Assembly (NCBI GenBank): GCA_902826615.1
Contig: CADEFN010000009.1
Span: forward strand, 1-64,000
Direction of reading: 5' to 3'
Source of the DNA: an uncultured Gemmatimonadota bacterium
GTDB lineage: Bacteria; Gemmatimonadota; Gemmatimonadetes; Gemmatimonadales; Gemmatimonadaceae
DNA: 64,000 nucleotides
How positions within the stretch are numbered: the stretch's first letter is position 1; each line of letters opens with the position of its first letter. Of the stretch, positions 1 through 64,000 are shown piece by piece. The notes below the pieces were generated by a model. That model did not search any database. It worked only from the letters and a program-made list of their open reading frames with translations, and was not told the DNA's origin. Both the position numbers and the translations under genes were made by a program.

Positions 1-141
1 TCGCCTGGCGGCTCGCCTCACCTGCGCCAAATCCCGCCGTCCCGACTTCGAGCGATGAGCCGTCATGGCGCCGAGTGCGGGACGCGTTAGGTTTCTCCCC
101 CCGGCCACCAAAGGGCCGGCTCGCGGCTGAGGAGGCCTTTC

Positions 142-843
142 GTGCAGTACGTGCGGTGCGAATCCTGTGGTGCCAAGGCTATCCTGGCCGCCTCGCGCTG
201 CCCCAAGTGCACGCATCCGCTGGAATTGCGGGACCATCATGGCGAATTGGTGCCCCTCGCCCAATGCCGGAAGTGCGACACCTGGTACCCACGCACCCGC
301 GGGGGCTGCAAATGGTGCGGCACCAAGCCCAGCGCTGACCAGACGATCCCGATCTCGATAGGTGTCGGGGTCCTGCTGCTGGTCCTCGCAGGTGCCTGGT
401 GGTTCTCGCGCATGTCCGGGGAGCCTGAGCCAGCGCCGCAAGTCGTCGAGGCGCCGCCCGTCCCGTCGGAGCCGGTGGTTCCGCTCACAGAGCCCGCGAC
501 CCTCCCGGCGGCCGACACAACGGCAGCGCCCATCGACTCCTCACTACTTCCCACCAATCCGGCCGCTCTGACCGCGACGCCGCCCCTGCCCGCCGTCGCC
601 CCGACGGCCCCCGCGCGCCAGGACACGGTCACCTTCCGGAAGTTTGCCAGGGCGCGCGTGGTGCAATTCGTGAATGTGCGGGCCGCGCCTGACGGCAAGG
701 CACCGGTGCTCGCTGTCCTGTCACCCGGCGTGCGCCTGGACATCGGAGGTCGGCAGAGTGGGTGGCGCCTGGTCAGGGCCGAAGGGGTAACCGGATGGGC
801 CGACCCGAAAAACTTCAGGGTCGATAGTGGACCACCCCGCTGA
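142..843 (+). CDS. Zinc-ribbon membrane protein with C-terminal SH3-like domain
   Basis: The 233-residue product has an N-terminal zinc-ribbon region with paired cysteines (CxxC at residues 6-9 and 20-23, and again at about 42-58). One membrane segment follows at about residues 73-92. A long Pro/Ala-rich linker then leads to an SH3b-like domain at about 165-230 (VNVRAAP and GWRLV...GWAD signatures). The domain order suggests a cytoplasmic zinc ribbon and an SH3 domain outside the membrane, which in this family usually binds peptidoglycan or protein; that role is inferred. The GTG start is chosen because GAGGAGG lies 6-8 nt upstream. The next gene overlaps its end or begins 4 nt after it, so the two are probably co-transcribed. 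No specific function is recognised. Confidence 0.75.
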   Translation: MQYVRCESCGAKAILAASRCPKCTHPLELRDHHGELVPLAQCRKCDTWYPRTRGGCKWCGTKPSADQTIPISIGVGVLLLVLAGAWWFSRMSGEPEPAPQVVEAPPVPSEPVVPLTEPATLPAADTTAAPIDSSLLPTNPAALTATPPLPAVAPTAPARQDTVTFRKFARARVVQFVNVRAAPDGKAPVLAVLSPGVRLDIGGRQSGWRLVRAEGVTGWADPKNFRVDSGPPR

Positions 844-847
844 CCAG

Positions 848-1318
848 ATGACATCCTCCGACGAAACACCGACAGGCAATCCGGTTTTGTATCGGCAGGC
901 GATTGCGGTCCTCGCCCTGCTCGCCAGCCTTGTGGCGTTGTATCTCCACCTGGTGAAGATCGGCGTCTTCGGAATACCGTCGTGTGGTCCGGGTGGGGGC
1001 GGCTGTGTGCAGGCGTGGTACTCCCCCTGGGGCACCTTCCTCGGCATGGACGTCGCGTTGATCGGGGCGGTCGGTTACGCCGTACTCGCCGTGGTGGCGT
1101 TCGTGGGCACGCTCCCGTCCCGGGAGGATGATGGCCGCCTGACGCAACTGATGTTGCTGCTCATCGTGGCCGCCGTCGCCTTCACCTGGCGGCTCAAATA
1201 CGGGGAGTGGGTGCGGATGCAGATTTTCTGCATCTGGTGTTTCCAGAGCTTTGTGACGATCCACCTCTGTCTCTGGCTGGTGTGGCGCGACCGCGCGCGG
1301 ATAGCGCGCTCCACCTGA
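848..1318 (+). CDS. Vitamin K epoxide reductase (VKOR) family membrane protein
   Basis: This multi-pass membrane protein of 156 residues has the VKOR cysteine set: a loop pair SC-x6-C (residues 46 and 53) and a CIWC redox motif (residues 128-131) in the last helices. Bacterial VKOR homologues pass electrons from periplasmic disulfide-forming proteins to quinones, so a role in oxidative folding of exported proteins is likely. I chose ATG at 848; a GTG at 827 in the same frame would overlap the preceding gene by 17 nt. No thioredoxin-like DsbA partner is fused or adjacent. A hairpin follows the stop codon. Confidence 0.85.
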   Translation: MTSSDETPTGNPVLYRQAIAVLALLASLVALYLHLVKIGVFGIPSCGPGGGGCVQAWYSPWGTFLGMDVALIGAVGYAVLAVVAFVGTLPSREDDGRLTQLMLLLIVAAVAFTWRLKYGEWVRMQIFCIWCFQSFVTIHLCLWLVWRDRARIARST

Positions 1319-1320
1319 AG

Positions 1321-1350
1321 GAGCGAGGGACCGCCACCGATCCCTCGCTT
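1321..1350. terminator. Hairpin between convergent genes
   Basis: GAGCGAGGGA (1321-1330) pairs with TCCCTCGCTT (1341-1350), with one G:T pair and a 10-nt loop. It lies between the stop of the VKOR-like gene and the converging stop of the M16 gene at 1361. There is no clear U-tract on either side, so it may be a weak or factor-assisted bidirectional terminator. Confidence 0.55.
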
Positions 1351-1360
1351 CGCCTGACAC

Positions 1361-2749
1361 TCAGGGCACGATTGCTCTGAACTTGCCGAGCTGCGGTTCC
1401 ACCTGCTTTCGATCACCAACGATGGCGACACTCACACGCGCCGGGTCGAGATGTTTCTCCGCCGTCGCACGCACCTGTTCCGGTGTCACCTCCATCACCC
1501 GCTTCACATACGAGGCGAGGTAGTCCTCGCCGAGCCCGTGCAGATCGGCAAACTGGAGCTGCCCGATAAGCCCGTTCCGTGAGCTGTTCTGGATGGTGAA
1601 CACGCCCGCCATGTTGCGCTTGATGCCATCGAGCTCCGCCGCCGGGGGCGCCTCGCTACGCAGCCGCTGCATCTCACCAAAGATCTCCGTCAGCGCCGGT
1701 CCGGTGACGTTGGTCGTGACGTCTGCGACTTCGACCCAGAGCCCCGTGCCCTTTTCAGTCCAGAGGAAAGAGCCCGGCGAGTAGGTGTAGCCCTTATTCT
1801 CGCGGATGTTGGTCGTGATGCGCGATCCGAAGGCGCCGCCTAACAACGCGTCGGTCACACTCAGGGCCACCCAATCCGGCTTGGAGGGATCGGCAACCGG
1901 AAGCCCCATCCACATCGAGCTTTGCACGGAGCCCGCGCGATCCACCAGCTCCACCTGCCGGCGCGCCACTGGCACGGGCGGGTTTGCCGTGGGGGCCGAC
2001 CCGGCCTGCCACGAGCCGAAGGCCTCACGCGCCGCCCGCTCCACCGCTTTGGCGTCGAAGACGCCGCTGATGTAGAGATGTGCACGCGCCGCACCGTATT
2101 GCGTGGAATGGAAGGTCCGTACACGAGCGCTGGTGAAGCCGCGCAGCATCGAATCGGGCGGGTACATGCGCGCAAACGGATGCGCGCCAAAGCTCATCTC
2201 GCGAAACTTCTGCTGCGCCAGTGTGCCGGGGCGTGTCAGCTGGATGGCGTTGTCCCGCGTGTGTTTCTCGCGGATGCGCGCCAGGTCATCATCGGCAAAC
2301 CGCGGGTTGCGGGCCACGTCAGCGAGCAGGGTCACAAAGGCCGCCGCATGTTCACTCAAGACCTCACCCCGGATAGTGGTGGTCTCGGAACCGCCAAACG
2401 ACCCCACCTCTCCGCCCATGCTGGCCGCCTCGCGCGCGATCTGCTGAGGCGAGCGGGTGGTGGTGCCCTCGAGGAGCATATCAGCGGTCACCGCCGACAA
2501 GGTGATGTCGTTCGGGCCCTCGTCGATGGTGCCGGTGCGAACCTCCAGGCTCAGCGCGACCTTGGGGACACGCCCCCACGGCACCATGGTGAGTTTCATC
2601 CCGTTAGGCAGGGTGATCGTCCGGCGCGGCGGCACACGAAAGTCCTTCGGCGTGCCGGCCGGCGGAGGTGCCTGCCGGGGCGTCGTCTGAGCGGGGAGCG
2701 TGGCGGCCACGAGCAGCAGCGCCATCGTCAGTCGCGGAGACAGCAGCAT
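1361..2749 (-). CDS. M16 peptidase-like subunit without the catalytic zinc motif
   Basis: The 462-residue product has a signal peptide (cleavage after about residue 20, AQ) and the two-lobed fold signatures of the M16 (pitrilysin/processing-protease) family, including TLPNGMKL at the start of the mature part. Where active members carry HxxEH (about residues 82-90) it has LSAVTADML, so it cannot bind zinc there. In this family such subunits pair with an active one to form a clamshell heterodimer. It lies 2 nt downstream of the active M16 gene on the same strand, which supports that pairing. The product is probably periplasmic. Confidence 0.87.
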   Translation of the reverse strand: MLLSPRLTMALLLVAATLPAQTTPRQAPPPAGTPKDFRVPPRRTITLPNGMKLTMVPWGRVPKVALSLEVRTGTIDEGPNDITLSAVTADMLLEGTTTRSPQQIAREAASMGGEVGSFGGSETTTIRGEVLSEHAAAFVTLLADVARNPRFADDDLARIREKHTRDNAIQLTRPGTLAQQKFREMSFGAHPFARMYPPDSMLRGFTSARVRTFHSTQYGAARAHLYISGVFDAKAVERAAREAFGSWQAGSAPTANPPVPVARRQVELVDRAGSVQSSMWMGLPVADPSKPDWVALSVTDALLGGAFGSRITTNIRENKGYTYSPGSFLWTEKGTGLWVEVADVTTNVTGPALTEIFGEMQRLRSEAPPAAELDGIKRNMAGVFTIQNSSRNGLIGQLQFADLHGLGEDYLASYVKRVMEVTPEQVRATAEKHLDPARVSVAIVGDRKQVEPQLGKFRAIVP

Positions 2750-2751
2750 CT

Positions 2752-4158
2752 CTAGTTCCTCCCGTTGCCCGCGCTTTCCTTCGCGCCGGGCACAATGGTG
2801 TACACGGTCCGGTTCCCCGGGCGCAGGTATTCCTTCGCGGTTTCTTGGATGAGCTCCGGGGTAACCTTCGCGAACTCTTCTTCGAGCCGGTTGAAACGCG
2901 TGGGATCGGAGTCAAACAAGGCAAAGCTGGCCAGCAAGTCGAGCTTGCCCAGCCCGGAGAACTCGTCGACGATGCTGTAAAACGAGGAGCGGATCTTGGT
3001 CTGTGCGCGCGCAAGTGTTGCCGCGTCCACCGGGGTGGTCCGCAATGTCTCCATCTCGGCTTCAATCAGTGTGAGCAGGAGATCGGGACTTTTGTCGCGG
3101 TCGTGATACAGCGACGCCGTCCAGAGCATCGGCCCCTCATAGTTGAACATGTTGCCGAGGCCCCAGTTGATGCCGGCGTTCACATCACCCGTGAGCCCGC
3201 TTTTCTGCACCAGGGCATCGAAGAGTCGTGAATCGCGCCCCTGCCCGAGAATCTGATCAATCAGTCCGAAGGCAAACCACTCCGGGGTCCACCGCGGTGG
3301 GACATGGTACGCGATGCCAAGCGCCGGGCGTGTGGCTTGAGGATCTGTCCGGGTTCCACGTCGCTCTTCCTCCTGGCGCGGCTCGGCGATATCTGGTGGT
3401 GGCGGGAGCTGGGACGACGGGATGGAGGCGAAGTAGGTATCGATCCACTGCCGGGTCTGCACCGGATCGAAGTCGCCGACCACCACAAGCACGGCATTGT
3501 TTGGGGCGTAGTACGTCTTGAAGAAGGCCGACGCATCCTGCAGCGTCGCGGCATCGAGCTCCTTGAGCTCCCCGTAGAAGTTGTGGGCGTTGAACCAGTT
3601 GGTGTTGGCCGTCATCGGAAGATCGATCCACGGGAAACCGCCATACGGCTGGTTCAGCACATTCACGCGCACCTCGTTCTTCACCACGTCCTTCTGGTTC
3701 TGCAGGTTCGACTCGTCGATGGCGAGCCCCTTCATGCGGTCGGCCTCGGCCCAGAGAATGGGTTGCAGCGTGTGTGAGGGGACGATCTGGAAGTAGTTGG
3801 TGTAGTCGAAGCGCGTGGATCCGTTGAGGATGCCACCATTCGACTCGATCAGCTTCACGAACTCCATCTTGCCCAGGTTGGCTGAGCCCTGGAACATGAG
3901 ATGTTCGAAGAGATGGGCGAAGCCGGTGCGATTGCGCGGCTCGTTCCGGAAGCCCACATGGTAGTAGACACCGACGCCGGCACTCGGCGCCGTCGTGTCG
4001 CGAGAGAACACGAGCTTGAGCCCGTTAGGCAGGGTGTCGTACTCGATCGGGACGGTCAGCCGACCGGATCCCGTGGTCCCGGACTCGGGCGAACCGGCGC
4101 AGGCAAGCAGTGCCGTGACCATACCAAGAGCGAGCAGGCCGTGTGTGTGGGCGCGCAT
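2752..4158 (-). CDS. M16 zinc peptidase, active subunit, lipoprotein
   Basis: The 468-residue product carries HLFEH (HxxEH, residues 82-86) after TLPNGLKL, the hallmark of active M16 metallopeptidases. The N-terminus is a lipoprotein signal with lipobox LLAC (Cys20), so the enzyme is likely anchored to a membrane facing the periplasm. I start it at the ATG at 4158, although the frame stays open to 5058: the extra part has no family match and would run through the divergent amidohydrolase gene. The inactive partner subunit follows after 2 nt. The substrate is unknown. Confidence 0.9.
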   Translation of the reverse strand: MRAHTHGLLALGMVTALLACAGSPESGTTGSGRLTVPIEYDTLPNGLKLVFSRDTTAPSAGVGVYYHVGFRNEPRNRTGFAHLFEHLMFQGSANLGKMEFVKLIESNGGILNGSTRFDYTNYFQIVPSHTLQPILWAEADRMKGLAIDESNLQNQKDVVKNEVRVNVLNQPYGGFPWIDLPMTANTNWFNAHNFYGELKELDAATLQDASAFFKTYYAPNNAVLVVVGDFDPVQTRQWIDTYFASIPSSQLPPPPDIAEPRQEEERRGTRTDPQATRPALGIAYHVPPRWTPEWFAFGLIDQILGQGRDSRLFDALVQKSGLTGDVNAGINWGLGNMFNYEGPMLWTASLYHDRDKSPDLLLTLIEAEMETLRTTPVDAATLARAQTKIRSSFYSIVDEFSGLGKLDLLASFALFDSDPTRFNRLEEEFAKVTPELIQETAKEYLRPGNRTVYTIVPGAKESAGNGRN

Positions 4159-4272
4159 CAAGGGGATTGTGAGCGGAGGGTGACAGGGCTGCCGAACAAA
4201 CGGCGTTTGGCAGTCCGCAGTTTCGCACCGGGAATGATGGCCGCTCGTCGCGTTGCGGGCTATGATCCCGGC
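4159..4272. promoter_or_regulatory. Divergent intergenic region, M16 pair and amidohydrolase
   Basis: This 114-nt gap between two divergent start codons must contain the promoters for both the leftward M16 operon and the rightward amidohydrolase. I see no convincing -35/-10 pair or repeat. Confidence 0.4.
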
Positions 4273-5997
4273 ATGAAACGGGTTGCACTTCTCGCCACAT
4301 TCGTCGTCTTCGGTTGCCGCGAGCCCGAGGCGCCGGCCGACCTCATTCTGCACAACGCACGGGTGTATTCGTTGCGGTGGGCCGACCCCGGCCCCGACGG
4401 GAACCCAGCGACCGACGCGCCGTGGGACAGCACCAACGGGTGGCGTCATGACGCAACAGCGGTGGCCATTCGCGACGGACGGATCACCTGGGTCGGGACC
4501 GATAGCGGCGCCCTGGCGCTGCGGGGCGACTCTACTCGGGTCGTGGACCTGCAGGGACAGGTGTTGCTCCCCGGTTTTGTCGACGCGCATACACATGTCG
4601 CCGAGCTCGGCCAGTCGCTGGACCGGGTGAACCTGACAGGCATCGCGACCCCGGCCGAGGCGATCGAGAAGGTCGTACAACGTGCGGCCACAACCGCAAA
4701 AGGCGAGTGGATTTTTGGCTACGGTTGGGATGAAGGCGCCTGGGCCAATCGCTATCCGGACAAGGTGCTCCTGTCTCAGCGCGTGCCCGATCACCCGGTG
4801 ATGCTGCGCGGGCTCCATGGCTTTGCGACGTGGATGAACCAGCGGGCACTCGACGCGCTCGGAATATCGGCGGCCACCCCCGTACCGAGCGGGGGCGAAA
4901 TCAGGCGTGGTGCGGATGGCGCGCCCAACGGTCTTTTCCTCAACCGGGCCGTGGCGCTGGTGGACTCGGCCATCCCGGGGCCTACAGCAGTACAGCGCGA
5001 TTCGCAGGTCGTTGCTGCGCTCCGGGTCATGGCCGGGGCAGGGTACACTGCCGTTCACGAGGCGGGCGTGGCAGGCGATGTGGTGGCTTCGCTGCAGCGG
5101 CTTGATGCGGCGGGTGTTTTGCCGATACGTGTCTACGCGATGCTCAATGGGCGCGACAGCACCCTGCTAAGGGAGTGGAGTGCACGAGGGCCACTGCGTC
5201 GGTCGCCCTCCGGGATGTTGAGCGTACGTGCGGTCAAGGCCTACTATGACGGCGCGTTAGGCTCCCGTGGCGCGCAGCTGCTCGAGGACTACAGCGACCG
5301 CGCAGGGCACCGTGGTGTGAGTGGCGGCGCGTACGGATTTGATCGTGGCGCCGTGGCGGCGGCCATGGCGGCCGGGTTCCAGGTGGGGATACACGCCATT
5401 GGGGACGCCGGCAATCGTGCCACGCTCGACTTCATCGATTCGGTTCAGCGTGCTGCGCCGGCCACTCGAGGGCTGCGGCATCGCGTTGAACATGCGCAGG
5501 TGCTCCACCCCGATGATATCAAGCGGCTCGCCGCGCTCGGCAGCATTGCATCGATGCAGCCGCCGCATGCGGTCGAGGATGCCCCATGGGCGGGTGACCG
5601 ACTGGGTCCCGATCGGGTTCGTGGGGCCTATGCCTGGCGGACGCTCCGTCTCGCTGGTGCGCGACTCGCCTTCAGCTCCGATCTCCCCGGCTCCGACTGG
5701 AATATCTTCTACGGACTTCACTCAGCGATGACCCGGCAGAATCGCGATGGCGAACCGGATGGCGGCTGGTTTCCCGAGCAGCGGATGACGCCCGAGGAAG
5801 CAGTGCGTGGCTACACCACGTGGGCGAACTATGCCGCCTTCGATGAGGATGAGTCGGGCGTCATAACGGTCGGGCGGGTGGCGAACCTCACCGCGATCAC
5901 TGTTGACCCATTTCACGCGGCGAGTACACAGGACCTGCTGAGTGGTCGTGTGGTGCTTACCTTGTCGCGCGGCCGCATCGTTTATCAGACCCCGTAA
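4273..5997 (+). CDS. Amidohydrolase family protein (YtcJ-like)
   Basis: The 574-residue product begins with a lipoprotein-like signal ending in FGC. It then shows amidohydrolase family 3 features: DLILHNARVY near the start, LLPGFVDAHTH with the metal-binding HxH, HRVEHAQ further on and a late SSDLPGSDWN segment carrying the catalytic aspartate. Members hydrolyse amide or related bonds with metals in a TIM barrel. The substrate cannot be read from sequence. The frame is open upstream to 3901, but ATG 4273 gives the signal peptide directly and avoids overlap with the divergent peptidase gene. A GNAT gene follows after 17 nt. Confidence 0.87.
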   Translation: MKRVALLATFVVFGCREPEAPADLILHNARVYSLRWADPGPDGNPATDAPWDSTNGWRHDATAVAIRDGRITWVGTDSGALALRGDSTRVVDLQGQVLLPGFVDAHTHVAELGQSLDRVNLTGIATPAEAIEKVVQRAATTAKGEWIFGYGWDEGAWANRYPDKVLLSQRVPDHPVMLRGLHGFATWMNQRALDALGISAATPVPSGGEIRRGADGAPNGLFLNRAVALVDSAIPGPTAVQRDSQVVAALRVMAGAGYTAVHEAGVAGDVVASLQRLDAAGVLPIRVYAMLNGRDSTLLREWSARGPLRRSPSGMLSVRAVKAYYDGALGSRGAQLLEDYSDRAGHRGVSGGAYGFDRGAVAAAMAAGFQVGIHAIGDAGNRATLDFIDSVQRAAPATRGLRHRVEHAQVLHPDDIKRLAALGSIASMQPPHAVEDAPWAGDRLGPDRVRGAYAWRTLRLAGARLAFSSDLPGSDWNIFYGLHSAMTRQNRDGEPDGGWFPEQRMTPEEAVRGYTTWANYAAFDEDESGVITVGRVANLTAITVDPFHAASTQDLLSGRVVLTLSRGRIVYQTP

Positions 5998-6014
5998 GCC
6001 AACACACATCACCC

Positions 6015-6485
6015 ATGCGTCCAGTTGCTCCAGCCCACGAATACGACGCCACGGCCCTCGCCGAGCTCAACAACCGCTTCAGCGCCGAAGGGCTCACCTT
6101 GACCCGCACAGAAGCATTTGTCGAATCACATCTGGATGATTATCGGGTCATCCGGGACGACGATGGTCGCGTGGTCGGCTGCGTCTGCCTGGATGAGTAC
6201 TCTCCTTCACTTGTCGAACTTGTGTCGCTGGCCGTTGATCCGGCGCACCACCGGAAGGGGCTGGGGGCGCGGCTCATCGCCGCGGCAGTCGACCTGGCCA
6301 AACGTCGCAGTTATCCGGAAATCTTCGCGGTGTCTTTTGCCGACGATCTCTTTCAGCGATGCGGGTTTGTGGCCCAGGATGTCACCCGGTATCCAGAGAA
6401 GAAGAAGCGGTACGATCGGGTGTCGGCCGACGAGTGGACGGTGGGACAGAAGCACTGCTTTTCGCGGCAGCTGAACTCATTCTGA
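6015..6485 (+). CDS. GNAT family N-acetyltransferase
   Basis: The 156-residue product is a single GNAT domain. The acetyl-CoA pyrophosphate-binding motif A is visible as VDPAHHRKGLGARL (R/QxxGxG/A form) at about residues 75-88, followed by a typical helix and the FQRCGF strand-turn near 115. The layout resembles the small acetyltransferases related to the ArgA catalytic domain, but no arginine genes lie nearby, so the acceptor is unknown. It sits 17 nt after the amidohydrolase and 64 nt before the next gene on the same strand. Confidence 0.87.
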   Translation: MRPVAPAHEYDATALAELNNRFSAEGLTLTRTEAFVESHLDDYRVIRDDDGRVVGCVCLDEYSPSLVELVSLAVDPAHHRKGLGARLIAAAVDLAKRRSYPEIFAVSFADDLFQRCGFVAQDVTRYPEKKKRYDRVSADEWTVGQKHCFSRQLNSF

Positions 6486-6549
6486 CCTCTCCAGCAACCC
6501 GACGGGCACGGCCTGTGACACATTCGCATCACCTGACACGACCAACACC

Positions 6550-7692
6550 ATGACTCGCTGGCCTTTCCTTCTCGCGTTCGCCCCTGTTGTGCTCGAGGCA
6601 CAGGGGGCGCGGCCCCTCGTCCTCGGCGCCGCTACCGCACGATCGTCGACCGTGTTCTCACTGGTGACGGTTGTGAGGGAAACCAGGTCCGGCGATGTGT
6701 TTGTCGCCGATCCCATCGAGCGCAAGCTCTTCGTACTTCCAGCATCCCTCAAGGGCGGCAGAACCTTGGGCAGGGAAGGGAGTGGCCCTGGCGAGTACCG
6801 CCAGCCCGACGCGGTCTGGGCCTGGCCCGGTGACAGCACGTTGGTGGTCGATCTGGGCAATGGCAGGCTTTCGGTTGTTGGACCAAGTGGTGCCTATGGC
6901 CGCAGCATCCCCATGGCAGGTGGTGCGAGTGGTGGTCCGCCGAGCGTGATCTTCCCAGGTGGCACGGATACGCAGGGCCGCATCTACTTTGCTCCCCCCG
7001 TCGGCGGAGGTCCGGGGAGTGATTCGGGGAGTGTCATGCGGGTGGGGCCTTCCGGCACCGGGGCGCAGCCGGTGGCGCGCTACAAGACACCTGACCTCGA
7101 CCGCCAGGAGTCAGGAAGCGCCAATCAGCGATCGGTGCAGATTCGGCCGATACCGCTCGCCGCGGCGGATGGCTGGGCTGTCTCGGCGACCGGCGATATC
7201 GCGGTCGCGCGAAGTGGGACGTACCGGCTGGACTGGGTCACCAACGGTTCCGTGAAGGCCGGCGCACCGGTGCCGACAACGCCGATCCGCATCGGCGACG
7301 CCGAGAAGAAGGAATGGGTCAGCCAGCAGATGCTGGCCGGTGGCATCAGCATGCAGGTGGAGGAGGAAAACGGTAGGCGCACGATGTCGTTTGGTCGCAA
7401 CCGCCCCACCCAGGAGCCCTCCACGTCAGGGTACAAGTGGCCCGAGCGCAAGCCGCCGTTTGAGGCAGGGTCACTCAGGGTCGACGCCAAGGGACGCGTG
7501 TGGGTGAGGCGGAACCTTGCTGCGGGCGAGCCCCGTCGCTACGACGTCTTCGGTCGTGACGGAGCACTGATGGCAACGGTCTCCTTTCCCGCGGGGCGCG
7601 CACTCGTGGGATTCGGGGCGTCGTCACTCTTTGCCGTGGAGATCGACGACGACGGGCAATACATCCTGGAGCGTTACGCGCTGCCGATCTAG
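6550..7692 (+). CDS. Secreted 6-bladed beta-propeller-like protein
   Basis: The 380-residue product has a short signal peptide (to about residue 19) and then repeated NHL/6-bladed propeller-type strands. Examples are SGDVFVADPIERKLFVL, GREGSGPGEYRQPDAVW and DSTLVVDLGNGRLSVV, and GRVWVRRNL near the C-terminus. The GSGPGEY motif is typical of exported propeller proteins of this type. No enzymatic residues are recognised, so a binding or scaffold role is a guess. Its TAG stop overlaps the converging stop of the next gene by 4 nt (CTAG serves both). Confidence 0.75.
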   Translation: MTRWPFLLAFAPVVLEAQGARPLVLGAATARSSTVFSLVTVVRETRSGDVFVADPIERKLFVLPASLKGGRTLGREGSGPGEYRQPDAVWAWPGDSTLVVDLGNGRLSVVGPSGAYGRSIPMAGGASGGPPSVIFPGGTDTQGRIYFAPPVGGGPGSDSGSVMRVGPSGTGAQPVARYKTPDLDRQESGSANQRSVQIRPIPLAAADGWAVSATGDIAVARSGTYRLDWVTNGSVKAGAPVPTTPIRIGDAEKKEWVSQQMLAGGISMQVEEENGRRTMSFGRNRPTQEPSTSGYKWPERKPPFEAGSLRVDAKGRVWVRRNLAAGEPRRYDVFGRDGALMATVSFPAGRALVGFGASSLFAVEIDDDGQYILERYALPI

Positions 7693-8540
7693 CGGTCGGC
7701 AGCCGGCTTGGTGGTGCGTCGTCGGGCGGACAGGTCAAACACCTCACCTGCGCCCAGCGTGACAAACGGGTCGCTGCCTTTCGCGGCCTCGGCGCCGTTG
7801 TGCACAAAGAGCTTCCCTTTACCCACCACTTCGGCCCTGGTGCCCGTCACCACGATCGCGGTTCCCTCATCGAGGCCAAGACCGAGTAGTGTGGGGAAGC
7901 GGGTTACGACAGGTTGCAGGTCCAGCTGGCGATTGCGGGCGGAGACGTGCTGGTCGATCGCGACACCCTTGATGAATCCGAACCCGCGCTCGTAACCCGG
8001 GGCCATCACAATGGTGTTACCCTCGCGAGCCCCGCGCACCATGTACGAGGACTGAATGGAGGCGCCCGCCGAGGTGCCACCGATAACGCCGCCACGCGCG
8101 AGCAGCGCATGCAGTTCGCGCTCGGTGCGTGTGCCTGCGTACGAGTCCACCAGTCTCCACTGTCGGCCCCCGGGAAACCAGACGCCGCGGGCCTTTTTGA
8201 GGGGTGCCACAAACGAATCCGACTCGGCAATCTTGCGGTCCTTGGTGTGACGAACCACAAGGTTCTTGAGGCCGGCCGATCGCAGTCCATTGAGGCCTTG
8301 CCACGTGTCGCTGTAGACCGAGTCTTCACCCGCGGTGGGTATCACCACGACGGGGGCCTCAGGTCCTCCCGCCAATGCCACAAAGCGACCCATCACCTCC
8401 GGGCCAAGTTGTCCCCCACCGGCAATAACGAGGTGGCCCACAACCGGCGGAACGCCCGCGACCGGCGCGATGTCGGGTACCGCGGTGCGGCTGCACGCGG
8501 CGCCAGCGAGAAGGAGGAGACCAGCGAGAACTCGTTGCAT
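7689..8540 (-). CDS. Cyanophycinase-like S51 family peptidase, lipoprotein
   Basis: The 283-residue product has a lipoprotein signal (GAAC, Cys16) and the S51 serine peptidase core: VIAGGGQLG, VVVIPTAGE and the nucleophile elbow GGTSAGA with Ser157. S51 members include cyanophycinase and dipeptidase E; cyanophycinases cut beta-Asp-Arg polymers outside or inside the cell. The lipid anchor suggests action on an external peptide. The open frame reaches 8615, but the ATG at 8540 directly precedes the signal peptide. It converges with the propeller gene and shares CTAG with it. Confidence 0.85.
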   Translation of the reverse strand: MQRVLAGLLLLAGAACSRTAVPDIAPVAGVPPVVGHLVIAGGGQLGPEVMGRFVALAGGPEAPVVVIPTAGEDSVYSDTWQGLNGLRSAGLKNLVVRHTKDRKIAESDSFVAPLKKARGVWFPGGRQWRLVDSYAGTRTERELHALLARGGVIGGTSAGASIQSSYMVRGAREGNTIVMAPGYERGFGFIKGVAIDQHVSARNRQLDLQPVVTRFPTLLGLGLDEGTAIVVTGTRAEVVGKGKLFVHNGAEAAKGSDPFVTLGAGEVFDLSARRRTTKPAADR

Positions 8541-8644
8541 GGCGGGAGGGGGGCTCGGGTTCGACGGGGGTCGGCCATGCTCAACGTCCAATGCGTTCGC
8601 CCTGTCGTCAACCACCTGCCCCCGCTCACCGGGGTAGAGCTGAC

Positions 8645-9103
8645 CTAGTGCTTCATCCCCTTCATGTCATGTCCGCCGCACTTCTTCTCCACTCCCTCGA
8701 ACTTGTCATGGAGCGTGGTGATGGCCTTGGACAACTCGTCGTCGCTCGCTTGCGCCAGCACCTGATTGCCGATGGCCAGTGCATCGGTTGAGATGGCAGC
8801 GACGGTGCTTTTGACCTCGGCGGTGGCGCACGATGCCGGTGCAGTAGACGCCGTCCAGGCCCGGGCGGCAGCAGCCAGCGCATCGGCCTTTTCCCGGAGC
8901 GGCTTGGTGTTCTTCTTTTCCTTTACCGGGTGGAACGTGGCTCCCAGAAGCTTGTGGAATTCGTCCATTTCTTTCCACGACGACGCCATGTGATCCATCT
9001 TGCCCATGTCGTGTTTCATGGGGGGCTTGGCGGAGGTGGATTGGGCCGAGAGGACAGAGGCCGAAAGGACGAGGGCCGCTCCGGCAACAACGAGACGACG
9101 CAT
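8645..9103 (-). CDS. Secreted His/Met-rich small protein
   Basis: The 152-residue product has a clear signal peptide (to about AQ at 20). The mature protein begins with a cluster of Met, His and Lys (PMKHDMGKMDHM) and ends with another (CGGHDMKGMKH), around an alpha-helical middle with two cysteines. The helical pattern and the C-terminal C..H recall cytochrome c'-type four-helix proteins, but there is no CxxCH, so heme c attachment is not supported. Metal binding, for example copper, is plausible from the Met/His tails but unproven. The frame extends to 9145, and the ATG at 9103 starts the signal peptide. Confidence 0.7.
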   Translation of the reverse strand: MRRLVVAGAALVLSASVLSAQSTSAKPPMKHDMGKMDHMASSWKEMDEFHKLLGATFHPVKEKKNTKPLREKADALAAAARAWTASTAPASCATAEVKSTVAAISTDALAIGNQVLAQASDDELSKAITTLHDKFEGVEKKCGGHDMKGMKH

Positions 9104-9300
9104 GGGTGGAGACTCCGGCAGATTGGTTGACTTGCTACGGGTCAAAGCTAAGCGGGCTCACGACTTGTGGCCGTCGGGATACCGCCGACGATCATGCGGA
9201 GTTCCTCTCCGAGGAATGACGGTGCGCCCCTGTCAGTCGTCTTGACCCTTGACAGGTGGGGTGCCGATCTGGCGCCCAGGCGACTAGGTTCCAGCACGTA

Positions 9301-9807
9301 ATGAGACAATCAGGTAACAGCCCAGGACGCCGAGGGCGTCGGGGCAGGGGGAAGGGGACCCCTCAACAGCATACATCCGTCCCCACAAGCCGTGACGCAT
9401 ACGTCGAAACGCGCCGATGGCTTTTGAAAGAACACGGTCCCGTCTGTGCCTACTGCGGTCTGAAGCATAAGGCCGACACCATGACGCTGGACCACGTGAC
9501 GCCGCGACGCGGCCTCACGGCCTACGATCGGCGCGACAACCTCGTGCTCTGTTGCAAGAGGTGTAACTCGGCCAAGGCCGACCGTCCCTTCATGGTCTAC
9601 CTGCTCGCCCAGCGAAACCGGGCGGTGAACCTGCTTCGGTACGGACAGCACCTGAGTCATGGGATTCTCGACCTGGTGCGTCACATGGCGGGCGACGCCG
9701 CAGGGTCAGACATCAGTGGTGCCATCAGCCCGCGAGTTGTGTACGGCCCCGATCCGGACGATGAGGATTCCCCGTACCTGGAATCGCCGTACCGCGAAAG
9801 CGCCTAA
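9301..9807 (+). CDS. HNH endonuclease family protein
   Basis: The 168-residue product has a basic N-terminus and a compact HNH domain: CAYC (49-52), LDHVTP with Asp64-His65, Asn80, and CKRCNSAK (85-92). The two CxxC pairs bind a structural zinc, and His65 with the later Asn and Lys belongs to the nuclease site. Free-standing HNH proteins act on DNA in defence, repair or mobile-element roles; this context does not say which. An in-frame start at 9256 is possible. Its TAA stop overlaps the converging toxin stop inside a copy of the CGTTAGGC motif. Confidence 0.82.
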   Translation: MRQSGNSPGRRGRRGRGKGTPQQHTSVPTSRDAYVETRRWLLKEHGPVCAYCGLKHKADTMTLDHVTPRRGLTAYDRRDNLVLCCKRCNSAKADRPFMVYLLAQRNRAVNLLRYGQHLSHGILDLVRHMAGDAAGSDISGAISPRVVYGPDPDDEDSPYLESPYRESA

Positions 9808-10244
9808 CGTTTTTTGCGCAGGGCAGGGCCCGTGGCGGCGGGAACCATCCGGAACCCCGCAAAGGAGAAGTGGACGTCCAGGCTGAGTGCCTGCGTGATT
9901 CCACGGGCCTTCATGACGGCAAACGACACCCCGTCGGCCAGCGAGAAGCGCTGGTCCTGATACGTTGTCAACCAGTCATTCAGTGCGCGCTTCTCCAACT
10001 CGGCCGAGCTGTCGATCACCAGCATTGGTGGCTGCGACACGTACTGCACAAAGCGCAGGGCGCTTTCTCTCCCGGCTCGATGGAGCAGGAGTGCGTGCGT
10101 TTCGGAGACGACGAGATTGGTCGTCACCAGTCGCGCACCGGCGCGGATGGCGTCCTCCACTGCTGCCCTGACGCGTGAGTGATCGGCGTGGTCCCCCACC
10201 ACCAGGGGATACCACGCCGATGTGTCGACGAAAACCTCAGCCAT
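9804..10244 (-). CDS. PIN-domain toxin (VapC-like)
   Basis: The 146-residue product is a PIN domain with the four conserved acidic residues in order: Asp7 (VFVDTSAW), Glu48 (VSETH), Asp104 (SLADGVS) and Asp123 (SLDVHF). VapC toxins are Mg-dependent ribonucleases that cut tRNA or rRNA. Its start overlaps the end of the upstream ribbon-helix-helix gene by 8 nt, the usual antitoxin-toxin order. I start it at MAEVFVDT because the PIN strand begins there; the frame is open further upstream inside the antitoxin gene. Confidence 0.87.
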   Translation of the reverse strand: MAEVFVDTSAWYPLVVGDHADHSRVRAAVEDAIRAGARLVTTNLVVSETHALLLHRAGRESALRFVQYVSQPPMLVIDSSAELEKRALNDWLTTYQDQRFSLADGVSFAVMKARGITQALSLDVHFSFAGFRMVPAATGPALRKKR

Positions 10245-10551
10245 CCCTCGTGCCCTTGCCGCGCCGACGGCGTGTGACAGGCTCGCCTTCATGAACGGCA
10301 GAGAGGAAGCGGTCATGCTCACGTGCCACATCGTAGAGCGACTCCCCGCTCTCACTGGCAATGCCGGCGAGCCGGAGGGCCGGGTGCCCGGCGGGGTCTG
10401 TCAGCTCGCGCTCGAGGGCCAACAGTCCGCGCCGGAGCACCTCAGACTTGCTGGTGCCAAGATTCCCCACTAGTCGGTCGAGCCGATCCTGTGTTGCCGG
10501 ATCGAGGTAGACCTGCACAGGGGCGGCTCCGCGTACCCGGTCGTGTGGCAT
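10237..10551 (-). CDS. Ribbon-helix-helix antitoxin (VapB-like)
   Basis: The roughly 104-residue product has a beta strand (VQVYLDPATQ) and two helices (LDRLVGNLG, SKSEVLRRGLLAL), the ribbon-helix-helix DNA-binding fold. A basic C-terminal tail would bind the toxin. Possible starts are 10584, 10560 and 10551. I prefer the last because TCATGA palindromes just upstream look like an operator and GGATGG precedes it. Such antitoxins usually repress their own promoter together with the toxin. Confidence 0.75.
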   Translation of the reverse strand: MPHDRVRGAAPVQVYLDPATQDRLDRLVGNLGTSKSEVLRRGLLALERELTDPAGHPALRLAGIASESGESLYDVAREHDRFLSAVHEGEPVTRRRRGKGTRDG

Positions 10552-10574
10552 AATGTCCATCCATGAATGAGAAA

Positions 10575-10599
10575 TCATGTTCATGATAGCAGCTCATGA
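10575..10599. promoter_or_regulatory. Candidate toxin-antitoxin operator
   Basis: Two self-complementary TCATGA hexamers (10581-10586 and 10594-10599), with a further TCATG at 10575-10579, lie immediately upstream of the antitoxin start. Ribbon-helix-helix antitoxins bind such spaced short palindromes. Function is inferred. Confidence 0.4.
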
Positions 10600-10805
10600 A
10601 AACCCGGTCAAGCCCCGAAACGGTTGGCTCGGAGCGCGGATGCAAGATCGTTCGCCGCGTCACGCGAGCGTCACACGCAGGTCGCGGTTAGGGAGACCGT
10701 TGAGGCAACGGAGGGGAGAATCCGGACGGTGACCCCTTGGAGGGGGGGCTATTTTGCGATAACAACCGCCGATTCGGCGGCCTCACACGCATTGCCGCTT
10801 CCCCA
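10600..10805. other. Leader/promoter region before serA
   Basis: This gap of about 206 nt lies between the divergent toxin-antitoxin and serA genes. It contains a purine-rich stretch (10708-10748) and a small hairpin, CCGCC (10766-10770) with GGCGG (10776-10780), about 25 nt before the serA start. No known riboswitch is recognised. Confidence 0.35.
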
Positions 10806-12032
10806 ATGTCTCCGACGTCGTTCCCGCGCGACCGTATCAGGATTGCCCTTCTCGAGAACATCCACCCAGCCGCGGCAGAAGCGCTGCGCGAGTCCGGTTA
10901 TTCGGTCGACGTGATTCCGAAAGCCCTGGAAGGCGAAGATCTCGACACCGTCATCGCGTCGGCGCACATACTCGGACTCCGGTCTCGGACCAAGATTCGT
11001 GATGCCCAGCTTGCCGTGGCGAACAAGATGCTCGCCATCGGTTGCTTCACGGTGGGTACTGACCAGGTCGCCATTCAGGACGCCGCACGCCGAGGGATCC
11101 CGGTGTTCAATGCGCCGCATGCGAGCACACGCAGTGTCGCCGAGCTCACACTCGGCTGCGTGATAGCCCTGGCCCGGCGGCTCGGCGACAAGAACTCCCG
11201 GATGCATGGCGGGCACTGGGACAAGTCGCTCGCCGGGGCGCACGAGGTGCGCGGTCGCACGTTAGGCATCGTCGGGTATGGCCACATCGGCCAGCAGGTG
11301 GGGTTGCTGGGTGAGGCATTCGGTATGCGCGTGATCTTCCACGACATCCTCAAGAAGCTCCCCCTGGGGCTGGCGCGCCCGGTCGCCGACGTCGACGCGC
11401 TGCTGGCCGAGTCCGATTTCGTGACGCTTCACGTGCCCGAGACCCCGCGTACCGTTGAGATGATCGGAGCCCCGCAGCTCGCACGGATGCGGGCGGGGAG
11501 TTATCTGCTCAACCTTTCCCGTGGGAAGGTGGTGAACGTCCCCGCGCTCCAGGATGCCTTGCGTCGCGAGCATCTGGGCGGGGCCGCCCTCGATGTGTTT
11601 CCGTCGGAGCCGGCGCCCACCCTGGCCGAGGTCGACGTGGGATTCAGCGACCTGCCTAACGTTATTCTCACGCCGCATGTCGGGGGCAACACCGAGGAAG
11701 CACAGCGGAACATCGGACTCGAAGTGGCGCACGCCATCACCGAGTTCATCGATCGCGGCTCCACCGAAGGGGCGGTGAATTTTCCGCATGTCAACCTCCC
11801 CGCGATGCCGGAGACTCACCGCATCCTCAACATCCACCGCAACGTGCCCGGCGTGCTCGCCGAGGTGAACCACATTGTGTCGGAGATTGGCGCCAACATC
11901 GAGGCGCAGCAGCTGGTGACGTCACGCGACGTGGGGTATCTGGTGATGGACGTGAATCGCGAGCTATCGGACGAGGTGAACAACCGCATTGCCGCGCTCC
12001 CCATGAGCGTGCGGACCCGCATCCTTTACTGA
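10806..12032 (+). CDS. serA: D-3-phosphoglycerate dehydrogenase
   Basis: The 408-residue product matches the short SerA type with a C-terminal ACT domain, as in E. coli (410 aa). It oxidises 3-phosphoglycerate with NAD in the first step of serine synthesis. Visible features are GYGHIG for NAD (157-162), catalytic Arg239, Glu268 and His291, and an ACT domain at about 338-408 that in homologues binds serine for feedback inhibition. I start at ATG 10806, giving the usual N-terminus; the frame is open to 10737. E. coli SerA also reduces 2-oxoglutarate to D-2-hydroxyglutarate, which fits the gene that follows 1 nt later. Confidence 0.95.
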   Translation: MSPTSFPRDRIRIALLENIHPAAAEALRESGYSVDVIPKALEGEDLDTVIASAHILGLRSRTKIRDAQLAVANKMLAIGCFTVGTDQVAIQDAARRGIPVFNAPHASTRSVAELTLGCVIALARRLGDKNSRMHGGHWDKSLAGAHEVRGRTLGIVGYGHIGQQVGLLGEAFGMRVIFHDILKKLPLGLARPVADVDALLAESDFVTLHVPETPRTVEMIGAPQLARMRAGSYLLNLSRGKVVNVPALQDALRREHLGGAALDVFPSEPAPTLAEVDVGFSDLPNVILTPHVGGNTEEAQRNIGLEVAHAITEFIDRGSTEGAVNFPHVNLPAMPETHRILNIHRNVPGVLAEVNHIVSEIGANIEAQQLVTSRDVGYLVMDVNRELSDEVNNRIAALPMSVRTRILY

Positions 12033-12033
12033 C

Positions 12034-13608
12034 ATGCGCGGGGTGTTGCGGGCGGAATTGCTGGCGTCGGCCGTGGCCGGCATGCCGGACTGCATACGTC
12101 TGGCACCCGATCCTTCCGGCATAACCGATCTCCTGCATGACGAGTCGCGCACGACCGCGAAATCAATTGCGTCGGCGGCCGCGCCCGTCACGCTGGACGA
12201 GCTGCGTCAGGTCATGGGGTGGCACGCTGCGCAAGGCAACGTGGTGAGCGTCAGTGGAGCGCGCACGGGGGTGACCGGAGGCGCAGTGCCTGACGAGGCG
12301 TCGCACGTGGTCTCGATCGCGGGGCTGCGCGGCGTGCTCTCCATCGACGCAGAGAGCGACCCGCCAGAGGTCCGGGTGCTGGCCGGCACCACACTGCGAG
12401 AACTGCAAGAGGCACTCGCCACGCGAGCGCCGCATCTCTCGCTCCCACTTGATCCGACCGAGACCAGTGCGTCGTTAGGTGGGATGGTGTCCACCAACGC
12501 TGGTGGGGCGCGCACGTTCCGCTTTGGCGCAACGCGTGACTGGGTGCTGGGTCTCACCGTGGAACTGGCGTCGGGCAACACGCTGACACTGCGTCGCGGG
12601 CGCGACCAAGCTGCGGGGCGGGAGGTTGTGCTGGTCGATGCCTCGCGACATTCGGGGACGTCCGAGCGGCATCTTACGCTCGACACCATTCCGAAACCGC
12701 GGACCAAAAGCGCCATCGGCTACGGCTTTGTGCCGGATGGTGATGTGCTCGACCTCTTTGTGGGCGCAGAAGGAACACTTGGCGTGGTCTCCACGGTGAC
12801 ACTTCGGTTGCAGCGTACCGCGGAACATCGGCTCGCATTCCTGCAGTGTTTTGCCTCGGTGCCGCAGGCTTTTGCTTTTGTGAACGCGTTGCGTGGTGAC
12901 CACGCGTTGCGAACCACGGCCATCGAGTTTCTCGACGCCACGTCCCACGCACTTGCACGCGAGACTGGCAAGCCGGAGGTGGAACGTGTGCTCGCTGTGG
13001 CCCCGGAGGGGAGTTGCTCGGTGTTTGCGGAGTTCGGCTATGACGACGATGCCGCGCTGGACGAGTGCATAGAGCGCGTCGGGGCTCACGTAGCCGCCTG
13101 TGACGGGGCCGAAGCACATGGGCTGGCGGGCATCGACGAGCAGACGTTGCGCGACATCAAGGTCTTTCGGCATGCCGTGCCCGAGCGCATCAATGCCACC
13201 ATTGCGCGTCGCCGAGAGCAGCATCCCACGCTGCACAAGATTGCGACCGATATGGCGGTCGAGGACGCGGACCTCACGTGGGTGTACGACCTGTTCACGA
13301 CAACGTTGCACGGAGCGGGGCTCGACTTCGCCGTCTTCGGCCACGCGGGGAACAATCACTTCCATGTGAACATCCTCCCGCGCGACGAGAACGAGCTGGT
13401 CCGGGCAAAGGCACTGTACATGGGATTGGCTTCAGCGGTGGTCGCGCGCGGTGGGTGTGTCGCTGCCGAGCATGGGATTGGTCGCATCAAGAAGAATTTC
13501 CTCACCGTGCAATACTCACCGGAGCAGCTGGCGGCCTTCCGTCGAATCAAGCGGTGGGCGGATCCCGAGTGGCGCCTCAACAGGGGGGTGCTGATCGACC
13601 CCGAGTAG
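12034..13608 (+). CDS. FAD-linked D-2-hydroxyacid dehydrogenase (probably D-2-hydroxyglutarate)
   Basis: The 524-residue product is a GlcD/D-lactate dehydrogenase-type flavoprotein. An FAD-binding PCMH domain occupies about residues 40-230 (GARTGVTGG, DPTETSASLGG, NAGGARTFRFG, GAEGTLGVV). A C-terminal FAD-linked oxidase domain ends with GHAGNNHFHVN and AAEHGIGRIKK. The family oxidises D-lactate, glycolate or D-2-hydroxyglutarate. Because serA lies 1 nt upstream and SerA can make D-2-hydroxyglutarate, I infer that this enzyme returns it to 2-oxoglutarate, as described for serA-linked pairs in some bacteria. D-lactate remains possible. Confidence 0.87.
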   Translation: MRGVLRAELLASAVAGMPDCIRLAPDPSGITDLLHDESRTTAKSIASAAAPVTLDELRQVMGWHAAQGNVVSVSGARTGVTGGAVPDEASHVVSIAGLRGVLSIDAESDPPEVRVLAGTTLRELQEALATRAPHLSLPLDPTETSASLGGMVSTNAGGARTFRFGATRDWVLGLTVELASGNTLTLRRGRDQAAGREVVLVDASRHSGTSERHLTLDTIPKPRTKSAIGYGFVPDGDVLDLFVGAEGTLGVVSTVTLRLQRTAEHRLAFLQCFASVPQAFAFVNALRGDHALRTTAIEFLDATSHALARETGKPEVERVLAVAPEGSCSVFAEFGYDDDAALDECIERVGAHVAACDGAEAHGLAGIDEQTLRDIKVFRHAVPERINATIARRREQHPTLHKIATDMAVEDADLTWVYDLFTTTLHGAGLDFAVFGHAGNNHFHVNILPRDENELVRAKALYMGLASAVVARGGCVAAEHGIGRIKKNFLTVQYSPEQLAAFRRIKRWADPEWRLNRGVLIDPE

Positions 13609-13692
13609 GGGAACTCAGGGAGAATCTGCTTGCATGCCTGCGAGCAGGGGGCGACTTTTGGCGGGTCGTTGTATCCCCCAACCGCCCCTCAT

Positions 13693-15315
13693 ATGCAGCT
13701 TCGTTCCGCCTTCGCCCGCCTCGCCGTCGCGGCCATCGCCGTGGCAGCCTGGAGTGCTCCCGTGCTCGCGCAGGACGCCAATCCCGGTCCCAACCGCCGT
13801 GAAGGCGAGGGCCCGTTTGACAAGCTGATCATTCGAGGCGCCACTCTCATCGATGGTTCCGGTGGTCCCCCGCGTGGGCCGGTCGACATTGTGGTGGAGA
13901 AAAACCGCATCAGTCAGATTGTCGATGTGGGTTTTCCCAACCTGCCCATCGACGCTTCCCGCCGACCCAAAGGTCCGGCGCGCGAGATCCAGGCTGAGGG
14001 GATGTACGTGCTCCCTGGCTTTATTGACCTGCATGTGCACACCTGCGGCAAGCCGAAGGCGCCCGACGCCGAATATTGCTACAAACTCTGGCTTGCGCAC
14101 GGTGTGACGACGGTGCGCGGTGTGCCATTGGGCGGCTTCGAGTGGTCGGCGAGTGAAACCAAACGCGCCAATGCCAACGAGATCACCGCACCCCGCATGG
14201 TCAACTGCCAACGCCCCGGAAGCGGAAAGGGCTGGGGTGGAAAGCAGATCCTGACGGAGGAGGACGCCCGGGCCTGGACCCGCTGGGCGAAGGAGCAGGG
14301 CGTGGACTGCCTCAAGGTGGGGGCACACGAACCCAGCGTGATGCGCGGGCTGATGGACGAAGCCAAGAAGCAGGGCTTGGGCAGCACCGCGCACCTGCAG
14401 CAGCTTGGCGTCGGCAACATGAACGCCGCTGATGCCGTGACGCTCGGGCTCGGAGCCGTGACCCACTTCTATGGCATCTTCGAGTCGATGTACGAGAACA
14501 ACGACATCCAGCCGTACCCGGACACCTACAACTACAATGACGAGCAGTGGCGCTTTGGCCAGGTTGCGCGGCAGTGGAACCTGGTGAAGCCCGGGAGCGA
14601 CAAGTGGAAGGCGTTCCTCAAGCTGCTCAAGGACAACAATGCCACGCTCGACCCGACGATGACGACGTACATGTCGGGGCGCGATCTCATGAAGCGGCGC
14701 AACGCCGACTGGCATGAGCAGTACACCCTGCCGTCGCTCTGGGACTTCTATACCCCCAACCGCGAAAACCATGGGGCGTATTTCTTCAACTGGACGACCT
14801 GGGACGAAGTGGCGTGGAAGAAGTTCTATCAGGTGTGGATGGAGTTCATCCAGGACTACAAGAACATGGGTGGCAAGGTCACGCCGTCCACGGACGCGGG
14901 GTTCATCTATAACACCTACGGGTTCAGCTTCGTCGAGGAGCTCGAGAATTTCCAGGAAGCGGGCTTTCATCCGCTCGAAGTGATTCGCAGCGCCACACAG
15001 CACGCGGCCGAGGAGCTCAACAAGGCCAACGGCAAGCCGGTGGAACTCGGGATCGTGCGCCCGGGCATGCTGGCCGATCTCGTTGTCGCTCCGGAAAACC
15101 CCATCGCCAACTTCAAGACGCTCTACGGCACCGGGTTCATCCGCTTGAATGACAAAACGGGCAAAGTGGAGCGGGTGGGTGGCGTGAAGTACACCATCAA
15201 GGACGGTATTGTCTACGATGCCAAGAAGTTGCTGGCCGACGTGGCAGCGATGGTGGACAAGCAGAAGAAGGAGCGTGGGATCAGCAAGCTGCCGGTAGCA
15301 GCGTTCGTTCCCTGA
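13693..15315 (+). CDS. Secreted amidohydrolase family protein
   Basis: The 540-residue product has a signal peptide ending near VLAQ and the amidohydrolase core. This includes KLIIRGATLIDGSGGPPRGP near the start, MYVLPGFIDLHVH with the metal-binding HxH, a central TAHLQQ and the late VTPSTDAGF. It ends with a typical composite-domain segment (GMLADLVVAPENPI). The family uses one or two metals to hydrolyse cyclic amides, peptides or related bonds; the substrate is not clear. I start at ATG 13693 because it begins the signal peptide, although the frame is open to 13630. A strong terminator hairpin follows. Confidence 0.87.
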   Translation: MQLRSAFARLAVAAIAVAAWSAPVLAQDANPGPNRREGEGPFDKLIIRGATLIDGSGGPPRGPVDIVVEKNRISQIVDVGFPNLPIDASRRPKGPAREIQAEGMYVLPGFIDLHVHTCGKPKAPDAEYCYKLWLAHGVTTVRGVPLGGFEWSASETKRANANEITAPRMVNCQRPGSGKGWGGKQILTEEDARAWTRWAKEQGVDCLKVGAHEPSVMRGLMDEAKKQGLGSTAHLQQLGVGNMNAADAVTLGLGAVTHFYGIFESMYENNDIQPYPDTYNYNDEQWRFGQVARQWNLVKPGSDKWKAFLKLLKDNNATLDPTMTTYMSGRDLMKRRNADWHEQYTLPSLWDFYTPNRENHGAYFFNWTTWDEVAWKKFYQVWMEFIQDYKNMGGKVTPSTDAGFIYNTYGFSFVEELENFQEAGFHPLEVIRSATQHAAEELNKANGKPVELGIVRPGMLADLVVAPENPIANFKTLYGTGFIRLNDKTGKVERVGGVKYTIKDGIVYDAKKLLADVAAMVDKQKKERGISKLPVAAFVP

Positions 15316-15351
15316 ACCTATCCTGACGGTACGGGACGCGGGGTAGCAGAA

Positions 15352-15378
15352 GGGGGCGACCGAGTGGTCGCCCCCTTT
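15352..15378. terminator. Strong bidirectional terminator
   Basis: A perfect 10-bp stem, GGGGGCGACC (15352-15361) with GGTCGCCCCC (15366-15375), has a 4-nt loop and is followed by TTT. It lies between the amidohydrolase stop (15315) and the converging CoA-transferase stop (15397). Confidence 0.85.
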
Positions 15379-15396
15379 GCTGTGACCGGGACGGGC

Positions 15397-16692
15397 CTAA
15401 CGCGCCGAATGGCGCGCCTCGCGGCGCAACTCTGCCCGAAAGTCGGGATGGGCAATAGAGGTGAGTGCATCCGCACGCTCACGCAGCGAGAGGCCGTGCA
15501 GGTTGACGGCACCGAACTCCGTCACCACCCAGTGCACATGCCCGCGCGTGGTGACCACGCCGGCGCCGGGAGAGAGTTCAGCGACGATGCGGCTGATCGT
15601 ACCACCCTTGGCCGTGGCGGGGAGGGCTATAATCGGTTTGCCGCCACGCGAGCGCGCCGCGCCGCGAATGAAATCCATCTGCCCACCGATCCCGCTGTAA
15701 ATGCGGTGGCCGATCGAGTCCGCGCACACCTGACCCGAAAGATCCACCTGCAGCGCGGCGTTGATGGCCACCACCCGTGGATTGCGCGAAATGAGGGCCG
15801 TGTCATTGGTACGATCGCAGGCGTGAAACTCCACCAGCGGGTTGTCATTCACAAAGTCGAAGAGTTTGCGTGTGCCCGTGACAAAGGACGTGACAATCCT
15901 CCCGGGGTGCACCGCTTTGAACCGATTGGTCACCGCACCCGACTCCACCAGCTCGACCAGGCGATCGGAGAACATCTCGGTGTGGACGCCGAGCTCGTGT
16001 TTCCCTTTCAGTCGGGTGAGGACGGCATCGGGGATGGCGCCGATGCCTACCTGCAGCGTGCTGCGATCTTCGACGAGGGCGGCGATCTGTTCGCCGATCC
16101 GTGCCTCCACGTCGGTCTCCTGCGAGAGCGCATGTTCGGCCAGTGGACGGTCGGTCACGATGAAGGCGTCGATGCGGTCGAAGGCCAGGGCGGTATTGCC
16201 ATGCGTGCGGGGCATCTGGCGGTTGACCTCGGCCACGACAAAGCGGGCGCTGTCGACCGCGGCGCGCGCACAGTCCACGGAGGTACCTAACGAGCAGTAT
16301 CCGTGGCGGTCAGGTGGGGAAACCTGCACAAAGGCGACGTCGAGCGGGATGGTACCCGAGAGAAAAAGCGCCGGGATGTCGGAGAGGAAAACCGGAATGA
16401 AGTCTGCGCGTCCGTCGGCGACGGGTTCACGGAGGGCAGAACCGGTGAAGAGGGACACCGACCTGATTCGCGAGGCGATGTCGGGTGCCGTCCATGGTGC
16501 CGCCCCGGCGGTGTGGAGGTGATAGAGTCGCACACCATCCAGATCATCCCGGGCCGCGAGGGCTTCCAGCAGGGGAGTGGGCGTCGCCGAGGCACCGTGC
16601 ACAAAGACGCGCATTCCGCTGGCGACCAGGGCAACGGCGTCAGCGGGGCTGGTGCCACGTGAGGCAAAGGCGTGATGGAGCGGCGAATTCAT
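15397..16692 (-). CDS. Acetyl-CoA hydrolase / CoA-transferase family enzyme
   Basis: The 431-residue product has the two-domain layout of the acetyl-CoA hydrolase/4-hydroxybutyrate CoA-transferase family. Visible motifs are VSPPDRHGYCSLG in the N-terminal half, LQVGIGAIPD, the HTEMFSD segment with the probable catalytic glutamate, and YSGIGGQMDF near the C-terminus. Members move CoA between acyl groups such as acetate, succinate or 4-hydroxybutyrate; the acyl partner cannot be named. The TAG stop lies inside a CGTTAGGC motif. I start at ATG 16692, since the longer open frame upstream overlaps rmuC. Confidence 0.87.
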   Translation of the reverse strand: MNSPLHHAFASRGTSPADAVALVASGMRVFVHGASATPTPLLEALAARDDLDGVRLYHLHTAGAAPWTAPDIASRIRSVSLFTGSALREPVADGRADFIPVFLSDIPALFLSGTIPLDVAFVQVSPPDRHGYCSLGTSVDCARAAVDSARFVVAEVNRQMPRTHGNTALAFDRIDAFIVTDRPLAEHALSQETDVEARIGEQIAALVEDRSTLQVGIGAIPDAVLTRLKGKHELGVHTEMFSDRLVELVESGAVTNRFKAVHPGRIVTSFVTGTRKLFDFVNDNPLVEFHACDRTNDTALISRNPRVVAINAALQVDLSGQVCADSIGHRIYSGIGGQMDFIRGAARSRGGKPIIALPATAKGGTISRIVAELSPGAGVVTTRGHVHWVVTEFGAVNLHGLSLRERADALTSIAHPDFRAELRREARHSAR

Positions 16693-16858
16693 CGGCGGTG
16701 CAGGGGCTGGTTTGAGCGTGCGGGACGGGCCGGGTGGCGCGGGACGGGCGAGAGCGTTGAAGTGTTGCCACCTGAGGGTGGGCGGCGCCAGTCGGTGGTT
16801 TCCCGCGCCGCTGGTCAGTCGACGTGTTACGTTAGGCACACGCTGACGAGGAGGCGCG

Positions 16859-17905
16859 GTGTCTGCACTGCAGTCGATCATCTTTGTGGCTGGACTGGCG
16901 ACGGGCGCAGCTCTGGCCTGGTTGCTGGTTCGGGGACGAGGCCAGGCACGGGAGGCGGCGCTCGAGGCCACTCTCGCGTCGGAGCGGGGGTTTGCCGCTG
17001 AGCGCAGGGCACAGGGTGATCGGGCCGATGCCTTGCTGGCGCAACTCGTCGCCCTCACCGATACCCACCGCGATCTCAGCCTGCAAACGCAGCATGTGCT
17101 GGACTCCCTGCGTTCCCCGGTGGTGCGCGGGCAGTGGGGCGAAATGCAGCTGCGCCGAGTGTGCGAGCTGGCCCACATGGTCGAACATGTGGACTTCGAG
17201 CTGCAGGTCTCCACCGACGGTCCCTCGCGACTTCGCCCCGATCTCACCGTGCTTCTCCCCGGTGGCCGGACGATCGTGGTGGATGCCAAAGCACCGATGC
17301 AGGGGTACCTCGACGCCGTCGACGCCACGGATGACGGCGAGCGTGTCGACGCACTGCGGGCGCATGCCAGGGAAGTGCGGGCGCATGTGGTGCGCCTGGG
17401 CGCCAAGGGGTATTGGGAACAGTTCGAGGAGTCGCCCGACTTTGTGGTGCTCTTTCTCCCCGGCGAGGCGCTCTTCAGTGCTGCGCTCCAGTACGACGCC
17501 ACCCTCATCGAAGACGCGGTTCAGCGCCGTGTCATCCTCGCCTCCCCGACCACACTCATCGCGCTGTTGCGTGCGGTGGGATACGGGTGGGAACGCGACC
17601 GGTCGTCGCGGCACGCCGAGGAGATCGCCTCGTTAGGTCAGGCGTTGCATGGCCGGCTCGGGCAGTTTACCGGACACATGACCGAGGTGCGCAAAGGGCT
17701 GGAGCGGGCCACGGAGGCCTACAACCGGAGTGTCGGCGCACTCGAACAGCGGGTGCTCCCCCTGGCCAGACGCGTGGGGGACCTCGCAGGCTCGGGCGAT
17801 GGTCAGACGGAGGTCCTCCAGCCGGTTGACGTCGCCCTGCGGACACCTGCTATCGTCCCGTCGCGGGCGTCCGCTGCTCCACCGTCACCTCTGGAAAACG
17901 TCTGA
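16859..17905 (+). CDS. rmuC: RmuC family DNA recombination protein
   Basis: The 348-residue product has an N-terminal membrane anchor (about residues 5-25), an Ala/Glu-rich helical stretch, and the RmuC nuclease-like domain. Conserved segments are RGQWGEMQLRRVCELAHM, RPDLTVLLPGGRTIVVDAK and FVVLFLPGEALFSAAL. RmuC proteins limit inversion between short repeats and have a predicted PD-(D/E)xK-like core. The GTG start has AGGAGG 5-7 nt upstream. Its last 56 nt overlap the converging lipase gene. A CGTTAGGC copy lies 22 nt upstream of the start. Confidence 0.9.
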   Translation: MSALQSIIFVAGLATGAALAWLLVRGRGQAREAALEATLASERGFAAERRAQGDRADALLAQLVALTDTHRDLSLQTQHVLDSLRSPVVRGQWGEMQLRRVCELAHMVEHVDFELQVSTDGPSRLRPDLTVLLPGGRTIVVDAKAPMQGYLDAVDATDDGERVDALRAHAREVRAHVVRLGAKGYWEQFEESPDFVVLFLPGEALFSAALQYDATLIEDAVQRRVILASPTTLIALLRAVGYGWERDRSSRHAEEIASLGQALHGRLGQFTGHMTEVRKGLERATEAYNRSVGALEQRVLPLARRVGDLAGSGDGQTEVLQPVDVALRTPAIVPSRASAAPPSPLENV

Positions 17906-19307
17906 GCGTGGTGGCATCAAAGGGTTCGCCTCGCAGATGCTGGCTGAAAAATCCCACCACGCTCGCGTTCATGATGTCATGGATTTCGGCCGCCGGGATG
18001 CCCCCGAGCACGCCGATTCGCTGGAAGAGCGGGGAGAGAAAGCCAAGGTCGGTGTAGTCCAGATGCATGGAACGGGCGACCGTCATGGAAATGGATGGAG
18101 CGGTGGCGCGCTGAGCGAAGAGCTCATGCATGTAGCGGTTTGGTTCGCTCGTGACAAAAAAGAAGGGACGTGGCATCGGGATGTCCGTCGCTTCGCCGAA
18201 GGTGAGCCCGTCGAGATTCATGCCAGCGACGCACCGCACGTCGAGCGTGCAGAAGTTTGCCGCCGTCGCCCCACCGAACGACATGCCAAAGACGCCGAGT
18301 GTGTCGGTCACGAGCCGGCCGGGCCACAACGGCTCCGCCGCGTCGACGGCGTTTCGCAGCGCCAGCTGGTCGGCAACAAACCGCGTGTCATCGGTCCACC
18401 GCCGGATGCTGCTGTCGAGCGGTGCGGCGCGCTGCATCTCGGCGATCAGTGACCGGAGTTGCGTGGTGTCCTTCAGGGTTGTGAGTTGCCCGGTGAGTGT
18501 CGCCATCCGCGCGATGGTGGCTGAGTCGGGTGTGGCCATGGGAGAGACAAGCCGCGCCACGTGGCCATCGGGAAACACCACCGACCCTGCTTCGTGGGAG
18601 TGGGCGATGCTGGCGACAACAAATCCGTGTGAGGCAAGCGCTTCCATCTGCACGCTGTTCTGCGACTCGTACCCGGCTCCGTACCCGTGCGAGAAAATGA
18701 CCACCGGCCAGCGTGCATGCCGTCGGCTGAGTGGTGCATCGAGGTGGCTGTGTGTCGGGATTCGTTCGAGGTGGTCGAGCGCGAAGCGGGGAAGGCTCAG
18801 CGTGCGGCTGAGTTCGCGGCTTCGCGCGAGAGTCGAAAATGGTTCGGGAGTACCGGTGACGGAGTCGGCAGGATACCAGAGACGAACCAGGAGCCGCCGT
18901 TTGTCTGTGGAGTCGGGTGTCAGCTCTTCGGAACGTGTGCTGTCGGTGAGCACGAGGTAGCGTGTCCCGATGGCGTATTCCCCCGACGGGGTCGGCATGG
19001 AAAAGAGCGGGAAGGCCCAGGCAAGGAGTCCGCCGGCCGCGAGGGCCACCAGGCCCGCTGATCCAACGGCGCGCCGGAGCCCGAGACGTTCATACGAGCG
19101 ACCCCGTGCACTGAATGCCGTGAGCAACGCCAGGCCGTACACGGGCAAAAACGAGGTACGGTAGGCGATTCCGAGGTGCACTCCGGCGACCGCGAGGGCA
19201 GCGAGCGGGAGGTACCTGAGGGGCCCGCTGAGAGGCCGCGATGGAAAAAAGACGGCGATGGCCGCAAGCGCGACCAGAGCGAATGGAACGATGTCTATGG
19301 GGCGCAT
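17850..19307 (-). CDS. Membrane-anchored PAF-acetylhydrolase-like lipase
   Basis: The 485-residue product begins with three or four predicted membrane helices (to about residue 105), then an alpha/beta-hydrolase domain. The oxyanion region appears as VVIFSHGYGAGYES and the nucleophile elbow as GMSFGG. A late MHLDYTD probably carries the catalytic His. The pattern resembles platelet-activating factor acetylhydrolase and related esterases. The substrate is unknown. The start is set at MRPIDIVPF, where the first helix begins. The 3' end overlaps rmuC by 56 nt in convergent orientation. Confidence 0.8.
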   Translation of the reverse strand: MRPIDIVPFALVALAAIAVFFPSRPLSGPLRYLPLAALAVAGVHLGIAYRTSFLPVYGLALLTAFSARGRSYERLGLRRAVGSAGLVALAAGGLLAWAFPLFSMPTPSGEYAIGTRYLVLTDSTRSEELTPDSTDKRRLLVRLWYPADSVTGTPEPFSTLARSRELSRTLSLPRFALDHLERIPTHSHLDAPLSRRHARWPVVIFSHGYGAGYESQNSVQMEALASHGFVVASIAHSHEAGSVVFPDGHVARLVSPMATPDSATIARMATLTGQLTTLKDTTQLRSLIAEMQRAAPLDSSIRRWTDDTRFVADQLALRNAVDAAEPLWPGRLVTDTLGVFGMSFGGATAANFCTLDVRCVAGMNLDGLTFGEATDIPMPRPFFFVTSEPNRYMHELFAQRATAPSISMTVARSMHLDYTDLGFLSPLFQRIGVLGGIPAAEIHDIMNASVVGFFSQHLRGEPFDATTLRRFPEVTVEQRTPATGR

Positions 19308-19421
19308 GCTGCGAGTGAGGGCACGGGAAGCTCGGCGCGTGGCGTGGCCCCCGCAAGCTGCCCTCGACGAGGCGGAAACATCGCAGCACATTCCCCGGGA
19401 CCCACAACCCCAGCCCCCCAC

Positions 19422-20729
19422 ATGCTCTCTCGCCGGACTTTCCTCGCCACTACCTCGGTCGCTGCAGCAGGGGCGGCATGCGCGCCCCGCGCCAATGATG
19501 CCGAAGCACAGGGCGCTCCAGCAGCCTCCGACCTTCCACCCGCCATCGCGGCGCTCACACCGATGAAGGATGGTGTGGTGCCCATTTCGGTGGACGAGCG
19601 AAAAGGTCGGCTCGAAAAGGCGCGCCGCCTGATGGCCGAAAACAAGCTCGATGCCCTCATGCTGACCGGTGGAACGTCGATGGTGTACTTCACCGGGATG
19701 CAGTGGGGCAATTCGGAGCGGCTCACCTGCGCGATTATTCCGGCGAAGGGGAATGCCTTCATCGTGACGCCCAAGTTCGAGGAGGAGCGCACGATCGAAC
19801 AGGCGAAACTCGGCCCGTTAGGCGCAGAGACCCGGGTGCTCACCTGGGAAGAACATGAAAACCCGTACGAGCGCGTGGCGCAGGGGCTGCGCGACCTCGG
19901 GGTCTCGACCGGCGCGATCGGAATCGAGGAGACGGTCAAGTATGTGTTCAGTGCAGGTGTGGGGTCCGCGGCGCCCAACATCAGAGTGATGTCGGGGACC
20001 CCGGTGAGTGCCGGCTGCCGCATCGTCAAGGACGAGCACGAGCTTGCGCTGATGCGTCACGCGTCGGCTGTGACGCTCAAGGCCTACGAAGCGGCCTACA
20101 AGTCCCTCAAGGAAGGGATGACGCAGGGTGACTTTGCCAAGCTGGTCTCGCTGGCCCACGACCGGCTGGGCTACTCCGGCAGCGCCGGCGTACAGGTTGG
20201 AGAGTTCTCGGCACTCCCGCATGGCTCGGTCACGCCGCAAACGGTGCGCGAAGGGTCGATCCTGCTCATCGACGGCGGGTGCAAGGTGGAAGGCTACAGC
20301 TCCGACATCTCGCGCACCTTTGTGTTAGGCAAGGCCACCGACCGGATGAAGCAGGTGTTCGACGTCGAGTTGCGGGCGCAGACGGCCGCGCTCAAGGCGG
20401 CCAAACCCGGCGTGCCCTGCGAAGCGGTTGATGCGGCCGCGCGCAAGGTGATCGAGGACGGCGGCTTTGGCCCCGCCTACAAGTACTTCACGCATCGCGT
20501 GGGGCATGGCATGGGGATGGACGGTCACGAGTGGCCCTACCTGGTGAAGGGAAACGCCTTGCCGCTCGCTCCGGGCATGACCTTTTCGGATGAACCGGGG
20601 ATCTACATCCCGGGGGAATTCGGCATCCGTCTCGAAGACGACATGTACATCACGGCCGATGGTGCCGGTCTCTTCACACCGCAGAGCCCCAGCCTCGAAG
20701 ATCCCTTCGGGCCTGCTCCCACGATGTAG
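19422..20729 (+). CDS. Tat-exported M24 aminopeptidase (Xaa-Pro type)
   Basis: The 435-residue product starts with a twin-arginine signal (SRRTFLATTS), with a Cys after AGAA that may make it a lipoprotein. The N-terminal creatinase-type domain is followed by the M24 pita-bread domain with all five metal ligands visible: Asp in IDGGC, Asp in SSDISR, His in HRVGHGMG, Glu in SDEPGIY and Glu in IRLEDD. Members remove residues before proline or cleave related amides. Tat export fits a metal-loaded enzyme folded before transport. Confidence 0.9.
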   Translation: MLSRRTFLATTSVAAAGAACAPRANDAEAQGAPAASDLPPAIAALTPMKDGVVPISVDERKGRLEKARRLMAENKLDALMLTGGTSMVYFTGMQWGNSERLTCAIIPAKGNAFIVTPKFEEERTIEQAKLGPLGAETRVLTWEEHENPYERVAQGLRDLGVSTGAIGIEETVKYVFSAGVGSAAPNIRVMSGTPVSAGCRIVKDEHELALMRHASAVTLKAYEAAYKSLKEGMTQGDFAKLVSLAHDRLGYSGSAGVQVGEFSALPHGSVTPQTVREGSILLIDGGCKVEGYSSDISRTFVLGKATDRMKQVFDVELRAQTAALKAAKPGVPCEAVDAAARKVIEDGGFGPAYKYFTHRVGHGMGMDGHEWPYLVKGNALPLAPGMTFSDEPGIYIPGEFGIRLEDDMYITADGAGLFTPQSPSLEDPFGPAPTM

Positions 20730-20780
20730 GTGATGCGTGCTGCCGGTCGCGACAGCCGTCGCGGCCGGCGCGGTGCATGG

Positions 20781-21053
20781 TCAGCGCAGATAGCGGCGCG
20801 CCACCTGTTCCAGGCGGTCGTTCTTTGCCTTCTCCGCTTCCTTGAGCACTTCCTCGACATACCGGCGGAGGAGTGGTTCGCCCCAGTAGTACCCGGTGGC
20901 TCGCTCGGCGAGCTGCGTTTCGTTCACACAGGCAGCCTCGAGCAGCGCACGCGCCGCGGCTCGGTCGTAGCCGGGGTCGTCTCGTTCGGGTAGGGCGTAG
21001 TTGCGGCGGGGCATTTCCCCTTCCGCGTCGTCTCGCAGAAACGCTCGTGACAC
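20781..21053 (-). CDS. Small protein of unknown function
   Basis: The 90-residue product has no signal peptide or membrane segment. It is rich in Arg, Glu and Ala, with a YYWGEPLLRRYV segment and a long charged C-terminal helix. I do not recognise a family. It lies 65 nt downstream of the LytTR regulator on the same strand, so it could be the last gene of that operon. The GTG start is uncertain, and MPRRNY at residue 14 is an alternative. Confidence 0.5.
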   Translation of the reverse strand: MSRAFLRDDAEGEMPRRNYALPERDDPGYDRAAARALLEAACVNETQLAERATGYYWGEPLLRRYVEEVLKEAEKAKNDRLEQVARRYLR

Positions 21054-21118
21054 CGCTTGGATTCCTTCGGGGCAGTCGTGTCCAGCAAGTTAACGCCTTG
21101 CCCCGGCAGGGCAGTGGG

Positions 21119-21886
21119 TCAGCCCGTGGCGAGGCGTGCGCGGAAGCTATCCCGGTACCCACGGCTGAGTGTGATCCGGGCCCCGGTGGTGAGGAGTACC
21201 ACGTGCTCGCCGCCAAAGAGTGGCTGCAGCTCACGCACCCGCGCAAGATTCACGATGGCTGAGCGATGGGCGCGGGCAAAGCCACTCCCCTCGAGTTGCT
21301 GTTCCACGTCGCGCATGGACTCGCGCAGCATCCAGGTGCGCACGCGGGTGTGGAGCTTGACGTAGTTGTCCGCGGCCTCGATCCAGTCGATGTCGTCCAC
21401 AGGCACGACCGTGATGCGGCCGTCGTCCTTGACCAGGAGCCGTTGCGCGGACTGAGCGCGCGCGCGGATACTGCCCAGCGCTGCCTGCCACTCCCCGGCT
21501 CGCATGGCCTGTTCGGGATCGCCAAGACGCTGCAGGGCCCGCGTGATGGCGGTGGTGAAGCGCTCTTCCTCGAAGGGTTTGAGCAGGTAATCCACCGCGT
21601 GCACGTCGAAGGCGCGCACCGCGAAGTCATTGAAGGCGGTCACAAACACCACCGCCGGTGGCACCTGTGAGCCGAGTGCCTCCATGACGCCAAAGCCATC
21701 GAGCTCCGGCATCTGGATATCAAGCAGCATCAGCTCGGGTTTGAGCGTGCGGACCATTTCCACGGCCTCGGTGCCGGAGCGTGCTTCGCCCACCCACTGG
21801 AGTCGCCCATCCTTGTCGACAAAGTCGCGCATGCCGCTTCGCACAAGCGGTTCGTCGTCCACGACCAGCACGCGAGCCTCAGGCAT
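21119..21886 (-). CDS. LytTR-family response regulator
   Basis: The 255-residue product has an N-terminal receiver domain with acidic residues Asp10-Asp11, phospho-acceptor Asp56 (LLDIQMP) and the conserved Lys in LLKPFEEE. The C-terminal LytTR DNA-binding domain (about 145-250) contains IDWIEAADNYVKLHT and FARAHRSAIVNL. LytTR proteins bind promoters of exported or membrane functions. It overlaps the end of the histidine kinase gene by 8 nt, so the two form a translationally linked two-component pair. Confidence 0.93.
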   Translation of the reverse strand: MPEARVLVVDDEPLVRSGMRDFVDKDGRLQWVGEARSGTEAVEMVRTLKPELMLLDIQMPELDGFGVMEALGSQVPPAVVFVTAFNDFAVRAFDVHAVDYLLKPFEEERFTTAITRALQRLGDPEQAMRAGEWQAALGSIRARAQSAQRLLVKDDGRITVVPVDDIDWIEAADNYVKLHTRVRTWMLRESMRDVEQQLEGSGFARAHRSAIVNLARVRELQPLFGGEHVVLLTTGARITLSRGYRDSFRARLATG

Positions 21887-23021
21887 GGGTCGTACGCTCT
21901 GCGCTCACGGGGTGAATGCGCCACGGAATGCGCACGGTAACCTCGGCACCTCCACCGGGTTGCGGGGCAAACACGAGGTTGTGTGCGTCTCCGTACAGAC
22001 CGCTCAGTCGCGCCCGTGTGACCGAGAGCCCCACTCCATCTCGCGCTGCCGCAGCGGCGATGGTGCGGCCCGAGTTGCGCACCACGATCTCGAGCCATCG
22101 GTCCATCTGGCGCGCCGACACGGCGATCTGCCCGGTGCCGGCGCTCGGCGCAATGCCGTGTTTGATGGCGTTTTCGACGATGGGCTGCAAGAGCAAATCC
22201 GGGACGGCGCCCTGCAGCACTTCACGGGGCACGTCGTACGTGACGGTGAGCCGGTCGGCGAATCGTACACTTTCAATGTCGAGATAGAGGCGCACGAGTT
22301 CCAGCTCGGCTTCCAGCGTGACCTCTTGCGCCTGGGCACGTGACATGGTGAGACGCAGCAGGTCTCCCAGCCGGGCCACCATGCGGGTCGCGGCGGCCGG
22401 GTCTTCCCGAATGAGCACCGTGATCGCGTGAAGCGTATTGAAGAGAAAGTGCGGGTGCACCTGCATCTTGAGGGCCGCCAGCTGCGACTGGACGAGCTGC
22501 CCCTCGAGCTGTGATGTGGCGACGTCGCGACGGCGGAGCGCCTCACGCGAGTCGAGTGTCGACGCCACGCCGAGAATTGCGGCGTACGTGAGGGCGCCCG
22601 GAATGATGCGCCCGAAGACCGCGAAGATGAGGAGAGGCGCCAGGCCGGCTTCGGCGGGTGCCCCGGGGTTCAGCCGCGCCGAGATCCAGAGTGTGATAGG
22701 CAGCCACAACGCCTCCATGACCACCGACAACACGACCGAGAGCATGGCATGCATGCCCATGGCGCGCCCCAAACCGGGGCGTGCGAGTGGATACCGGCGC
22801 TGTGCCGCAAAGACGAGCGGAGTGACCAATGCCCACACCATCCAGCGCGGAAACTGGAGGGCGGCGTAGGGCCACTCCTTGTTGAGCAGTCCACGCGTGG
22901 CGTATCCGGCGATTGACTGAAGCGTCGCAATGACCGCCGGGACAAGAAAGGCGATGAGCACCCACTTCCACCGTGGTCGCACGCCGTCGTGCGGCGCCGA
23001 TGAAAGTGGGGCGTCGCTCAT
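21879..23021 (-). CDS. LytS-type sensor histidine kinase
   Basis: The 380-residue product has four predicted membrane helices in its first 155 residues and little extracytoplasmic loop, so it may sense a membrane-embedded cue or a partner protein. The His_kinase domain follows, with VHPHFLFNTLHAI (acceptor His191) and an ATPase domain with VENAIKHG and GVGLS. Its start codon lies 3 nt after the stop of an upstream secreted unknown, and the response regulator overlaps its end by 8 nt. The three genes look co-transcribed. Confidence 0.9.
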   Translation of the reverse strand: MSDAPLSSAPHDGVRPRWKWVLIAFLVPAVIATLQSIAGYATRGLLNKEWPYAALQFPRWMVWALVTPLVFAAQRRYPLARPGLGRAMGMHAMLSVVLSVVMEALWLPITLWISARLNPGAPAEAGLAPLLIFAVFGRIIPGALTYAAILGVASTLDSREALRRRDVATSQLEGQLVQSQLAALKMQVHPHFLFNTLHAITVLIREDPAAATRMVARLGDLLRLTMSRAQAQEVTLEAELELVRLYLDIESVRFADRLTVTYDVPREVLQGAVPDLLLQPIVENAIKHGIAPSAGTGQIAVSARQMDRWLEIVVRNSGRTIAAAAARDGVGLSVTRARLSGLYGDAHNLVFAPQPGGGAEVTVRIPWRIHPVSAERTTHA

Positions 23022-23024
23022 TGC

Positions 23025-24482
23025 CTAACGCGTAGCGGGAGCGGGTGCATTCACCGTGCGTGCATGACCCAGCCGTTCCACCTTCCAGCCGCGGCGTTTG
23101 GCATGGTCCATCACCATCCCCTGCACAATGGGATCCACCGCCAGCGCCTGATAGACCCATCTGAGCGAGGGAACCCAGGCGATCAACCCTCCTGGCGTGC
23201 CGGGAGCGTCGAAGGGCTCCACCCAGAGGGAGTCGCCATCGAATACGGCCCAGCGCCCTCGCTCCACACCACGTGAGGCATCGGGTTTTGCCTTCCAATT
23301 GGCCAGCACCACCTTGGCTCCGCGTTGAGCTCCTCGGCCAAGATAGACGGGGAGGCCCTTGTCCGCGAACCAGGCGATGCTCCCGCGGGGAGCGCCTGCC
23401 ACGGTCATGAGCATGGCGCCGAATCCGCTGCCCTGGTCGTGCGATACCAGCCACTGGTGCTCCTGCTCGGTGCGCGCCGGCACCGACGATCCTTCGAGCA
23501 GCACCCAGCGACGCCCGACCTTGACTGCTGTCGGTGAAAAGCCCGGTTGTGCACCGAGCAGCGCAAAGCGCGACTCCATCACCCGCGCCGAGTCGAGAGA
23601 GAGGTCCCACATCGGGCGGGTGGCTGTGGCCTGGTACTCTGTGCGCACAGCGTCGGTCACGACAAAGGAATCAGGTGTGGCTGCAACGTCGAATTTGGCG
23701 CCCAGAATGGTAATGCGTTTGTAGGGTCGTCCGATACGTGAGATGTCCCACTGTGTGGGATACCGGATGCCGGTGGTACCTGGCACCGGCAACGACCGCC
23801 AGGCCCCGAACCAGACTTCCACTTCCATCTCGCCATATGGAGCAAGGCCGAAGTCATTGGGATGGTTGGCGCGGTAGCGCACCATCGCCAGCATGCCGTC
23901 CGTTTGCCGGACAAACACGGTGGAGGGGAACCGATCAATGGTTGCCTGCACGCGGGCGTGGGCCACACCATCAATGGACGTGTCCGGAAGGGAACGCAGA
24001 TCGCGTGCGGTCGCTGCCAGGAGGAGCAGACGTTCCGGGGCAAAGGCAAAGAGTTCCCGGCGTTCGTCGACATAGGCGATGTTCAGGGCTCCCCAGGTCA
24101 GGGGGGCGTTAGGCGCGGCCGGGCGCAACCGCGCGGCCACCGAATCGCGAACGAGGTCGACGATTTCAGGCCCCCCGGTGGTGGGCCCGACAAAACGCCG
24201 AGTGTTGCGCCAGGCCGGAATGGAGTAGTCACGCAGGTCGGTGACACGTTCGTATGACCCGACGACATCGCCGTAGGGTCTGTCTTCGAAAGTCTGACGG
24301 TGCCACAGCGTCATCTGCTCGAAGCGTACCCGGGTGACCGCCTGGAGGGTGGCCATTCCTCCCATTCGTTCGATGGCCAGGTCAACGACAGGTCGCGGTG
24401 CTGGTCCCTGTGCCTGCACCGTCGACCAGCAGGAGCAGGCGAGGCAGAGGATGACACGTGTGGCTGGAAAACTCTTGATCAT
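23025..24482 (-). CDS. Secreted protein of unknown function beside a two-component system
   Basis: The 485-residue product has a signal peptide ending near VQAQ. Its first 100 residues (AIERMGGMATLQAVTRVRFEQ) resemble the start of exported proteins with a lipoprotein-carrier-like fold. The rest is beta-rich, with repeated Trp/Gly strands. The shape recalls exported proteins with a metallo-hydrolase-like C-terminus, but I see no HxHxDH, so an enzyme role is not supported. It ends 3 nt before the kinase start, and its TAG stop lies in a CGTTAGGC motif. It may be a ligand-binding partner of the kinase; that is inference. Confidence 0.65.
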   Translation of the reverse strand: MIKSFPATRVILCLACSCWSTVQAQGPAPRPVVDLAIERMGGMATLQAVTRVRFEQMTLWHRQTFEDRPYGDVVGSYERVTDLRDYSIPAWRNTRRFVGPTTGGPEIVDLVRDSVAARLRPAAPNAPLTWGALNIAYVDERRELFAFAPERLLLLAATARDLRSLPDTSIDGVAHARVQATIDRFPSTVFVRQTDGMLAMVRYRANHPNDFGLAPYGEMEVEVWFGAWRSLPVPGTTGIRYPTQWDISRIGRPYKRITILGAKFDVAATPDSFVVTDAVRTEYQATATRPMWDLSLDSARVMESRFALLGAQPGFSPTAVKVGRRWVLLEGSSVPARTEQEHQWLVSHDQGSGFGAMLMTVAGAPRGSIAWFADKGLPVYLGRGAQRGAKVVLANWKAKPDASRGVERGRWAVFDGDSLWVEPFDAPGTPGGLIAWVPSLRWVYQALAVDPIVQGMVMDHAKRRGWKVERLGHARTVNAPAPATR

Positions 24483-24593
24483 GAATACAGAACCGATGAT
24501 GAGGTGCTGTGATCATCGGACGGAGTGGCGGTGGCGACTACAACGGAGTGGCGAGTAACGGAGGGGTGGGGTGAACGACGTCGGAATCCTCGG

Positions 24594-27284
24594 TCAGATC
24601 TCGCGAATTGCCTGGAGTGGCGCACGGAGTGTGGCCCGCCAGGCCGGCACCAGTCCCGCGACAACCGCCACCAGCCCTACCATGAGCGGCGCTCCTACAA
24701 ACGTCACGGCATCCAGCCGTGACACCCCAAACAAGAGGGAACCGAGCAATCCCGAACCGGCCAGGGCGCCAGCAACACCGAGAACAAGCCCGGTTGCGAC
24801 CAGCTGGGCGAGACCACGCAGAATCAGGCTGGCCGACGCTGCCCGGCTCGCGCCTAACGCCTGACGAATGCCGATCTCCCTGGTCCGCTGTGCGGCCGTG
24901 TACGAGACCACCCCTTGTACCCCAACGAGCACCAGCAGGCAGGTGACAAACGCAAACCCGGACATCAAGGTCACGGCAAATCGCCGCTGCCCGACGGAGG
25001 TGCCCAGGGTCGTGGAGAAGGGCTCCAGGCCGAAGGTGGCGAGCTGCGGATCTGTGGCGGCCATGAGGCGTCGAACGTCAACGACCACCGCTTCAGCCGG
25101 ACGGCGGCTTCGCACGAGGAGTACCCCTCCCGATCCGGGCGCTTGATGGAAGGGGATGTATGTCGCGGGAGGAGCCGGTGCCGTGAGTCCATGAATGCGC
25201 TCGTCCTTCACCACGCCCACGATGCGCCGGCTCATGCCCCAGAACGAGATCTGCTGACCGATGGGATCGACCCCGGCAAAAAAACGACGGGCGGTGGTGG
25301 CGTTGATCAACGCCACCGGTGCGGCATTGCCGACGTCGCCGGCGCCGAAGTTGCGCCCGTGCTGCAGCTGGAGTCCCATCGTCTCCGGGTACCCCGGCGT
25401 GATGAGCCGGACGGAGATCTCCGGCCAGTCGGCCGATTCAGCCTCACGTCCGACTACACGCCAGGAATTGGTGAATCCCTCGTCCAGTGGATGGGCTCCC
25501 GCGATCGCCGCCGCCTCCACGCCGGGCACTGCGCGCGCGGCCGCGAGCACGCGATCGGTGAATTGCGTGATCTCCGTGAAGTTGGGGAACTTCGAGAAGT
25601 CACGCGGATAGCGACTCGCTGGCAACTCGTACTCGGCCTTGACCACGCCGCTTGAGGAGAAGCCTGGATCCACTTTCAGCACGGCCACAAACGAACGGAT
25701 GACCAGCCCCGAACAGACCGCGAGGGTGACGCAAAGCGCGAGCTGCGCGATCACCAGCACGTTCCGGAGTCGCTGCCCGCCTTTGGTCATTGTCGTGGTG
25801 CCCGCCTCGCCCTTGAGCACCGCCATCGGGTCGTTGCGGAAGGCCGCGAGTGCCGGCAGGAGACTGAACACAGCGCCCACGACCCCCGCCATCGCCACGG
25901 CCACCGCGATACTTCGCGGATCGAGCGCTACGCCGGAGAGCCGCGGCACACTGGCGGGCCCGGTCAGCCTGATCCCGAAGAGGATAAGCGCCGCGAGCCC
26001 CAGGCCGGCGACCGCGCCCCCGGTCACGAGGAGCGCCGACTCCGCGGCGAACTGACGTCCGAGGCGTGTCCCCGAGGCGCCTAACGCGCCGCGCAGCGCT
26101 ACTTCTCGTGCTCGCGATGTCCCGTGGACCAGAAGGAGGTTGGCCACGTTGACCGTGGCAACGAGTGCCAGCAGTGCGGCTGCCGCGGCGAGCAGGGCAA
26201 AGAGGGGACGCACCGGGCCGAGTACCACCTCTTCGAACGATTCCACAAAGGCACCACGCGCGGTGTTCTCCGGATACTGCGCCTCGAGGTCACGCATGAT
26301 CGTGGTGACTTCGGCCTGCGCTGCAGAAACACTGCTGCCCCGCGCGATGCGACCGATCATGAGCAGTGGGTGGGTCTCACGGGGCAAGTCTGCCACCGTG
26401 GCCTGCAGTGGGAGCCACAGGTCGACGCGACCGGTTGCCTCATAGGCGGAGTGATAGGCTGCCCGGTCATGGAGCTGGTCGAGGCCGAAGTCGGAGTCGT
26501 CAGGCACGACGCCGACGATCTCTGTGGCGACGTCGCTGAGCGAAACGACCTGCCCGACAATGTCATCGCGTGCGTTGAAGCGGGCGCGCCAGAGCGACTC
26601 GCTGATGAGAGCGACCCGGGCGCCACCGGGCGACGTCTCCGCGGCACTGAAGAGACGGCCGCGAGACGGCCGAGCATCAAACAACTGAAACCAGCCACCG
26701 GTAACTGCCAGCCCCGAGATCCGTGCGGGCTCGGTGTTCGGGGCAGAAAGAGTCTCGATCGTGCCGATGACCCCTTCGATGGCCGCCAGTGTGCGGGCGC
26801 GCGACCTCAGGTCGAGATAGTCGGGAAGAGAGCCCGGCTCGCGCGTGGTGCCACTTCGGCTGTCCGTTTCCCAGACTGCGACGAGGCTGGCCGCATCGGT
26901 GTAGGGTGCCGGCCGAAGCAACACACGATCTGCTGCCGAGAAGACGGCGGTGGCCGTGCCAATGGCGAGTGCGAGGGTGGCCGTTATGGTAAGGGTGAAC
27001 ACCGGCCGTGACCGGAGTTGCCGAATGCCATGCCGCAGATCGCGCAGGAGGTCGTCGACCACGGCCGCGCCGCGTTGCTCTCGTGCACGCTCCCGGATGT
27101 CGCCGGCCGCGCCGAACTCCAGATGGGCGCGACGTCGGGCCTCGTCAGGACCGAGTCCCTGTGCTTCATGCCGCGCGGTGAGCATATCCAGATGGAAACG
27201 CACCTCGTCCTGATGTGCCGTGTCCTCATGCGCCCCCCGCACCAGGGCGCGGACGCGGTGGACCACGTCCGACCAGGCGCTCAT
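24594..27284 (-). CDS. ADOP-type ABC transporter permease (MacB-like)
   Basis: The 896-residue product is a duplicated FtsX/MacB permease. An N-terminal cytoplasmic segment of about 70 residues (EVRFHLDMLTARHEAQGL) is typical of the Acidobacteria/Gemmatimonadota ADOP group. MacB_PCD domains lie at about 100-340 and 520-740, and FtsX helix sets at about 370-500 and 770-890. No ATPase gene is adjacent, which is usual for these orphan permeases. Its start overlaps the upstream PadR gene by 4 nt (ATGA), so PadR probably controls it. The frame is open to 27443, but the ATG at 27284 fits the overlap and family. Confidence 0.9.
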   Translation of the reverse strand: MSAWSDVVHRVRALVRGAHEDTAHQDEVRFHLDMLTARHEAQGLGPDEARRRAHLEFGAAGDIRERAREQRGAAVVDDLLRDLRHGIRQLRSRPVFTLTITATLALAIGTATAVFSAADRVLLRPAPYTDAASLVAVWETDSRSGTTREPGSLPDYLDLRSRARTLAAIEGVIGTIETLSAPNTEPARISGLAVTGGWFQLFDARPSRGRLFSAAETSPGGARVALISESLWRARFNARDDIVGQVVSLSDVATEIVGVVPDDSDFGLDQLHDRAAYHSAYEATGRVDLWLPLQATVADLPRETHPLLMIGRIARGSSVSAAQAEVTTIMRDLEAQYPENTARGAFVESFEEVVLGPVRPLFALLAAAAALLALVATVNVANLLLVHGTSRAREVALRGALGASGTRLGRQFAAESALLVTGGAVAGLGLAALILFGIRLTGPASVPRLSGVALDPRSIAVAVAMAGVVGAVFSLLPALAAFRNDPMAVLKGEAGTTTMTKGGQRLRNVLVIAQLALCVTLAVCSGLVIRSFVAVLKVDPGFSSSGVVKAEYELPASRYPRDFSKFPNFTEITQFTDRVLAAARAVPGVEAAAIAGAHPLDEGFTNSWRVVGREAESADWPEISVRLITPGYPETMGLQLQHGRNFGAGDVGNAAPVALINATTARRFFAGVDPIGQQISFWGMSRRIVGVVKDERIHGLTAPAPPATYIPFHQAPGSGGVLLVRSRRPAEAVVVDVRRLMAATDPQLATFGLEPFSTTLGTSVGQRRFAVTLMSGFAFVTCLLVLVGVQGVVSYTAAQRTREIGIRQALGASRAASASLILRGLAQLVATGLVLGVAGALAGSGLLGSLLFGVSRLDAVTFVGAPLMVGLVAVVAGLVPAWRATLRAPLQAIREI

Positions 27285-27622
27285 GGGAGAGCTCCGGCCC
27301 AGTCCACGATCGCATTGACCGCGGTGGCCGCGCGTTTCCACGCGGCGCGCTCCACCGTGAGCCGTTTGCGTCCCGCCGGGGTGAGCTCGTAGAAACGCGC
27401 GCGGCGGTTGTTGTCCGTGATTTGCCACTGGGAGCGAATCCATCCTTTGCGGCGCAGACGCTCCAGGGCAGGGTACAGCGACCCCTGATTGAGGAGGAGC
27501 ACATTGCCACTCATCTGCTCCATGCGCAGCGTGATCCCCCAGCCATGCATGGGTTCCAGCGAAATCACCTTCAGCAGCAGGAGGTCAAGTGTGCCCTGCA
27601 GGAGATCACTGCGCTCGCTCAT
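27281..27622 (-). CDS. PadR-family transcriptional regulator
   Basis: The 113-residue product is a winged helix of the PadR type: LLQGTLDLLLLKVI, MHGWGITLRM, GSLYPALERLRRKGWI and the wing ITDNNRRARFYELTPAGRKRL. PadR proteins are usually repressors that sense small molecules. The gene overlaps the permease start by 4 nt and is preceded by a 51-bp palindromic region, the likely operator. The open frame reaches 27739, but MSERSDLLQG is the standard PadR start. Confidence 0.92.
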   Translation of the reverse strand: MSERSDLLQGTLDLLLLKVISLEPMHGWGITLRMEQMSGNVLLLNQGSLYPALERLRRKGWIRSQWQITDNNRRARFYELTPAGRKRLTVERAAWKRAATAVNAIVDWAGALP

Positions 27623-27631
27623 GGTCTGTTC

Positions 27632-27682
27632 CTCTTGATGATCGAGAGTAGTGTGGTTCCGACTACTCTCGATTGTCAAGAG
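27632..27682. promoter_or_regulatory. Long palindrome upstream of padR-like gene, probable operator
   Basis: Perfect 12-nt arms ATCGAGAGTAGT (27641-27652) and ACTACTCTCGAT (27662-27673) flank a 9-nt spacer. A further CTCTTGA (27632-27638) pairs with TCAAGAG (27676-27682), leaving a 2-nt mismatch between the inner and outer arms. The palindrome ends 9 nt upstream of the ATG. A consensus TTGACA reads on the minus strand at 27680-27675 inside the right arm. PadR autoregulation is expected from the family. Confidence 0.65.
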
Positions 27683-27857
27683 AAAGAACGTGCCCGCTCG
27701 CGCGTTGTCGACGGGCACGAAATGCCCGACAGACGTCATCCGAATACGGTCGTCAGGCGCCTGGTCCCTTCACGCGGCGCTCGCGGAGGCCCTGACCTTG
27801 CAGTAGACTGGCCGTTGCCAGGTGTGGGTTGGGGACCTTCAACGGGAGAGAGTAACC

Positions 27858-28643
27858 ATGGCGGCGCAACGGGCACGAAAGCAGAAGGCAGTGGTGGACG
27901 TGGACGACGACAACCCCTTTGTTCTCCGTAGCAGGGCGGACGAGCCAGGCGACCCGGACGTCCACGTGTACGGGAGAAAGGTGGTGTGCGCGACCGACAC
28001 CCGCGGACAGCCACGAGCCAGGGGACGTTCTCCCCTGGAAATAGTAGTGGACGCCACCGAGGGCTTTATTCCACTCTGGTCGCGGAACACGACACTCCGC
28101 TGGCGATTCAACAAGCGATCGATGCGCATCTTCCAGAGCCCCGCCGCAGCCGCGGGCATCGAACGGCTGATGGCGCAGGCACTGACGAAGTGGGGCGACG
28201 CCGTCCCCGTGAAGTTTGCCAAACGCGATGATGCCTGGGACTTCGAGGTCGTCATGAGACGCACGGACGACTGCGATAGCAGCGGGTGTGTCCTCGCCAT
28301 GGCATTTTTCCCCGACGCCGGGCGACACCAGCTCGTGCTCTACCCCAAGCTTTTCGAGCAGAGCCGCAAGGAACAGATCGATACCCTCGTCCACGAGTTT
28401 GGCCATGTGTTCGGGCTTCGCCACTTCTTTGCCGTGGTCGAGGAACGGGAGTGGGCCAGCGAGATCTTCGGCAAACATCGCGCCTTCTCGATCATGAACT
28501 ATGGCAGCAAGAGTGTGCTCACTGGGGACGATCGCGCCGACCTCAAGCGCCTGTACAAGCTGGCCTGGTCGGGTGATCTGACCAACATCAACGGCACCCC
28601 GATCCGTTTCGTCAAGCCCTTTCACATCGCTGCCAACGCCTAG
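27858..28643 (+). CDS. Metzincin-type zinc metalloprotease without signal peptide
   Basis: The 261-residue product contains HEFGHVFGLRH (His179, Glu180, His183, His189), the HExxHxxGxxH zinc motif, and the Met-turn SIMNYG (Met203), together diagnostic for metzincins such as matrixins (M10). The preceding region has a proper edge (RWRFN, LVLYPKLF). The N-terminus is basic and hydrophilic with no signal peptide or lipobox, unusual for this class. It may act inside the cell or leave by another route. GGGAGAG precedes the ATG. It is separated by about 215 nt from the divergent PadR gene. Confidence 0.8.
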   Translation: MAAQRARKQKAVVDVDDDNPFVLRSRADEPGDPDVHVYGRKVVCATDTRGQPRARGRSPLEIVVDATEGFIPLWSRNTTLRWRFNKRSMRIFQSPAAAAGIERLMAQALTKWGDAVPVKFAKRDDAWDFEVVMRRTDDCDSSGCVLAMAFFPDAGRHQLVLYPKLFEQSRKEQIDTLVHEFGHVFGLRHFFAVVEEREWASEIFGKHRAFSIMNYGSKSVLTGDDRADLKRLYKLAWSGDLTNINGTPIRFVKPFHIAANA

Positions 28644-28787
28644 GGTCAGCGCCAGTCAGGTGGCGGACGTTGCCGCGGGCGCGTCCGCCACGAGATGGGT
28701 CCCGCACTCGGAGATGTCCCAGTTTCCTGGTCGTATCGAGAACCCCAGGTTCACCCCTGCACGGCATGCACTTCACAGGGGGGATCC

Positions 28788-29903
28788 ATGGGAATTGGGG
28801 GAGACATCCACAGGGCATCAACGGCGCGGTTGCGTACGCGTCTCATCTGTGCGGTCGGCGTCGCAGGGGCATGCTCGACGCAAGACACCACCGCGCCTGT
28901 AGCGGACAGGAATCTCCAGGTCGCGAGAGACGTTCGTACCACCGCCATTACGTACACCACGCTTGTTCTCACCGGGTACAACTATCCCAAGGGGGGATCG
29001 GCGCGGGCTATCAATGCCAGCGGGGTAATCACCGGATGGCACCGCGTGGCCACTCATCTCGGGTCACCGAAGAAGCGGGCCTTTCGCTATGCCAACCTGG
29101 CCCTGACCTCGATTCCTGCGGTCAGCGGTTATGTCGAGTGCGAAGGCACCGGTGTCAGCACCAGCGGCACCATCGTGGGTTCCTGCAAGAATGGTGGATT
29201 CAATGTCGGCTTCTCGTGGACACAGGCTGGTGGGGTGGTCAAGCTGACATCACAGGTGCAAGCGGCCACCTGGGCTCATGCGATCAGTCCAGCCGGTACT
29301 GTCGTCGGAGCGTTTGTGGCGCTCGACAACAGGATACACGCGGCAAAATGGACCGGCACGTCGTCTGTTGTCGATCTGCACCCCGCTGGCGCTGACTCCA
29401 GTCGTGCCGTTGCCGTGAACGACGCAGGCGACGTTGCGATCAACGCCTGGTACGCTGGGGTCATGAGGGCGCGCCGCATCATCGGCGGGTCGGTGTTCGG
29501 GCCAATTGCCCTGGCCCCGGCCATTGCGGGCGGGCACACAATCGCCGGAGGGATAAACGCTGCCGGGTTGATTTCAGGGAATGCGGGAGTCGGCGGTCCC
29601 AACTCCATCGGCGCAATCTGGAGTGCCATTGCCCCACCCATCTGGTTCGCGGCGTCCAACCCGACGGTCGGATGGGGAATCAGCAACAAGCAGCGCGTGG
29701 TTGGCCAGCAGGGCAACTATCCCGGCTATGGCGCCGCGTTCACTCGCGATGCGCAAGGAAACATCTCGTTCCTCAGTGCTCCGGGCGCTGAGACATCCGC
29801 CTTTGCAGTGAACACATGTGGTTGGATTGTGGGTGAAGCAAAAGCCCCAGCGTCGGCGTTTCCTGAGGCCGTGTTCTGGTTTCCAAGCAGCTGCGACCCC
29901 TGA
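28788..29903 (+). CDS. HAF-repeat lipoprotein
   Basis: The 371-residue product has a signal peptide with a lipobox-like VAGAC (Cys29), then short beta repeats typical of extracellular HAF-repeat proteins: SARAINASGVITGW, AHAISPAGTVVGAF, SRAVAVNDAGDVAI, GGINAAGLISGN and FAVNTCGWIVGEA. These repeats are predicted to build a beta-propeller or solenoid outside the cell. No function is known. I chose ATG 28788 because GGGGGGAT lies just upstream; the frame is open to 28695. A long hairpin overlaps its stop codon. Confidence 0.75.
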   Translation: MGIGGDIHRASTARLRTRLICAVGVAGACSTQDTTAPVADRNLQVARDVRTTAITYTTLVLTGYNYPKGGSARAINASGVITGWHRVATHLGSPKKRAFRYANLALTSIPAVSGYVECEGTGVSTSGTIVGSCKNGGFNVGFSWTQAGGVVKLTSQVQAATWAHAISPAGTVVGAFVALDNRIHAAKWTGTSSVVDLHPAGADSSRAVAVNDAGDVAINAWYAGVMRARRIIGGSVFGPIALAPAIAGGHTIAGGINAAGLISGNAGVGGPNSIGAIWSAIAPPIWFAASNPTVGWGISNKQRVVGQQGNYPGYGAAFTRDAQGNISFLSAPGAETSAFAVNTCGWIVGEAKAPASAFPEAVFWFPSSCDP

Positions 29904-29955
29904 CCGAGTTGTTCCCGGGACGCACCAGATTGTGTGCGCCCGGGACCTCGGTCAG
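29900..29955 (+). terminator. Long stem-loop overlapping the stop codon of the HAF gene
   Basis: CTGACCGAG (29900-29908) pairs with CTCGGTCAG (29947-29955). CCCGGG (29914-29919) pairs with CCCGGG (29939-29944), and CGCAC (29921-29925) pairs with GTGCG (29934-29938). The TGA stop is inside the left arm. No U-tract follows, so termination may depend on Rho, or the stem may protect the 3' end. Confidence 0.6.
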
Positions 29956-30005
29956 AAGGTCGAACACCGCTTGGCTTAGCGCCACGGCGATAGCACTTTT
30001 GAGGC

Positions 30006-30458
30006 GTGAAGCGAACCGTTCTCCTCTACGGATTGGTCGGCGGGGTCCTGATCGCCGGGCTCAAGTTCATCGAGTACCGCTTTCTGGTCATCGAGCATTC
30101 GTGGGAACTGTACGGAGGCCTGGTGGCCCTGTTGTTCTCCGTGCTCGGAATCTGGCTCGGACTCAGGCTGACCCGGCCCGCCACACAGGTTGTCATCAAG
30201 GAGGTCCACGTGCCCGTCGCTGCTGCGACGCCGGTAGTGGTCGATCCGGCCCGTCGCGAGGCCCTCGGAATCACCGCCCGTGAGCTGGAAATTCTCGAGG
30301 CCATGGCAGCCGGTCTGAGCAACCGCGAGATCGCCGAGAAGCTCTTCGTCAGCGAGAATACGGTCAAAACGCACTCGAGCCGGCTCTTCGACAAACTGAA
30401 CGCCAAGCGGCGTACCCAGGCGGTGCAGCACGCCAAACAGGCCGGACTCATCGCCTGA
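30006..30458 (+). CDS. Membrane-anchored LuxR-type HTH regulator
   Basis: The 150-residue product has two predicted membrane helices (about 5-25 and 33-54) and then a LuxR/GerE helix-turn-helix at about 88-148: LGITARELEILEAMAAGLSNREIAEKL, cut here as LTxRExEIL followed by NREIAEKLFVSENTVKTH. There is no receiver domain, so signal input must come through the membrane part or a partner. The next gene, a DUF4199 membrane protein, may be that partner or the target. The GTG start is supported by the first helix. A pair of overlapping hairpins separates the two genes. Confidence 0.8.
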   Translation: MKRTVLLYGLVGGVLIAGLKFIEYRFLVIEHSWELYGGLVALLFSVLGIWLGLRLTRPATQVVIKEVHVPVAAATPVVVDPARREALGITARELEILEAMAAGLSNREIAEKLFVSENTVKTHSSRLFDKLNAKRRTQAVQHAKQAGLIA

Positions 30459-30460
30459 AG

Positions 30461-30515
30461 GGGTGATTTTGGGGCGTTTCGGCGAAAATCACCCATTTTG
30501 GCGACGCAAAATGGG
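30461..30515 (+). promoter_or_regulatory. Overlapping hairpins between LuxR-HTH and DUF4199 genes
   Basis: GGGTGATTTT (30461-30470) pairs perfectly with AAAATCACCC (30485-30494). CCCATTTT (30492-30499) pairs perfectly with AAAATGGG (30508-30515). The two stems share the CCC at 30492-30494, so at full length they exclude each other. They could form an attenuator, or the first could be a terminator followed by ATTTT (30495-30499). Confidence 0.5.
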
Positions 30516-30566
30516 CCCGGGGCCCTCCATTCTGCGCCGACTTCCACTGCGCAGAGGCGCACCACC

Positions 30567-31124
30567 ATGAGAAAAACAGTCCTGACCTTTGGCCTCATTG
30601 CCGGCGCGATCCTGTCGGCGATGCTGTTGCTGACCATCCCGCTCCTCGACCAGATCAGCGTCGAAGTCGGAATGGTGATCGGATACACGACGATGGTTCT
30701 GTCGTTTCTGCTCATCTATTTCGGAGTGCGAACGTACCGCGATGGACCACTCAGCGGTTCGATCTCCTTTGGCCGGGCGCTTGGGACCGGTGCACTCATT
30801 GTTGTGGTTGCGAGTGTCTGTTACACGGCGACCTGGGAGGTCATCTACTTCAAACTTGTGCCGCAGTATCGCGAGCGCATGATGTCCGAGATGATCAAGC
30901 AGTCCGAGGCCAAGGGCGGGACGCCAGCGCAAATCGAGGCACGTCTCGCGGAGTCACGCCAATGGGCCGAGCGCTATCAGAATCCCCTCGTGAACTCGGC
31001 GATCACGTTCATGGAGCCGCTGCCGGTGGGCCTGGTGGTTGCGCTGGTCACGGCCGGCATCCTTCGCCGGAAAAAGCAGGGTGCCGACACGCAGGCCTTT
31101 GCTCGCACGGCCGCCGCATCCTGA
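30567..31124 (+). CDS. DUF4199-family membrane protein
   Basis: The 185-residue product has four predicted membrane helices (about 5-26, 35-53, 70-92, 148-168) and the DUF4199 pattern: an early GLIAGAILSAMLL, YTTMVLSFLLIYFGVRTYRD, and a charged loop of about 50 residues before the last helix. The family has no established function. It often lies near regulators, as here, where a membrane-bound LuxR-type gene sits 108 nt upstream. The start is ATG 30567. Confidence 0.8.
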   Translation: MRKTVLTFGLIAGAILSAMLLLTIPLLDQISVEVGMVIGYTTMVLSFLLIYFGVRTYRDGPLSGSISFGRALGTGALIVVVASVCYTATWEVIYFKLVPQYRERMMSEMIKQSEAKGGTPAQIEARLAESRQWAERYQNPLVNSAITFMEPLPVGLVVALVTAGILRRKKQGADTQAFARTAAAS

Positions 31125-31151
31125 TCCCAACCACTTTCTACGGAGCACATC

Positions 31152-31523
31152 ATGCAGCTTGGTGCATTTTCAATCAGTCTGGCGGTCAAGGATCTTGCGG
31201 CCTCCCGCGCCTTCTACGAGAAGTTTGGTTTTCGGGAGATGGGCGGCGACGCGTCGAAGGGGTGGCTAATTCTCAAGAACGGTGATCATGTCATCGGCCT
31301 TTTTCAGGGGATGTTCGAGAAGAACACCCTGACCTTCAATCCCGGCTGGGACAGTAACGCGTCCAAAGTCGAGCACTTCACGGAAGTTCGTGAGCTGCAG
31401 AAGCAGCTCAAGGCGCAGGGGGTGTCGCTGGTGATGGAGGCGGACGAGTCGACGACGGGCCCGGCGTTTTTTGTGGCAAACGATCCGGACGGCAACCCGG
31501 TGCTGGTGGATCAGCATGTGTAG
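31152..31523 (+). CDS. VOC (glyoxalase-like) superfamily protein
   Basis: The 123-residue product is a single vicinal-oxygen-chelate unit with both paired beta-alpha-beta modules. It begins FSISLAVKDLAASRAFYEKFGF and ends with DPDGNPVLVDQH. Members include glyoxalase I, dioxygenases and antibiotic-binding proteins. The metal residues of glyoxalase I are not clearly conserved, so the substrate is open. It lies 27 nt after the DUF4199 gene, possibly in the same transcript. Confidence 0.87.
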   Translation: MQLGAFSISLAVKDLAASRAFYEKFGFREMGGDASKGWLILKNGDHVIGLFQGMFEKNTLTFNPGWDSNASKVEHFTEVRELQKQLKAQGVSLVMEADESTTGPAFFVANDPDGNPVLVDQHV

Positions 31524-31633
31524 TGTTGCGTCGTTGCGCATGTTATAGCCAGGCAGGGACGTGCGGGGAGCGTCATGGCAACCAACCGGCCAGCGGACGG
31601 AATATCCCTTCGTGCGAGCGGTCTGCGTCGTTT

Positions 31634-31677
31634 GGGTTGCAGGGCTGCCCATCTGTGTCCAACAGATAGTGCAACCC
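31634..31677 (+). promoter_or_regulatory. Nested hairpin in the leader of the outer-membrane protein gene
   Basis: GGGTTGCA (31634-31641) pairs with TGCAACCC (31670-31677), and inside it ATCTGT (31651-31656) pairs with ACAGAT (31662-31667). The structure ends 4 nt before GAGGAG (31682-31687), the ribosome site for the ATG at 31694. It may control translation or end the upstream transcript; there is no U-tract. Confidence 0.5.
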
Positions 31678-31693
31678 GATCGAGGAGCCCCTG

Positions 31694-32296
31694 ATGACGC
31701 GCATTCCGCTTGTGATCGTACTCGTTACCGTGTTGTCCGCCCCCGGTGCGGCCCAGTCCCGTGTGCCTGACGCGATCAACCGTGGCAGCTGGCTGGTCGC
31801 CGGGTCGGCGTCAGCGAGCCGCAACAACAGCTCGGTCGAGGGGCGTGATGATGATCGCGGCGTCACGGTAGTGGAACTCCAGCCAGCGCTTCTCTACTTC
31901 GTTGCCCCGCGCATTGCGCTGGGTGGTCGGCTCGCGCTGGCTCGTCTCAGCTTTGACGGCGGCAGTTCAACCAGCTGGTCGGTAGGTCCGTCTGCTCGCT
32001 ACTACTTTGCGGGAAGTTCGGCGAAAGTGTTGTCCTACGTTGGCGGGGGTGTTGCCCTGTCGCGCTCCGACCTCAACATCGGGAACGGCAATTCGGAACC
32101 AAGCACAGGCACAAGCGTCGAAGCGCTGGCGGGAATCACCTGGCTCTTCACGCGTCAGGTCGGATTTGTCAGCGAAGCCGCTTTCCAGCGGTCGTCTCGC
32201 GGTGAAAACACGTCGTCGGGGGGAGACGTCGATGTGGTGGACACAATCTTCGGTCTCCGCTTCGGCTTCGCAGCCTTCATTCCGAGGGGGAGGTAA
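31694..32296 (+). CDS. Small outer-membrane beta-barrel protein
   Basis: The 200-residue product has a signal peptide ending near GAAQ. It then shows alternating beta strands with aromatic edges typical of an 8-stranded outer-membrane barrel: GSWLVAGSASAS, ALLYFVAPRIALGGRLAL, GPSARYYF, LSYVGGGVAL and the closing FGLRFGFAAFIP. It belongs to the broad OmpW/OmpA-like barrel group; no ligand is known. GAGGAG lies 7 nt upstream of the ATG. Confidence 0.77.
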   Translation: MTRIPLVIVLVTVLSAPGAAQSRVPDAINRGSWLVAGSASASRNNSSVEGRDDDRGVTVVELQPALLYFVAPRIALGGRLALARLSFDGGSSTSWSVGPSARYYFAGSSAKVLSYVGGGVALSRSDLNIGNGNSEPSTGTSVEALAGITWLFTRQVGFVSEAAFQRSSRGENTSSGGDVDVVDTIFGLRFGFAAFIPRGR

Positions 32297-32309
32297 ACTC
32301 CACCACCGA

Positions 32310-32367
32310 GGCACCCGTTTTTTCGCCGGAGGTGGGGAAGGCTGCGGTCGCTCCGCGAGCGGGTGCC
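32310..32367. terminator. Possible bidirectional terminator
   Basis: GGCACCCG (32310-32317) is followed by TTTTTT and pairs with CGGGTGCC (32360-32367) across a 42-nt loop, which holds a smaller GCGG/CCGC stem. It lies between two converging genes. The loop is long, so confidence is low. Confidence 0.35.
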
Positions 32368-32376
32368 AAAACGAGC

Positions 32377-35300
32377 CTACTTGAGTACAGGCACCCTCGA
32401 CCAGTCGAGGTCAGTGAGGACGCCTTCATAGACTCGCATCGCCCCGACCGCGATGCGCGTGTTGTAGCTGTTGCCAGCCAGGCTGATCCGAGCACGACCT
32501 TTCGGCGGAGCGGTGCCGTTGATGATGCCAAGGGGTTTACCGTCGACGGCGACACCGCATCTCCCGTCAGGAAACAGTTGCAGTCGCAGCCGCCAGGGAC
32601 GCCCGCTCGCAATGTCGTCAACGCGGATTTTCGCGGCCGCTCTGACCGCAAAGGCACTAATGAATCCACGCATGTCGCGCACGCGGCCCTCTTCGGGATA
32701 CCCCATGCCGCACAGTCCCTCTCCTTCCGTGAACCCGGGGACCGGGTTCTTTCCGGCAGCCTCGTGTAATCGCGTGGTGTCGACACCTGTCACCAGGGCA
32801 AGGCCGATGCCCTGCCACTGGGGCATGGTGATCGGTGTCATCAAGACGAAATCCATAGCAACCCCACCTTCGGTACTGACCTCACCTTTGGCGACGGCGC
32901 CTGACTGGAATGAGCCATCCCCATTTGTGAGGAACACAGGTTGCGCGGTTCCGGCCGACGCCACGGTGGGGACAGGATAGCCAAAGGGCATCCAGCTCCC
33001 GAGGCCATTCCGCCACTCCTCCTCAAACACCAGGCGCGCCGGCCGGTCGGTGACCGGAAGTGTGACGGTGTCACTCGCGGAGCGACCCGAGGTCACGGTG
33101 ACCTGCACGGAAGGTGTAGTCCCCGATACGGTGAGAATGCCGCGCAGGGAATCAATGACGCCGGCCCGCGAGTCGACGATGGACCAGCGCAGGCTCCCCG
33201 ATTCCCTGAGCGCCCGGCCGCGTTCGTCACGCATGATGGCCCGAAGCTGCACCGGAACGTTGGCCGGCACCACGGCAGGGACAACCATGCGGGCAGTGGC
33301 CGCCCGCATGGGACTGGTCGACGTGATCCAGAAAATCGCGAGGAGCTTGCGCGATGGACCGGGCCGCATGCTGAGGGGACGTGCCAGGTTCGGGGCAGAC
33401 ACCGGCACGACGGCGGGGACCGTCGTGCCGTCATTCTGCAGCGCGCAGGTGCAGAGGACCCAATCGGCGTCGGGGCTCAGCCAGGCGCCACGCACGTTAC
33501 CGTCGATGAGCGGTTGATCCTCGCCGGTTGACCACTGCAATACGGTCAACTGTCCCGATGGGCTCGAGGCCAGTGCCAAGCGGTCGGAGTCCAGCCAGCC
33601 CGCGGTCGTGAAGGAGGCGTCGGGTGTCCTCATGGCGCGGCACTCCAGCAGCGACGTATCAACCTCGATGACGCAGATCTCGCTCGGCTGGGCGCCCCAC
33701 TGAAACCTGGTGAAGGCCAGTCTGCTGCCGTCGGGGCTCCAGTACGGGGCAACGTCAGAGGTGGGGCCAGCGGTCAGGCGGCGTGGCATCGTGTCGTTGA
33801 TTCCGGCGACGGCGATGTCGTATCGCATGAGCGAATCCCACCGTGCTGTGGCAAACGCGACCAGGCGACCGTCAGGGGAGAGCGTAGGCGACACGTCATC
33901 CCGCTCTGCCGGCAGGAAGGGACGACCCGGGCCTTCACCCTCGTAGAGGAAGAGGTCGATGGTGCCCAACCCGGCAACAGCCTGCGCGGTGACGAGCCGT
34001 CGGGTGGTCGGCGAATAGTTGGCCCCGAACCCGTTGGGTGAAGTGAGGGTGATCGGGGGGGCCGCCCAGGGTCGCGGCAGGAGGGTGTCCTGGGGGGACC
34101 ATCCGGATTGCCGCACATCATACGCGTCAAACGTCACATGGCCGGCCGAATCGATGTAGGCCACGGCGAGCACGGCATCCGGGGTGGGGACTGGCGCCTC
34201 TCGCACCAGGGTGCCTAACGCCAATCCCGCGGCGACGGTCACGGCGCCCAGGCCAGCCACGATCCGTCGCGTGGTGGATACCACGCCAAAACGCCACGAG
34301 AGTGGCGCCGACCGTCCGAGGGCGATCACCTCCGCCGGTCGCGCGGCCGCGCCTAACAAGTCGCCCGCGATCGTGGTGACCGACCGACGGTCGCCCAGGG
34401 CAAAGCGGTGCTGGCAGAACGCCCGAAAGAGGTCGGTCTGTGCACCGAAATCATCGCCATGACGCAGCAGCTGCGCGGCCCTCCGGGCCCGGCCTTCGTC
34501 GAACGGCTCCGTCGACCCGAGGGCGCGCCCGAGTTGCACCGAGGCTTTGACCGTCGCATCGCGCGGCGCGACGCGCAACGCTTCGTCCGCGATTTCATCG
34601 TGGGCGGTGCGCCAGCCGGCGCCGTCGCGGAGCACCAGCCCTCGTGCCTCGAGGGCCGCGAGTCGCGCCATGGACTCTTCGGGGCTCCGCTCGGATGCCG
34701 CGACCAGCACCTCCTGATCAAGCGTACCTCCCGCGACTGCGAGAAGGGTCAGAAGCCAGAGTTCGGTTCGGTCGAGGTCGGCCAGCCTCGCGCGAAGAAC
34801 ATCGGCCTGCTGCAGCTCGGCTGTCAGGGCTTCGGGGCGTGAGGTCGCCCACAGCCCATCAACTCGTCGAAGCAGTTGCTGGGCCTCGAGGTGCTGCAAC
34901 ATCTCGAGGGCCAGGAGGGGAGAACCGCGCGAGGCCTTCCACAGATCGCCCGCAAAGGTTGTGGCCCAGCCCTCGCCGGGCAACGCGGCGATGCTGAGCA
35001 CCAGTTCCTCGATATGCCCCGCCGTGAGGGGATCGAGGGCGAGATGCGTAGTGAGGGCGGACGAGACGAGCTGGTGTTTGCGGGCTTCGGTGCGCCCCGC
35101 GGTCACGACCAGCACCCGTGTGTCGGTCAGCCCTTCAATGGCGGCGGCGATCAGGGCTGCGGAGGCGTCGTCCCACCAGTGCAGGTCATCGATGAGAATG
35201 GCCACGGGATGCTCGAAGGCAACGGTGGCCATGAGCTCGCGAATCGCGAGGGTGCGTGCTCGCAGCAGGTCGATGCGGGTGACGCGTTTGGCTGGGCGAT

Positions 35301-36375
35301 CAAACCAGGTGGAGAGGGAGGGATTGAGGTCGACGAGTGTCGCAGCGGTTTCGGGGGCGATGGCCTGCCGCCCGGGCAGCGAGGCCAGGGCCGCGGCCAG
35401 GTCCCCCGCCACGGTGTACTCGATGTCGCGCGCGCCTAACGATCCGCCGAGGGTGATGACCTTGCCACGCATGGCACGAATACGGGCCGCCACGTCGCGA
35501 AGGAGGCGGGTCTTGCCGTACCCGGCGCGGGCGGTGATATGGAGACGGAGTGCCTTGCCGCTGCGGGTGCTCTCCCAGGCCTGCATGCAGGCGGAAAAGG
35601 CCTCCTCGCGCCCCACCAGCGACGGCGCAAGCTGGTCCACGCCATCGGTTGGCGTAGTCCGTGCGCTGCCGCTGGTTGATTGGCTCTGTACCGAGCGGAG
35701 CACGGCACGCGTTGATGGTTCCAGGGCCATCTCTTCGCGCTCGGCCAGCTGCTGTAGCGCTTCCGACTCCGAACGCGCTGCGAGCATGTCGTTGGCAGAG
35801 AGGCAGGCTTCGATGAGCAGGCGCCATCCACTCTCGTTGTAGAGGTCCTGATCCCTCAGCCGCTTGGCCACGATGACGGCGTCGCGTGGCCGGCCCGCGG
35901 TCAGGTGGTTCGCAATGACGGCTTCGGCCGAATGCCGGAAGACCTCGAGCAGCCGCCGACGTTCAAGGGCGGCCCACTCTTCAAAGGCCGAGCTGCCGGG
36001 GGCCGCGAAGTTGGGGATGAAGGGACCGGTGTAGAGCTCAACAACGCGGTGATGGTCGCCGGCTCTGGAAGCGGCGAGGAGTTCATCGCGGTCGACGGTG
36101 ACCGCATCGGAGAGGCGGAGGTTGTCGCCCTCGGCGATAATGAGATCCTGCCCCGTCTTCTTCTTGAGGTACCAGAGGGTTTGGCGGAGGGCGTGTTTGG
36201 CGGCGTCTGGTTCGAGGTCAGCCCACAGGAGGGAGGCGACATGACCGCGGGTACTCTCTCTGCCCGGGGCCGCCGACAGATACACCAGCAGCGCCGACGG
36301 CTTGCCAACACCGGCGACGGTCTGACCATCGGCCGTGCGGAGACCTGCGAGGACCGAAAGCGAACCCAGGTGCAT
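32377..36375 (-). CDS. Giant SARP/STAND regulator with transmembrane segment, TolB-like propeller and C-terminal LamG-like domain
   Basis: The 1332-residue product has these parts in order. Residues 1-93 are a winged-helix effector of the SARP/OmpR type, and 95-230 a BTAD helical domain. About 252-480 is a STAND-type ATPase, with Walker A ARAGYGKT (282-289) and Walker B VAILIDD (391-397). A helical region to about 690 is followed by one membrane helix (704-724). A TolB/PD40 beta-propeller lies at about 745-1000, with SPDGR at 833 and SPDGS at 880. A BIG2/Ig-like domain lies at 1030-1110, and a lectin/LamG-like beta-sandwich at 1112-1320. AfsR-like proteins share the first half. The outside half suggests a receptor that passes a signal through the membrane to its own DNA-binding domain, which is inference. 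Confidence 0.85.
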   Translation of the reverse strand: MHLGSLSVLAGLRTADGQTVAGVGKPSALLVYLSAAPGRESTRGHVASLLWADLEPDAAKHALRQTLWYLKKKTGQDLIIAEGDNLRLSDAVTVDRDELLAASRAGDHHRVVELYTGPFIPNFAAPGSSAFEEWAALERRRLLEVFRHSAEAVIANHLTAGRPRDAVIVAKRLRDQDLYNESGWRLLIEACLSANDMLAARSESEALQQLAEREEMALEPSTRAVLRSVQSQSTSGSARTTPTDGVDQLAPSLVGREEAFSACMQAWESTRSGKALRLHITARAGYGKTRLLRDVAARIRAMRGKVITLGGSLGARDIEYTVAGDLAAALASLPGRQAIAPETAATLVDLNPSLSTWFDRPAKRVTRIDLLRARTLAIRELMATVAFEHPVAILIDDLHWWDDASAALIAAAIEGLTDTRVLVVTAGRTEARKHQLVSSALTTHLALDPLTAGHIEELVLSIAALPGEGWATTFAGDLWKASRGSPLLALEMLQHLEAQQLLRRVDGLWATSRPEALTAELQQADVLRARLADLDRTELWLLTLLAVAGGTLDQEVLVAASERSPEESMARLAALEARGLVLRDGAGWRTAHDEIADEALRVAPRDATVKASVQLGRALGSTEPFDEGRARRAAQLLRHGDDFGAQTDLFRAFCQHRFALGDRRSVTTIAGDLLGAAARPAEVIALGRSAPLSWRFGVVSTTRRIVAGLGAVTVAAGLALGTLVREAPVPTPDAVLAVAYIDSAGHVTFDAYDVRQSGWSPQDTLLPRPWAAPPITLTSPNGFGANYSPTTRRLVTAQAVAGLGTIDLFLYEGEGPGRPFLPAERDDVSPTLSPDGRLVAFATARWDSLMRYDIAVAGINDTMPRRLTAGPTSDVAPYWSPDGSRLAFTRFQWGAQPSEICVIEVDTSLLECRAMRTPDASFTTAGWLDSDRLALASSPSGQLTVLQWSTGEDQPLIDGNVRGAWLSPDADWVLCTCALQNDGTTVPAVVPVSAPNLARPLSMRPGPSRKLLAIFWITSTSPMRAATARMVVPAVVPANVPVQLRAIMRDERGRALRESGSLRWSIVDSRAGVIDSLRGILTVSGTTPSVQVTVTSGRSASDTVTLPVTDRPARLVFEEEWRNGLGSWMPFGYPVPTVASAGTAQPVFLTNGDGSFQSGAVAKGEVSTEGGVAMDFVLMTPITMPQWQGIGLALVTGVDTTRLHEAAGKNPVPGFTEGEGLCGMGYPEEGRVRDMRGFISAFAVRAAAKIRVDDIASGRPWRLRLQLFPDGRCGVAVDGKPLGIINGTAPPKGRARISLAGNSYNTRIAVGAMRVYEGVLTDLDWSRVPVLK

Positions 36376-36528
36376 CGGTGACCGTCTTGGCGGAGCGTGG
36401 TCGAGAGGGCCGAGCCAGTCCGGTGCCGGCCTCCGTCGATCAGGACCGCGCAGCGTAAGGGGCGGGCGTCAGTGCGCCGTCAGAATCTGCCCCGATTTTG
36501 GTGTGAAGGGCAGGGGAGGTGCACAGAC

Positions 36529-37101
36529 CTAGAGTTCGGCTCCCGCTGCTTTGGCGAAAAGCCGACGCAGGTCAATGACAAATGACGGGAGCCCCTGCCG
36601 CGGGCTCCACTCCAGGCGCTCGGTGCACACCGCAGCGGTCTCGGTGTCAGGATGCCACACTTCAACCGTCTGTTGCTCGAGATCAACCAGCCACGTTGGC
36701 CAACCCATGGCTTGATACTTCCCCCGCTTGAGGAAGCGGTCGGCGCGGATAGAGGAAGGTGAGAGCACCTCGATCGCCAGGAGCAATCGCCCCGCGTCGG
36801 GCCAGCCTGAGGGGACGCGATCGCCGACCAGCGGGAGCACCAGGACATCGGGTTGTACGACCGTCTTGGCGTCGGCCACCACGTCGAATGGCGCGCTCAA
36901 GACCACACCGATCCTGTTCTCCTCGGCATACGTTGTCAGCCACGTGACGAGCGCGCCGACGGCACGCTGATGAGCATATGATGGGGATGGGCTCACGATG
37001 AGCTCACCATCAACCGCTTCAAAGCGGTAGCCGGGAGACTCGGGGATGGCCAGCACCTCCTCGGCCGTCCAGTAGTGCGGCAAGATCGCGGGCATACCCA
37101 T
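36529..37101 (-). CDS. Uma2-family endonuclease (DUF820)
   Basis: The 190-residue product has the Uma2 PD-(D/E)xK layout: YRFEAVDGELIVSPSPS, VVQPDVLVLP with the core Asp, and LLLAIEVLSPSS followed by KRGKYQAMGWPTWLVD. Uma2 proteins are abundant in cyanobacteria and some other phyla; their biological role is unsettled. The start is uncertain: MGMPAILPHYW at 37101 gives the usual length, while M33 or M1 of a longer frame (to 37275) are possible. It is separated by 153 nt from the SARP/STAND gene on the same strand. Confidence 0.82.
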   Translation of the reverse strand: MGMPAILPHYWTAEEVLAIPESPGYRFEAVDGELIVSPSPSYAHQRAVGALVTWLTTYAEENRIGVVLSAPFDVVADAKTVVQPDVLVLPLVGDRVPSGWPDAGRLLLAIEVLSPSSIRADRFLKRGKYQAMGWPTWLVDLEQQTVEVWHPDTETAAVCTERLEWSPRQGLPSFVIDLRRLFAKAAGAEL

Positions 37102-37293
37102 ACGTTGCTCTGGCTCGGCGTGAGAAGGCAAGAGTCCATGCGACACCATGGCACATTGCCCCGGGACCACTGTCATCATTCCATTGCCATAGCGGTCATT
37201 TTCGCGGCTCTGACGACCAGATGGGCCCTCTTGCCCGCTGTGTCGCGGACGAACGATGTCTGCCCGCTCGTCCACGTTCAGCAGTGCCCATGG

Positions 37294-38736
37294 TCAAGAG
37301 GTCCGCACGGCCACGCGACCTACCACGCGGACCCACTGCACACGTCCGGATGCGTCGCGAATGAACTCGATCGTTTGTCCCTGCGCAGTTCCTTCGGTGA
37401 CGATGGCCTGATCCGTTCCGAAAAACGCAATCGGCATGGCCTCGCCGGTTCCGCTTGACTGGCGTTCCTGCACCACCAGACCTGTGCCCTCACGTCGGAC
37501 ATCCACGGTGTTACTGGGGCGCGCGTAGGATCCGACATAGGGGGCGGGATCGGGTTGCGTTGGCAGAGGTTGCGCCCATGGCAGCGACTCCACCAGCCCC
37601 CGATGCGCAATGGCCTGATTGCGACGGTACGTCGCCCCCAGAAAGGTGCGCAGTGCTTCTCGTTCCACGTCCTGAATCAAGCGCCACCCGGTGTTGGCGT
37701 TGGTGAGAATCGCGATGGCGAAGCGCCGCTCCGGCGCGAGTTCGAGCAGCAGAATGTGACCGCCGAGTGTTCCCCCGTGGGACGCGGTTCGCACACCGCC
37801 GACGTTCCGTAGGTGCCAGCCGATTCCCATGTCATCGTCAGTGGATTGCTTCCGCATCTGCGGCGTGCGCATCGCCTCCAGTGATGCGGCCGACAACACG
37901 ACGCTGCTGGATGCAGCGGCCCCCGACATGTGGAATTGCGCATAGGCCAGCAGGTCGGTCATGCAGACCCCCACTCCGCCTGCCGTGATCGAGGTGGAGG
38001 CTCCAAATGGACGAAGCAGGCGTGGTACACCGTCGCGCACCGAGTGGCCAACGGCGAAGCGTTGCGTGATGAAATCATTTGCATGTGTACCGGCGTGTTC
38101 GAGCTGCAACGGATCGAACACCAGCGACTTGATCGCCCGGTTGATCGGCATTCCGGTCACCCGTTCGATCACGCGACCCGCGAAGCTGAATCCCGCGTTG
38201 TTGTAACTCCACGCGGCCCCCGGCGGCGCGACCTGCATGAGGTCCGTCATGGACGCCACAAAGTTCGCAAGTGTTTCAGTGCCGCGATCCGGACCGGACA
38301 CCTGTCCCTCCCAGCCGCCAAGGTGTGTTAGCAGCTGCCGCACCGTCGCGATGCGAGACGCGTCGTCGTCGCGCACTCGGAAGTCCGGCACGTAGGTGCG
38401 AACCGGCGCGTCGAGGTTCACCTTGCCCTGTTCGACAAGACGCATCATCGCGGTTGCAGCAAAGGTCTTCGATATCGACGCGATCGGGAAAACGGTGTGT
38501 GCCGTGACAGGGAGGGAGTCTTCGACGCTTGTTATGCCCAGACCGCGCACCATCACCTTCCCATCGGCAATTACGCCGAGCGCCACTCCGGGAATGCCAT
38601 GCTGCTTCATCCGAGCCTCCACCATCGTGGCCAGGGCGTCGAAGCGGGGATCAGACGTCTGCGCAGCCAGCGCCGTGCTCAAAGCGGCGGAGCCAAGCAG
38701 AGGGACGAGACGTCTGCGAAGGGAAATCCCGGACAT
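37294..38736 (-). CDS. Beta-lactamase-family serine hydrolase
   Basis: The 480-residue product has a signal peptide (to about AAQ, residue 26) and all three class C/serine hydrolase motifs: SISK (SxxK, Ser87-Lys90), SYNN (YxN, Tyr178-Asn180) and SHGG replacing KTG late in the domain. A C-terminal beta-barrel-like extension (about 385-480) is common in exported D-aminopeptidase/esterase relatives. It may act on peptides or esters; true beta-lactamase activity is not implied. It is divergent from the M19 dipeptidase, with a shared 174-nt upstream region. Confidence 0.88.
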   Translation of the reverse strand: MSGISLRRRLVPLLGSAALSTALAAQTSDPRFDALATMVEARMKQHGIPGVALGVIADGKVMVRGLGITSVEDSLPVTAHTVFPIASISKTFAATAMMRLVEQGKVNLDAPVRTYVPDFRVRDDDASRIATVRQLLTHLGGWEGQVSGPDRGTETLANFVASMTDLMQVAPPGAAWSYNNAGFSFAGRVIERVTGMPINRAIKSLVFDPLQLEHAGTHANDFITQRFAVGHSVRDGVPRLLRPFGASTSITAGGVGVCMTDLLAYAQFHMSGAAASSSVVLSAASLEAMRTPQMRKQSTDDDMGIGWHLRNVGGVRTASHGGTLGGHILLLELAPERRFAIAILTNANTGWRLIQDVEREALRTFLGATYRRNQAIAHRGLVESLPWAQPLPTQPDPAPYVGSYARPSNTVDVRREGTGLVVQERQSSGTGEAMPIAFFGTDQAIVTEGTAQGQTIEFIRDASGRVQWVRVVGRVAVRTS

Positions 38737-38910
38737 GGCACATGCCTGTTGGAGGTCGGGGAAAGCTGTGTGGCAATGCGGAGCGGCAACAGAGCGCTTC
38801 CCGATACTCACCCTGCGCCTGTCCGACACCCTGTGTGTTAGCCACGGGCCTGCCCACTTGCCCTGCCGTGCGGCGGGTCGCACCGTTCGGCACACCCTGT
38901 TCCCATCCTT
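38737..38910. promoter_or_regulatory. Divergent intergenic region, serine hydrolase and M19 dipeptidase
   Basis: This 174-nt region between divergent start codons must hold both promoters. I see two GTGTTAGCC-like fragments but no clear -10/-35 pair or operator. Confidence 0.35.
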
Positions 38911-40191
38911 ATGACCGTTCGACGCCTACTGCTGATTTCTGTTGCGTCCTCCAGCGCCCTCGCTGCCCAGACCCCAGACCCGTCGCTCGTCTCGCGCGCG
39001 CGGTCCATCCATGACCGGGTGATCACCCTCGACACGCACGTCGACATTTCCCCGGCCAACTTCAGGGCGGGACAGCAGAACTACAAAGACCGCCTCAACA
39101 CGCAGGTCAATGTGCCCAAGATGCAGGAGGGTGGGCTCGATGCCGCCTTCCTGATTGTGTACGTGGGGCAGAGCCCGTCTTTCTCGCCCGAGGCCTACTC
39201 ACGCGCCAGGACACAGGCGCTCGAGAAGTTCGACGCCATCCACCGCCTGACGAGTGAAATCGCCCCCGACAAGGTGGCGCTCGCGCTCACGCCCGACGAT
39301 GTCCGCCGCATCGCCAAAGAGGGAAAGAAAGCCATCCTCATCGGCGTGGAAAACGGATACCCGATCGGTGAAGATCTCTCCAACGTGAAGGCGTTCGCCG
39401 AGCGCGGGGCGCGGTACCTTTCGCTGGCCCACAACGGCCACTCACAGCTCTCCGACTCCAACACCGGCGAACGCGACGGGAAGTACCAGTGGAACGGGCT
39501 CTCCCCGTTAGGTGAGCAGGTGATTGCCGAGCTGAACAAGTGGGGGGTGATGGTGGACATCTCGCATCCATCCAAGGCCTCGATGCTGCGGACGATTGCG
39601 CTCTCCAAGGCGCCGATCATCGCCTCACACTCGGCCGTTCGGGCCATTGCCAACGTGAGCCGCAATCTGGACGACGAACAGCTGATGGCGCTCAAGAAGA
39701 ATGGTGGGGTGGCGCAGATTGTGGCCTTCAACTCGTATGTGAAGGTGGCACCGCCCGACTCGCCCGAACGGATTTCGGCGATGAACAAACTCCGCGAGGA
39801 GTATGGATTGCCGCCCGGTGGTGGTCCCGGCGGTCTTGGCCCGGGCGCAGCCGCTCAACTTGATTCCACCAAACGGGCGGCCTTCATGCAGCGGATGCAG
39901 CAGCTCAACACGCAGTTCCCGGCGCCGGCGCGTGCGACGGTGAAGGACTTCGTGGATCACATCGACTACGCGGTCAAGCTCATCGGCATCGATCACGTCG
40001 GGATCAGCTCCGACTTTGATGGCGGTGGCGGGGTGGATGGCTGGAGCGATGCGAGCGAGACGTTCAATGTGACGCTCGAGCTCGTTCGTCGCGGCTATAC
40101 CGAAGAGCAGATCGGGAAGATCTGGAGTGGCAACCTGCTGCGTGTGCTTGGGGAAGTTCAGACGATCGGGAAACGGCTTCGCGGGGAGTAG
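38911..40191 (+). CDS. Secreted membrane dipeptidase (M19)
   Basis: The 426-residue product has a signal peptide (to about AAQ, 20) and the renal dipeptidase (M19) binuclear zinc centre: DTHVD (41-45), Glu in IGVENGYPI, His in SLAHNGHSQLSD, VDISHPS and ASHSAVRAI, and a late IDHVGISSDFDGGG. M19 enzymes hydrolyse dipeptides, including those with D-residues at the second position. A role in peptide scavenging fits the many exported peptidases nearby. The start is the ATG at 38911. Confidence 0.93.
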   Translation: MTVRRLLLISVASSSALAAQTPDPSLVSRARSIHDRVITLDTHVDISPANFRAGQQNYKDRLNTQVNVPKMQEGGLDAAFLIVYVGQSPSFSPEAYSRARTQALEKFDAIHRLTSEIAPDKVALALTPDDVRRIAKEGKKAILIGVENGYPIGEDLSNVKAFAERGARYLSLAHNGHSQLSDSNTGERDGKYQWNGLSPLGEQVIAELNKWGVMVDISHPSKASMLRTIALSKAPIIASHSAVRAIANVSRNLDDEQLMALKKNGGVAQIVAFNSYVKVAPPDSPERISAMNKLREEYGLPPGGGPGGLGPGAAAQLDSTKRAAFMQRMQQLNTQFPAPARATVKDFVDHIDYAVKLIGIDHVGISSDFDGGGGVDGWSDASETFNVTLELVRRGYTEEQIGKIWSGNLLRVLGEVQTIGKRLRGE

Positions 40192-40255
40192 CTGCCAGAA
40201 GTGACGCGTCCCCGGACGGTGGGGTCCGTGCGTATGACGCTCTCTGGATGTCTGA

Positions 40256-41035
40256 ATGCGACTTGCGCGCATGACGAGCGCGGTCATGGCGTATCTTCTG
40301 GCCGCGGGTTGTGCTGAGCCGTTTGTTCTCGTAGCACCTGGAGTTGGAGGCGCGGAACCAAACGCGAACGTGACCATTGCCCTGGTTGATGCCGGCGATA
40401 CCGTACCGGCGTACCAGGTCTCGCGATTTTCTCCCGTAGTGCCCGCCCACGTGGCGGCACCTCCGGGCGTTCTGCTCATCTCGGGAACGTGGTGGCCCGG
40501 CACAGCGAGCGCCAAGGCACGTCGGTCCGATCGCGCTGCACTTCTGGTCGACAGTCTGACCATTGCCGGGGCGCGCGACGTGTCCGGCGCCTACTGGTAT
40601 GGCGCCGAGATTCCGATGAGTCGTGTTCGCAGCCAAGTACGTGTGGTGCTGCCTGGGGTGGAGGGATTCGACACGCCGGGACCTGTGATGCTGAACGGCA
40701 TTGCGCGCGATCCCGAGGCAAACCCCGCAGTCGATAGCGAGTTCATCCACATTCGCGTCGTCTCGCAGGCCGGAGTAACCCCAAACCAGTCGCAGCGATG
40801 GAGGGCAGCGCTCGCGCAGGACTCCGCAAGACGGCAGATCGACGGGAGCGGGCTCGTTCCGGTGCAGTTCGCCGTGCCAAGCCGGATTGCACCCGACCGG
40901 GCCGGGCCGATGACAATTCGCCTTGCGCAAGAGGGCTTCGAGTCGTCGGAGCGGACGTATGTCGCCAGCAAACACTACCGATACCTGCTGCAGCTCAATT
41001 CGACTCTGCTCTGGACGGTGGAGGTGCCGGAATGA
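40256..41035 (+). CDS. Predicted lipoprotein of unknown function
   Basis: The 259-residue product has a lipoprotein signal (LLAAGC, Cys19) and a beta-rich body with several GPV/VRV strands; no family is recognised. It overlaps the next lipoprotein gene by 4 nt (ATGA), so the two are probably translated together. The start at 40256 is preceded by a weak GGATG. The MTSAVMAYLL start at residue 6 is an alternative. Confidence 0.65.
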   Translation: MRLARMTSAVMAYLLAAGCAEPFVLVAPGVGGAEPNANVTIALVDAGDTVPAYQVSRFSPVVPAHVAAPPGVLLISGTWWPGTASAKARRSDRAALLVDSLTIAGARDVSGAYWYGAEIPMSRVRSQVRVVLPGVEGFDTPGPVMLNGIARDPEANPAVDSEFIHIRVVSQAGVTPNQSQRWRAALAQDSARRQIDGSGLVPVQFAVPSRIAPDRAGPMTIRLAQEGFESSERTYVASKHYRYLLQLNSTLLWTVEVPE

Positions 41036-41739
41036 TCAGGCACTACTTCGCCGGGGCGCTGCTGGTCGTGACAGGGACGCTCGCTTGTGACAACCCGTCC
41101 AAGCCAGCTGGTGCTGTCCTCGCCTGGTCCGTGATTCATGTGAGCCTCTACGACAACAACGCGGTGGTGAGCGTTCAGCTCTTTCCGGGTCGTGATGTCA
41201 ACGGAGTACCTCGCGAGGTCCTCGGACCGGTACAGGTCGGAGGTGTTGAAGTGCGCCTCGGCGCACGACCCGCACCGGAGCCGCACGTGGCTTCTGCCGA
41301 GACGGTGCGACCATCCGTACTGAGGGGCCAGGAGCCTCTGGTACTGGTCCCCGCGGAAGTGTCGGGGGTCATGCCACGTCCCAGACGATTCGAGTTTCCA
41401 ACCTTCAGATCTCAGCAGTCAGACACCGTGCGTGTTGACGAGGATGGCAGCCTGAGGCTGCGGTTCACCGCGGCGGGAAGCGGTACCGCGGCAGCGCGTC
41501 GCTGGTCCGTGCGAGTGCGCGGAGCCGCGGATGCGGAACTGACTTATTCGGGCCTTGGCGTGATTCCGCCGGCGGTCACAATTCCGCGTGCTCTCATGCC
41601 GATGCCATCCGACGGGCGCTGGCTGGTTTCTGCGGTCCAGCATGAGACGCACTCCGGTGACGGCGTGGAACCGAGGCCGGACGAATATGTCTTCACTGTG
41701 GACTACACGCAGTGGGTATCGATCGTCGTCAGGCAGTGA
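41032..41739 (+). CDS. Predicted lipoprotein of unknown function, paired with upstream gene
   Basis: The 235-residue product starts MIRHYFAGALL with a lipobox-like TLACDN (Cys19). The mature part is beta-rich with strands such as VVSVQLFPGRD and VGGVEVRLGA, suggesting an Ig-like or transthyretin-like fold; no family is recognised. Its ATG overlaps the upstream TGA (ATGA), a strong sign of coupled expression. No regulatory element is visible between them. Confidence 0.62.
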   Translation: MIRHYFAGALLVVTGTLACDNPSKPAGAVLAWSVIHVSLYDNNAVVSVQLFPGRDVNGVPREVLGPVQVGGVEVRLGARPAPEPHVASAETVRPSVLRGQEPLVLVPAEVSGVMPRPRRFEFPTFRSQQSDTVRVDEDGSLRLRFTAAGSGTAAARRWSVRVRGAADAELTYSGLGVIPPAVTIPRALMPMPSDGRWLVSAVQHETHSGDGVEPRPDEYVFTVDYTQWVSIVVRQ

Positions 41740-41822
41740 CGAGACAGCCTGGCGTCCGAGAGAGTCTCACGCGAGCAGTGAAAATTGCGGAGACAAAGTC
41801 CCGGGTGTGTGCCGAAACGTCC

Positions 41823-42359
41823 TCATGGCTCGGTGCTCACGCGGATGCGGAGTGGCACGATGGTTTCGCCCCAGTGAAACCGTAACACCGTCGAGTCGCG
41901 GGCGACCGCAGGGAAGTACCAGGCCAGTGACTCCATGTGTGGCCCGCGTTCGGGCTGTACTTCAACGCGCAGCACGTCGCTCGACGCACCAGGATACGGC
42001 GTGTGGAACACGTGACCTTTCGAATTCACGATTACGGTCCAGGTGCCGCTCGACCGCGGAATGGTCCACAGCGAATACGTTCCGGCTGGAAGCGCCTTTC
42101 CCTCGAAGGTCACCGGGCGAGAAAAGGTGATGCGAGACGCCGAGTCGGCCCCGGGGTGCCAGATGCCGTTCCATTTGACGATCCCGCTGTCGCCGTAAAT
42201 GACCCGGCCTCGCGCCGTGGGCCGGTTGTACGAGAGGCTGATGTCCGTGAAAGCCACCCGTTGCGACACTTCACCGTGCTGGCTGAAGGGGATGCCTTGG
42301 GCTGAGAGGGCCGAGGGTGCGGCCGCGATGGCGGCGACGAAAAAGGCTGAGAATCGCAT
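41823..42359 (-). CDS. DUF2911 family secreted protein
   Basis: The 178-residue product has a signal peptide (to about SAQ, 20). The DUF2911 pattern follows: VAFTDISLSYNRPTARGR, WHPGADSASRITFSRPVTFEGKALPAGTYSLW, cut here as the PGADSAS..TF and PAGTYSLWTIP segments, and a late FHWGETIVPLRI. The family is exported and of unknown role. An alternative start at 42365 would add two residues. Confidence 0.85.
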   Translation of the reverse strand: MRFSAFFVAAIAAAPSALSAQGIPFSQHGEVSQRVAFTDISLSYNRPTARGRVIYGDSGIVKWNGIWHPGADSASRITFSRPVTFEGKALPAGTYSLWTIPRSSGTWTVIVNSKGHVFHTPYPGASSDVLRVEVQPERGPHMESLAWYFPAVARDSTVLRFHWGETIVPLRIRVSTEP

Positions 42360-42617
42360 GGCCAACCTATCGGCGGCCTTCGAAGCGGGTTCCCGGGGCC
42401 TTCAATGGGGGTGCCATGCGCCGAAGTAGCTGCTCCGCCTGATGTCGACCAGTACGTGACGCCGAAATGACGGCACCTACCCACCTTGGGTGAAGGATTC
42501 GCCGCCGTGGCCGGATGCTGCACTCGGGAATGGGTGCAGTGGCATCACCAAGGGGCCGGCACGGCGCGCGGATCTCAAGCGAGGCACGTTTCGCGGCCGC
42601 TGTCCGGAACGTACCTC

Positions 42618-42770
42618 CTACGCCTGTCGCTCGCTGTCCTCGACCACCACACGCAGAGCAGGGGTCTCGAGGTCGTCGAACTGCCCCGATTTGGCGGCCC
42701 ACACGTAGGCCAGCAGGGCAGCCAGCACGACGATGAGTGCGAGTGGCAGCACCACATAGATGATGTTCAC
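42618..42770 (-). CDS. ccoS: CcoS, cbb3 oxidase assembly protein
   Basis: This small gene encodes 50 residues, beginning MNIIYVVLPLALIVVLAAL from a GTG start. It has one membrane helix, then AYVWAAKSGQFDDLETPALR, matching the CcoS pattern of a short N-terminal helix followed by the SGQFDDLE region. CcoS is needed for copper and heme insertion into cbb3 oxidase in Rhodobacter. Its GTG overlaps the TGA of ccoI by 4 nt. It is the last gene of the cco operon. Confidence 0.9.
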   Translation of the reverse strand: MNIIYVVLPLALIVVLAALLAYVWAAKSGQFDDLETPALRVVVEDSERQA

Positions 42771-45181
42771 GCGGGTTCCCGGCGAAAGGTGCGGCCATAC
42801 CAGGCTCCGGCCACGACGGTGAGCGAACTCAGTGGCATCATGATAGCCGCCACCACGGGATCGAGATGCCCGGTCATGGCCAGGGCAATGCCGAGCAGGT
42901 TGTACGCCAGCGAGAAGGCGATATTGCGTTTGACGACGCGCATGGTACGGCGCGCTCCATCGATCATGGTGACCACGGGCGCCAGACCTGCTGTGGTCAG
43001 GTAGGCATCCGACGACACGAGCGCGGCTTCGGCGCCACCATGGACGGCAATCCCCACCGACGCCGTGGCCATTGCTGCTGCATCGTTGACCCCGTCGCCG
43101 ACCATCACCACCGGACCCGATCGCAGCTTCTCCTCCACCGCGAGGCGTTTGGATTCGGGGGTCGACTCGGCATGTGTGCGTTCGACGGGAATGCCGATGG
43201 TCTGTGCGACGCTGCGGCAGACCGGGGCCGCATCGCCGGAGAGCATCTCGACGCGCCAGCCCCGTGACTCGAGCGCCTGCACAGAGGTGGCGGCGTCGTG
43301 TCGCACCGGGTCACCAAAGGCCGCCGTCGCGGTCAGTGTGCCATCCACGGCGACCCACACCGGCGTACCGACACTCTCATGACGCGCGGGCGCCTGATCG
43401 AGGAAGGTCGTGACAAAACGTGGAGAGCCGACGACCACCTGGCGTTCTCCCACGTGTGCGACGATGCCACCGCCCTGAACGTGCTCGGTCTCGACACCAA
43501 CAGCGGGCGACACATCAGGCCACGCCCGTCTGAACCCCTCGGCCACCGGGTGCAGCGAGCCTGCTTCAACGGCGAGCACTAGAGGCTTCACCCACTCGGG
43601 TCCCTGCCATTCGGCCAGCGCACTCTCCCCGGTGGTGATGGTTCCGGTCTTGTCGAGCATGATGGTGCCGCGCCCGGCGAGGACCTGCAACGAGTCGCCG
43701 CCTTTCACCAGGATGCCGAGTCGGGCGGCCCTGCCTAACGCCACAGTCACCGACAGGGGGGTGGCCATGGCCAGCGCGCAGGGGCAGGTGACGATGAGCA
43801 GAGCAATGGCATGATCCATCGCCGCCGACGGGTCGCGAGGCACCCAGAGTGCCCACGTGATGACGGCCAGGGTGAGCACCACGACCACAAACCAGCCGGC
43901 TATGCGGTTGGCCAGGAGCACCACGGGCGCGCGATGCAGGGCGCTCTCTTCCACCTGCTGCAGCACCCGCGCCACCCGGGTCTGCTCACCGGCATTTGTC
44001 ACACGCACCTGTACCGGGGCGCTCACATTCAGTGTGCCGGCCAGCACGGTATCACCAACATTGGCAGAGACCGGCAGACTTTCACCGGTGAGCCAGGCGG
44101 TGTTGAGTGTCGTCTGCCCCCGCTCGATGACGCCATCGGCGGCGAGCGTATCCCCGGCGCGGACGTCGAGCAACATCCCCGGTGTGAGTGCCTTCGCCGG
44201 CACTTCACGCACCTCGTCACCCTCCACCACACGGCAGCCGTGCGGTGTGAGGGAGTGCAAGAGCTCCGAGGCGTCGGTGGCGGCACGTTGCCAGCGCTGC
44301 TGGAGATATCGCCCGACCAGCAGGAGAAAGATGAGGATGGCGATGCCATCGAGATACACGGGTCCGTTACCGTCCACCGTGTTGATGGCCCCGCGCACAA
44401 AGCCGGCGCCTAACGCGACGGCAATGGGGAGGTCGAGATGCAGTGCGCGCGTGCGGATGGCCGCCCACGCACCCCGGAAGAAGACCCGCCCCGGCCCGGC
44501 GATGGCCGGAATGACAAGCCCCAGCGAGAGCCAGCGAAAGAAGTGCTCGTACTGCGAGTCGAGTCCCGGACCGAACCAGCCGGTGTACATGGCCAGTGCC
44601 GCCAGCATCACGTTGATGGCGATGGCGCCTGCGATTCCGATGCGGACCAGCGACGCCCGCTCCTCCTTTCTGCGGACATCTTCGCGGGCCCCTCCGCTTC
44701 CGGGATGCGGCGGGTATCCGAGTGACGCCAGGGTCTGCGCAATTGCCGAAAGACGTGTGGCCGCAGGGTCCCACTCCAGGGCGACCTCTGAGCGTCGCAC
44801 ATTCAGTTCGGCGCGTATCACGCCGGGCACCAGGAGGGGCACCCGCTCCACGAGCCAGACACACGACGCACAATGAATGCCCTCGACCACCAGCACCACA
44901 CGCTGTGCTCCACCGGTCAACCCACGAACGTGCAATTCGTGAAAGGTGGGATGGTCGAACTCCTCGAAGGAACGTGAGGAGGAAGTGACCGCCAGTTCAC
45001 GTCGTTCGGGCAGCGTGTAGTAGCCGCCCAGGCCATGATCATGCAGGATGCTCCAGGCGGTTTGGCATCCGCTGCAGCAGAACAGGAGGGCGTCGTGTCC
45101 GTGATGGTCTGTGACATCCACTACCGGAAGCCGGCAGTGCGCACACGTCAGCTCACGAACGAGTTCAGCGGTGGCCGTCAT
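42767..45181 (-). CDS. ccoI: CcoI, copper-exporting P-type ATPase for cbb3 assembly
   Basis: The 804-residue product is a P1B-type ATPase. Its N-terminus has a cysteine-rich stretch (FCCSGC at 34-39) and a heavy-metal-binding domain with CASC (104-107). Membrane helices and the intramembrane metal site TCPCALAM are followed by DKTGTIT with the phosphorylated Asp and GDGVNDAAA near the C-terminus. The CcoI/FixI group pumps copper to the periplasm for the heme-copper site of cbb3 oxidase. Its start overlaps the SafE-like gene by 17 nt. Confidence 0.93.
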   Translation of the reverse strand: MTATAELVRELTCAHCRLPVVDVTDHHGHDALLFCCSGCQTAWSILHDHGLGGYYTLPERRELAVTSSSRSFEEFDHPTFHELHVRGLTGGAQRVVLVVEGIHCASCVWLVERVPLLVPGVIRAELNVRRSEVALEWDPAATRLSAIAQTLASLGYPPHPGSGGAREDVRRKEERASLVRIGIAGAIAINVMLAALAMYTGWFGPGLDSQYEHFFRWLSLGLVIPAIAGPGRVFFRGAWAAIRTRALHLDLPIAVALGAGFVRGAINTVDGNGPVYLDGIAILIFLLLVGRYLQQRWQRAATDASELLHSLTPHGCRVVEGDEVREVPAKALTPGMLLDVRAGDTLAADGVIERGQTTLNTAWLTGESLPVSANVGDTVLAGTLNVSAPVQVRVTNAGEQTRVARVLQQVEESALHRAPVVLLANRIAGWFVVVVLTLAVITWALWVPRDPSAAMDHAIALLIVTCPCALAMATPLSVTVALGRAARLGILVKGGDSLQVLAGRGTIMLDKTGTITTGESALAEWQGPEWVKPLVLAVEAGSLHPVAEGFRRAWPDVSPAVGVETEHVQGGGIVAHVGERQVVVGSPRFVTTFLDQAPARHESVGTPVWVAVDGTLTATAAFGDPVRHDAATSVQALESRGWRVEMLSGDAAPVCRSVAQTIGIPVERTHAESTPESKRLAVEEKLRSGPVVMVGDGVNDAAAMATASVGIAVHGGAEAALVSSDAYLTTAGLAPVVTMIDGARRTMRVVKRNIAFSLAYNLLGIALAMTGHLDPVVAAIMMPLSSLTVVAGAWYGRTFRREPA

Positions 45182-45884
45182 GCATTACGCTGGCGCCTGG
45201 GGTGGAGAAGTGCATTGGGACAACACGCCCAACGATGGAGAGCGCACCCATCAGAATGACGGCGGCCGCAGTGACGAGTGGCAGGCGTGCACGAAGGCGG
45301 CCGCTGACGCGCTGCAGCACAACGCCCATCGAAAGCATGGCGGGCAAGGTGCCCAGCCAGAATGCCAGCATGACGACGACGGCAGATGCTGCCCCTCCGG
45401 TGCCACCCGCCGTAACCACAAAAGCGTAGAGCCACCCGCAGGGCAGGAGCGCACTGAGAAGACCGATGGTCCCCGCGCGGGTGGCCGGTGATGCCTGACG
45501 AGTGTGGCGGAGCACTGGCCCGAGGACACGCTGCGACCATCCGGCCGCACGCGACGCACCGCGGCGCCACAGGCCTGCATACTGCAACACGAGACTGGTG
45601 CCCCACGCCATGAGCAACACACCCGCCACCTCCGTGGCGCCCCGGCTTACTCCGGCCAGGGCACCAGAGCGATCGACCGCCGCGCCTAACGTGCCGGCCA
45701 GTACGCCAAGCACGAGGTAGGACACGAGCCGACCGCCGTTATAGGCAGCGTGGAGAAGGAGTGGTCGCGCACCCGAGTCCTTCGGCATGGCGTACCCGCA
45801 TACAAAACTCCCGCACATCGCGGCGCAGTGGACCGAGCCGAGCAGGCTCGCGCCAAGGACCCCGAGTACGAGAGCGGTCGTCAT
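45165..45884 (-). CDS. SafE/DsbD-like membrane protein in the cco operon
   Basis: The 239-residue product has six predicted helices and the signature HCAAMCGSFVCGY (residues 19-31) of the PF13386 type (cytochrome biogenesis DsbD-like, also annotated TauE/SafE). A second cysteine lies in LLPCGWLYAF. Such proteins often sit in cbb3 clusters and may move electrons or copper for assembly; the role is inferred from the neighbours. It overlaps ccoH by 4 nt and ccoI by 17 nt. Confidence 0.85.
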   Translation of the reverse strand: MTTALVLGVLGASLLGSVHCAAMCGSFVCGYAMPKDSGARPLLLHAAYNGGRLVSYLVLGVLAGTLGAAVDRSGALAGVSRGATEVAGVLLMAWGTSLVLQYAGLWRRGASRAAGWSQRVLGPVLRHTRQASPATRAGTIGLLSALLPCGWLYAFVVTAGGTGGAASAVVVMLAFWLGTLPAMLSMGVVLQRVSGRLRARLPLVTAAAVILMGALSIVGRVVPMHFSTPGASVMHDGHR

Positions 45885-46423
45885 TGGGCGTCGACGCGGA
45901 GTGAGTGGGTGAAGTGCGCCTCGCCTCGAATGGCGGAGACGCGGATCTCCCATTGCCCCGGGCGCTTGGCATCGATCGGCGCCCAGTACACACCGGGGCG
46001 CATCGGCACCAGCGCCACCTCACGACGATCGGCCGACCGCGCGTTATGCATGGCTTCGGCGCTTACGGTGGCTCCCTCGAGAGGAAGGCCTGACGAGTCC
46101 TGCAGCACCACGGTGAGGCGCCCGACTTCGGCGTCTCGGCTGAGGGACAATCCTCCACTCACCTGCCAACCTAACGCGAGGTTCGTTCGGTCCTGCGCCA
46201 TCTGGTCGTCCCAGCGAACGGCTTTGCCATAGTAGTCCGGCTCGACCGCAAAGGCCGGATCACTATTGGCGACCATCATCACGCCGATGTTGCTGGCCAT
46301 CGAGGCGATCAGGATGACCGCCACCGCGGTGGGCCACAGCCAGCCGCGCGAGCGACGGGATGTCACGCTCGCCGCGAGTGGAGGTGGCACGGTTGTTGTG
46401 ACGGGGGACAACGGGATGGTCAT
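45881..46423 (-). CDS. ccoH: CcoH/FixH-family cbb3 assembly protein
   Basis: The 180-residue product has one membrane helix (about 29-50) and a large periplasmic part typical of FixH/CcoH: NSDPAFAVEPDYYGKAVRWDDQM is cut here as DPDYY-type PDYYGKAV and WDDQMAQD, and the end is beta-sandwich-like (GQWEIRVSA). CcoH stays with the mature oxidase and aids assembly. The gene overlaps ccoG and the SafE-like gene by 4 nt each. Confidence 0.9.
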   Translation of the reverse strand: MTIPLSPVTTTVPPPLAASVTSRRSRGWLWPTAVAVILIASMASNIGVMMVANSDPAFAVEPDYYGKAVRWDDQMAQDRTNLALGWQVSGGLSLSRDAEVGRLTVVLQDSSGLPLEGATVSAEAMHNARSADRREVALVPMRPGVYWAPIDAKRPGQWEIRVSAIRGEAHFTHSLRVDAQ

Positions 46424-47829
46424 GGCGATTCCTTCTCGGTATGGCCGGTCTCCCCAGTGGGGCCCAGCAAGTTGTAGGGCAGTTCGGTTGTGAAGTCGGC
46501 GCCGTCAGTCACACGCAACCGGATGGCGTGCTGCCCGTCGTCAAAGGCCGACTTGGGGAGGAGCACAAAGAGGCTGGTGGTCTCGGTTTGGTTGTGCGCC
46601 ACCGGGAATGGGTTGACCGGGATGATGACCTGTCCCGCTTCAGCGCCAACGATGGAAAGAGTGTACTGCCTCGGCTTTCCGGAGCGATTGGCGATGCGCA
46701 CCCGCACCTGATTAGAGATCCGGCCGTCCGCCTCTTCGCTGAATGGTGCGTCCAGGGAGCGGAGCAGGGTGATGTCGGCGTCCGCCTTGGTGCCGATTTG
46801 CCAGGCGAAGATGCCGATGAGACCGGCCAGTGCCACGGGATACGCGACCGTGCGCGGGCGCCAGATATGACGGGCTTCGCCGGAGAGGATCTCTCGTGAC
46901 GTGTATCGGATGAGACCACGAGGGCTCCCGACGGAATCCATGATCGCATCGCAGGCGTCGACGCACTGGGTGCAATGGATGCACTCCATCTGCAGACCAT
47001 CGCGGATGTCAATCCCGGTCGGGCAGGTCTGGACGCAGGCGCCGCACTCGATGCAATCCCCGGCGTTGCTGCGGTCCTTGCCCTTCATGCGCGGCTCACC
47101 GCGTTTGTAGTCGTACGCGACAATAAGTGACGACTTGTCGAGCAGGACCGACTGCCAGCGGCCGTACGGACAGGCGATGGTGCAGGTCTGCTCGCGGAAG
47201 TACGAAAAATCGAGGAAGACGAGCAGCGACGTCACGCCCATCACCGCAAACGACGACGGGTGTTCGATGGGTGAACGCGTGACCCACACCTTGAGCTGCT
47301 CGGCGCCGACAAAGTAGGCGAGGAAGGTGTGCGCAAGGATCAGGGCAAGCACCCCGTACACCGCGTACTTCAGGAGGCGTCGCGGGTGCAGGTGCGAACC
47401 CGACTTGTCGATGTTCATCGACCCGACACGCCCCCCTTCGATCAGCCGTTCGATTGGCCGAAAGACGTATTCCATCCACACCGTCTGCGGGCAACCCCAT
47501 CCGCACCAGACACGGCCGAAGAGGGCGGTAAAGCTGAACACGCAGAGGATGAGGATCCCCAGGAACAGCATGAAGAGCAGCGTGTCCGTCGGGAGGAAGG
47601 TGTAGCCGAAGAAGGTGAACTCGCGGTGGGGTGCGTCGAGCAGAATGAGCGGCTTGCCATTCATGTACACGTGAGGAATGGCCAGATAAATGACCATCAA
47701 CACATACGCCACAATCCGGCGACGGCTGAACCAGTCCCCGTCAGCCGGCTTCGGACGGACCCACCGGCGGGATCCGTCCTCGTTCATCGTTGGAAGTACG
47801 CGGCCTTGCGCTTTTGGAGCTACGGACAT
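46420..47829 (-). CDS. ccoG: CcoG, ferredoxin-like cbb3 assembly protein
   Basis: The 469-residue product has five to six membrane helices in its first half and the CcoG/FixG cysteines: WCGWGCPQTVW, CTIACPYGRWQ, and two 4Fe-4S sets CIECGACVQTCPTGIDIR and CIHCTQCVDACD. A C-terminal Ig-like domain (about 370-469) follows. CcoG reduces Cu(II) for delivery to cbb3 oxidase in characterised bacteria. It overlaps ccoH by 4 nt; upstream lies a 58-nt gap to ccoP containing short direct repeats. Confidence 0.95.
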   Translation of the reverse strand: MSVAPKAQGRVLPTMNEDGSRRWVRPKPADGDWFSRRRIVAYVLMVIYLAIPHVYMNGKPLILLDAPHREFTFFGYTFLPTDTLLFMLFLGILILCVFSFTALFGRVWCGWGCPQTVWMEYVFRPIERLIEGGRVGSMNIDKSGSHLHPRRLLKYAVYGVLALILAHTFLAYFVGAEQLKVWVTRSPIEHPSSFAVMGVTSLLVFLDFSYFREQTCTIACPYGRWQSVLLDKSSLIVAYDYKRGEPRMKGKDRSNAGDCIECGACVQTCPTGIDIRDGLQMECIHCTQCVDACDAIMDSVGSPRGLIRYTSREILSGEARHIWRPRTVAYPVALAGLIGIFAWQIGTKADADITLLRSLDAPFSEEADGRISNQVRVRIANRSGKPRQYTLSIVGAEAGQVIIPVNPFPVAHNQTETTSLFVLLPKSAFDDGQHAIRLRVTDGADFTTELPYNLLGPTGETGHTEKESP

Positions 47830-47844
47830 GAAGAGAGGTTGGAC

Positions 47845-47865
47845 GGCAGATGGCAGATGGCAGTT
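47845..47865. repeat. Three tandem heptamers between ccoP and ccoG
   Basis: GGCAGAT (47845-47851), GGCAGAT (47852-47858) and GGCAGTT (47859-47865) stand in tandem in the 58-nt gap between ccoP and ccoG. The function is unknown. Confidence 0.6.
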
Positions 47866-47887
47866 GGCGGGCCTGCTGTGCCTCGGA

Positions 47888-48433
47888 TCAGGGCACGACG
47901 GTGCCTTCGGCGGCCTTGGCTCCTGGCGGGTTGGTGCCCTTGAGTGAGGCGACGTATACCGTCACGGCGTCGATCTGATCGGGTTTGAGGAGCTTGCCCC
48001 AGGGCGGCATGCCCTTGGCCAGCACACCCTCCGTCACGGTCTTGTGGATTTCGGCCAGGGTGCCGCCGTGGATCCACGCGTTGTCCGTGAGGTTGGGGCC
48101 GATCAACCCGCCACCGTCAGGCTTGTGACACGAGGCGCAGTTGGTGACAAACACCTGCTTGCCTGCTTCAAGCACCTGGGTGTTCGTCGCCATGGCGGCG
48201 AGTTCGTCCGGCGAGGAGACGTCGGGCGGCGGGGCTGACGCCCGGGCCGCAGCCACCTCGGCCTCGTACTGCGCAATACGACCGGGGCCGATGCCAACGC
48301 CGAGGTTGAACCAGTAGAGCACCGAGAAGACGATCGTGGCCCAGAAGAGAATGACCCACCAGCGTGGCAGTGGATTGTCGTATTCCTGAATGCCATCGTA
48401 GTTGTGGTCGATCAGGCGGTCGCGTTCAGACAT
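47888..48433 (-). CDS. ccoP: CcoP, cbb3 oxidase subunit III with a single heme c
   Basis: The 181-residue product begins with the CcoP N-terminal pattern DHNYDGIQEYDNPLPRWW, one membrane helix (about 25-47), and one cytochrome c domain with CASCH and a later MPPWG carrying the Met ligand. Classical CcoP has about 290 residues and two heme c sites; this one keeps only one. It would pass electrons to the oxidase core. It lies 69 nt downstream of ccoQ. Confidence 0.92.
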   Translation of the reverse strand: MSERDRLIDHNYDGIQEYDNPLPRWWVILFWATIVFSVLYWFNLGVGIGPGRIAQYEAEVAAARASAPPPDVSSPDELAAMATNTQVLEAGKQVFVTNCASCHKPDGGGLIGPNLTDNAWIHGGTLAEIHKTVTEGVLAKGMPPWGKLLKPDQIDAVTVYVASLKGTNPPGAKAAEGTVVP

Positions 48434-48502
48434 GATGTCGAAGGCTGAGTGGAGACGTCAGACGGCAGGAGCGTGGACATGGGACCAAGAGGGCGTCCGT
48501 GG

Positions 48503-48664
48503 TTAGTCATCAAGCGGAAGCCTGGACGCACGATCGAACGCCGCCTTGTTCCGCGGCGAGAAGATCCTCCAGACGATGAGCACAAAGGCGATGATGAAGG
48601 CAATCAGCGCCACCTGCGCATATTGATCGAGGTTGGCCGCACTCATGAGATCGGTGAGGCTCAT
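48503..48664 (-). CDS. ccoQ: CcoQ-like small subunit
   Basis: The 53-residue product starts MSLTDLMSAANLDQYAQVAL and continues with a hydrophobic helix and WRIFSPRNKAAFDRASRLPL before the stop. The single helix, the tryptophan at the helix end and the charged FSPRNKAAFD tail match CcoQ. Its ATG overlaps the TGA of ccoNO by 4 nt. It sits in the standard position between ccoO and ccoP. Confidence 0.87.
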   Translation of the reverse strand: MSLTDLMSAANLDQYAQVALIAFIIAFVLIVWRIFSPRNKAAFDRASRLPLDD

Positions 48665-50892
48665 GGCTGACCTCCTGCGCCACCGGCACTTGCCACCTTG
48701 GCACTACCGGCGCGGATGTCGACCCCAAGCCGCTGCAGGTAGGCGATCAGGGCGACCACTTCCTTCGACTCGAGGCCGGTGCGGCCGCCGGTCGATGCCA
48801 GATCCTGCCCGATAGCCTGCGCCTGCGCCCGTGCTTGCTCTGGCGCGTTGTTCACTCCCTCGCCGTATGGCACACCCAGCATGACCATGACATCGACGCG
48901 ACGCTGGATCCCTGCAAAGTCGACGTCGTTGGTTGAGAGATGCGGATAGGCCGGCATGATCGAGCGCGCGTTGATCTCACGCGGATTCTCGAAGTGACGC
49001 AGGTGCCACAGGTTGCTCTTGAGGCCACCCTCGCGCGCCAGATCGGGCCCGATGCGGCGAGAGCCCCACAGGAACGGATGATCGTATACCGACTCGCCAG
49101 GCTTGGAGTACTCACCATACCGCTCCGTCTCGAAGCGCAACGGCCGCACCATCTGCGAGTGACAGTTGAAACATCCTTCGCGGATGTAGAGATCGCGGCC
49201 GGCCAGTTCGAGTGGGGTGTACGGCTTGACCGAGGCAATCGTCGGCACATTCGACTTGATGAGGAACGTCGGCAGGATCTCGAAGAGTGACGCGACAATC
49301 ACCGCCACGGTGGTGAGCACCGTGAACAGGATCGGCATGCGCTCCCACGTGCGGTGGAAGGTCATGTTCACAAAACGGCCCCACGCGGTCGCCGGCACGT
49401 CCACACCGGGGCGCATAGGCTCCGGCACATACGTGGGAGAGAGCGGCGCTGCCTGGACTTCATGCACCGCGTACGCAGCCGGGCGGCGGCGCCACGTCAT
49501 CACGATGTTCCAGGCGAAGATGAGCGCACCAACCAGATAGAGCGTGCCGCCGATGACGCGCGTCCAGTACATCGGGATCAGCCGCGCAACCGTTTCCACA
49601 AAGTCGGGATACTGCAGCCGCCCTGTTTCATCAAAGGCGCGCCACATCAGTCCCTGCGTCACACCCGCCGAGTAGATCGAGACGATGTACAGCAGCACAC
49701 CAACCGTGGCAATCCAGAAGTGCCACTCAGCGGCCTTCTTGCTGTAGAGCTGTGTCTGGAAGAGACGGGGAGCGAGCCAGTAGATCATGGCGAACGTCAG
49801 GAATCCGTTCCACGTCAGCGCGCCGGAGTGGGCGTGGGCAATGGTCCAGTCGGTGTAGTGCGACAAGGCGTTGACGCTCTTGATGGAGAGCATCGGCCCT
49901 TCGAACGTGGACATCCCGTAACCCGTGAGCGCGATGACCATGAACTTGAGGATCGGGTCATCCACCACCTTGTGCCAACCACCGCGCAGCGTGAGCAGGC
50001 CATTGATCATGCCGCCCCAGCTGGGCGCCCAGAGCATCACCGAGAAGAGCATCCCGACCGTGGACGCCCACTCGGGAAGCGAGGTGTAGTGCAGATGATG
50101 CGGACCGGCCCAGATGTACATGAACACCAGGGTCCAGAAGTGCAGGATCGACAGCTTGTAGCTGAACACCGGTCCCTCCGCGGCCTTCGGCATGAAGTAG
50201 TACATCAAGCCGAGGAACGGAGTGGTGAGGAAAAAGGCGACCGCGTTATGCCCATACCACCACTGCATGAAGGCATCCTGCACGCCGGCATAGATGCTGT
50301 AGCTCTTGAAGGCGCCGGCCGGGATGGAGAGGTTGTTGAAGATGTGCAGGATCGCGACCGTGATGATCGACGCGACATAGAACCACACAGCGACGTAGAT
50401 GTGTCGCTCGCGGCGCTTCACCATGGTGCCGATGAAGTTGATGGCGAAGATCACCCACACAACCGCGATCATGATGTCGATGGGCCACTCGAGTTCGGCG
50501 TATTCCTTGGCTTGCGTGAAGCCGAGCGGGAGGGTGAGCGCCGCCGCGACGATGATGAGCTGCCAGCCCCAGAAGTGTGCCTTGCTCAGTCCGTCGGAGA
50601 ACATGCGCGCCTTGAGCAGGCGCTGCGTCGAGTAATAGATGCCGCAGAAGATCGCGTTACCTGCAAACGCGAAGATGACGGCGTTGGTGTGCAGTGGCCT
50701 CAGCCGACCAAAGGTGAGGTAAGGCGCAAAGTTCAGCGCCGGGTAGGCCATCTGAATCGCGATCAGGACACCGACCAGCATCCCCACCGCGCCCCAGAGC
50801 ACGGTGGCGAACAGGAATTTGCGGACGACATCATCGTCGTACTGGAAGGTGTCGAGCCGGGTGCTTGCGGACGCGCCGTGCGCTTCGCCCAT
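48661..50892 (-). CDS. ccoN/ccoO: Fused CcoN-CcoO cbb3 cytochrome oxidase subunits I and II
   Basis: The 743-residue product joins both core subunits. The CcoN part (about 1-475) has 12 helices and the heme/CuB histidines: PLHTNAVIFAF, WWYGHNAVAFFL, AGPHHLHYTSLP and HYTDWTIAHAHSGALTWNG, cut here as IAHAHSGA. The CcoO part (about 515-743) has a membrane helix and one heme c site, GCFNCHSQMVRP. Fused CcoNO occurs in some Bacteroidota and other phyla; two proteins are usual elsewhere. I start at ATG 50892 (MGEAHGAS). The enzyme reduces oxygen at low concentration and pumps protons. A 690-residue antisense frame here is a shadow. Confidence 0.96.
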   Translation of the reverse strand: MGEAHGASASTRLDTFQYDDDVVRKFLFATVLWGAVGMLVGVLIAIQMAYPALNFAPYLTFGRLRPLHTNAVIFAFAGNAIFCGIYYSTQRLLKARMFSDGLSKAHFWGWQLIIVAAALTLPLGFTQAKEYAELEWPIDIMIAVVWVIFAINFIGTMVKRRERHIYVAVWFYVASIITVAILHIFNNLSIPAGAFKSYSIYAGVQDAFMQWWYGHNAVAFFLTTPFLGLMYYFMPKAAEGPVFSYKLSILHFWTLVFMYIWAGPHHLHYTSLPEWASTVGMLFSVMLWAPSWGGMINGLLTLRGGWHKVVDDPILKFMVIALTGYGMSTFEGPMLSIKSVNALSHYTDWTIAHAHSGALTWNGFLTFAMIYWLAPRLFQTQLYSKKAAEWHFWIATVGVLLYIVSIYSAGVTQGLMWRAFDETGRLQYPDFVETVARLIPMYWTRVIGGTLYLVGALIFAWNIVMTWRRRPAAYAVHEVQAAPLSPTYVPEPMRPGVDVPATAWGRFVNMTFHRTWERMPILFTVLTTVAVIVASLFEILPTFLIKSNVPTIASVKPYTPLELAGRDLYIREGCFNCHSQMVRPLRFETERYGEYSKPGESVYDHPFLWGSRRIGPDLAREGGLKSNLWHLRHFENPREINARSIMPAYPHLSTNDVDFAGIQRRVDVMVMLGVPYGEGVNNAPEQARAQAQAIGQDLASTGGRTGLESKEVVALIAYLQRLGVDIRAGSAKVASAGGAGGQP

Positions 50893-51072
50893 GTGGTCCT
50901 CGAGCCGGAGTGCGGGTGGAGTAGCACACCGGGACGTCCAAACCATGGCGTCCCGGTCGCTGGCGAATCTCGGCAGCGCGGGACGCGGACGCGGTCAGGG
51001 GCTCAGGTGAAACACGACGGGGAAATCCTTACACGCCTTGTAGGGGCCTTGAACCCCGGCATTTGGCAGGCG
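50893..51072 (-). promoter_or_regulatory. Upstream region of the cco operon
   Basis: This 180-nt gap lies between the stop of the large M16 gene and the ccoNO start, all on the minus strand. It must contain the main cco promoter. I looked for an FNR/Anr-type TTGAT-N4-ATCAA site and did not find one. Confidence 0.35.
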
Positions 51073-53886
51073 CTATTGGCGAGTGGCCTCGGGCAAAAGG
51101 ACGAACCGGGCCACGTTGGGTGTGCCGAGGTATTTGCGTGCGGCGTCGCGGACCATGGCGGGGGTCAAGCCCTTGATGAAGTCGGGGTAGGAGAGGAAGC
51201 CCTCGATCGGCTCATTGTTCTCCACGCGTGCGGCAAGATTGGCCAGCCAGTAGCTGTTCTCACGCAGGTTGACCTCGAACTGACGCTGCTGTTGCTCTCG
51301 CACTTTGGCGATGTCGGCGTCGGTGATCCGGCCGGCCCGGGTGGAGTCCATGACCTGGCGAACGGCTGCGTACAGCGAGTCGGCACGTTCTGGCGCAGAC
51401 CCGAAACTCACGGTCAGCGAGAATGATTCGCGTGGAATACGCTGGAGGTTGCCACTAACCGACACCGAATACGTGCCGCCTAACGCCTCGCGCAGCTGCT
51501 CCAGCAGCTTCATCTCGAGGTACTCGCTGAGCGAGCGCAGTGCATGCCGCTCGGCGGGGGAAAAGGTGGCCGGGCCATGGAGCACCACCAGCGACTGCGC
51601 TTTGGGTTCGACTCCCTTGCGCACGATGCGAGTCAGCTCACCCTCGGGGGGACGCACGCCCACGTCTTTCCAGTTCTCGCGCCGGCCGGTGCCCGGGAGC
51701 CCACCCAGGTACTGAACGACAAGCGGGCGTATGGCGTCGAGGGTAAAGCTCCCGACAATGACAAAGGTGTAATCGGAGAAGTCGGAGAAGCGGTCCTTGT
51801 AGATGCTCAGGGATTTGTCGTACGACACACGCGCGAGGAAGTCGGCGTTGGCGGGTGCGGCGCGTGGATGGTGGCTGGCGAGGGTGAGCGAGACCGTGTC
51901 GCCAAACACCGCCTCGGGACTACTGGCCCGATTGGCGAGAAAGGGACGCACCTGGCCGAGGAATGCCGCAAAGGCCGCCGAGTCAGTGCGGGGCATTGTG
52001 AGACGGGCCCAGGTGAGTTCGAAGAGTGTCTTGAGGTCCTTTGGAGACGCACTCCCGGCCACTCCCTCGCTGGCGTCGTCCAGAAAAGCCGTCGCGCGCG
52101 CCTGGATTCCCGTGAGCTTCTTGTTGAGCGCAATCGCGTCAAACTCGCCGATGCCGCCGCGCTCCACCGCCGTGGTCGCGAGGGCCGCCGACGGGACGTC
52201 GGCATCGGGGACCAGACTCGTGCCTCCCGGACTCCAGCCACGCAGCAGGATTTCGTCAGCCTTGAAGTCGGTGGGCTTGAGCAGCACACGCACGCCGTTG
52301 GAGAGGCGCCACTCGGTGACCCCGGGAGCCGCGAGGGCCTGCTCACTCGTTATGCGGCCGGGGGCGGGAGGCTGCGGCACCAGTGCGCCGTCGTTCACCG
52401 ACTCCGTCCATGCCACCACGGCACTCTGCTCGACTGCCGGGAAGATGCCGAGGATCTCCTGCTGACTTGGGAGCGAGGCGCTGTCTCTTGCTGGACCGGA
52501 CAGGGTGACTACTCGGTTCTGATCCGTGATCCATGTCTTGCCCACGGCATTCACTTCGGCGACCTGAATGCCGGGCACCACGTCGCGCACCAGGCGGTAC
52601 TCCCAATCGATGCCAGGGGTCGGCTCCCCTGACAGGAAGTGATCGATGTATTCGCCCACGTAGTCGCCCGATTCGCTATTGGCCCGCTCATCCCAGGCAC
52701 TCTGGTAGGCGCGCAGGAGCGCTGTCTTGGCACGGGCCAGTTCAGCGGCGAGCACGCCATGCTCCCGCATCCGGCGCGCTTCGGTGAGGACGGCGGCCAG
52801 CGAGGCGTTCGCCTGCCCATCCTTGGGGACGGCGCCAAGCTGGTAGACGTTGGTCCCGCGCACAAAACTGCCGTAGCCGGACGACGCCACGGAGAAGGGC
52901 GCGTCGCCACGACGCGCGAGCTCGCCCAGACGTTCGTTGAAGATGGTGTTGTACAGCTCCTCCACCAGCGAGCGGCGATAGTCGGCGCGTGTGCGTGTGG
53001 GACGCGGAGCATGTTTGTACAACACTCCGATGCTGGTCACCTGCTCCTCGGGGTCCGTGGCGATAGAGACCAGGGGCTCGAGGTTGGGCGGCACAGGGTA
53101 GCCGGTGCGCGCGCGCGGGCGGGCAGGGCCCTGCAGGCGAGCAAACCGCTGCCGAATCAGACGCTCGACACGCACGGGATCCACGTCGCCAACGGCCACA
53201 ACGGCCATCAGGTTGGGCCGGTACCAGTCGCGATAAAATCGCTTCAATGGTGACGGGTTGGTGGAGCGCAGCACTTCGGGCAACCCGATCGGAAGACGGT
53301 CTGCATAACGAGAGCCCCGGAAAATGACCGGAAGCTGCTGGTCGCGGATCCGTGAATCGGCGCCCAGTCCACCGCGCCATTCCTCGAGCACCACACCGCG
53401 TTCCGCCACCACTTCCAGTGAATCGAAGAGTGCCCCACTCGCCCAGTCTTCAAGGACATCGAAGGAGCGCTCGAGCAGACCGGGTTTGTCGGTGGGAACC
53501 GGAAGGATGTAGACCGTCTCGTCGAATCCGGTCGAGGCGTTGAGGTCGGCCCCGAAGCGCACGCCGATCGATTCGAGATACGCGACGATGTCGTTCTTTT
53601 TGAAGCGGCGCGTGCCGTTGAACATCATGTGCTCAACAAAGTGCGCCATCCCGCGCTGGTCATCGTCTTCCACGATGGAGCCGGCGTTGACCACCAGACG
53701 TAATTCCACGCGGTTCTGCGGACGCGCGTTCTTCCGTATGTAGTACCGGAGTCCGTTTGGCAGCCTCCCGACACGCACGGCGGGATCCATTGGAATCGCG
53801 CCACCTTGCGCGCCTTGGGTAAAGCCCGCCGTCGGCAGGCCGACACCCAGGAGAGACAGCATCAGGAGGGCGTGTTGGCGCGTCAT
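51073..53886 (-). CDS. Large M16 family zinc peptidase
   Basis: The 937-residue product has a signal peptide (to about 24) and the full-length two-half M16 architecture. The first half carries HFVEH (82-86) after GRLPNGLRYYI and the downstream ERGVVLEEW glutamate; the second half is the inactive repeat. Single-chain M16 enzymes of this size degrade peptides in the periplasm or at the outer membrane. A second, separate M16 pair lies at 1.4-4.2 kb. It is divergent from an MFS transporter. Confidence 0.93.
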   Translation of the reverse strand: MTRQHALLMLSLLGVGLPTAGFTQGAQGGAIPMDPAVRVGRLPNGLRYYIRKNARPQNRVELRLVVNAGSIVEDDDQRGMAHFVEHMMFNGTRRFKKNDIVAYLESIGVRFGADLNASTGFDETVYILPVPTDKPGLLERSFDVLEDWASGALFDSLEVVAERGVVLEEWRGGLGADSRIRDQQLPVIFRGSRYADRLPIGLPEVLRSTNPSPLKRFYRDWYRPNLMAVVAVGDVDPVRVERLIRQRFARLQGPARPRARTGYPVPPNLEPLVSIATDPEEQVTSIGVLYKHAPRPTRTRADYRRSLVEELYNTIFNERLGELARRGDAPFSVASSGYGSFVRGTNVYQLGAVPKDGQANASLAAVLTEARRMREHGVLAAELARAKTALLRAYQSAWDERANSESGDYVGEYIDHFLSGEPTPGIDWEYRLVRDVVPGIQVAEVNAVGKTWITDQNRVVTLSGPARDSASLPSQQEILGIFPAVEQSAVVAWTESVNDGALVPQPPAPGRITSEQALAAPGVTEWRLSNGVRVLLKPTDFKADEILLRGWSPGGTSLVPDADVPSAALATTAVERGGIGEFDAIALNKKLTGIQARATAFLDDASEGVAGSASPKDLKTLFELTWARLTMPRTDSAAFAAFLGQVRPFLANRASSPEAVFGDTVSLTLASHHPRAAPANADFLARVSYDKSLSIYKDRFSDFSDYTFVIVGSFTLDAIRPLVVQYLGGLPGTGRRENWKDVGVRPPEGELTRIVRKGVEPKAQSLVVLHGPATFSPAERHALRSLSEYLEMKLLEQLREALGGTYSVSVSGNLQRIPRESFSLTVSFGSAPERADSLYAAVRQVMDSTRAGRITDADIAKVREQQQRQFEVNLRENSYWLANLAARVENNEPIEGFLSYPDFIKGLTPAMVRDAARKYLGTPNVARFVLLPEATRQ

Positions 53887-53981
53887 TTTGGAAGGGAAGC
53901 GGGTCGAGGAGAATGTAGCTTGGTACCACTACGAGTCTTCGTGGTTGCGGAGTCTTCTACGCCTATGCGATCCTTCCCTTT
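53887..53981. promoter_or_regulatory. Divergent region, M16 peptidase and MFS transporter
   Basis: This 95-nt region separates the divergent starts. It is less G+C-rich than its surroundings and contains AATGTAGCTTGG near 53915. No clear operator is seen. Confidence 0.35.
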
Positions 53982-55181
53982 GTGAGGACCCGCTTGTTGC
54001 TCGCGCTAGCCACCTTCCTGACCCTCGTTCCCGTCACGCTCCCGGTACCGGGGCTGCAGGAGTTGATCGGCGGGCGTTTTGGCGGCTCCGAGACCGATTC
54101 GCATGCGTTCATGACCGTCAACATGCTCGTTGGCATGCTTGGCGTGCCCTTTACCATGCGCGCAGTGAGACGCCCCGGTGGTGACACTCGGCGCTGGCTC
54201 ATGGGACTGCTCCTCGTCGACTGTGTGGCGTTTGTCGGGATGATGCTCGCGCCCGGACTCTGGTGGCTCTACGCCTTCCGCGCGATAGACGGCTACGCAC
54301 ACCTCAGCGCTGTCACAATCCTGATGGTGGCGAGCAATCGCTTGTCGGGAGAAAACCGGGGTGGGGCAATGGGAGCGCTCGCCATGGCGATCATGGTTGG
54401 GGTGGCTGTCGGATCACCTCTGGGCGGCTGGCTTGTCACCAAAGGCCCAGTGCCCCTCTTTGGATCGGGCGCCTTGATGCTCCTAGCCGCTACGATGCTG
54501 GCCTGGCTGCTTCCCCCCGTTCCTGATTCGACCGTGATCCGCCATCGGTACGAGTGGAACCGCAGCTCGCTCGCCGCCTGGATTCCACTCGGCTACGCCT
54601 TCATGGATCGCTTCAGCATCGGGATTTTTGTGTCGTCGTTCACGCTGTACCTCACGAACATCCTTGGCTACACCGCGCCACAGCGGGGGCTGCTGATTGC
54701 CCTCTTCATGCTCCCGTTTGCCCTTCTGTGTTATCCGGCTGGTCGTCTGGCGGATCGGACAGGGTGGTTCGTTCCCATGCTCGCCGGCAATGTGCTGTTC
54801 GGGCTTGTCTTTGCCAGCTACGGGTTCGTGCCAAAGTCGATGATGCCTGCCATCATGGTGGCGTCCGGCGTTTGCAGTGCCCTGATGTTTGCGCCGAACT
54901 TGCTGCTCATCTCTGATCTGGTGAAGCGCGGCGAAGGGGAGGGGCTGTTTGGGGCATTCCAGGTCGCGGGCTCCCTCGGCTTTCTGACGGGCCCGATTGT
55001 TGGAGGGATTCTCGTCTCACTGACGCGTGGGGCTGATGGTGTTCCCGCGTACCGTGAGATTTTCGCCGGCGTGGGAGCGCTCGAAGCCGTACTCGCGCTG
55101 ATGTGTTTTGGTGCGCTGCGAAACCTCGCGCGCGACGTGCGAACTGCGCGGTCGCAGAGGACGTCGGCGATTCCTGTTTAG
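53982..55181 (+). CDS. Major facilitator superfamily transporter
   Basis: The 399-residue product has about 12 predicted membrane helices and MFS signatures: a basic loop after helix 2 (MRAVRRPGGDTRRW), IDGYAHLSAVTI, GAMGALAMAIMVGVAVGSPLGG, and a second-half repeat GRLADRTGWF. It ends in a cytoplasmic basic tail. Drug efflux or nutrient export is possible; no substrate can be named. The GTG start is consistent with helix 1 directly following. Confidence 0.87.
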   Translation: MRTRLLLALATFLTLVPVTLPVPGLQELIGGRFGGSETDSHAFMTVNMLVGMLGVPFTMRAVRRPGGDTRRWLMGLLLVDCVAFVGMMLAPGLWWLYAFRAIDGYAHLSAVTILMVASNRLSGENRGGAMGALAMAIMVGVAVGSPLGGWLVTKGPVPLFGSGALMLLAATMLAWLLPPVPDSTVIRHRYEWNRSSLAAWIPLGYAFMDRFSIGIFVSSFTLYLTNILGYTAPQRGLLIALFMLPFALLCYPAGRLADRTGWFVPMLAGNVLFGLVFASYGFVPKSMMPAIMVASGVCSALMFAPNLLLISDLVKRGEGEGLFGAFQVAGSLGFLTGPIVGGILVSLTRGADGVPAYREIFAGVGALEAVLALMCFGALRNLARDVRTARSQRTSAIPV

Positions 55182-55300
55182 AGCCCCTCGCCTTTGCGCG
55201 GGAGAGGCAGCGCCAGTCATGCCCGCGCGCGGGGGAATCCGACGGACCCAACGAAGCGCCATGCCTTCGTGTCGCACACAGGGGGGATGCACCACAAAGA

Positions 55301-55326
55301 AAATGCCCCGCTTTCGCGGGGCATTT
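55301..55326. terminator. Strong bidirectional terminator
   Basis: A perfect 11-bp stem pairs AAATGCCCCGC (55301-55311) with GCGGGGCATTT (55316-55326), with loop TTTC. On the minus strand the stem runs into TTTTCTTT, a good U-tract for the OmpA-family gene, whose stop is at 55354. The MFS gene ends 119 nt to the left. Confidence 0.87.
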
Positions 55327-55353
55327 CCCATTCCTGCCTTGATCGTTTGAGTC

Positions 55354-56949
55354 TTAGCGGTTCTGGTAATCCGACATCGGGCGGCACCCACTCGGGACGG
55401 CCGTTCCGTTCAGATTCCAGAGCTCCACACGGCGGTTGCGGCCGTGATCAGCCTTGCTCTTCTGCGGCGCGGTGTGATCGTCGTCGAGGAGGAGGCACGC
55501 TTCGCCAAAGCCCTTCTGGCTCGAGATACGTGAGGCCGGCACACCGCCACGCGCACGCGTGAGGTAGGTGTAGACCTGCTGGGCACGACGGGCCGAGAGA
55601 CGATCGTTGTAGGCATCGCTGCCGTACGGATCGGTGTGGCCTTCGATGGAGATGACCCAGCTGGAACCGGCGGCCGAGTTCAGCTGACCGATGACCCAGT
55701 TGAGGGTGTCGCGTCCAGCCTTGGTGAGGGTGGACTGGTTGAAGGCGAAGTGCACGTCAGACAGGCTCGCGACCATGCGGGCCGGCGGCGGCGGAGGCGG
55801 CGGGGGCGCCTGGCAGGTGACCTGCACAGAACCCGTGCGCGTCTCGTCGGCGCGTGTCATGGTGGCCGTGATCGTGGCCGAGCCAGCGCCAACGCAGCGG
55901 TAGTTGCCGTTGCTGTCGACCGTGGCGACCGAGGTGTTGCTCGACGACCAGACGATGGTGCCGGTGACCGGGCGGTTGTCTTCGTCGACGGCTGCGGCCG
56001 AGGCCGAACCACCCTGACCAACCTGGTGCGTACCGCCGCCATTCACGTTCAGACGCCATTCCGGGCGACGGACCGTGATGGTGTGCGACGCCGACTGCAT
56101 CACCCCATTGACCATGCCGGAGCAGGTGATGGTGGCAGTGCCCGGCGACACGGCCGACACGCGACCATTCTGGTCAACCGTGGCGACGTTGGGGTTGTCG
56201 GAGGAGCAGCGGTAGTTCTTGATCTTGCTCATCGGGATGGCGTTGCCCTTGCCATCACGAGCGGTGATCTGCAGCTGCTCCATCTCGCCGACGCGGTGAC
56301 GGCTGGAGGCTGGCGCAATGCCGAGCGACCAGGTGAACGGGGCGCTGACGCAATTGCCGCGGAGTGCAGTACCAACACCGGCGCGGAGGCCGAGGTTGAT
56401 TGCCGTACCACCCTCGGAGTTGCCATCAACCGGAGCCGCACCCGTGAAGTTGGGCGACGGGTTGTAGTCACCCACGCCATCGACGCGGAAGTTCCACTTG
56501 TCATTCATGCAGTACTTGATGCCGAGGAGACCGGTGATGGCATCTTCGTACTCGTTAGGGCTGGTGAAGCCCGGTACGACCTGCTTGACGCGGCCGTCGT
56601 ACACGTTCTGCTGATAGCCACCGCCGATCAGGAAGCGCGTCTTTTCGTTGATGGGGATGCCATAGACGAGACGTGCGGCCCACGGACGGAGCGTCAGCGA
56701 GGTGGTCGTGGAACCATCTTCCCAGTCGGCCTTGCCGAACTGGATGTCACCTTCCACCGCCAGGTTCTTCAGCAGGTAGAGGGCGATTCGGCCGCCAATG
56801 GTCGGTCCATTGGCAATGTTCAGGTCCGAATCCTGGATGGTGAATTGCCCAAAGGCACCAACCTCGAGGTTGAGTGGCCGTTGAGCAGAGACAGGCTGCG
56901 CGGCAAGAACCGCGAACAAGCCAGCTAACCCGATCAATCTCTTTCGCAT
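55354..56949 (-). CDS. OmpA-family protein with beta-barrel, Ig-like repeats and OmpA domain
   Basis: The 531-residue product has a signal peptide (to about SAQ, 22), an outer-membrane-like barrel (about 25-210), two BIG2-type Ig-like domains (about 220-300 and 305-385, SSDNPNVATVDQNGRVSAVSPGTATITC is cut here as NPNVATVDQNG and TSVATVDSNG), a polyproline linker, and an OmpA C-terminal domain (about 400-520) with HFAFNQSTLTKAGRDTL and IEGHTDPYG. The OmpA domain binds peptidoglycan. Start MRKRLIGLAG is chosen for the signal peptide; the frame is open to 57057. Confidence 0.9.
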   Translation of the reverse strand: MRKRLIGLAGLFAVLAAQPVSAQRPLNLEVGAFGQFTIQDSDLNIANGPTIGGRIALYLLKNLAVEGDIQFGKADWEDGSTTTSLTLRPWAARLVYGIPINEKTRFLIGGGYQQNVYDGRVKQVVPGFTSPNEYEDAITGLLGIKYCMNDKWNFRVDGVGDYNPSPNFTGAAPVDGNSEGGTAINLGLRAGVGTALRGNCVSAPFTWSLGIAPASSRHRVGEMEQLQITARDGKGNAIPMSKIKNYRCSSDNPNVATVDQNGRVSAVSPGTATITCSGMVNGVMQSASHTITVRRPEWRLNVNGGGTHQVGQGGSASAAAVDEDNRPVTGTIVWSSSNTSVATVDSNGNYRCVGAGSATITATMTRADETRTGSVQVTCQAPPPPPPPPARMVASLSDVHFAFNQSTLTKAGRDTLNWVIGQLNSAAGSSWVISIEGHTDPYGSDAYNDRLSARRAQQVYTYLTRARGGVPASRISSQKGFGEACLLLDDDHTAPQKSKADHGRNRRVELWNLNGTAVPSGCRPMSDYQNR

Positions 56950-57342
56950 GCAATCCTCTGGTGGATGGGGCGGGTGTGAGGACAGACCAACGCACAGCAG
57001 CGAGCGTTCCGGCCTCACCGTGAAGGTCACGCCAGAAGTCGGCCTATAATAACGCATTCAGCGCATGGAGACCAATAGGCATCGTCAGGCGACCCACATG
57101 AACCATGACTCTCCAAGTCGTTTGGCGGTCAACACTTCGCCAGAACGCCGTGTCCGACGTCAGGCCCTCCACGTTACCCGTTGAAGGCCCAGTCGAAATA
57201 CGATAGAGCACGACCTAACGCGAACGACGCGGTGATCAAGCACAGCGTGCGCTGCCGTATTGTGACGCGGCTCACACAAACAGATTGCCATATGACCGGA
57301 GTCATATCGACTCGGCAAGTCATTACAATAAAACGACTTGCG
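56950..57342. promoter_or_regulatory. Intergenic region between thrB and the OmpA-family gene
   Basis: This is the longest gene-free stretch (393 nt). On the minus strand it contains TATTAT (57051-57046) with a TTGGTC hexamer 18 nt upstream, a plausible promoter for the OmpA-family gene about 90 nt away. It also holds ACCTAACG (57213-57220), a palindrome ATATGAC-CGGA-GTCATAT (57290-57307), and GCAAGTC (57315-57321) paired with GACTTGC (57335-57341) right after the thrB stop. It is AT-richer than its surroundings from about 57240. Confidence 0.5.
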
Positions 57343-58308
57343 CTACCTGCCGACCAGCGCGTCCGTTTCGATTCTGGTGCCGTGGGTGTCGATCCTTGCC
57401 ACGCGAACCTGCGCTGGAATGCTGCAGGACTCGTAGGCCGCGCGCAGCGCGTGGGCCACCCGATGTGCCCCGACGTCCGAATCGCATAACGCAAAAAGGG
57501 TGGGGCCCGCACCCGAGATCGAGGCGCCAAGGGCTCCTGCCTCAATCGCTGCAGCTTTGGCCACACCAAACCCGGGCAGGAGTGCCTGACGGGCGGGTTC
57601 AGCGATCAGGTCATGCATCGAGCGACCCAGGAGGGGGAGGTCGTCCGAGTAAAGTGCCGCCACCATCCCCGAAACATTCGCCATCTGTGCCAGTGCAGTC
57701 TCCCGAGGCAGGCTCGTCGGGAGGACCGCGCGTGCCTCGGCGGTGCGCAGCTGCTGATCCGGATGCGCAAGTACGACCCGCAGGCGCGTGGGAACCGGCA
57801 ATTGCACGACGTCCAACGGGTCGAGGCTCCTGACCAGGCACACCCCACCCATCAGCGACGGCGCGATGTTGTCCAGATGACGTCCGGCGACCGAGGCCTC
57901 CGCCGTTAGGCAGGCCAGGAGCAGGTCATTGCGTTCGAGCGGCCCCCCGATCAGCGCGTTGACGGCCACGGCACCGGCCACCGCACTGGCGGCGCTCCCG
58001 CCCTGCCCACCGGACAGGGGAAGACCCTTGCGTGTGGTCAGGCCGATCCCGCGGTGTGGCAGCTTGACGCCGTTTGCCCGGGCCCGCTCGAGAACTGCCA
58101 GGGCGGCGAGGCCGCTGGTGTGCTCGTCCGCGCGCGTCGGGAGACTCGGGTGTCCGCTGTCGAGAATGGTCACGCCCTCTTCGCCGAACCACTCGGCCGT
58201 CACGGAGTCCGAGGCTCCGGTGAAGGCGGCGCCTAACACATCGAGACCGGGGCCAAGGTTGCCAATGGACCCGGGAGCATGCGCGGTGACGCGTTGCGGG
58301 AATGTCAT
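57343..58308 (-). CDS. thrB: Homoserine kinase
   Basis: The 321-residue product is a GHMP kinase: APGSIGNLGPGLDVLG near the start, the ATP loop PLSGGQGGSAASA at about 97-109, and GASISGAGPTLFAL near the C-terminus. ThrB phosphorylates homoserine on the way to threonine. It follows thrA by 78 nt on the same strand. No thrC is present in the window. Confidence 0.93.
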   Translation of the reverse strand: MTFPQRVTAHAPGSIGNLGPGLDVLGAAFTGASDSVTAEWFGEEGVTILDSGHPSLPTRADEHTSGLAALAVLERARANGVKLPHRGIGLTTRKGLPLSGGQGGSAASAVAGAVAVNALIGGPLERNDLLLACLTAEASVAGRHLDNIAPSLMGGVCLVRSLDPLDVVQLPVPTRLRVVLAHPDQQLRTAEARAVLPTSLPRETALAQMANVSGMVAALYSDDLPLLGRSMHDLIAEPARQALLPGFGVAKAAAIEAGALGASISGAGPTLFALCDSDVGAHRVAHALRAAYESCSIPAQVRVARIDTHGTRIETDALVGR

Positions 58309-58386
58309 TCGGTAAGCAAGAACCGAAACGCAGGAATGGGCAAGAGGGGGCAGGCGACTACCAACACCCGATGGGCGGCACCGGGG

Positions 58387-60885
58387 CTAGGTGCGCGCCG
58401 CCTTGAGGATGTCGTTGAGGACACCTGCCGCGGTCACTGCGGGGCCGGCCCCGGGGCCCTTGATGACCAGTGGGTTCTCGCGGTAGCGCGTCGTGGTGAA
58501 GACCACCTGGTTGTCCGTGCCGCGCAGCCCGGCAAAAGGCGAGCTACTCGGGAGTTCCTGCAACCCCACCAGTACCCGTCTTGGGGTCGCGCTCGCGACG
58601 TAGCGTAAAACATGGCCTCTCGACGCGGCGGCGTCGGCGCGCGCCTTCCACTGCGCGTCGAACTCCGGGAGACGCCGAAGGAACTCATCGAGGGACCATC
58701 GAGCGGCGGCTGCGGGCACCAGGGACTCGACCGCGACGTCGTCGAGTTCTCCGGTAAACCCGATGAGACGTGCGAGGATCAGCGCTTTGCGCGCCACGTC
58801 CATGCCGCTCAGGTCGTCGCGCGGGTCGGGTTCGGTGTAGCCCAGCTCCATGGCACGTTTGAGCACCACCGAAAAAGCCTTCCCCTGCTGCACGCCACTC
58901 AGCAGCACGCCGAGTGTGCCGGAGGTGCAGCCTTCGATCCGCTGCACCCGGTCGCCGGCTTCAACGAGTTTGTGAAAGGTGTCAATGATCGGGAGGCCGG
59001 CCCCGACGGTGGTTTCGTGCAGCAGGTGACGACCTTGCGTGGCCGCGAGGTCGAGGAGTGACCGCGCCTCCTGCCACAAGCCGCCTAACGGGCGTTTGTT
59101 AGCCATGACCACGTCCATCCCGGCGCGGAGGGCGTCATGGAGGATGGCGGAGGTGTCGTCGGCGGTGACGTCGACCAGAATGGGGTGCGCGAGAGCATGA
59201 CGCGCCATGGCGGCGAGTGCCTCACGTGCGCCGGGGCCCTTGCTGCCGCTCCCGTTTGTGACACGTCCGGTTTTGAGTTTGTGCGCCGCGAGGGCCTTGA
59301 GCGCCCGCGGCGAGAAACCCGCGGGTTCGAAGACACTCCCCGAGCGATCGATCACACCCACGATGCTCAACTCGGCTCCTCGGCTGCTGGCGCCGGGAAT
59401 CATGCGCACGAGCTGGCGTCCGATCTGTCCGAAGCCGAGGAGAATGATCTCGGATCGGGTTGCTGGTGTGACCCGCCCACCACCGATCCGGTTGAGCTGG
59501 AAGGTGCCATGCACCCGCCGCACCGCCGCCACGGCATCACTCGATCGCACGACAAACGAGATGTTGAGCTCCGACGATCCTTGTGCGATGGCGACAATGT
59601 TGATCCCGCCGCTGGCGAGTGATTCGAACACCCGAGCCGCGATGCCTGGTGTCCCCGACATGCCAAGGCCCACCACCGCCACGGTCGTCATCTCCCGCTC
59701 GACAGCAATGCGGTCAATTTCCCGGTGTCGCAGCTCCTCGCGAAATGCCCGGGCGAGCGCGTGTTGAGCTGCGTCGGCGTGTACGCCGGGCACGGAGAAA
59801 CAGATGCTGTGTTCCGACGACGCCTGCGAAATGAGTGACACCGACACCCCGGCATCGTGCATGGCCGCGAAGGTCCGCGCGGCAATACCGGGGACGCCAA
59901 GCATGCCATTTCCGCTCACGGTCACCAGGGCCTGATCTCCAATGGAGGAAAGCGCCTTGACCGGGTACTCGCGCAGCGTCGCCCGGTTGGAGACCTCACT
60001 CCCGGCAGCCGCAGGGTCGCCAAAGGGGCGCACGCGCACGGGAATCCGTTTTCCGCCTAACGGGATGAGCGCGCGTGGGTGCAGCACCTTTGCCCCGTAG
60101 TAGGCCAGTTCCGCGGCCTCGCGCGGGGTGAGCTGCGGGATGACCCGCGCGTCCGGGACAATCCGCGGGTCGGCGGTCAGCAGGCCCGGGACGTCCTTCC
60201 ACAGGGTGACGTCCGGGGCGCCCAAGGCGCGCCCGAGGAGCGTGGCCGTCAGGTCGGAACCGCCGCGGCCCAGCGTGGCCACATGCCCACCCGGTGTTTG
60301 TCCGATGAAGCCGGGGACCACGGGGATCACCCCGCGTTTGAGCAAGGGACGGAGCACCGCTCTCGCTCGGCGATCGGTGAGTTCGATTTCGGGTGAGGCG
60401 CCGCCAAACCGTTCGTCGCACGACACGACGTCGACCGCGTCCACGTACTCGGCCCGCACCCGAGCGGCAGCGAGCGCCGCCGCCATCACATGCGCGCTCA
60501 GTCGTTCACCTCGCGCCGCGATGTAGTCCGACGTTTTTGGTGTGAGTTCGCGCAGTGTCGCGAGCCCGTGCGCAAACGACTCGAGTTCGCCGAGGGAACG
60601 CTCGATCGTGGCGATGAGTGCCGTGCGCGCGCGTCCCGCAGGAACAAGCGCCTGAGCCACCCGTCGATAGTCGCGCGTGAGTGCACGGGCCGCTGTCACC
60701 ATCGCTGCCTCGTCTCCCTGCGCTGCCGCCGACGCGGCGCCGAGGAGCCGATCAGTCACCCCGGCCATGGCCGACACGACCACGACGATGGGCTTCGGCT
60801 GCCCCCGAAGGAGGGCAACGGCATGGCGAAAGGCGGCGGCGTCGGCGAGCGAGGCCCCACCAAGCTTGTGAATTCGAGGGCGCAT
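58387..60885 (-). CDS. thrA: Bifunctional aspartokinase / homoserine dehydrogenase
   Basis: The 832-residue product has an N-terminal aspartokinase domain (HKLGGASLAD at 6-15, with KLGG replacing the usual KFGG; GRGGSDLTATLLGRALGA further on). Two ACT segments follow at about 310-460, then a C-terminal homoserine dehydrogenase with the NAD(P) loop GFGQIG (about 477-482). It catalyses the first and third steps from aspartate toward threonine and methionine; the ACT part usually allows threonine feedback. It is the first gene of a thrA-thrB operon; no Thr-rich leader peptide is seen in the 161-nt upstream region. Confidence 0.95.
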   Translation of the reverse strand: MRPRIHKLGGASLADAAAFRHAVALLRGQPKPIVVVVSAMAGVTDRLLGAASAAAQGDEAAMVTAARALTRDYRRVAQALVPAGRARTALIATIERSLGELESFAHGLATLRELTPKTSDYIAARGERLSAHVMAAALAAARVRAEYVDAVDVVSCDERFGGASPEIELTDRRARAVLRPLLKRGVIPVVPGFIGQTPGGHVATLGRGGSDLTATLLGRALGAPDVTLWKDVPGLLTADPRIVPDARVIPQLTPREAAELAYYGAKVLHPRALIPLGGKRIPVRVRPFGDPAAAGSEVSNRATLREYPVKALSSIGDQALVTVSGNGMLGVPGIAARTFAAMHDAGVSVSLISQASSEHSICFSVPGVHADAAQHALARAFREELRHREIDRIAVEREMTTVAVVGLGMSGTPGIAARVFESLASGGINIVAIAQGSSELNISFVVRSSDAVAAVRRVHGTFQLNRIGGGRVTPATRSEIILLGFGQIGRQLVRMIPGASSRGAELSIVGVIDRSGSVFEPAGFSPRALKALAAHKLKTGRVTNGSGSKGPGAREALAAMARHALAHPILVDVTADDTSAILHDALRAGMDVVMANKRPLGGLWQEARSLLDLAATQGRHLLHETTVGAGLPIIDTFHKLVEAGDRVQRIEGCTSGTLGVLLSGVQQGKAFSVVLKRAMELGYTEPDPRDDLSGMDVARKALILARLIGFTGELDDVAVESLVPAAAARWSLDEFLRRLPEFDAQWKARADAAASRGHVLRYVASATPRRVLVGLQELPSSSPFAGLRGTDNQVVFTTTRYRENPLVIKGPGAGPAVTAAGVLNDILKAART

Positions 60886-61046
60886 GGGTCCAATCTATGC
60901 CGGGGGAGAAGCGCTTCAGGCCCGGTCATGCCTCGCGGGTGCAGCGTCCGCGCACGGCCCGGCGTAAACCCTGCAGTCGCGCTCGACGTGGCCCACATCG
61001 GGGCGTAACGTTGGCGTGCTCGTTCACCCGCTACCCGCACAACGCC
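60886..61046. promoter_or_regulatory. Divergent region, thrA and M14 peptidase
   Basis: This 161-nt gap separates the thrA start (leftwards) and the M14 peptidase start (rightwards). I see no T-box, leader peptide or terminator-like attenuator, so threonine control by attenuation is not supported here. Confidence 0.35.
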
Positions 61047-63869
61047 ATGCGCTCATTCGTTCGCTGGTCACGTGTCCTCTCCCTCGGTACCGCACTCGCT
61101 GTTGGCGCGAGCACGGCCGTCGCGCAGGGACGCATTACCAGTCCGAAGGACTTCTTCGGGTTCAATATCGGCGACGACTATCGTCTCGCGAACTACACAC
61201 AGTTTGTCGATTACTGGAAGAAGCTCGACGCCGAGTCCGACCGGATGGTGGTGCAGGAGATCGGCAAGACCGCGGAAGGGCGCGGCCAGCTGATGGCCAT
61301 CGTGACCTCTCCCGAGAACCACCGCAATCTCGCGAAGTACAAGGACATCGCGGTGCGTCTGGCCAGGGGCGAGGTGTCCGAGGCCGAGGCCAAACAGCTC
61401 GCGGTGGATGGCAAGGCCGTGGTCTGGATCGACGGCGGGCTGCACGCCACCGAAGTGCTGGGGGCCCATCAGCTTATCGAGACCAACTATCGTCTGGTCA
61501 GCTCCAACGATCCGGAGATCCAGCGCTTTCTCAACGACTGCATCATTCTGATGGTGCATGCGAACCCGGACGGCATGGAACTGGTATCGAACTGGTACAT
61601 GCGCAAGGCCGACGAAAAGGCGCGCTCGTTTGGGGATATCCCGCGGTTGTACCAGAAGTACGTCGGTCACGACAACAATCGTGACTTCTACATGGGCGCG
61701 CAGAACGAGAGCATGAACATCATGCGCCAGCAGTATCAGGAGTGGTTCCCGCAGGTGGTGTACAACCACCATCAAACGGGGCCTGCCGGCGCGGTGTTGT
61801 TTGCGCCGCCGTTCCGCGCGCCGCATAACCACAACATCGATCCCCTGGTCATTTATGGCATCGATCTGCTGGGCACATCGATGCACACCCGCTTTGCACT
61901 GGAGAACAAGCCGGGTGCCGTGCGACGCGATCAGGCCGGCTATCAGACCTGGTGGAATGGTGGTCTGCGGACCGCAGTGTACTTCCACAACCAGCTGGGT
62001 CTCCTGACCGAAACCATCGGCAGCCCGACGCCGATCGAGATTCCCTTCACACCCGAGAAGCTGATTCCGCAGGAGAACTACGTCTTCCCGATCACACCGC
62101 AGCGCTGGCATTTCCGGCAGTCCATCGAGTACTCGGTGACGGCCAACTGGGCGGTGCTCGATGTGGTCTCACGTCATCGCGAGCAGTTCCTCTTCAACAT
62201 CTGGAAGATGGGGCGCAACGCGATCGAGAAAGGCTCCAAGGATACCTGGACGGATTATCCGCGCCGCGTCGCCAGCGTGATGGCTGAAATCCAGAAGGCA
62301 CGTGCCGGGCAGGCCAATGACAACTCCTTCATGACCACGCAGGGCGGTGGTGGAGGCGTGCAGCCGTCGCAGTACTTCGCGTCGCTCCGCAAGCCGGAGT
62401 TGCGCGATCCGCGTGGTTTCATCATGCCGTCCGATCAGGGTGACTTTGGCACCGTCACCAAGTTCGTGAACGCGCTGCAAAAGGGTGGGGTCACGATCCA
62501 TCGCGCGCGCACCGCGTTCAGCGCGGGTGGCCGCAACTATCCGGCTGGCTCGTATGTGGTGAAGACCGCACAGCCCTTCCGCGCGCATGTCATGGACATG
62601 TTCGAGCCGCAGGACTACCCCAACGATCTGCAGTATCCCGGGGGGCCGCCCAAGGCGCCGTACGACAACGCCGGCTACACCCTGGCGTACCAGATGGGCG
62701 TGAAGTTCGACCGGATGCTGGACGGCTTCGAGTGTCCCTGTGAAGAAGTGAAGGGGATGGCCACACCGCCCGCCGGGCGTGTCACGGCCGGTGCTGCCGG
62801 CTGGCTCGTCGATCACTCCTTCAACGACGCCTTTGTCGCGGTCAACCGTGTGATGAAGGCCGGGGGCGAGGTGAGCTGGCTCAAGGGAGCCACGACGGCG
62901 GGTGGCAAACAGTACGCTGCTGGCGCCTGGTTCATTGCCAACAAGGCCGGAGCGAAGGGCATCGTCGACAAGATTGCCGCCGAGCAGGGCGTGAACTTCG
63001 ATGGCGTGGCGAGCCGGCCGCAGGGCGACGCCCTCCGCATGAAGAACGTGCGTGTCGGACTCTGGGATCAGTACGGCGGCAGCATGCCGAGTGGCTGGAT
63101 GCGCTGGATCTTCGAGCAGTTTGACTTCCCGAATGTGCGCCAGGTGTTTGCGCAGGAACTCGATGCGGGCAACCTGAACACGAAGTTCGATGTGCTGGTG
63201 TTTGCCGACGGTGGCATTCCCGAGAGCGATCGCGCTGCCGGTGGCGGTTTTGGTGGGCGTCAGCCGCAACCCGAGGACATTCCCGAGGAGTTTCGCGCCA
63301 CCCTTGGCCGCGTCACCATCGCGAAGACGGTTCCGCAGCTCAAGAAGTTCATGGAAGATGGAGGCACGGTCATCACGATCGGTGGATCGAGCGCGCTGGC
63401 TGAGCATCTCAACCTGCCCGTGCACAATCATCTGGTGGAGCGCACGCAAACCGGCGCAGACCGCGCCATTCCGCGCGAGAAGCTCTTTGTGCCCGGCTCA
63501 GTACTCGACGCGGCGGTGGACAACACACACCCGCTGGCACATGGCCTCGGCAAACGCGTTGATCTCTTCTTCGATTCGTCGCCGGTCTTCCGTCTCGGGG
63601 CCGACGCCGCCATGAAGGGTGTCACTCCGGTGGCCTGGTTCGATTCGCCAGCACCGCTCCGCTCGGGCTGGGCGTGGGGTCAGGGATACCTCAATGGCGG
63701 TGTCGCCGTCGCCGAGGCGCAGGTGGGGAAGGGGAAGCTCTTCCTCCTGGGTCCGGAAGTGGCTAACCGTGCACAGCCGCATGCCACGTTCAAGTTTCTC
63801 TTCAACGGGATCTACTACGGACCGGCATCTGCCGGCGCCGCTGCGGGCATCGTTGGTATGGACCGCTAG
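61047..63869 (+). CDS. Secreted M14-family zinc carboxypeptidase-like protein
   Basis: The 940-residue product has a signal peptide (to about VAQ, 27). A peptidase M14 domain occupies about 40-390. It contains WIDGGLHATEV with HxxE (zinc His and Glu), VHANPDGMEL, HDNNRDFYMG and VYNHHQTGP with further active-site residues, and TETIGSPT with the probable catalytic Glu. The C-terminal half (about 430-940) has no recognised catalytic motif; it contains a G/Q-rich loop near 730-740 and ends in a beta-rich region. The frame is open to 60681, but ATG 61047 starts the signal peptide. Confidence 0.9.
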   Translation: MRSFVRWSRVLSLGTALAVGASTAVAQGRITSPKDFFGFNIGDDYRLANYTQFVDYWKKLDAESDRMVVQEIGKTAEGRGQLMAIVTSPENHRNLAKYKDIAVRLARGEVSEAEAKQLAVDGKAVVWIDGGLHATEVLGAHQLIETNYRLVSSNDPEIQRFLNDCIILMVHANPDGMELVSNWYMRKADEKARSFGDIPRLYQKYVGHDNNRDFYMGAQNESMNIMRQQYQEWFPQVVYNHHQTGPAGAVLFAPPFRAPHNHNIDPLVIYGIDLLGTSMHTRFALENKPGAVRRDQAGYQTWWNGGLRTAVYFHNQLGLLTETIGSPTPIEIPFTPEKLIPQENYVFPITPQRWHFRQSIEYSVTANWAVLDVVSRHREQFLFNIWKMGRNAIEKGSKDTWTDYPRRVASVMAEIQKARAGQANDNSFMTTQGGGGGVQPSQYFASLRKPELRDPRGFIMPSDQGDFGTVTKFVNALQKGGVTIHRARTAFSAGGRNYPAGSYVVKTAQPFRAHVMDMFEPQDYPNDLQYPGGPPKAPYDNAGYTLAYQMGVKFDRMLDGFECPCEEVKGMATPPAGRVTAGAAGWLVDHSFNDAFVAVNRVMKAGGEVSWLKGATTAGGKQYAAGAWFIANKAGAKGIVDKIAAEQGVNFDGVASRPQGDALRMKNVRVGLWDQYGGSMPSGWMRWIFEQFDFPNVRQVFAQELDAGNLNTKFDVLVFADGGIPESDRAAGGGFGGRQPQPEDIPEEFRATLGRVTIAKTVPQLKKFMEDGGTVITIGGSSALAEHLNLPVHNHLVERTQTGADRAIPREKLFVPGSVLDAAVDNTHPLAHGLGKRVDLFFDSSPVFRLGADAAMKGVTPVAWFDSPAPLRSGWAWGQGYLNGGVAVAEAQVGKGKLFLLGPEVANRAQPHATFKFLFNGIYYGPASAGAAAGIVGMDR

Positions 63870-63880
63870 GGTGTGCCCGA

Positions 63881-63904
63881 GGGGCCGGCGTCAGCGCCGG
63901 TCCC
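63881..63904 (+). terminator. Hairpin after the M14 peptidase gene
   Basis: GGGGCCGGCG (63881-63890) pairs with CGCCGGTCCC (63895-63904), including one G:T pair, with loop TCAG. It is followed by a pyrimidine-rich run but no true U-tract. Confidence 0.6.
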
Positions 63905-63945
63905 TCTCCCCGCCTTCACTCCCTCATCTGCCTGGAGTTTGTGTC

Positions 63946-64000
63946 ATGATGCGTCGTGTTGCGGCGGCCGCCCTGGTGTGGGCCGCCCCGCTTGCTGCCC
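63946..64000 (+). CDS. Partial secreted-protein gene at the window edge
   Basis: An ATG at 63946 opens a frame that runs off the window: MMRRVAAAALVWAAPLAA, a typical signal peptide. GGAG lies 9 nt upstream. The product cannot be named. By position it may be co-transcribed with the M14 peptidase gene, but a hairpin lies between them. Confidence 0.6.
   Translation, partial: MMRRVAAAALVWAAPLAA

What the first reader, a model, noticed from the sequence alone, without database searches (positions are those of the whole stretch)
30006..31124. Membrane-tethered LuxR-type regulator paired with a DUF4199 protein across two overlapping hairpins
A 150-residue protein with two membrane helices and a LuxR-type helix-turn-helix but no receiver domain is followed by a four-helix DUF4199 protein. 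The gap holds two perfect stems, 30461-30470/30485-30494 and 30492-30499/30508-30515. They share three bases and so cannot both form fully. This looks like a small membrane signalling module with RNA-level control between regulator and partner. DUF4199 has no known function.
Basis: partly seen in the sequence, partly recalled or inferred. Interest (0 to 1): 0.58.

Follow-up and report, generated by a model that had tools for sequence, protein, structure and literature searches.

The report
Membrane-anchored LuxR regulator, operator and DUF4199
A small gene switch anchored in the cell membrane and the membrane protein made from the next gene form a conserved pair in several bacterial phyla, and the 'RNA hairpins' between them are most likely the DNA landing site through which the switch turns on its partner, which makes a protein family of unknown function testable.

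Summary
The gene pair is real and conserved; the hairpin reading is not. A 2-helix membrane protein with a LuxR/GerE HTH (30006-30458) precedes a DUF4199 gene (30567-31124). In 148 genomes of the family, 48 carry the LuxR and 54 the DUF4199; 47 carry both, adjacent on one strand in 45 of 47. Relatives occur in Gemmatimonadota, Acidobacteriota, Pseudomonadota and Eisenbacteria. The first stem is the inner half of a conserved operator: two palindromes TCAYCC-gWWc-GGRTGA with centres 38 bp apart, followed at fixed distance by a TANNNT -10-like element, so the proximal palindrome sits near -43, a class-II activator position. It travels with DUF4199 when LuxR lies elsewhere, is nearly unique in each genome, and is missing in 5 of 7 family genomes with DUF4199 but no detected LuxR. 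Pairing shows only a small, phylogeny-sized excess, and the second stem is peculiar to this genome. Best reading: a one-component transmembrane regulator with essentially one target, DUF4199. A shared N-terminal membrane helix suggests that the two proteins touch. No binding or expression was measured.

The parts
30006..30458 (+). Membrane-anchored LuxR/GerE-type regulator, 150 aa: helices 2-26 and 32-56, short outside loop (consensus EYRFLVIEHSxEIYGG around it), linker, HTH 90-143
   Evidence: conserved in 48 of 148 family genomes
30451..30466 (.). Distal operator palindrome (TCGCCTGAAGGGGTGA), overlaps the LuxR stop codon 30456-30458
   Evidence: position-frequency table of 82 loci, positions -9 to 6; inverted repeat I1
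30489..30504 (.). Proximal operator palindrome (TCACCCATTTTGGCGA), centre 38 bp from the distal one, near -43 of the inferred promoter
30461..30494 (.).
   Evidence: spacing 13-15 in 96 of 103 anchored loci
30528..30533 (+). -10-like element of the DUF4199 promoter (CATTCT here; TANNNT in 44 of 90 loci at this phase)
   Evidence: weak in the window itself, inferred from relatives
30567..31124 (+). DUF4199 membrane protein, 185 aa, proposed partner and target
31152..31523 (+). Glyoxalase/VOC-family gene 27 nt after DUF4199, probably in the same transcript
   Evidence: Pfam PF00903 E 1.1e-9; similar VOC genes beside DUF4199 in some relatives
30492..30515 (.).

Best explanation
A one-component transmembrane transcription regulator with a dedicated target. 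The LuxR-type protein sits in the membrane by a two-helix hairpin with its HTH in the cytoplasm. Two dimers bind the two palindromes between the genes, in fixed helical phase; the proximal dimer, centred about 43 bp before the transcription start in place of a good -35 box, recruits RNA polymerase and switches on DUF4199 (and, in this genome, probably the glyoxalase-like gene behind it). DUF4199 lies in the same membrane, shares the first membrane helix with the regulator, and most likely feeds back on it as inhibitor or co-sensor. Shown by comparison of sequences: the pair, operator architecture, phase, near-uniqueness, link to DUF4199, link to presence of LuxR. Inferred: binding, activation, membrane topology, contact and feedback, the signal (membrane state or a lipophilic compound).
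For: Co-occurrence: 47 genomes with both, 1 LuxR only (contig edge), 7 DUF4199 only, 93 neither, Fisher p 8e-30 (phylogeny not corrected). Operator: 95 of 115 distinct loci score >=14 against 14 of 575 shuffles. Near-unique: strict pattern found once each in 21 of 148 genomes, 20 of the 21 sites upstream of DUF4199; proximal-palindrome pattern at 30 places, 26 upstream of DUF4199; only one site above 16 bits in the 64-kb window, its own reverse strand aside. Stays with DUF4199 when LuxR is away: L014, L017, L107, L111 and, on another contig, G095 and G114. Operator without adjacent LuxR: 5 of 7 such genomes carry a full-length LuxR elsewhere. Operator in 46 of 47 LuxR+ and 2 of 7 LuxR- DUF4199 genomes, p 4e-5. 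Where a gene precedes DUF4199 in the transcript (L030/L134, L120, L108, L113) the site lies before that gene. Spacing 13-15 in 96 of 103, with outliers at 3, 24 and 25, about one turn away. TANNNT starting at position 67 or 68 in 42 of 90 loci, about 1 expected. Shared helix: hhalign E 5e-7, 0 of 240 column shuffles as good.
Against: No binding or expression data. Two genomes (G056, 93% complete; G149, draft) have the operator but no LuxR was detected; G031 has both genes but no operator and a LuxR match in two pieces; L089, L122 and L157 have weak or partial distal sites. A soluble NarL-family regulator elsewhere could be the binder. LuxR-operator coevolution of residues was uninformative (membrane columns scored as high as HTH columns). 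Inner-stem pairing is slightly above re-paired controls (0.841 against 0.825, z 3.3), which a hairpin would also give. The -10-like element in the window is poor (CATTCT).
Confidence: 0.75

Rival explanations
1. RNA switch: two mutually exclusive hairpins in the intergenic RNA control DUF4199.
For: Two perfect overlapping stems in this genome; slight excess of pairing in the inner stem over re-paired controls.
Against: Stem 2 is not in any other of 82 loci (at most 6 of 8 pairs); 68 of 82 loci have a mismatch in stem 1; the commonest non-pairs (C-C, T-C, A-C, C-A) keep each half-site consensus but break the pair; the outer half-sites are conserved although outside the stem; fold z -1.41; no Rfam match in the window; fixed helical phase and a -10-like element downstream of the stem, so the stem probably precedes the start of the DUF4199 transcript.
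Confidence: 0.06
2. The operator is bound by another regulator (for example a soluble NarL-family response regulator); the adjacent LuxR is a passenger or acts elsewhere.
For: NarL-type regulators are common and bind comparable palindromes (recalled); two genomes have the operator without a detected LuxR.
Against: Operator and LuxR go together (46 of 47 against 2 of 7); 5 of 7 unlinked cases carry LuxR elsewhere in the genome; the site is nearly unique per genome, which suits a dedicated local regulator.
Confidence: 0.13
3. Same pair and operator, but the LuxR represses DUF4199.
For: The proximal site would cover the -35 region.
Against: No good promoter hexamer pair was found in 29850-30620 by the consensus scan, and a site centre near -43 with a second site upstream is the usual place for activators of the LuxR kind (recalled).
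Confidence: 0.15

Closest known systems
LytTR regulatory systems (LRS: HdrRM, BrsRM of Streptococcus mutans; PMC6193735, passages read)
   Same: Two-gene module of DNA-binding regulator then polytopic membrane protein; repeated binding sites just upstream of a promoter.
   Different: LytTR domain and direct repeats there, GerE/LuxR HTH and palindromes here; regulator soluble there (Bacteroides LRS-like ones have membrane segments), membrane-anchored here; there the operator lies before the regulator's operon (positive autoregulation), here between regulator and partner.
Transmembrane transcription regulators / co-component systems (CadC, ToxRS, TcpPH; PMC10269533, passages read)
   Same: DNA-binding domain joined to membrane helices; partner membrane protein often encoded next door.
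   Different: The well-known ones use N-terminal OmpR-type wHTH and periplasmic domains (recalled); here a C-terminal LuxR HTH after a two-helix hairpin with a short loop. The words LuxR and GerE do not occur in that paper's main text.
HigX of Caulobacter and BcrR (PMC13384398, passages read)
   Same: Membrane helices in one chain with the DNA-binding domain, no apparent outside domain; proposed 'fused LRS'.
   Different: HigX is LytTR with four helices; no DUF4199 partner (the term DUF has 0 occurrences in the main text).
NarL/LuxR (GerE) family response regulators VraR, ChrA, DevR, NarL
   Same: HTH homologous (PDB sequence hits down to 4e-18); palindromic sites (recalled).
   Different: No receiver domain; membrane hairpin instead.

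Membership tests
LuxR/GerE HTH regulators | GerE HTH domain above curated cut-off | tested here: met
   PF00196 74.6 bits, cut-off 23.5
NarL-type response regulators | Receiver domain before the HTH | tested here: not met
   No receiver match; residues 1-58 are a predicted membrane hairpin
Transmembrane transcription regulators (one-component) | DNA-binding domain and membrane helix in one chain | tested here: met
   Prediction from sequence and model only
Transmembrane transcription regulators (one-component) | Protein is in the membrane and binds DNA from there | not testable with these tools
   needs fractionation and footprinting
DUF4199 (PF13858) | Match above gathering score | tested here: met
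   102.7 bits against 32.3
LytTR regulatory systems | LytTR DNA-binding domain | tested here: not met
   GerE instead
LytTR regulatory systems | Direct repeats before the regulator's operon promoter (autoregulation) | tested here: not met
   Palindromes between the genes; no 16-of-16 palindrome in up to 250 nt upstream of LuxR except five hits that are artefacts of loci cut at the contig start; one locus (L092) scores 14 of 16
LytTR regulatory systems | Membrane partner inhibits the regulator | not testable with these tools
   needs deletion of DUF4199
Structured RNA of Rfam | Match at gathering score | tested here: not met
   0 matches in the window

The most novel reading that the evidence does not exclude
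The regulator's membrane anchor is a part of DUF4199 (or the reverse): both proteins begin with the same G9xxxG13 helix, and the two form a mixed membrane complex through it. The module is then a self-contained homeostat in which the regulator measures its own free partner: when membrane conditions draw DUF4199 away, free regulator dimers bind the phased double operator and make more DUF4199. One circuit with essentially one target per genome, kept across at least four phyla.
Probability: 0.3. Interest if true: 0.72.

Novelty: new variant of a known kind. Interest (0 to 1): 0.52.

Why it matters
DUF4199 has no known function; the library searched holds one paper that names it, in a table, and none that names it with LuxR. 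A conserved regulator, operator and target across phyla gives a direct handle: which condition induces DUF4199 and what happens without it. It also adds a LuxR-type membrane regulator whose operator drives only its partner, a wiring different from the autoregulated LytTR systems.

Tried and rejected
RNA hairpin: rejected by pair counts, phase and position. Intrinsic terminator: the only terminator-like site in 29850-30620 is on the - strand and within chance (1 found, 0.7 expected). LuxR-operator coevolution by mutual information: top columns include membrane residues, so phylogeny dominates; uninformative. DUF4199 fold: no Foldseek PDB match at E<=0.001; VIA-align gives Z 9-10 to MacB/FtsX-type four-helix domains (HrtB 7w7a, LolC 7mdx, LucB 8fed, FtsX 8tzj; rmsd 3.3-4.2, 130-137 residues), a level the tool calls common for helical bundles; not used. 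Sequence profile against PDB gave designed helical proteins and weak SbmA only. Other conserved neighbours: apart from LuxR, DUF4199 and shadow frames over them, only a protein kinase-like cluster (11 of 80 loci, both strands) and the VOC gene (8 of 80) recur in at least 6 loci. Pfam does not link the LuxR hairpin to DUF4199; the link rests on profile-profile comparison with shuffle controls. G007 holds the strict pattern without the pair; taken as chance.

Rows dropped: one search counted 115 distinct loci after removing duplicates and L104 (10 nt upstream); loci without a DUF4199 match (L007, L021, L077, L078) were not counted; one search used the 82 with spacing 14 and score >=14; one search used 90 with spacing 14 or 15; one search anchored 103 of 115. 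A2 leaves out 6 of 52 listed LuxR rows as near-duplicates; A3 leaves out 9 rows of the failed (L096, which has a stop in frame, and L107, L111, L119, L132, L134, L146, L150, L154 as a precaution) and shortens 3 (L097, L127, L157).

Full report
OBSERVATION. The LuxR ORF (GTG 30006 to 30458) carries a GerE domain and no receiver; AlphaFold2 on an alignment of 47 sequences gives two N-terminal helices (2-26, 32-56), a low-confidence linker and a confident HTH. The DUF4199 gene very probably starts at ATG 30567, where the aligned relatives start, rather than at TTG 30498. The RNA of the gap is not unusually stable (z -1.41).

THE PAIR IS CONSERVED. In 148 genomes of the same family, a relative of the LuxR was found in 48 (E<=1e-15) and of the DUF4199 in 54 (E<=1e-10). 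47 have both; in 45 of the 47 the two lie on one contig and strand within about 1.3 kb, in 2 (G095, G114) on different contigs. 93 have neither. The one with LuxR only (G101) ends at a contig edge. An independent scan of named genomes found 231 DUF4199 relatives and kept 80, from records titled Gemmatimonadetes, Acidobacteria, Proteobacteria and Candidatus Eisenbacteria among others; 71 of the 80 have the LuxR upstream on the same strand. In 199 genomes drawn from the phylum of G152 (an Acidobacteriaceae record), 14 have the LuxR at E<=1e-25, so it is patchy there. The window's own name is not given; by its relatives it is likely a Gemmatimonadaceae (inference).

THE GAP HOLDS AN OPERATOR. Upstream of DUF4199, 95 of 115 distinct loci contain GGGTGATTTT-N12..17-AAAATCACCC with at least 14 of 20 matches, against 14 of 575 shuffled sequences. 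In the window they are 30451-30466 and 30489-30504; the first overlaps the LuxR stop codon. Anchoring on the proximal palindrome, 96 of 103 loci have spacing 13-15; the others are 3, 18, 23, 24, 25 (one each) and two without a distal half-site. 3, 24 and 25 differ from 14 by about one turn of DNA; 18 and 23 are weak matches; shuffled flanks give about 9.6 chance matches per set over all spacings, so single outliers may be chance. TANNNT begins at position 67 or 68 in 42 of 90 loci, about one expected. If that is the -10 box, the proximal palindrome is centred at about -43 and the distal one at about -81. That is a class-II activator layout (recalled). In the window the corresponding hexamer is CATTCT (30528-30533), a poor match.

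IT BELONGS TO DUF4199 AND IS NEARLY UNIQUE. Pattern GGRTGATT-N14..20-AATCAYCC occurs in 21 of 148 genomes, once each (its own reverse complement aside), and 20 of 21 sites are upstream of DUF4199 (reversed-pattern control 0). Pattern AAATCAYNCNNNNGNRTGACG occurs at 30 places in 28 genomes; 26 places are upstream of DUF4199; the other four (in G083, G044, G070, G122) have centres other than AA or TT. A weight matrix finds one site in the 64-kb window (54.8 bits; nothing else above 16 apart from the same site on the other strand). The site stays beside DUF4199 when LuxR is 0.3-2 kb off or on another contig (L014, L017, L107, L111, L118, L040, L065), and lies before an intervening gene when one sits between operator and DUF4199 (L030/L134 and L120, a glyoxalase-type gene; L108 and L113, no Pfam match).

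LINK TO THE LUXR. Of the 54 family genomes with DUF4199, the operator is present in 46 of the 47 with LuxR (by my reading G043 with short spacing, G008 before its VOC gene; missing in G031) and in 2 of the 7 without a detected LuxR; one of these two, G073, has a LuxR fragment at a contig edge (L105). Fisher p 4e-5, without correction for phylogeny. Of seven genomes with an operator but no adjacent LuxR, five carry a full-length LuxR elsewhere (G095, G148, G150, G151, G152); G056 and G149 do not. Less tidy: G153 and G155 have a LuxR elsewhere while their DUF4199 copies (L113, L156) lack a site close by; L113 has one about 0.9 kb upstream, before another gene.

AGAINST AN RNA ROLE. In 82 loci the ten inner pairs are standard in 84.1% of cells against 82.5% when arms are re-paired between loci (z 3.3); 68 of 82 have at least one mismatch; frequent non-pairs (C-C, T-C, A-C, C-A) keep both half-site consensuses. 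The small excess is seen at positions 3/32 and can come from relatedness. The loop shows no pairing above control, and both palindromes pair worse than re-paired controls because their centres are AA or TT. Stem 2 is fully formed in the window alone.

A SHARED HELIX. hhalign of the LuxR hairpin with the first 62 residues of DUF4199 aligns residues 1-24 to 1-24, E 5.4e-7, probability 92%; 0 of 240 column-shuffled controls score as high, and the rest of DUF4199 gives E 0.16. With whole profiles the match spans 1-58 to 1-59, probability 56%, E 1e-4. G9 is invariant in both alignments; G13 is invariant in DUF4199 and nearly so in LuxR. This suggests common origin or a common packing face; it does not show contact.

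MECHANISM. Shown by comparison: pair, operator, phase, near-single target, dependence on presence of LuxR. Inferred: LuxR binds as two dimers from the membrane, activates DUF4199, and DUF4199 feeds back. A glyoxalase-type gene follows DUF4199 in the window, and related VOC genes lie beside it in a minority of relatives (window type in 8 of 80 loci; a second type near DUF4199 in several more).

NOVELTY. It works like LytTR regulatory systems and co-component membrane regulators but is not a member of the former. In the open-access library, DUF4199 with LuxR appears in 0 papers and DUF4199 in 1; other searches gave analogues only. Papers were read as passages, not in full.

Noticed in passing
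31152-31523 and L030/L134, L120, L085, L086, L087, L092, L096, L097, L098, L127: Two kinds of glyoxalase/VOC gene recur beside DUF4199, after it or between the operator and it, hinting at a functional link.
   Followed up: partly
L068, L125, L150: Natural operator variants with spacing 3, 24 and 25 instead of 14, about one DNA turn shorter or longer.
   Followed up: partly
L107:1118-2830 and L111:1080-2792: In two loci an X-Pro dipeptidyl-peptidase (S15) gene sits between LuxR and the operator-DUF4199 unit.
   Followed up: no
24594-27443 (-) and 27281-27739 (-): MacB/FtsX-type permease next to a PadR regulator gene (Pfam).
   Followed up: no
32377-36375 (-): 1332-aa protein with an AAA_16 ATPase domain and a PD40 propeller repeat match; looks like an unusual regulator fusion.
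   Followed up: no
27822-28643 (+): Protein with a matrixin-type (M10) peptidase match, E 9.5e-8.
   Followed up: no
29900-29955: Inverted repeat CTGACCGAG/CTCGGTCAG after the gene upstream of LuxR.
   Followed up: no
G133, G152: G133 holds two LuxR-DUF4199 pairs, the LuxR of one cut by a contig edge; G152 has DUF4199 loci L136 and L142 but one detected LuxR.
   Followed up: no
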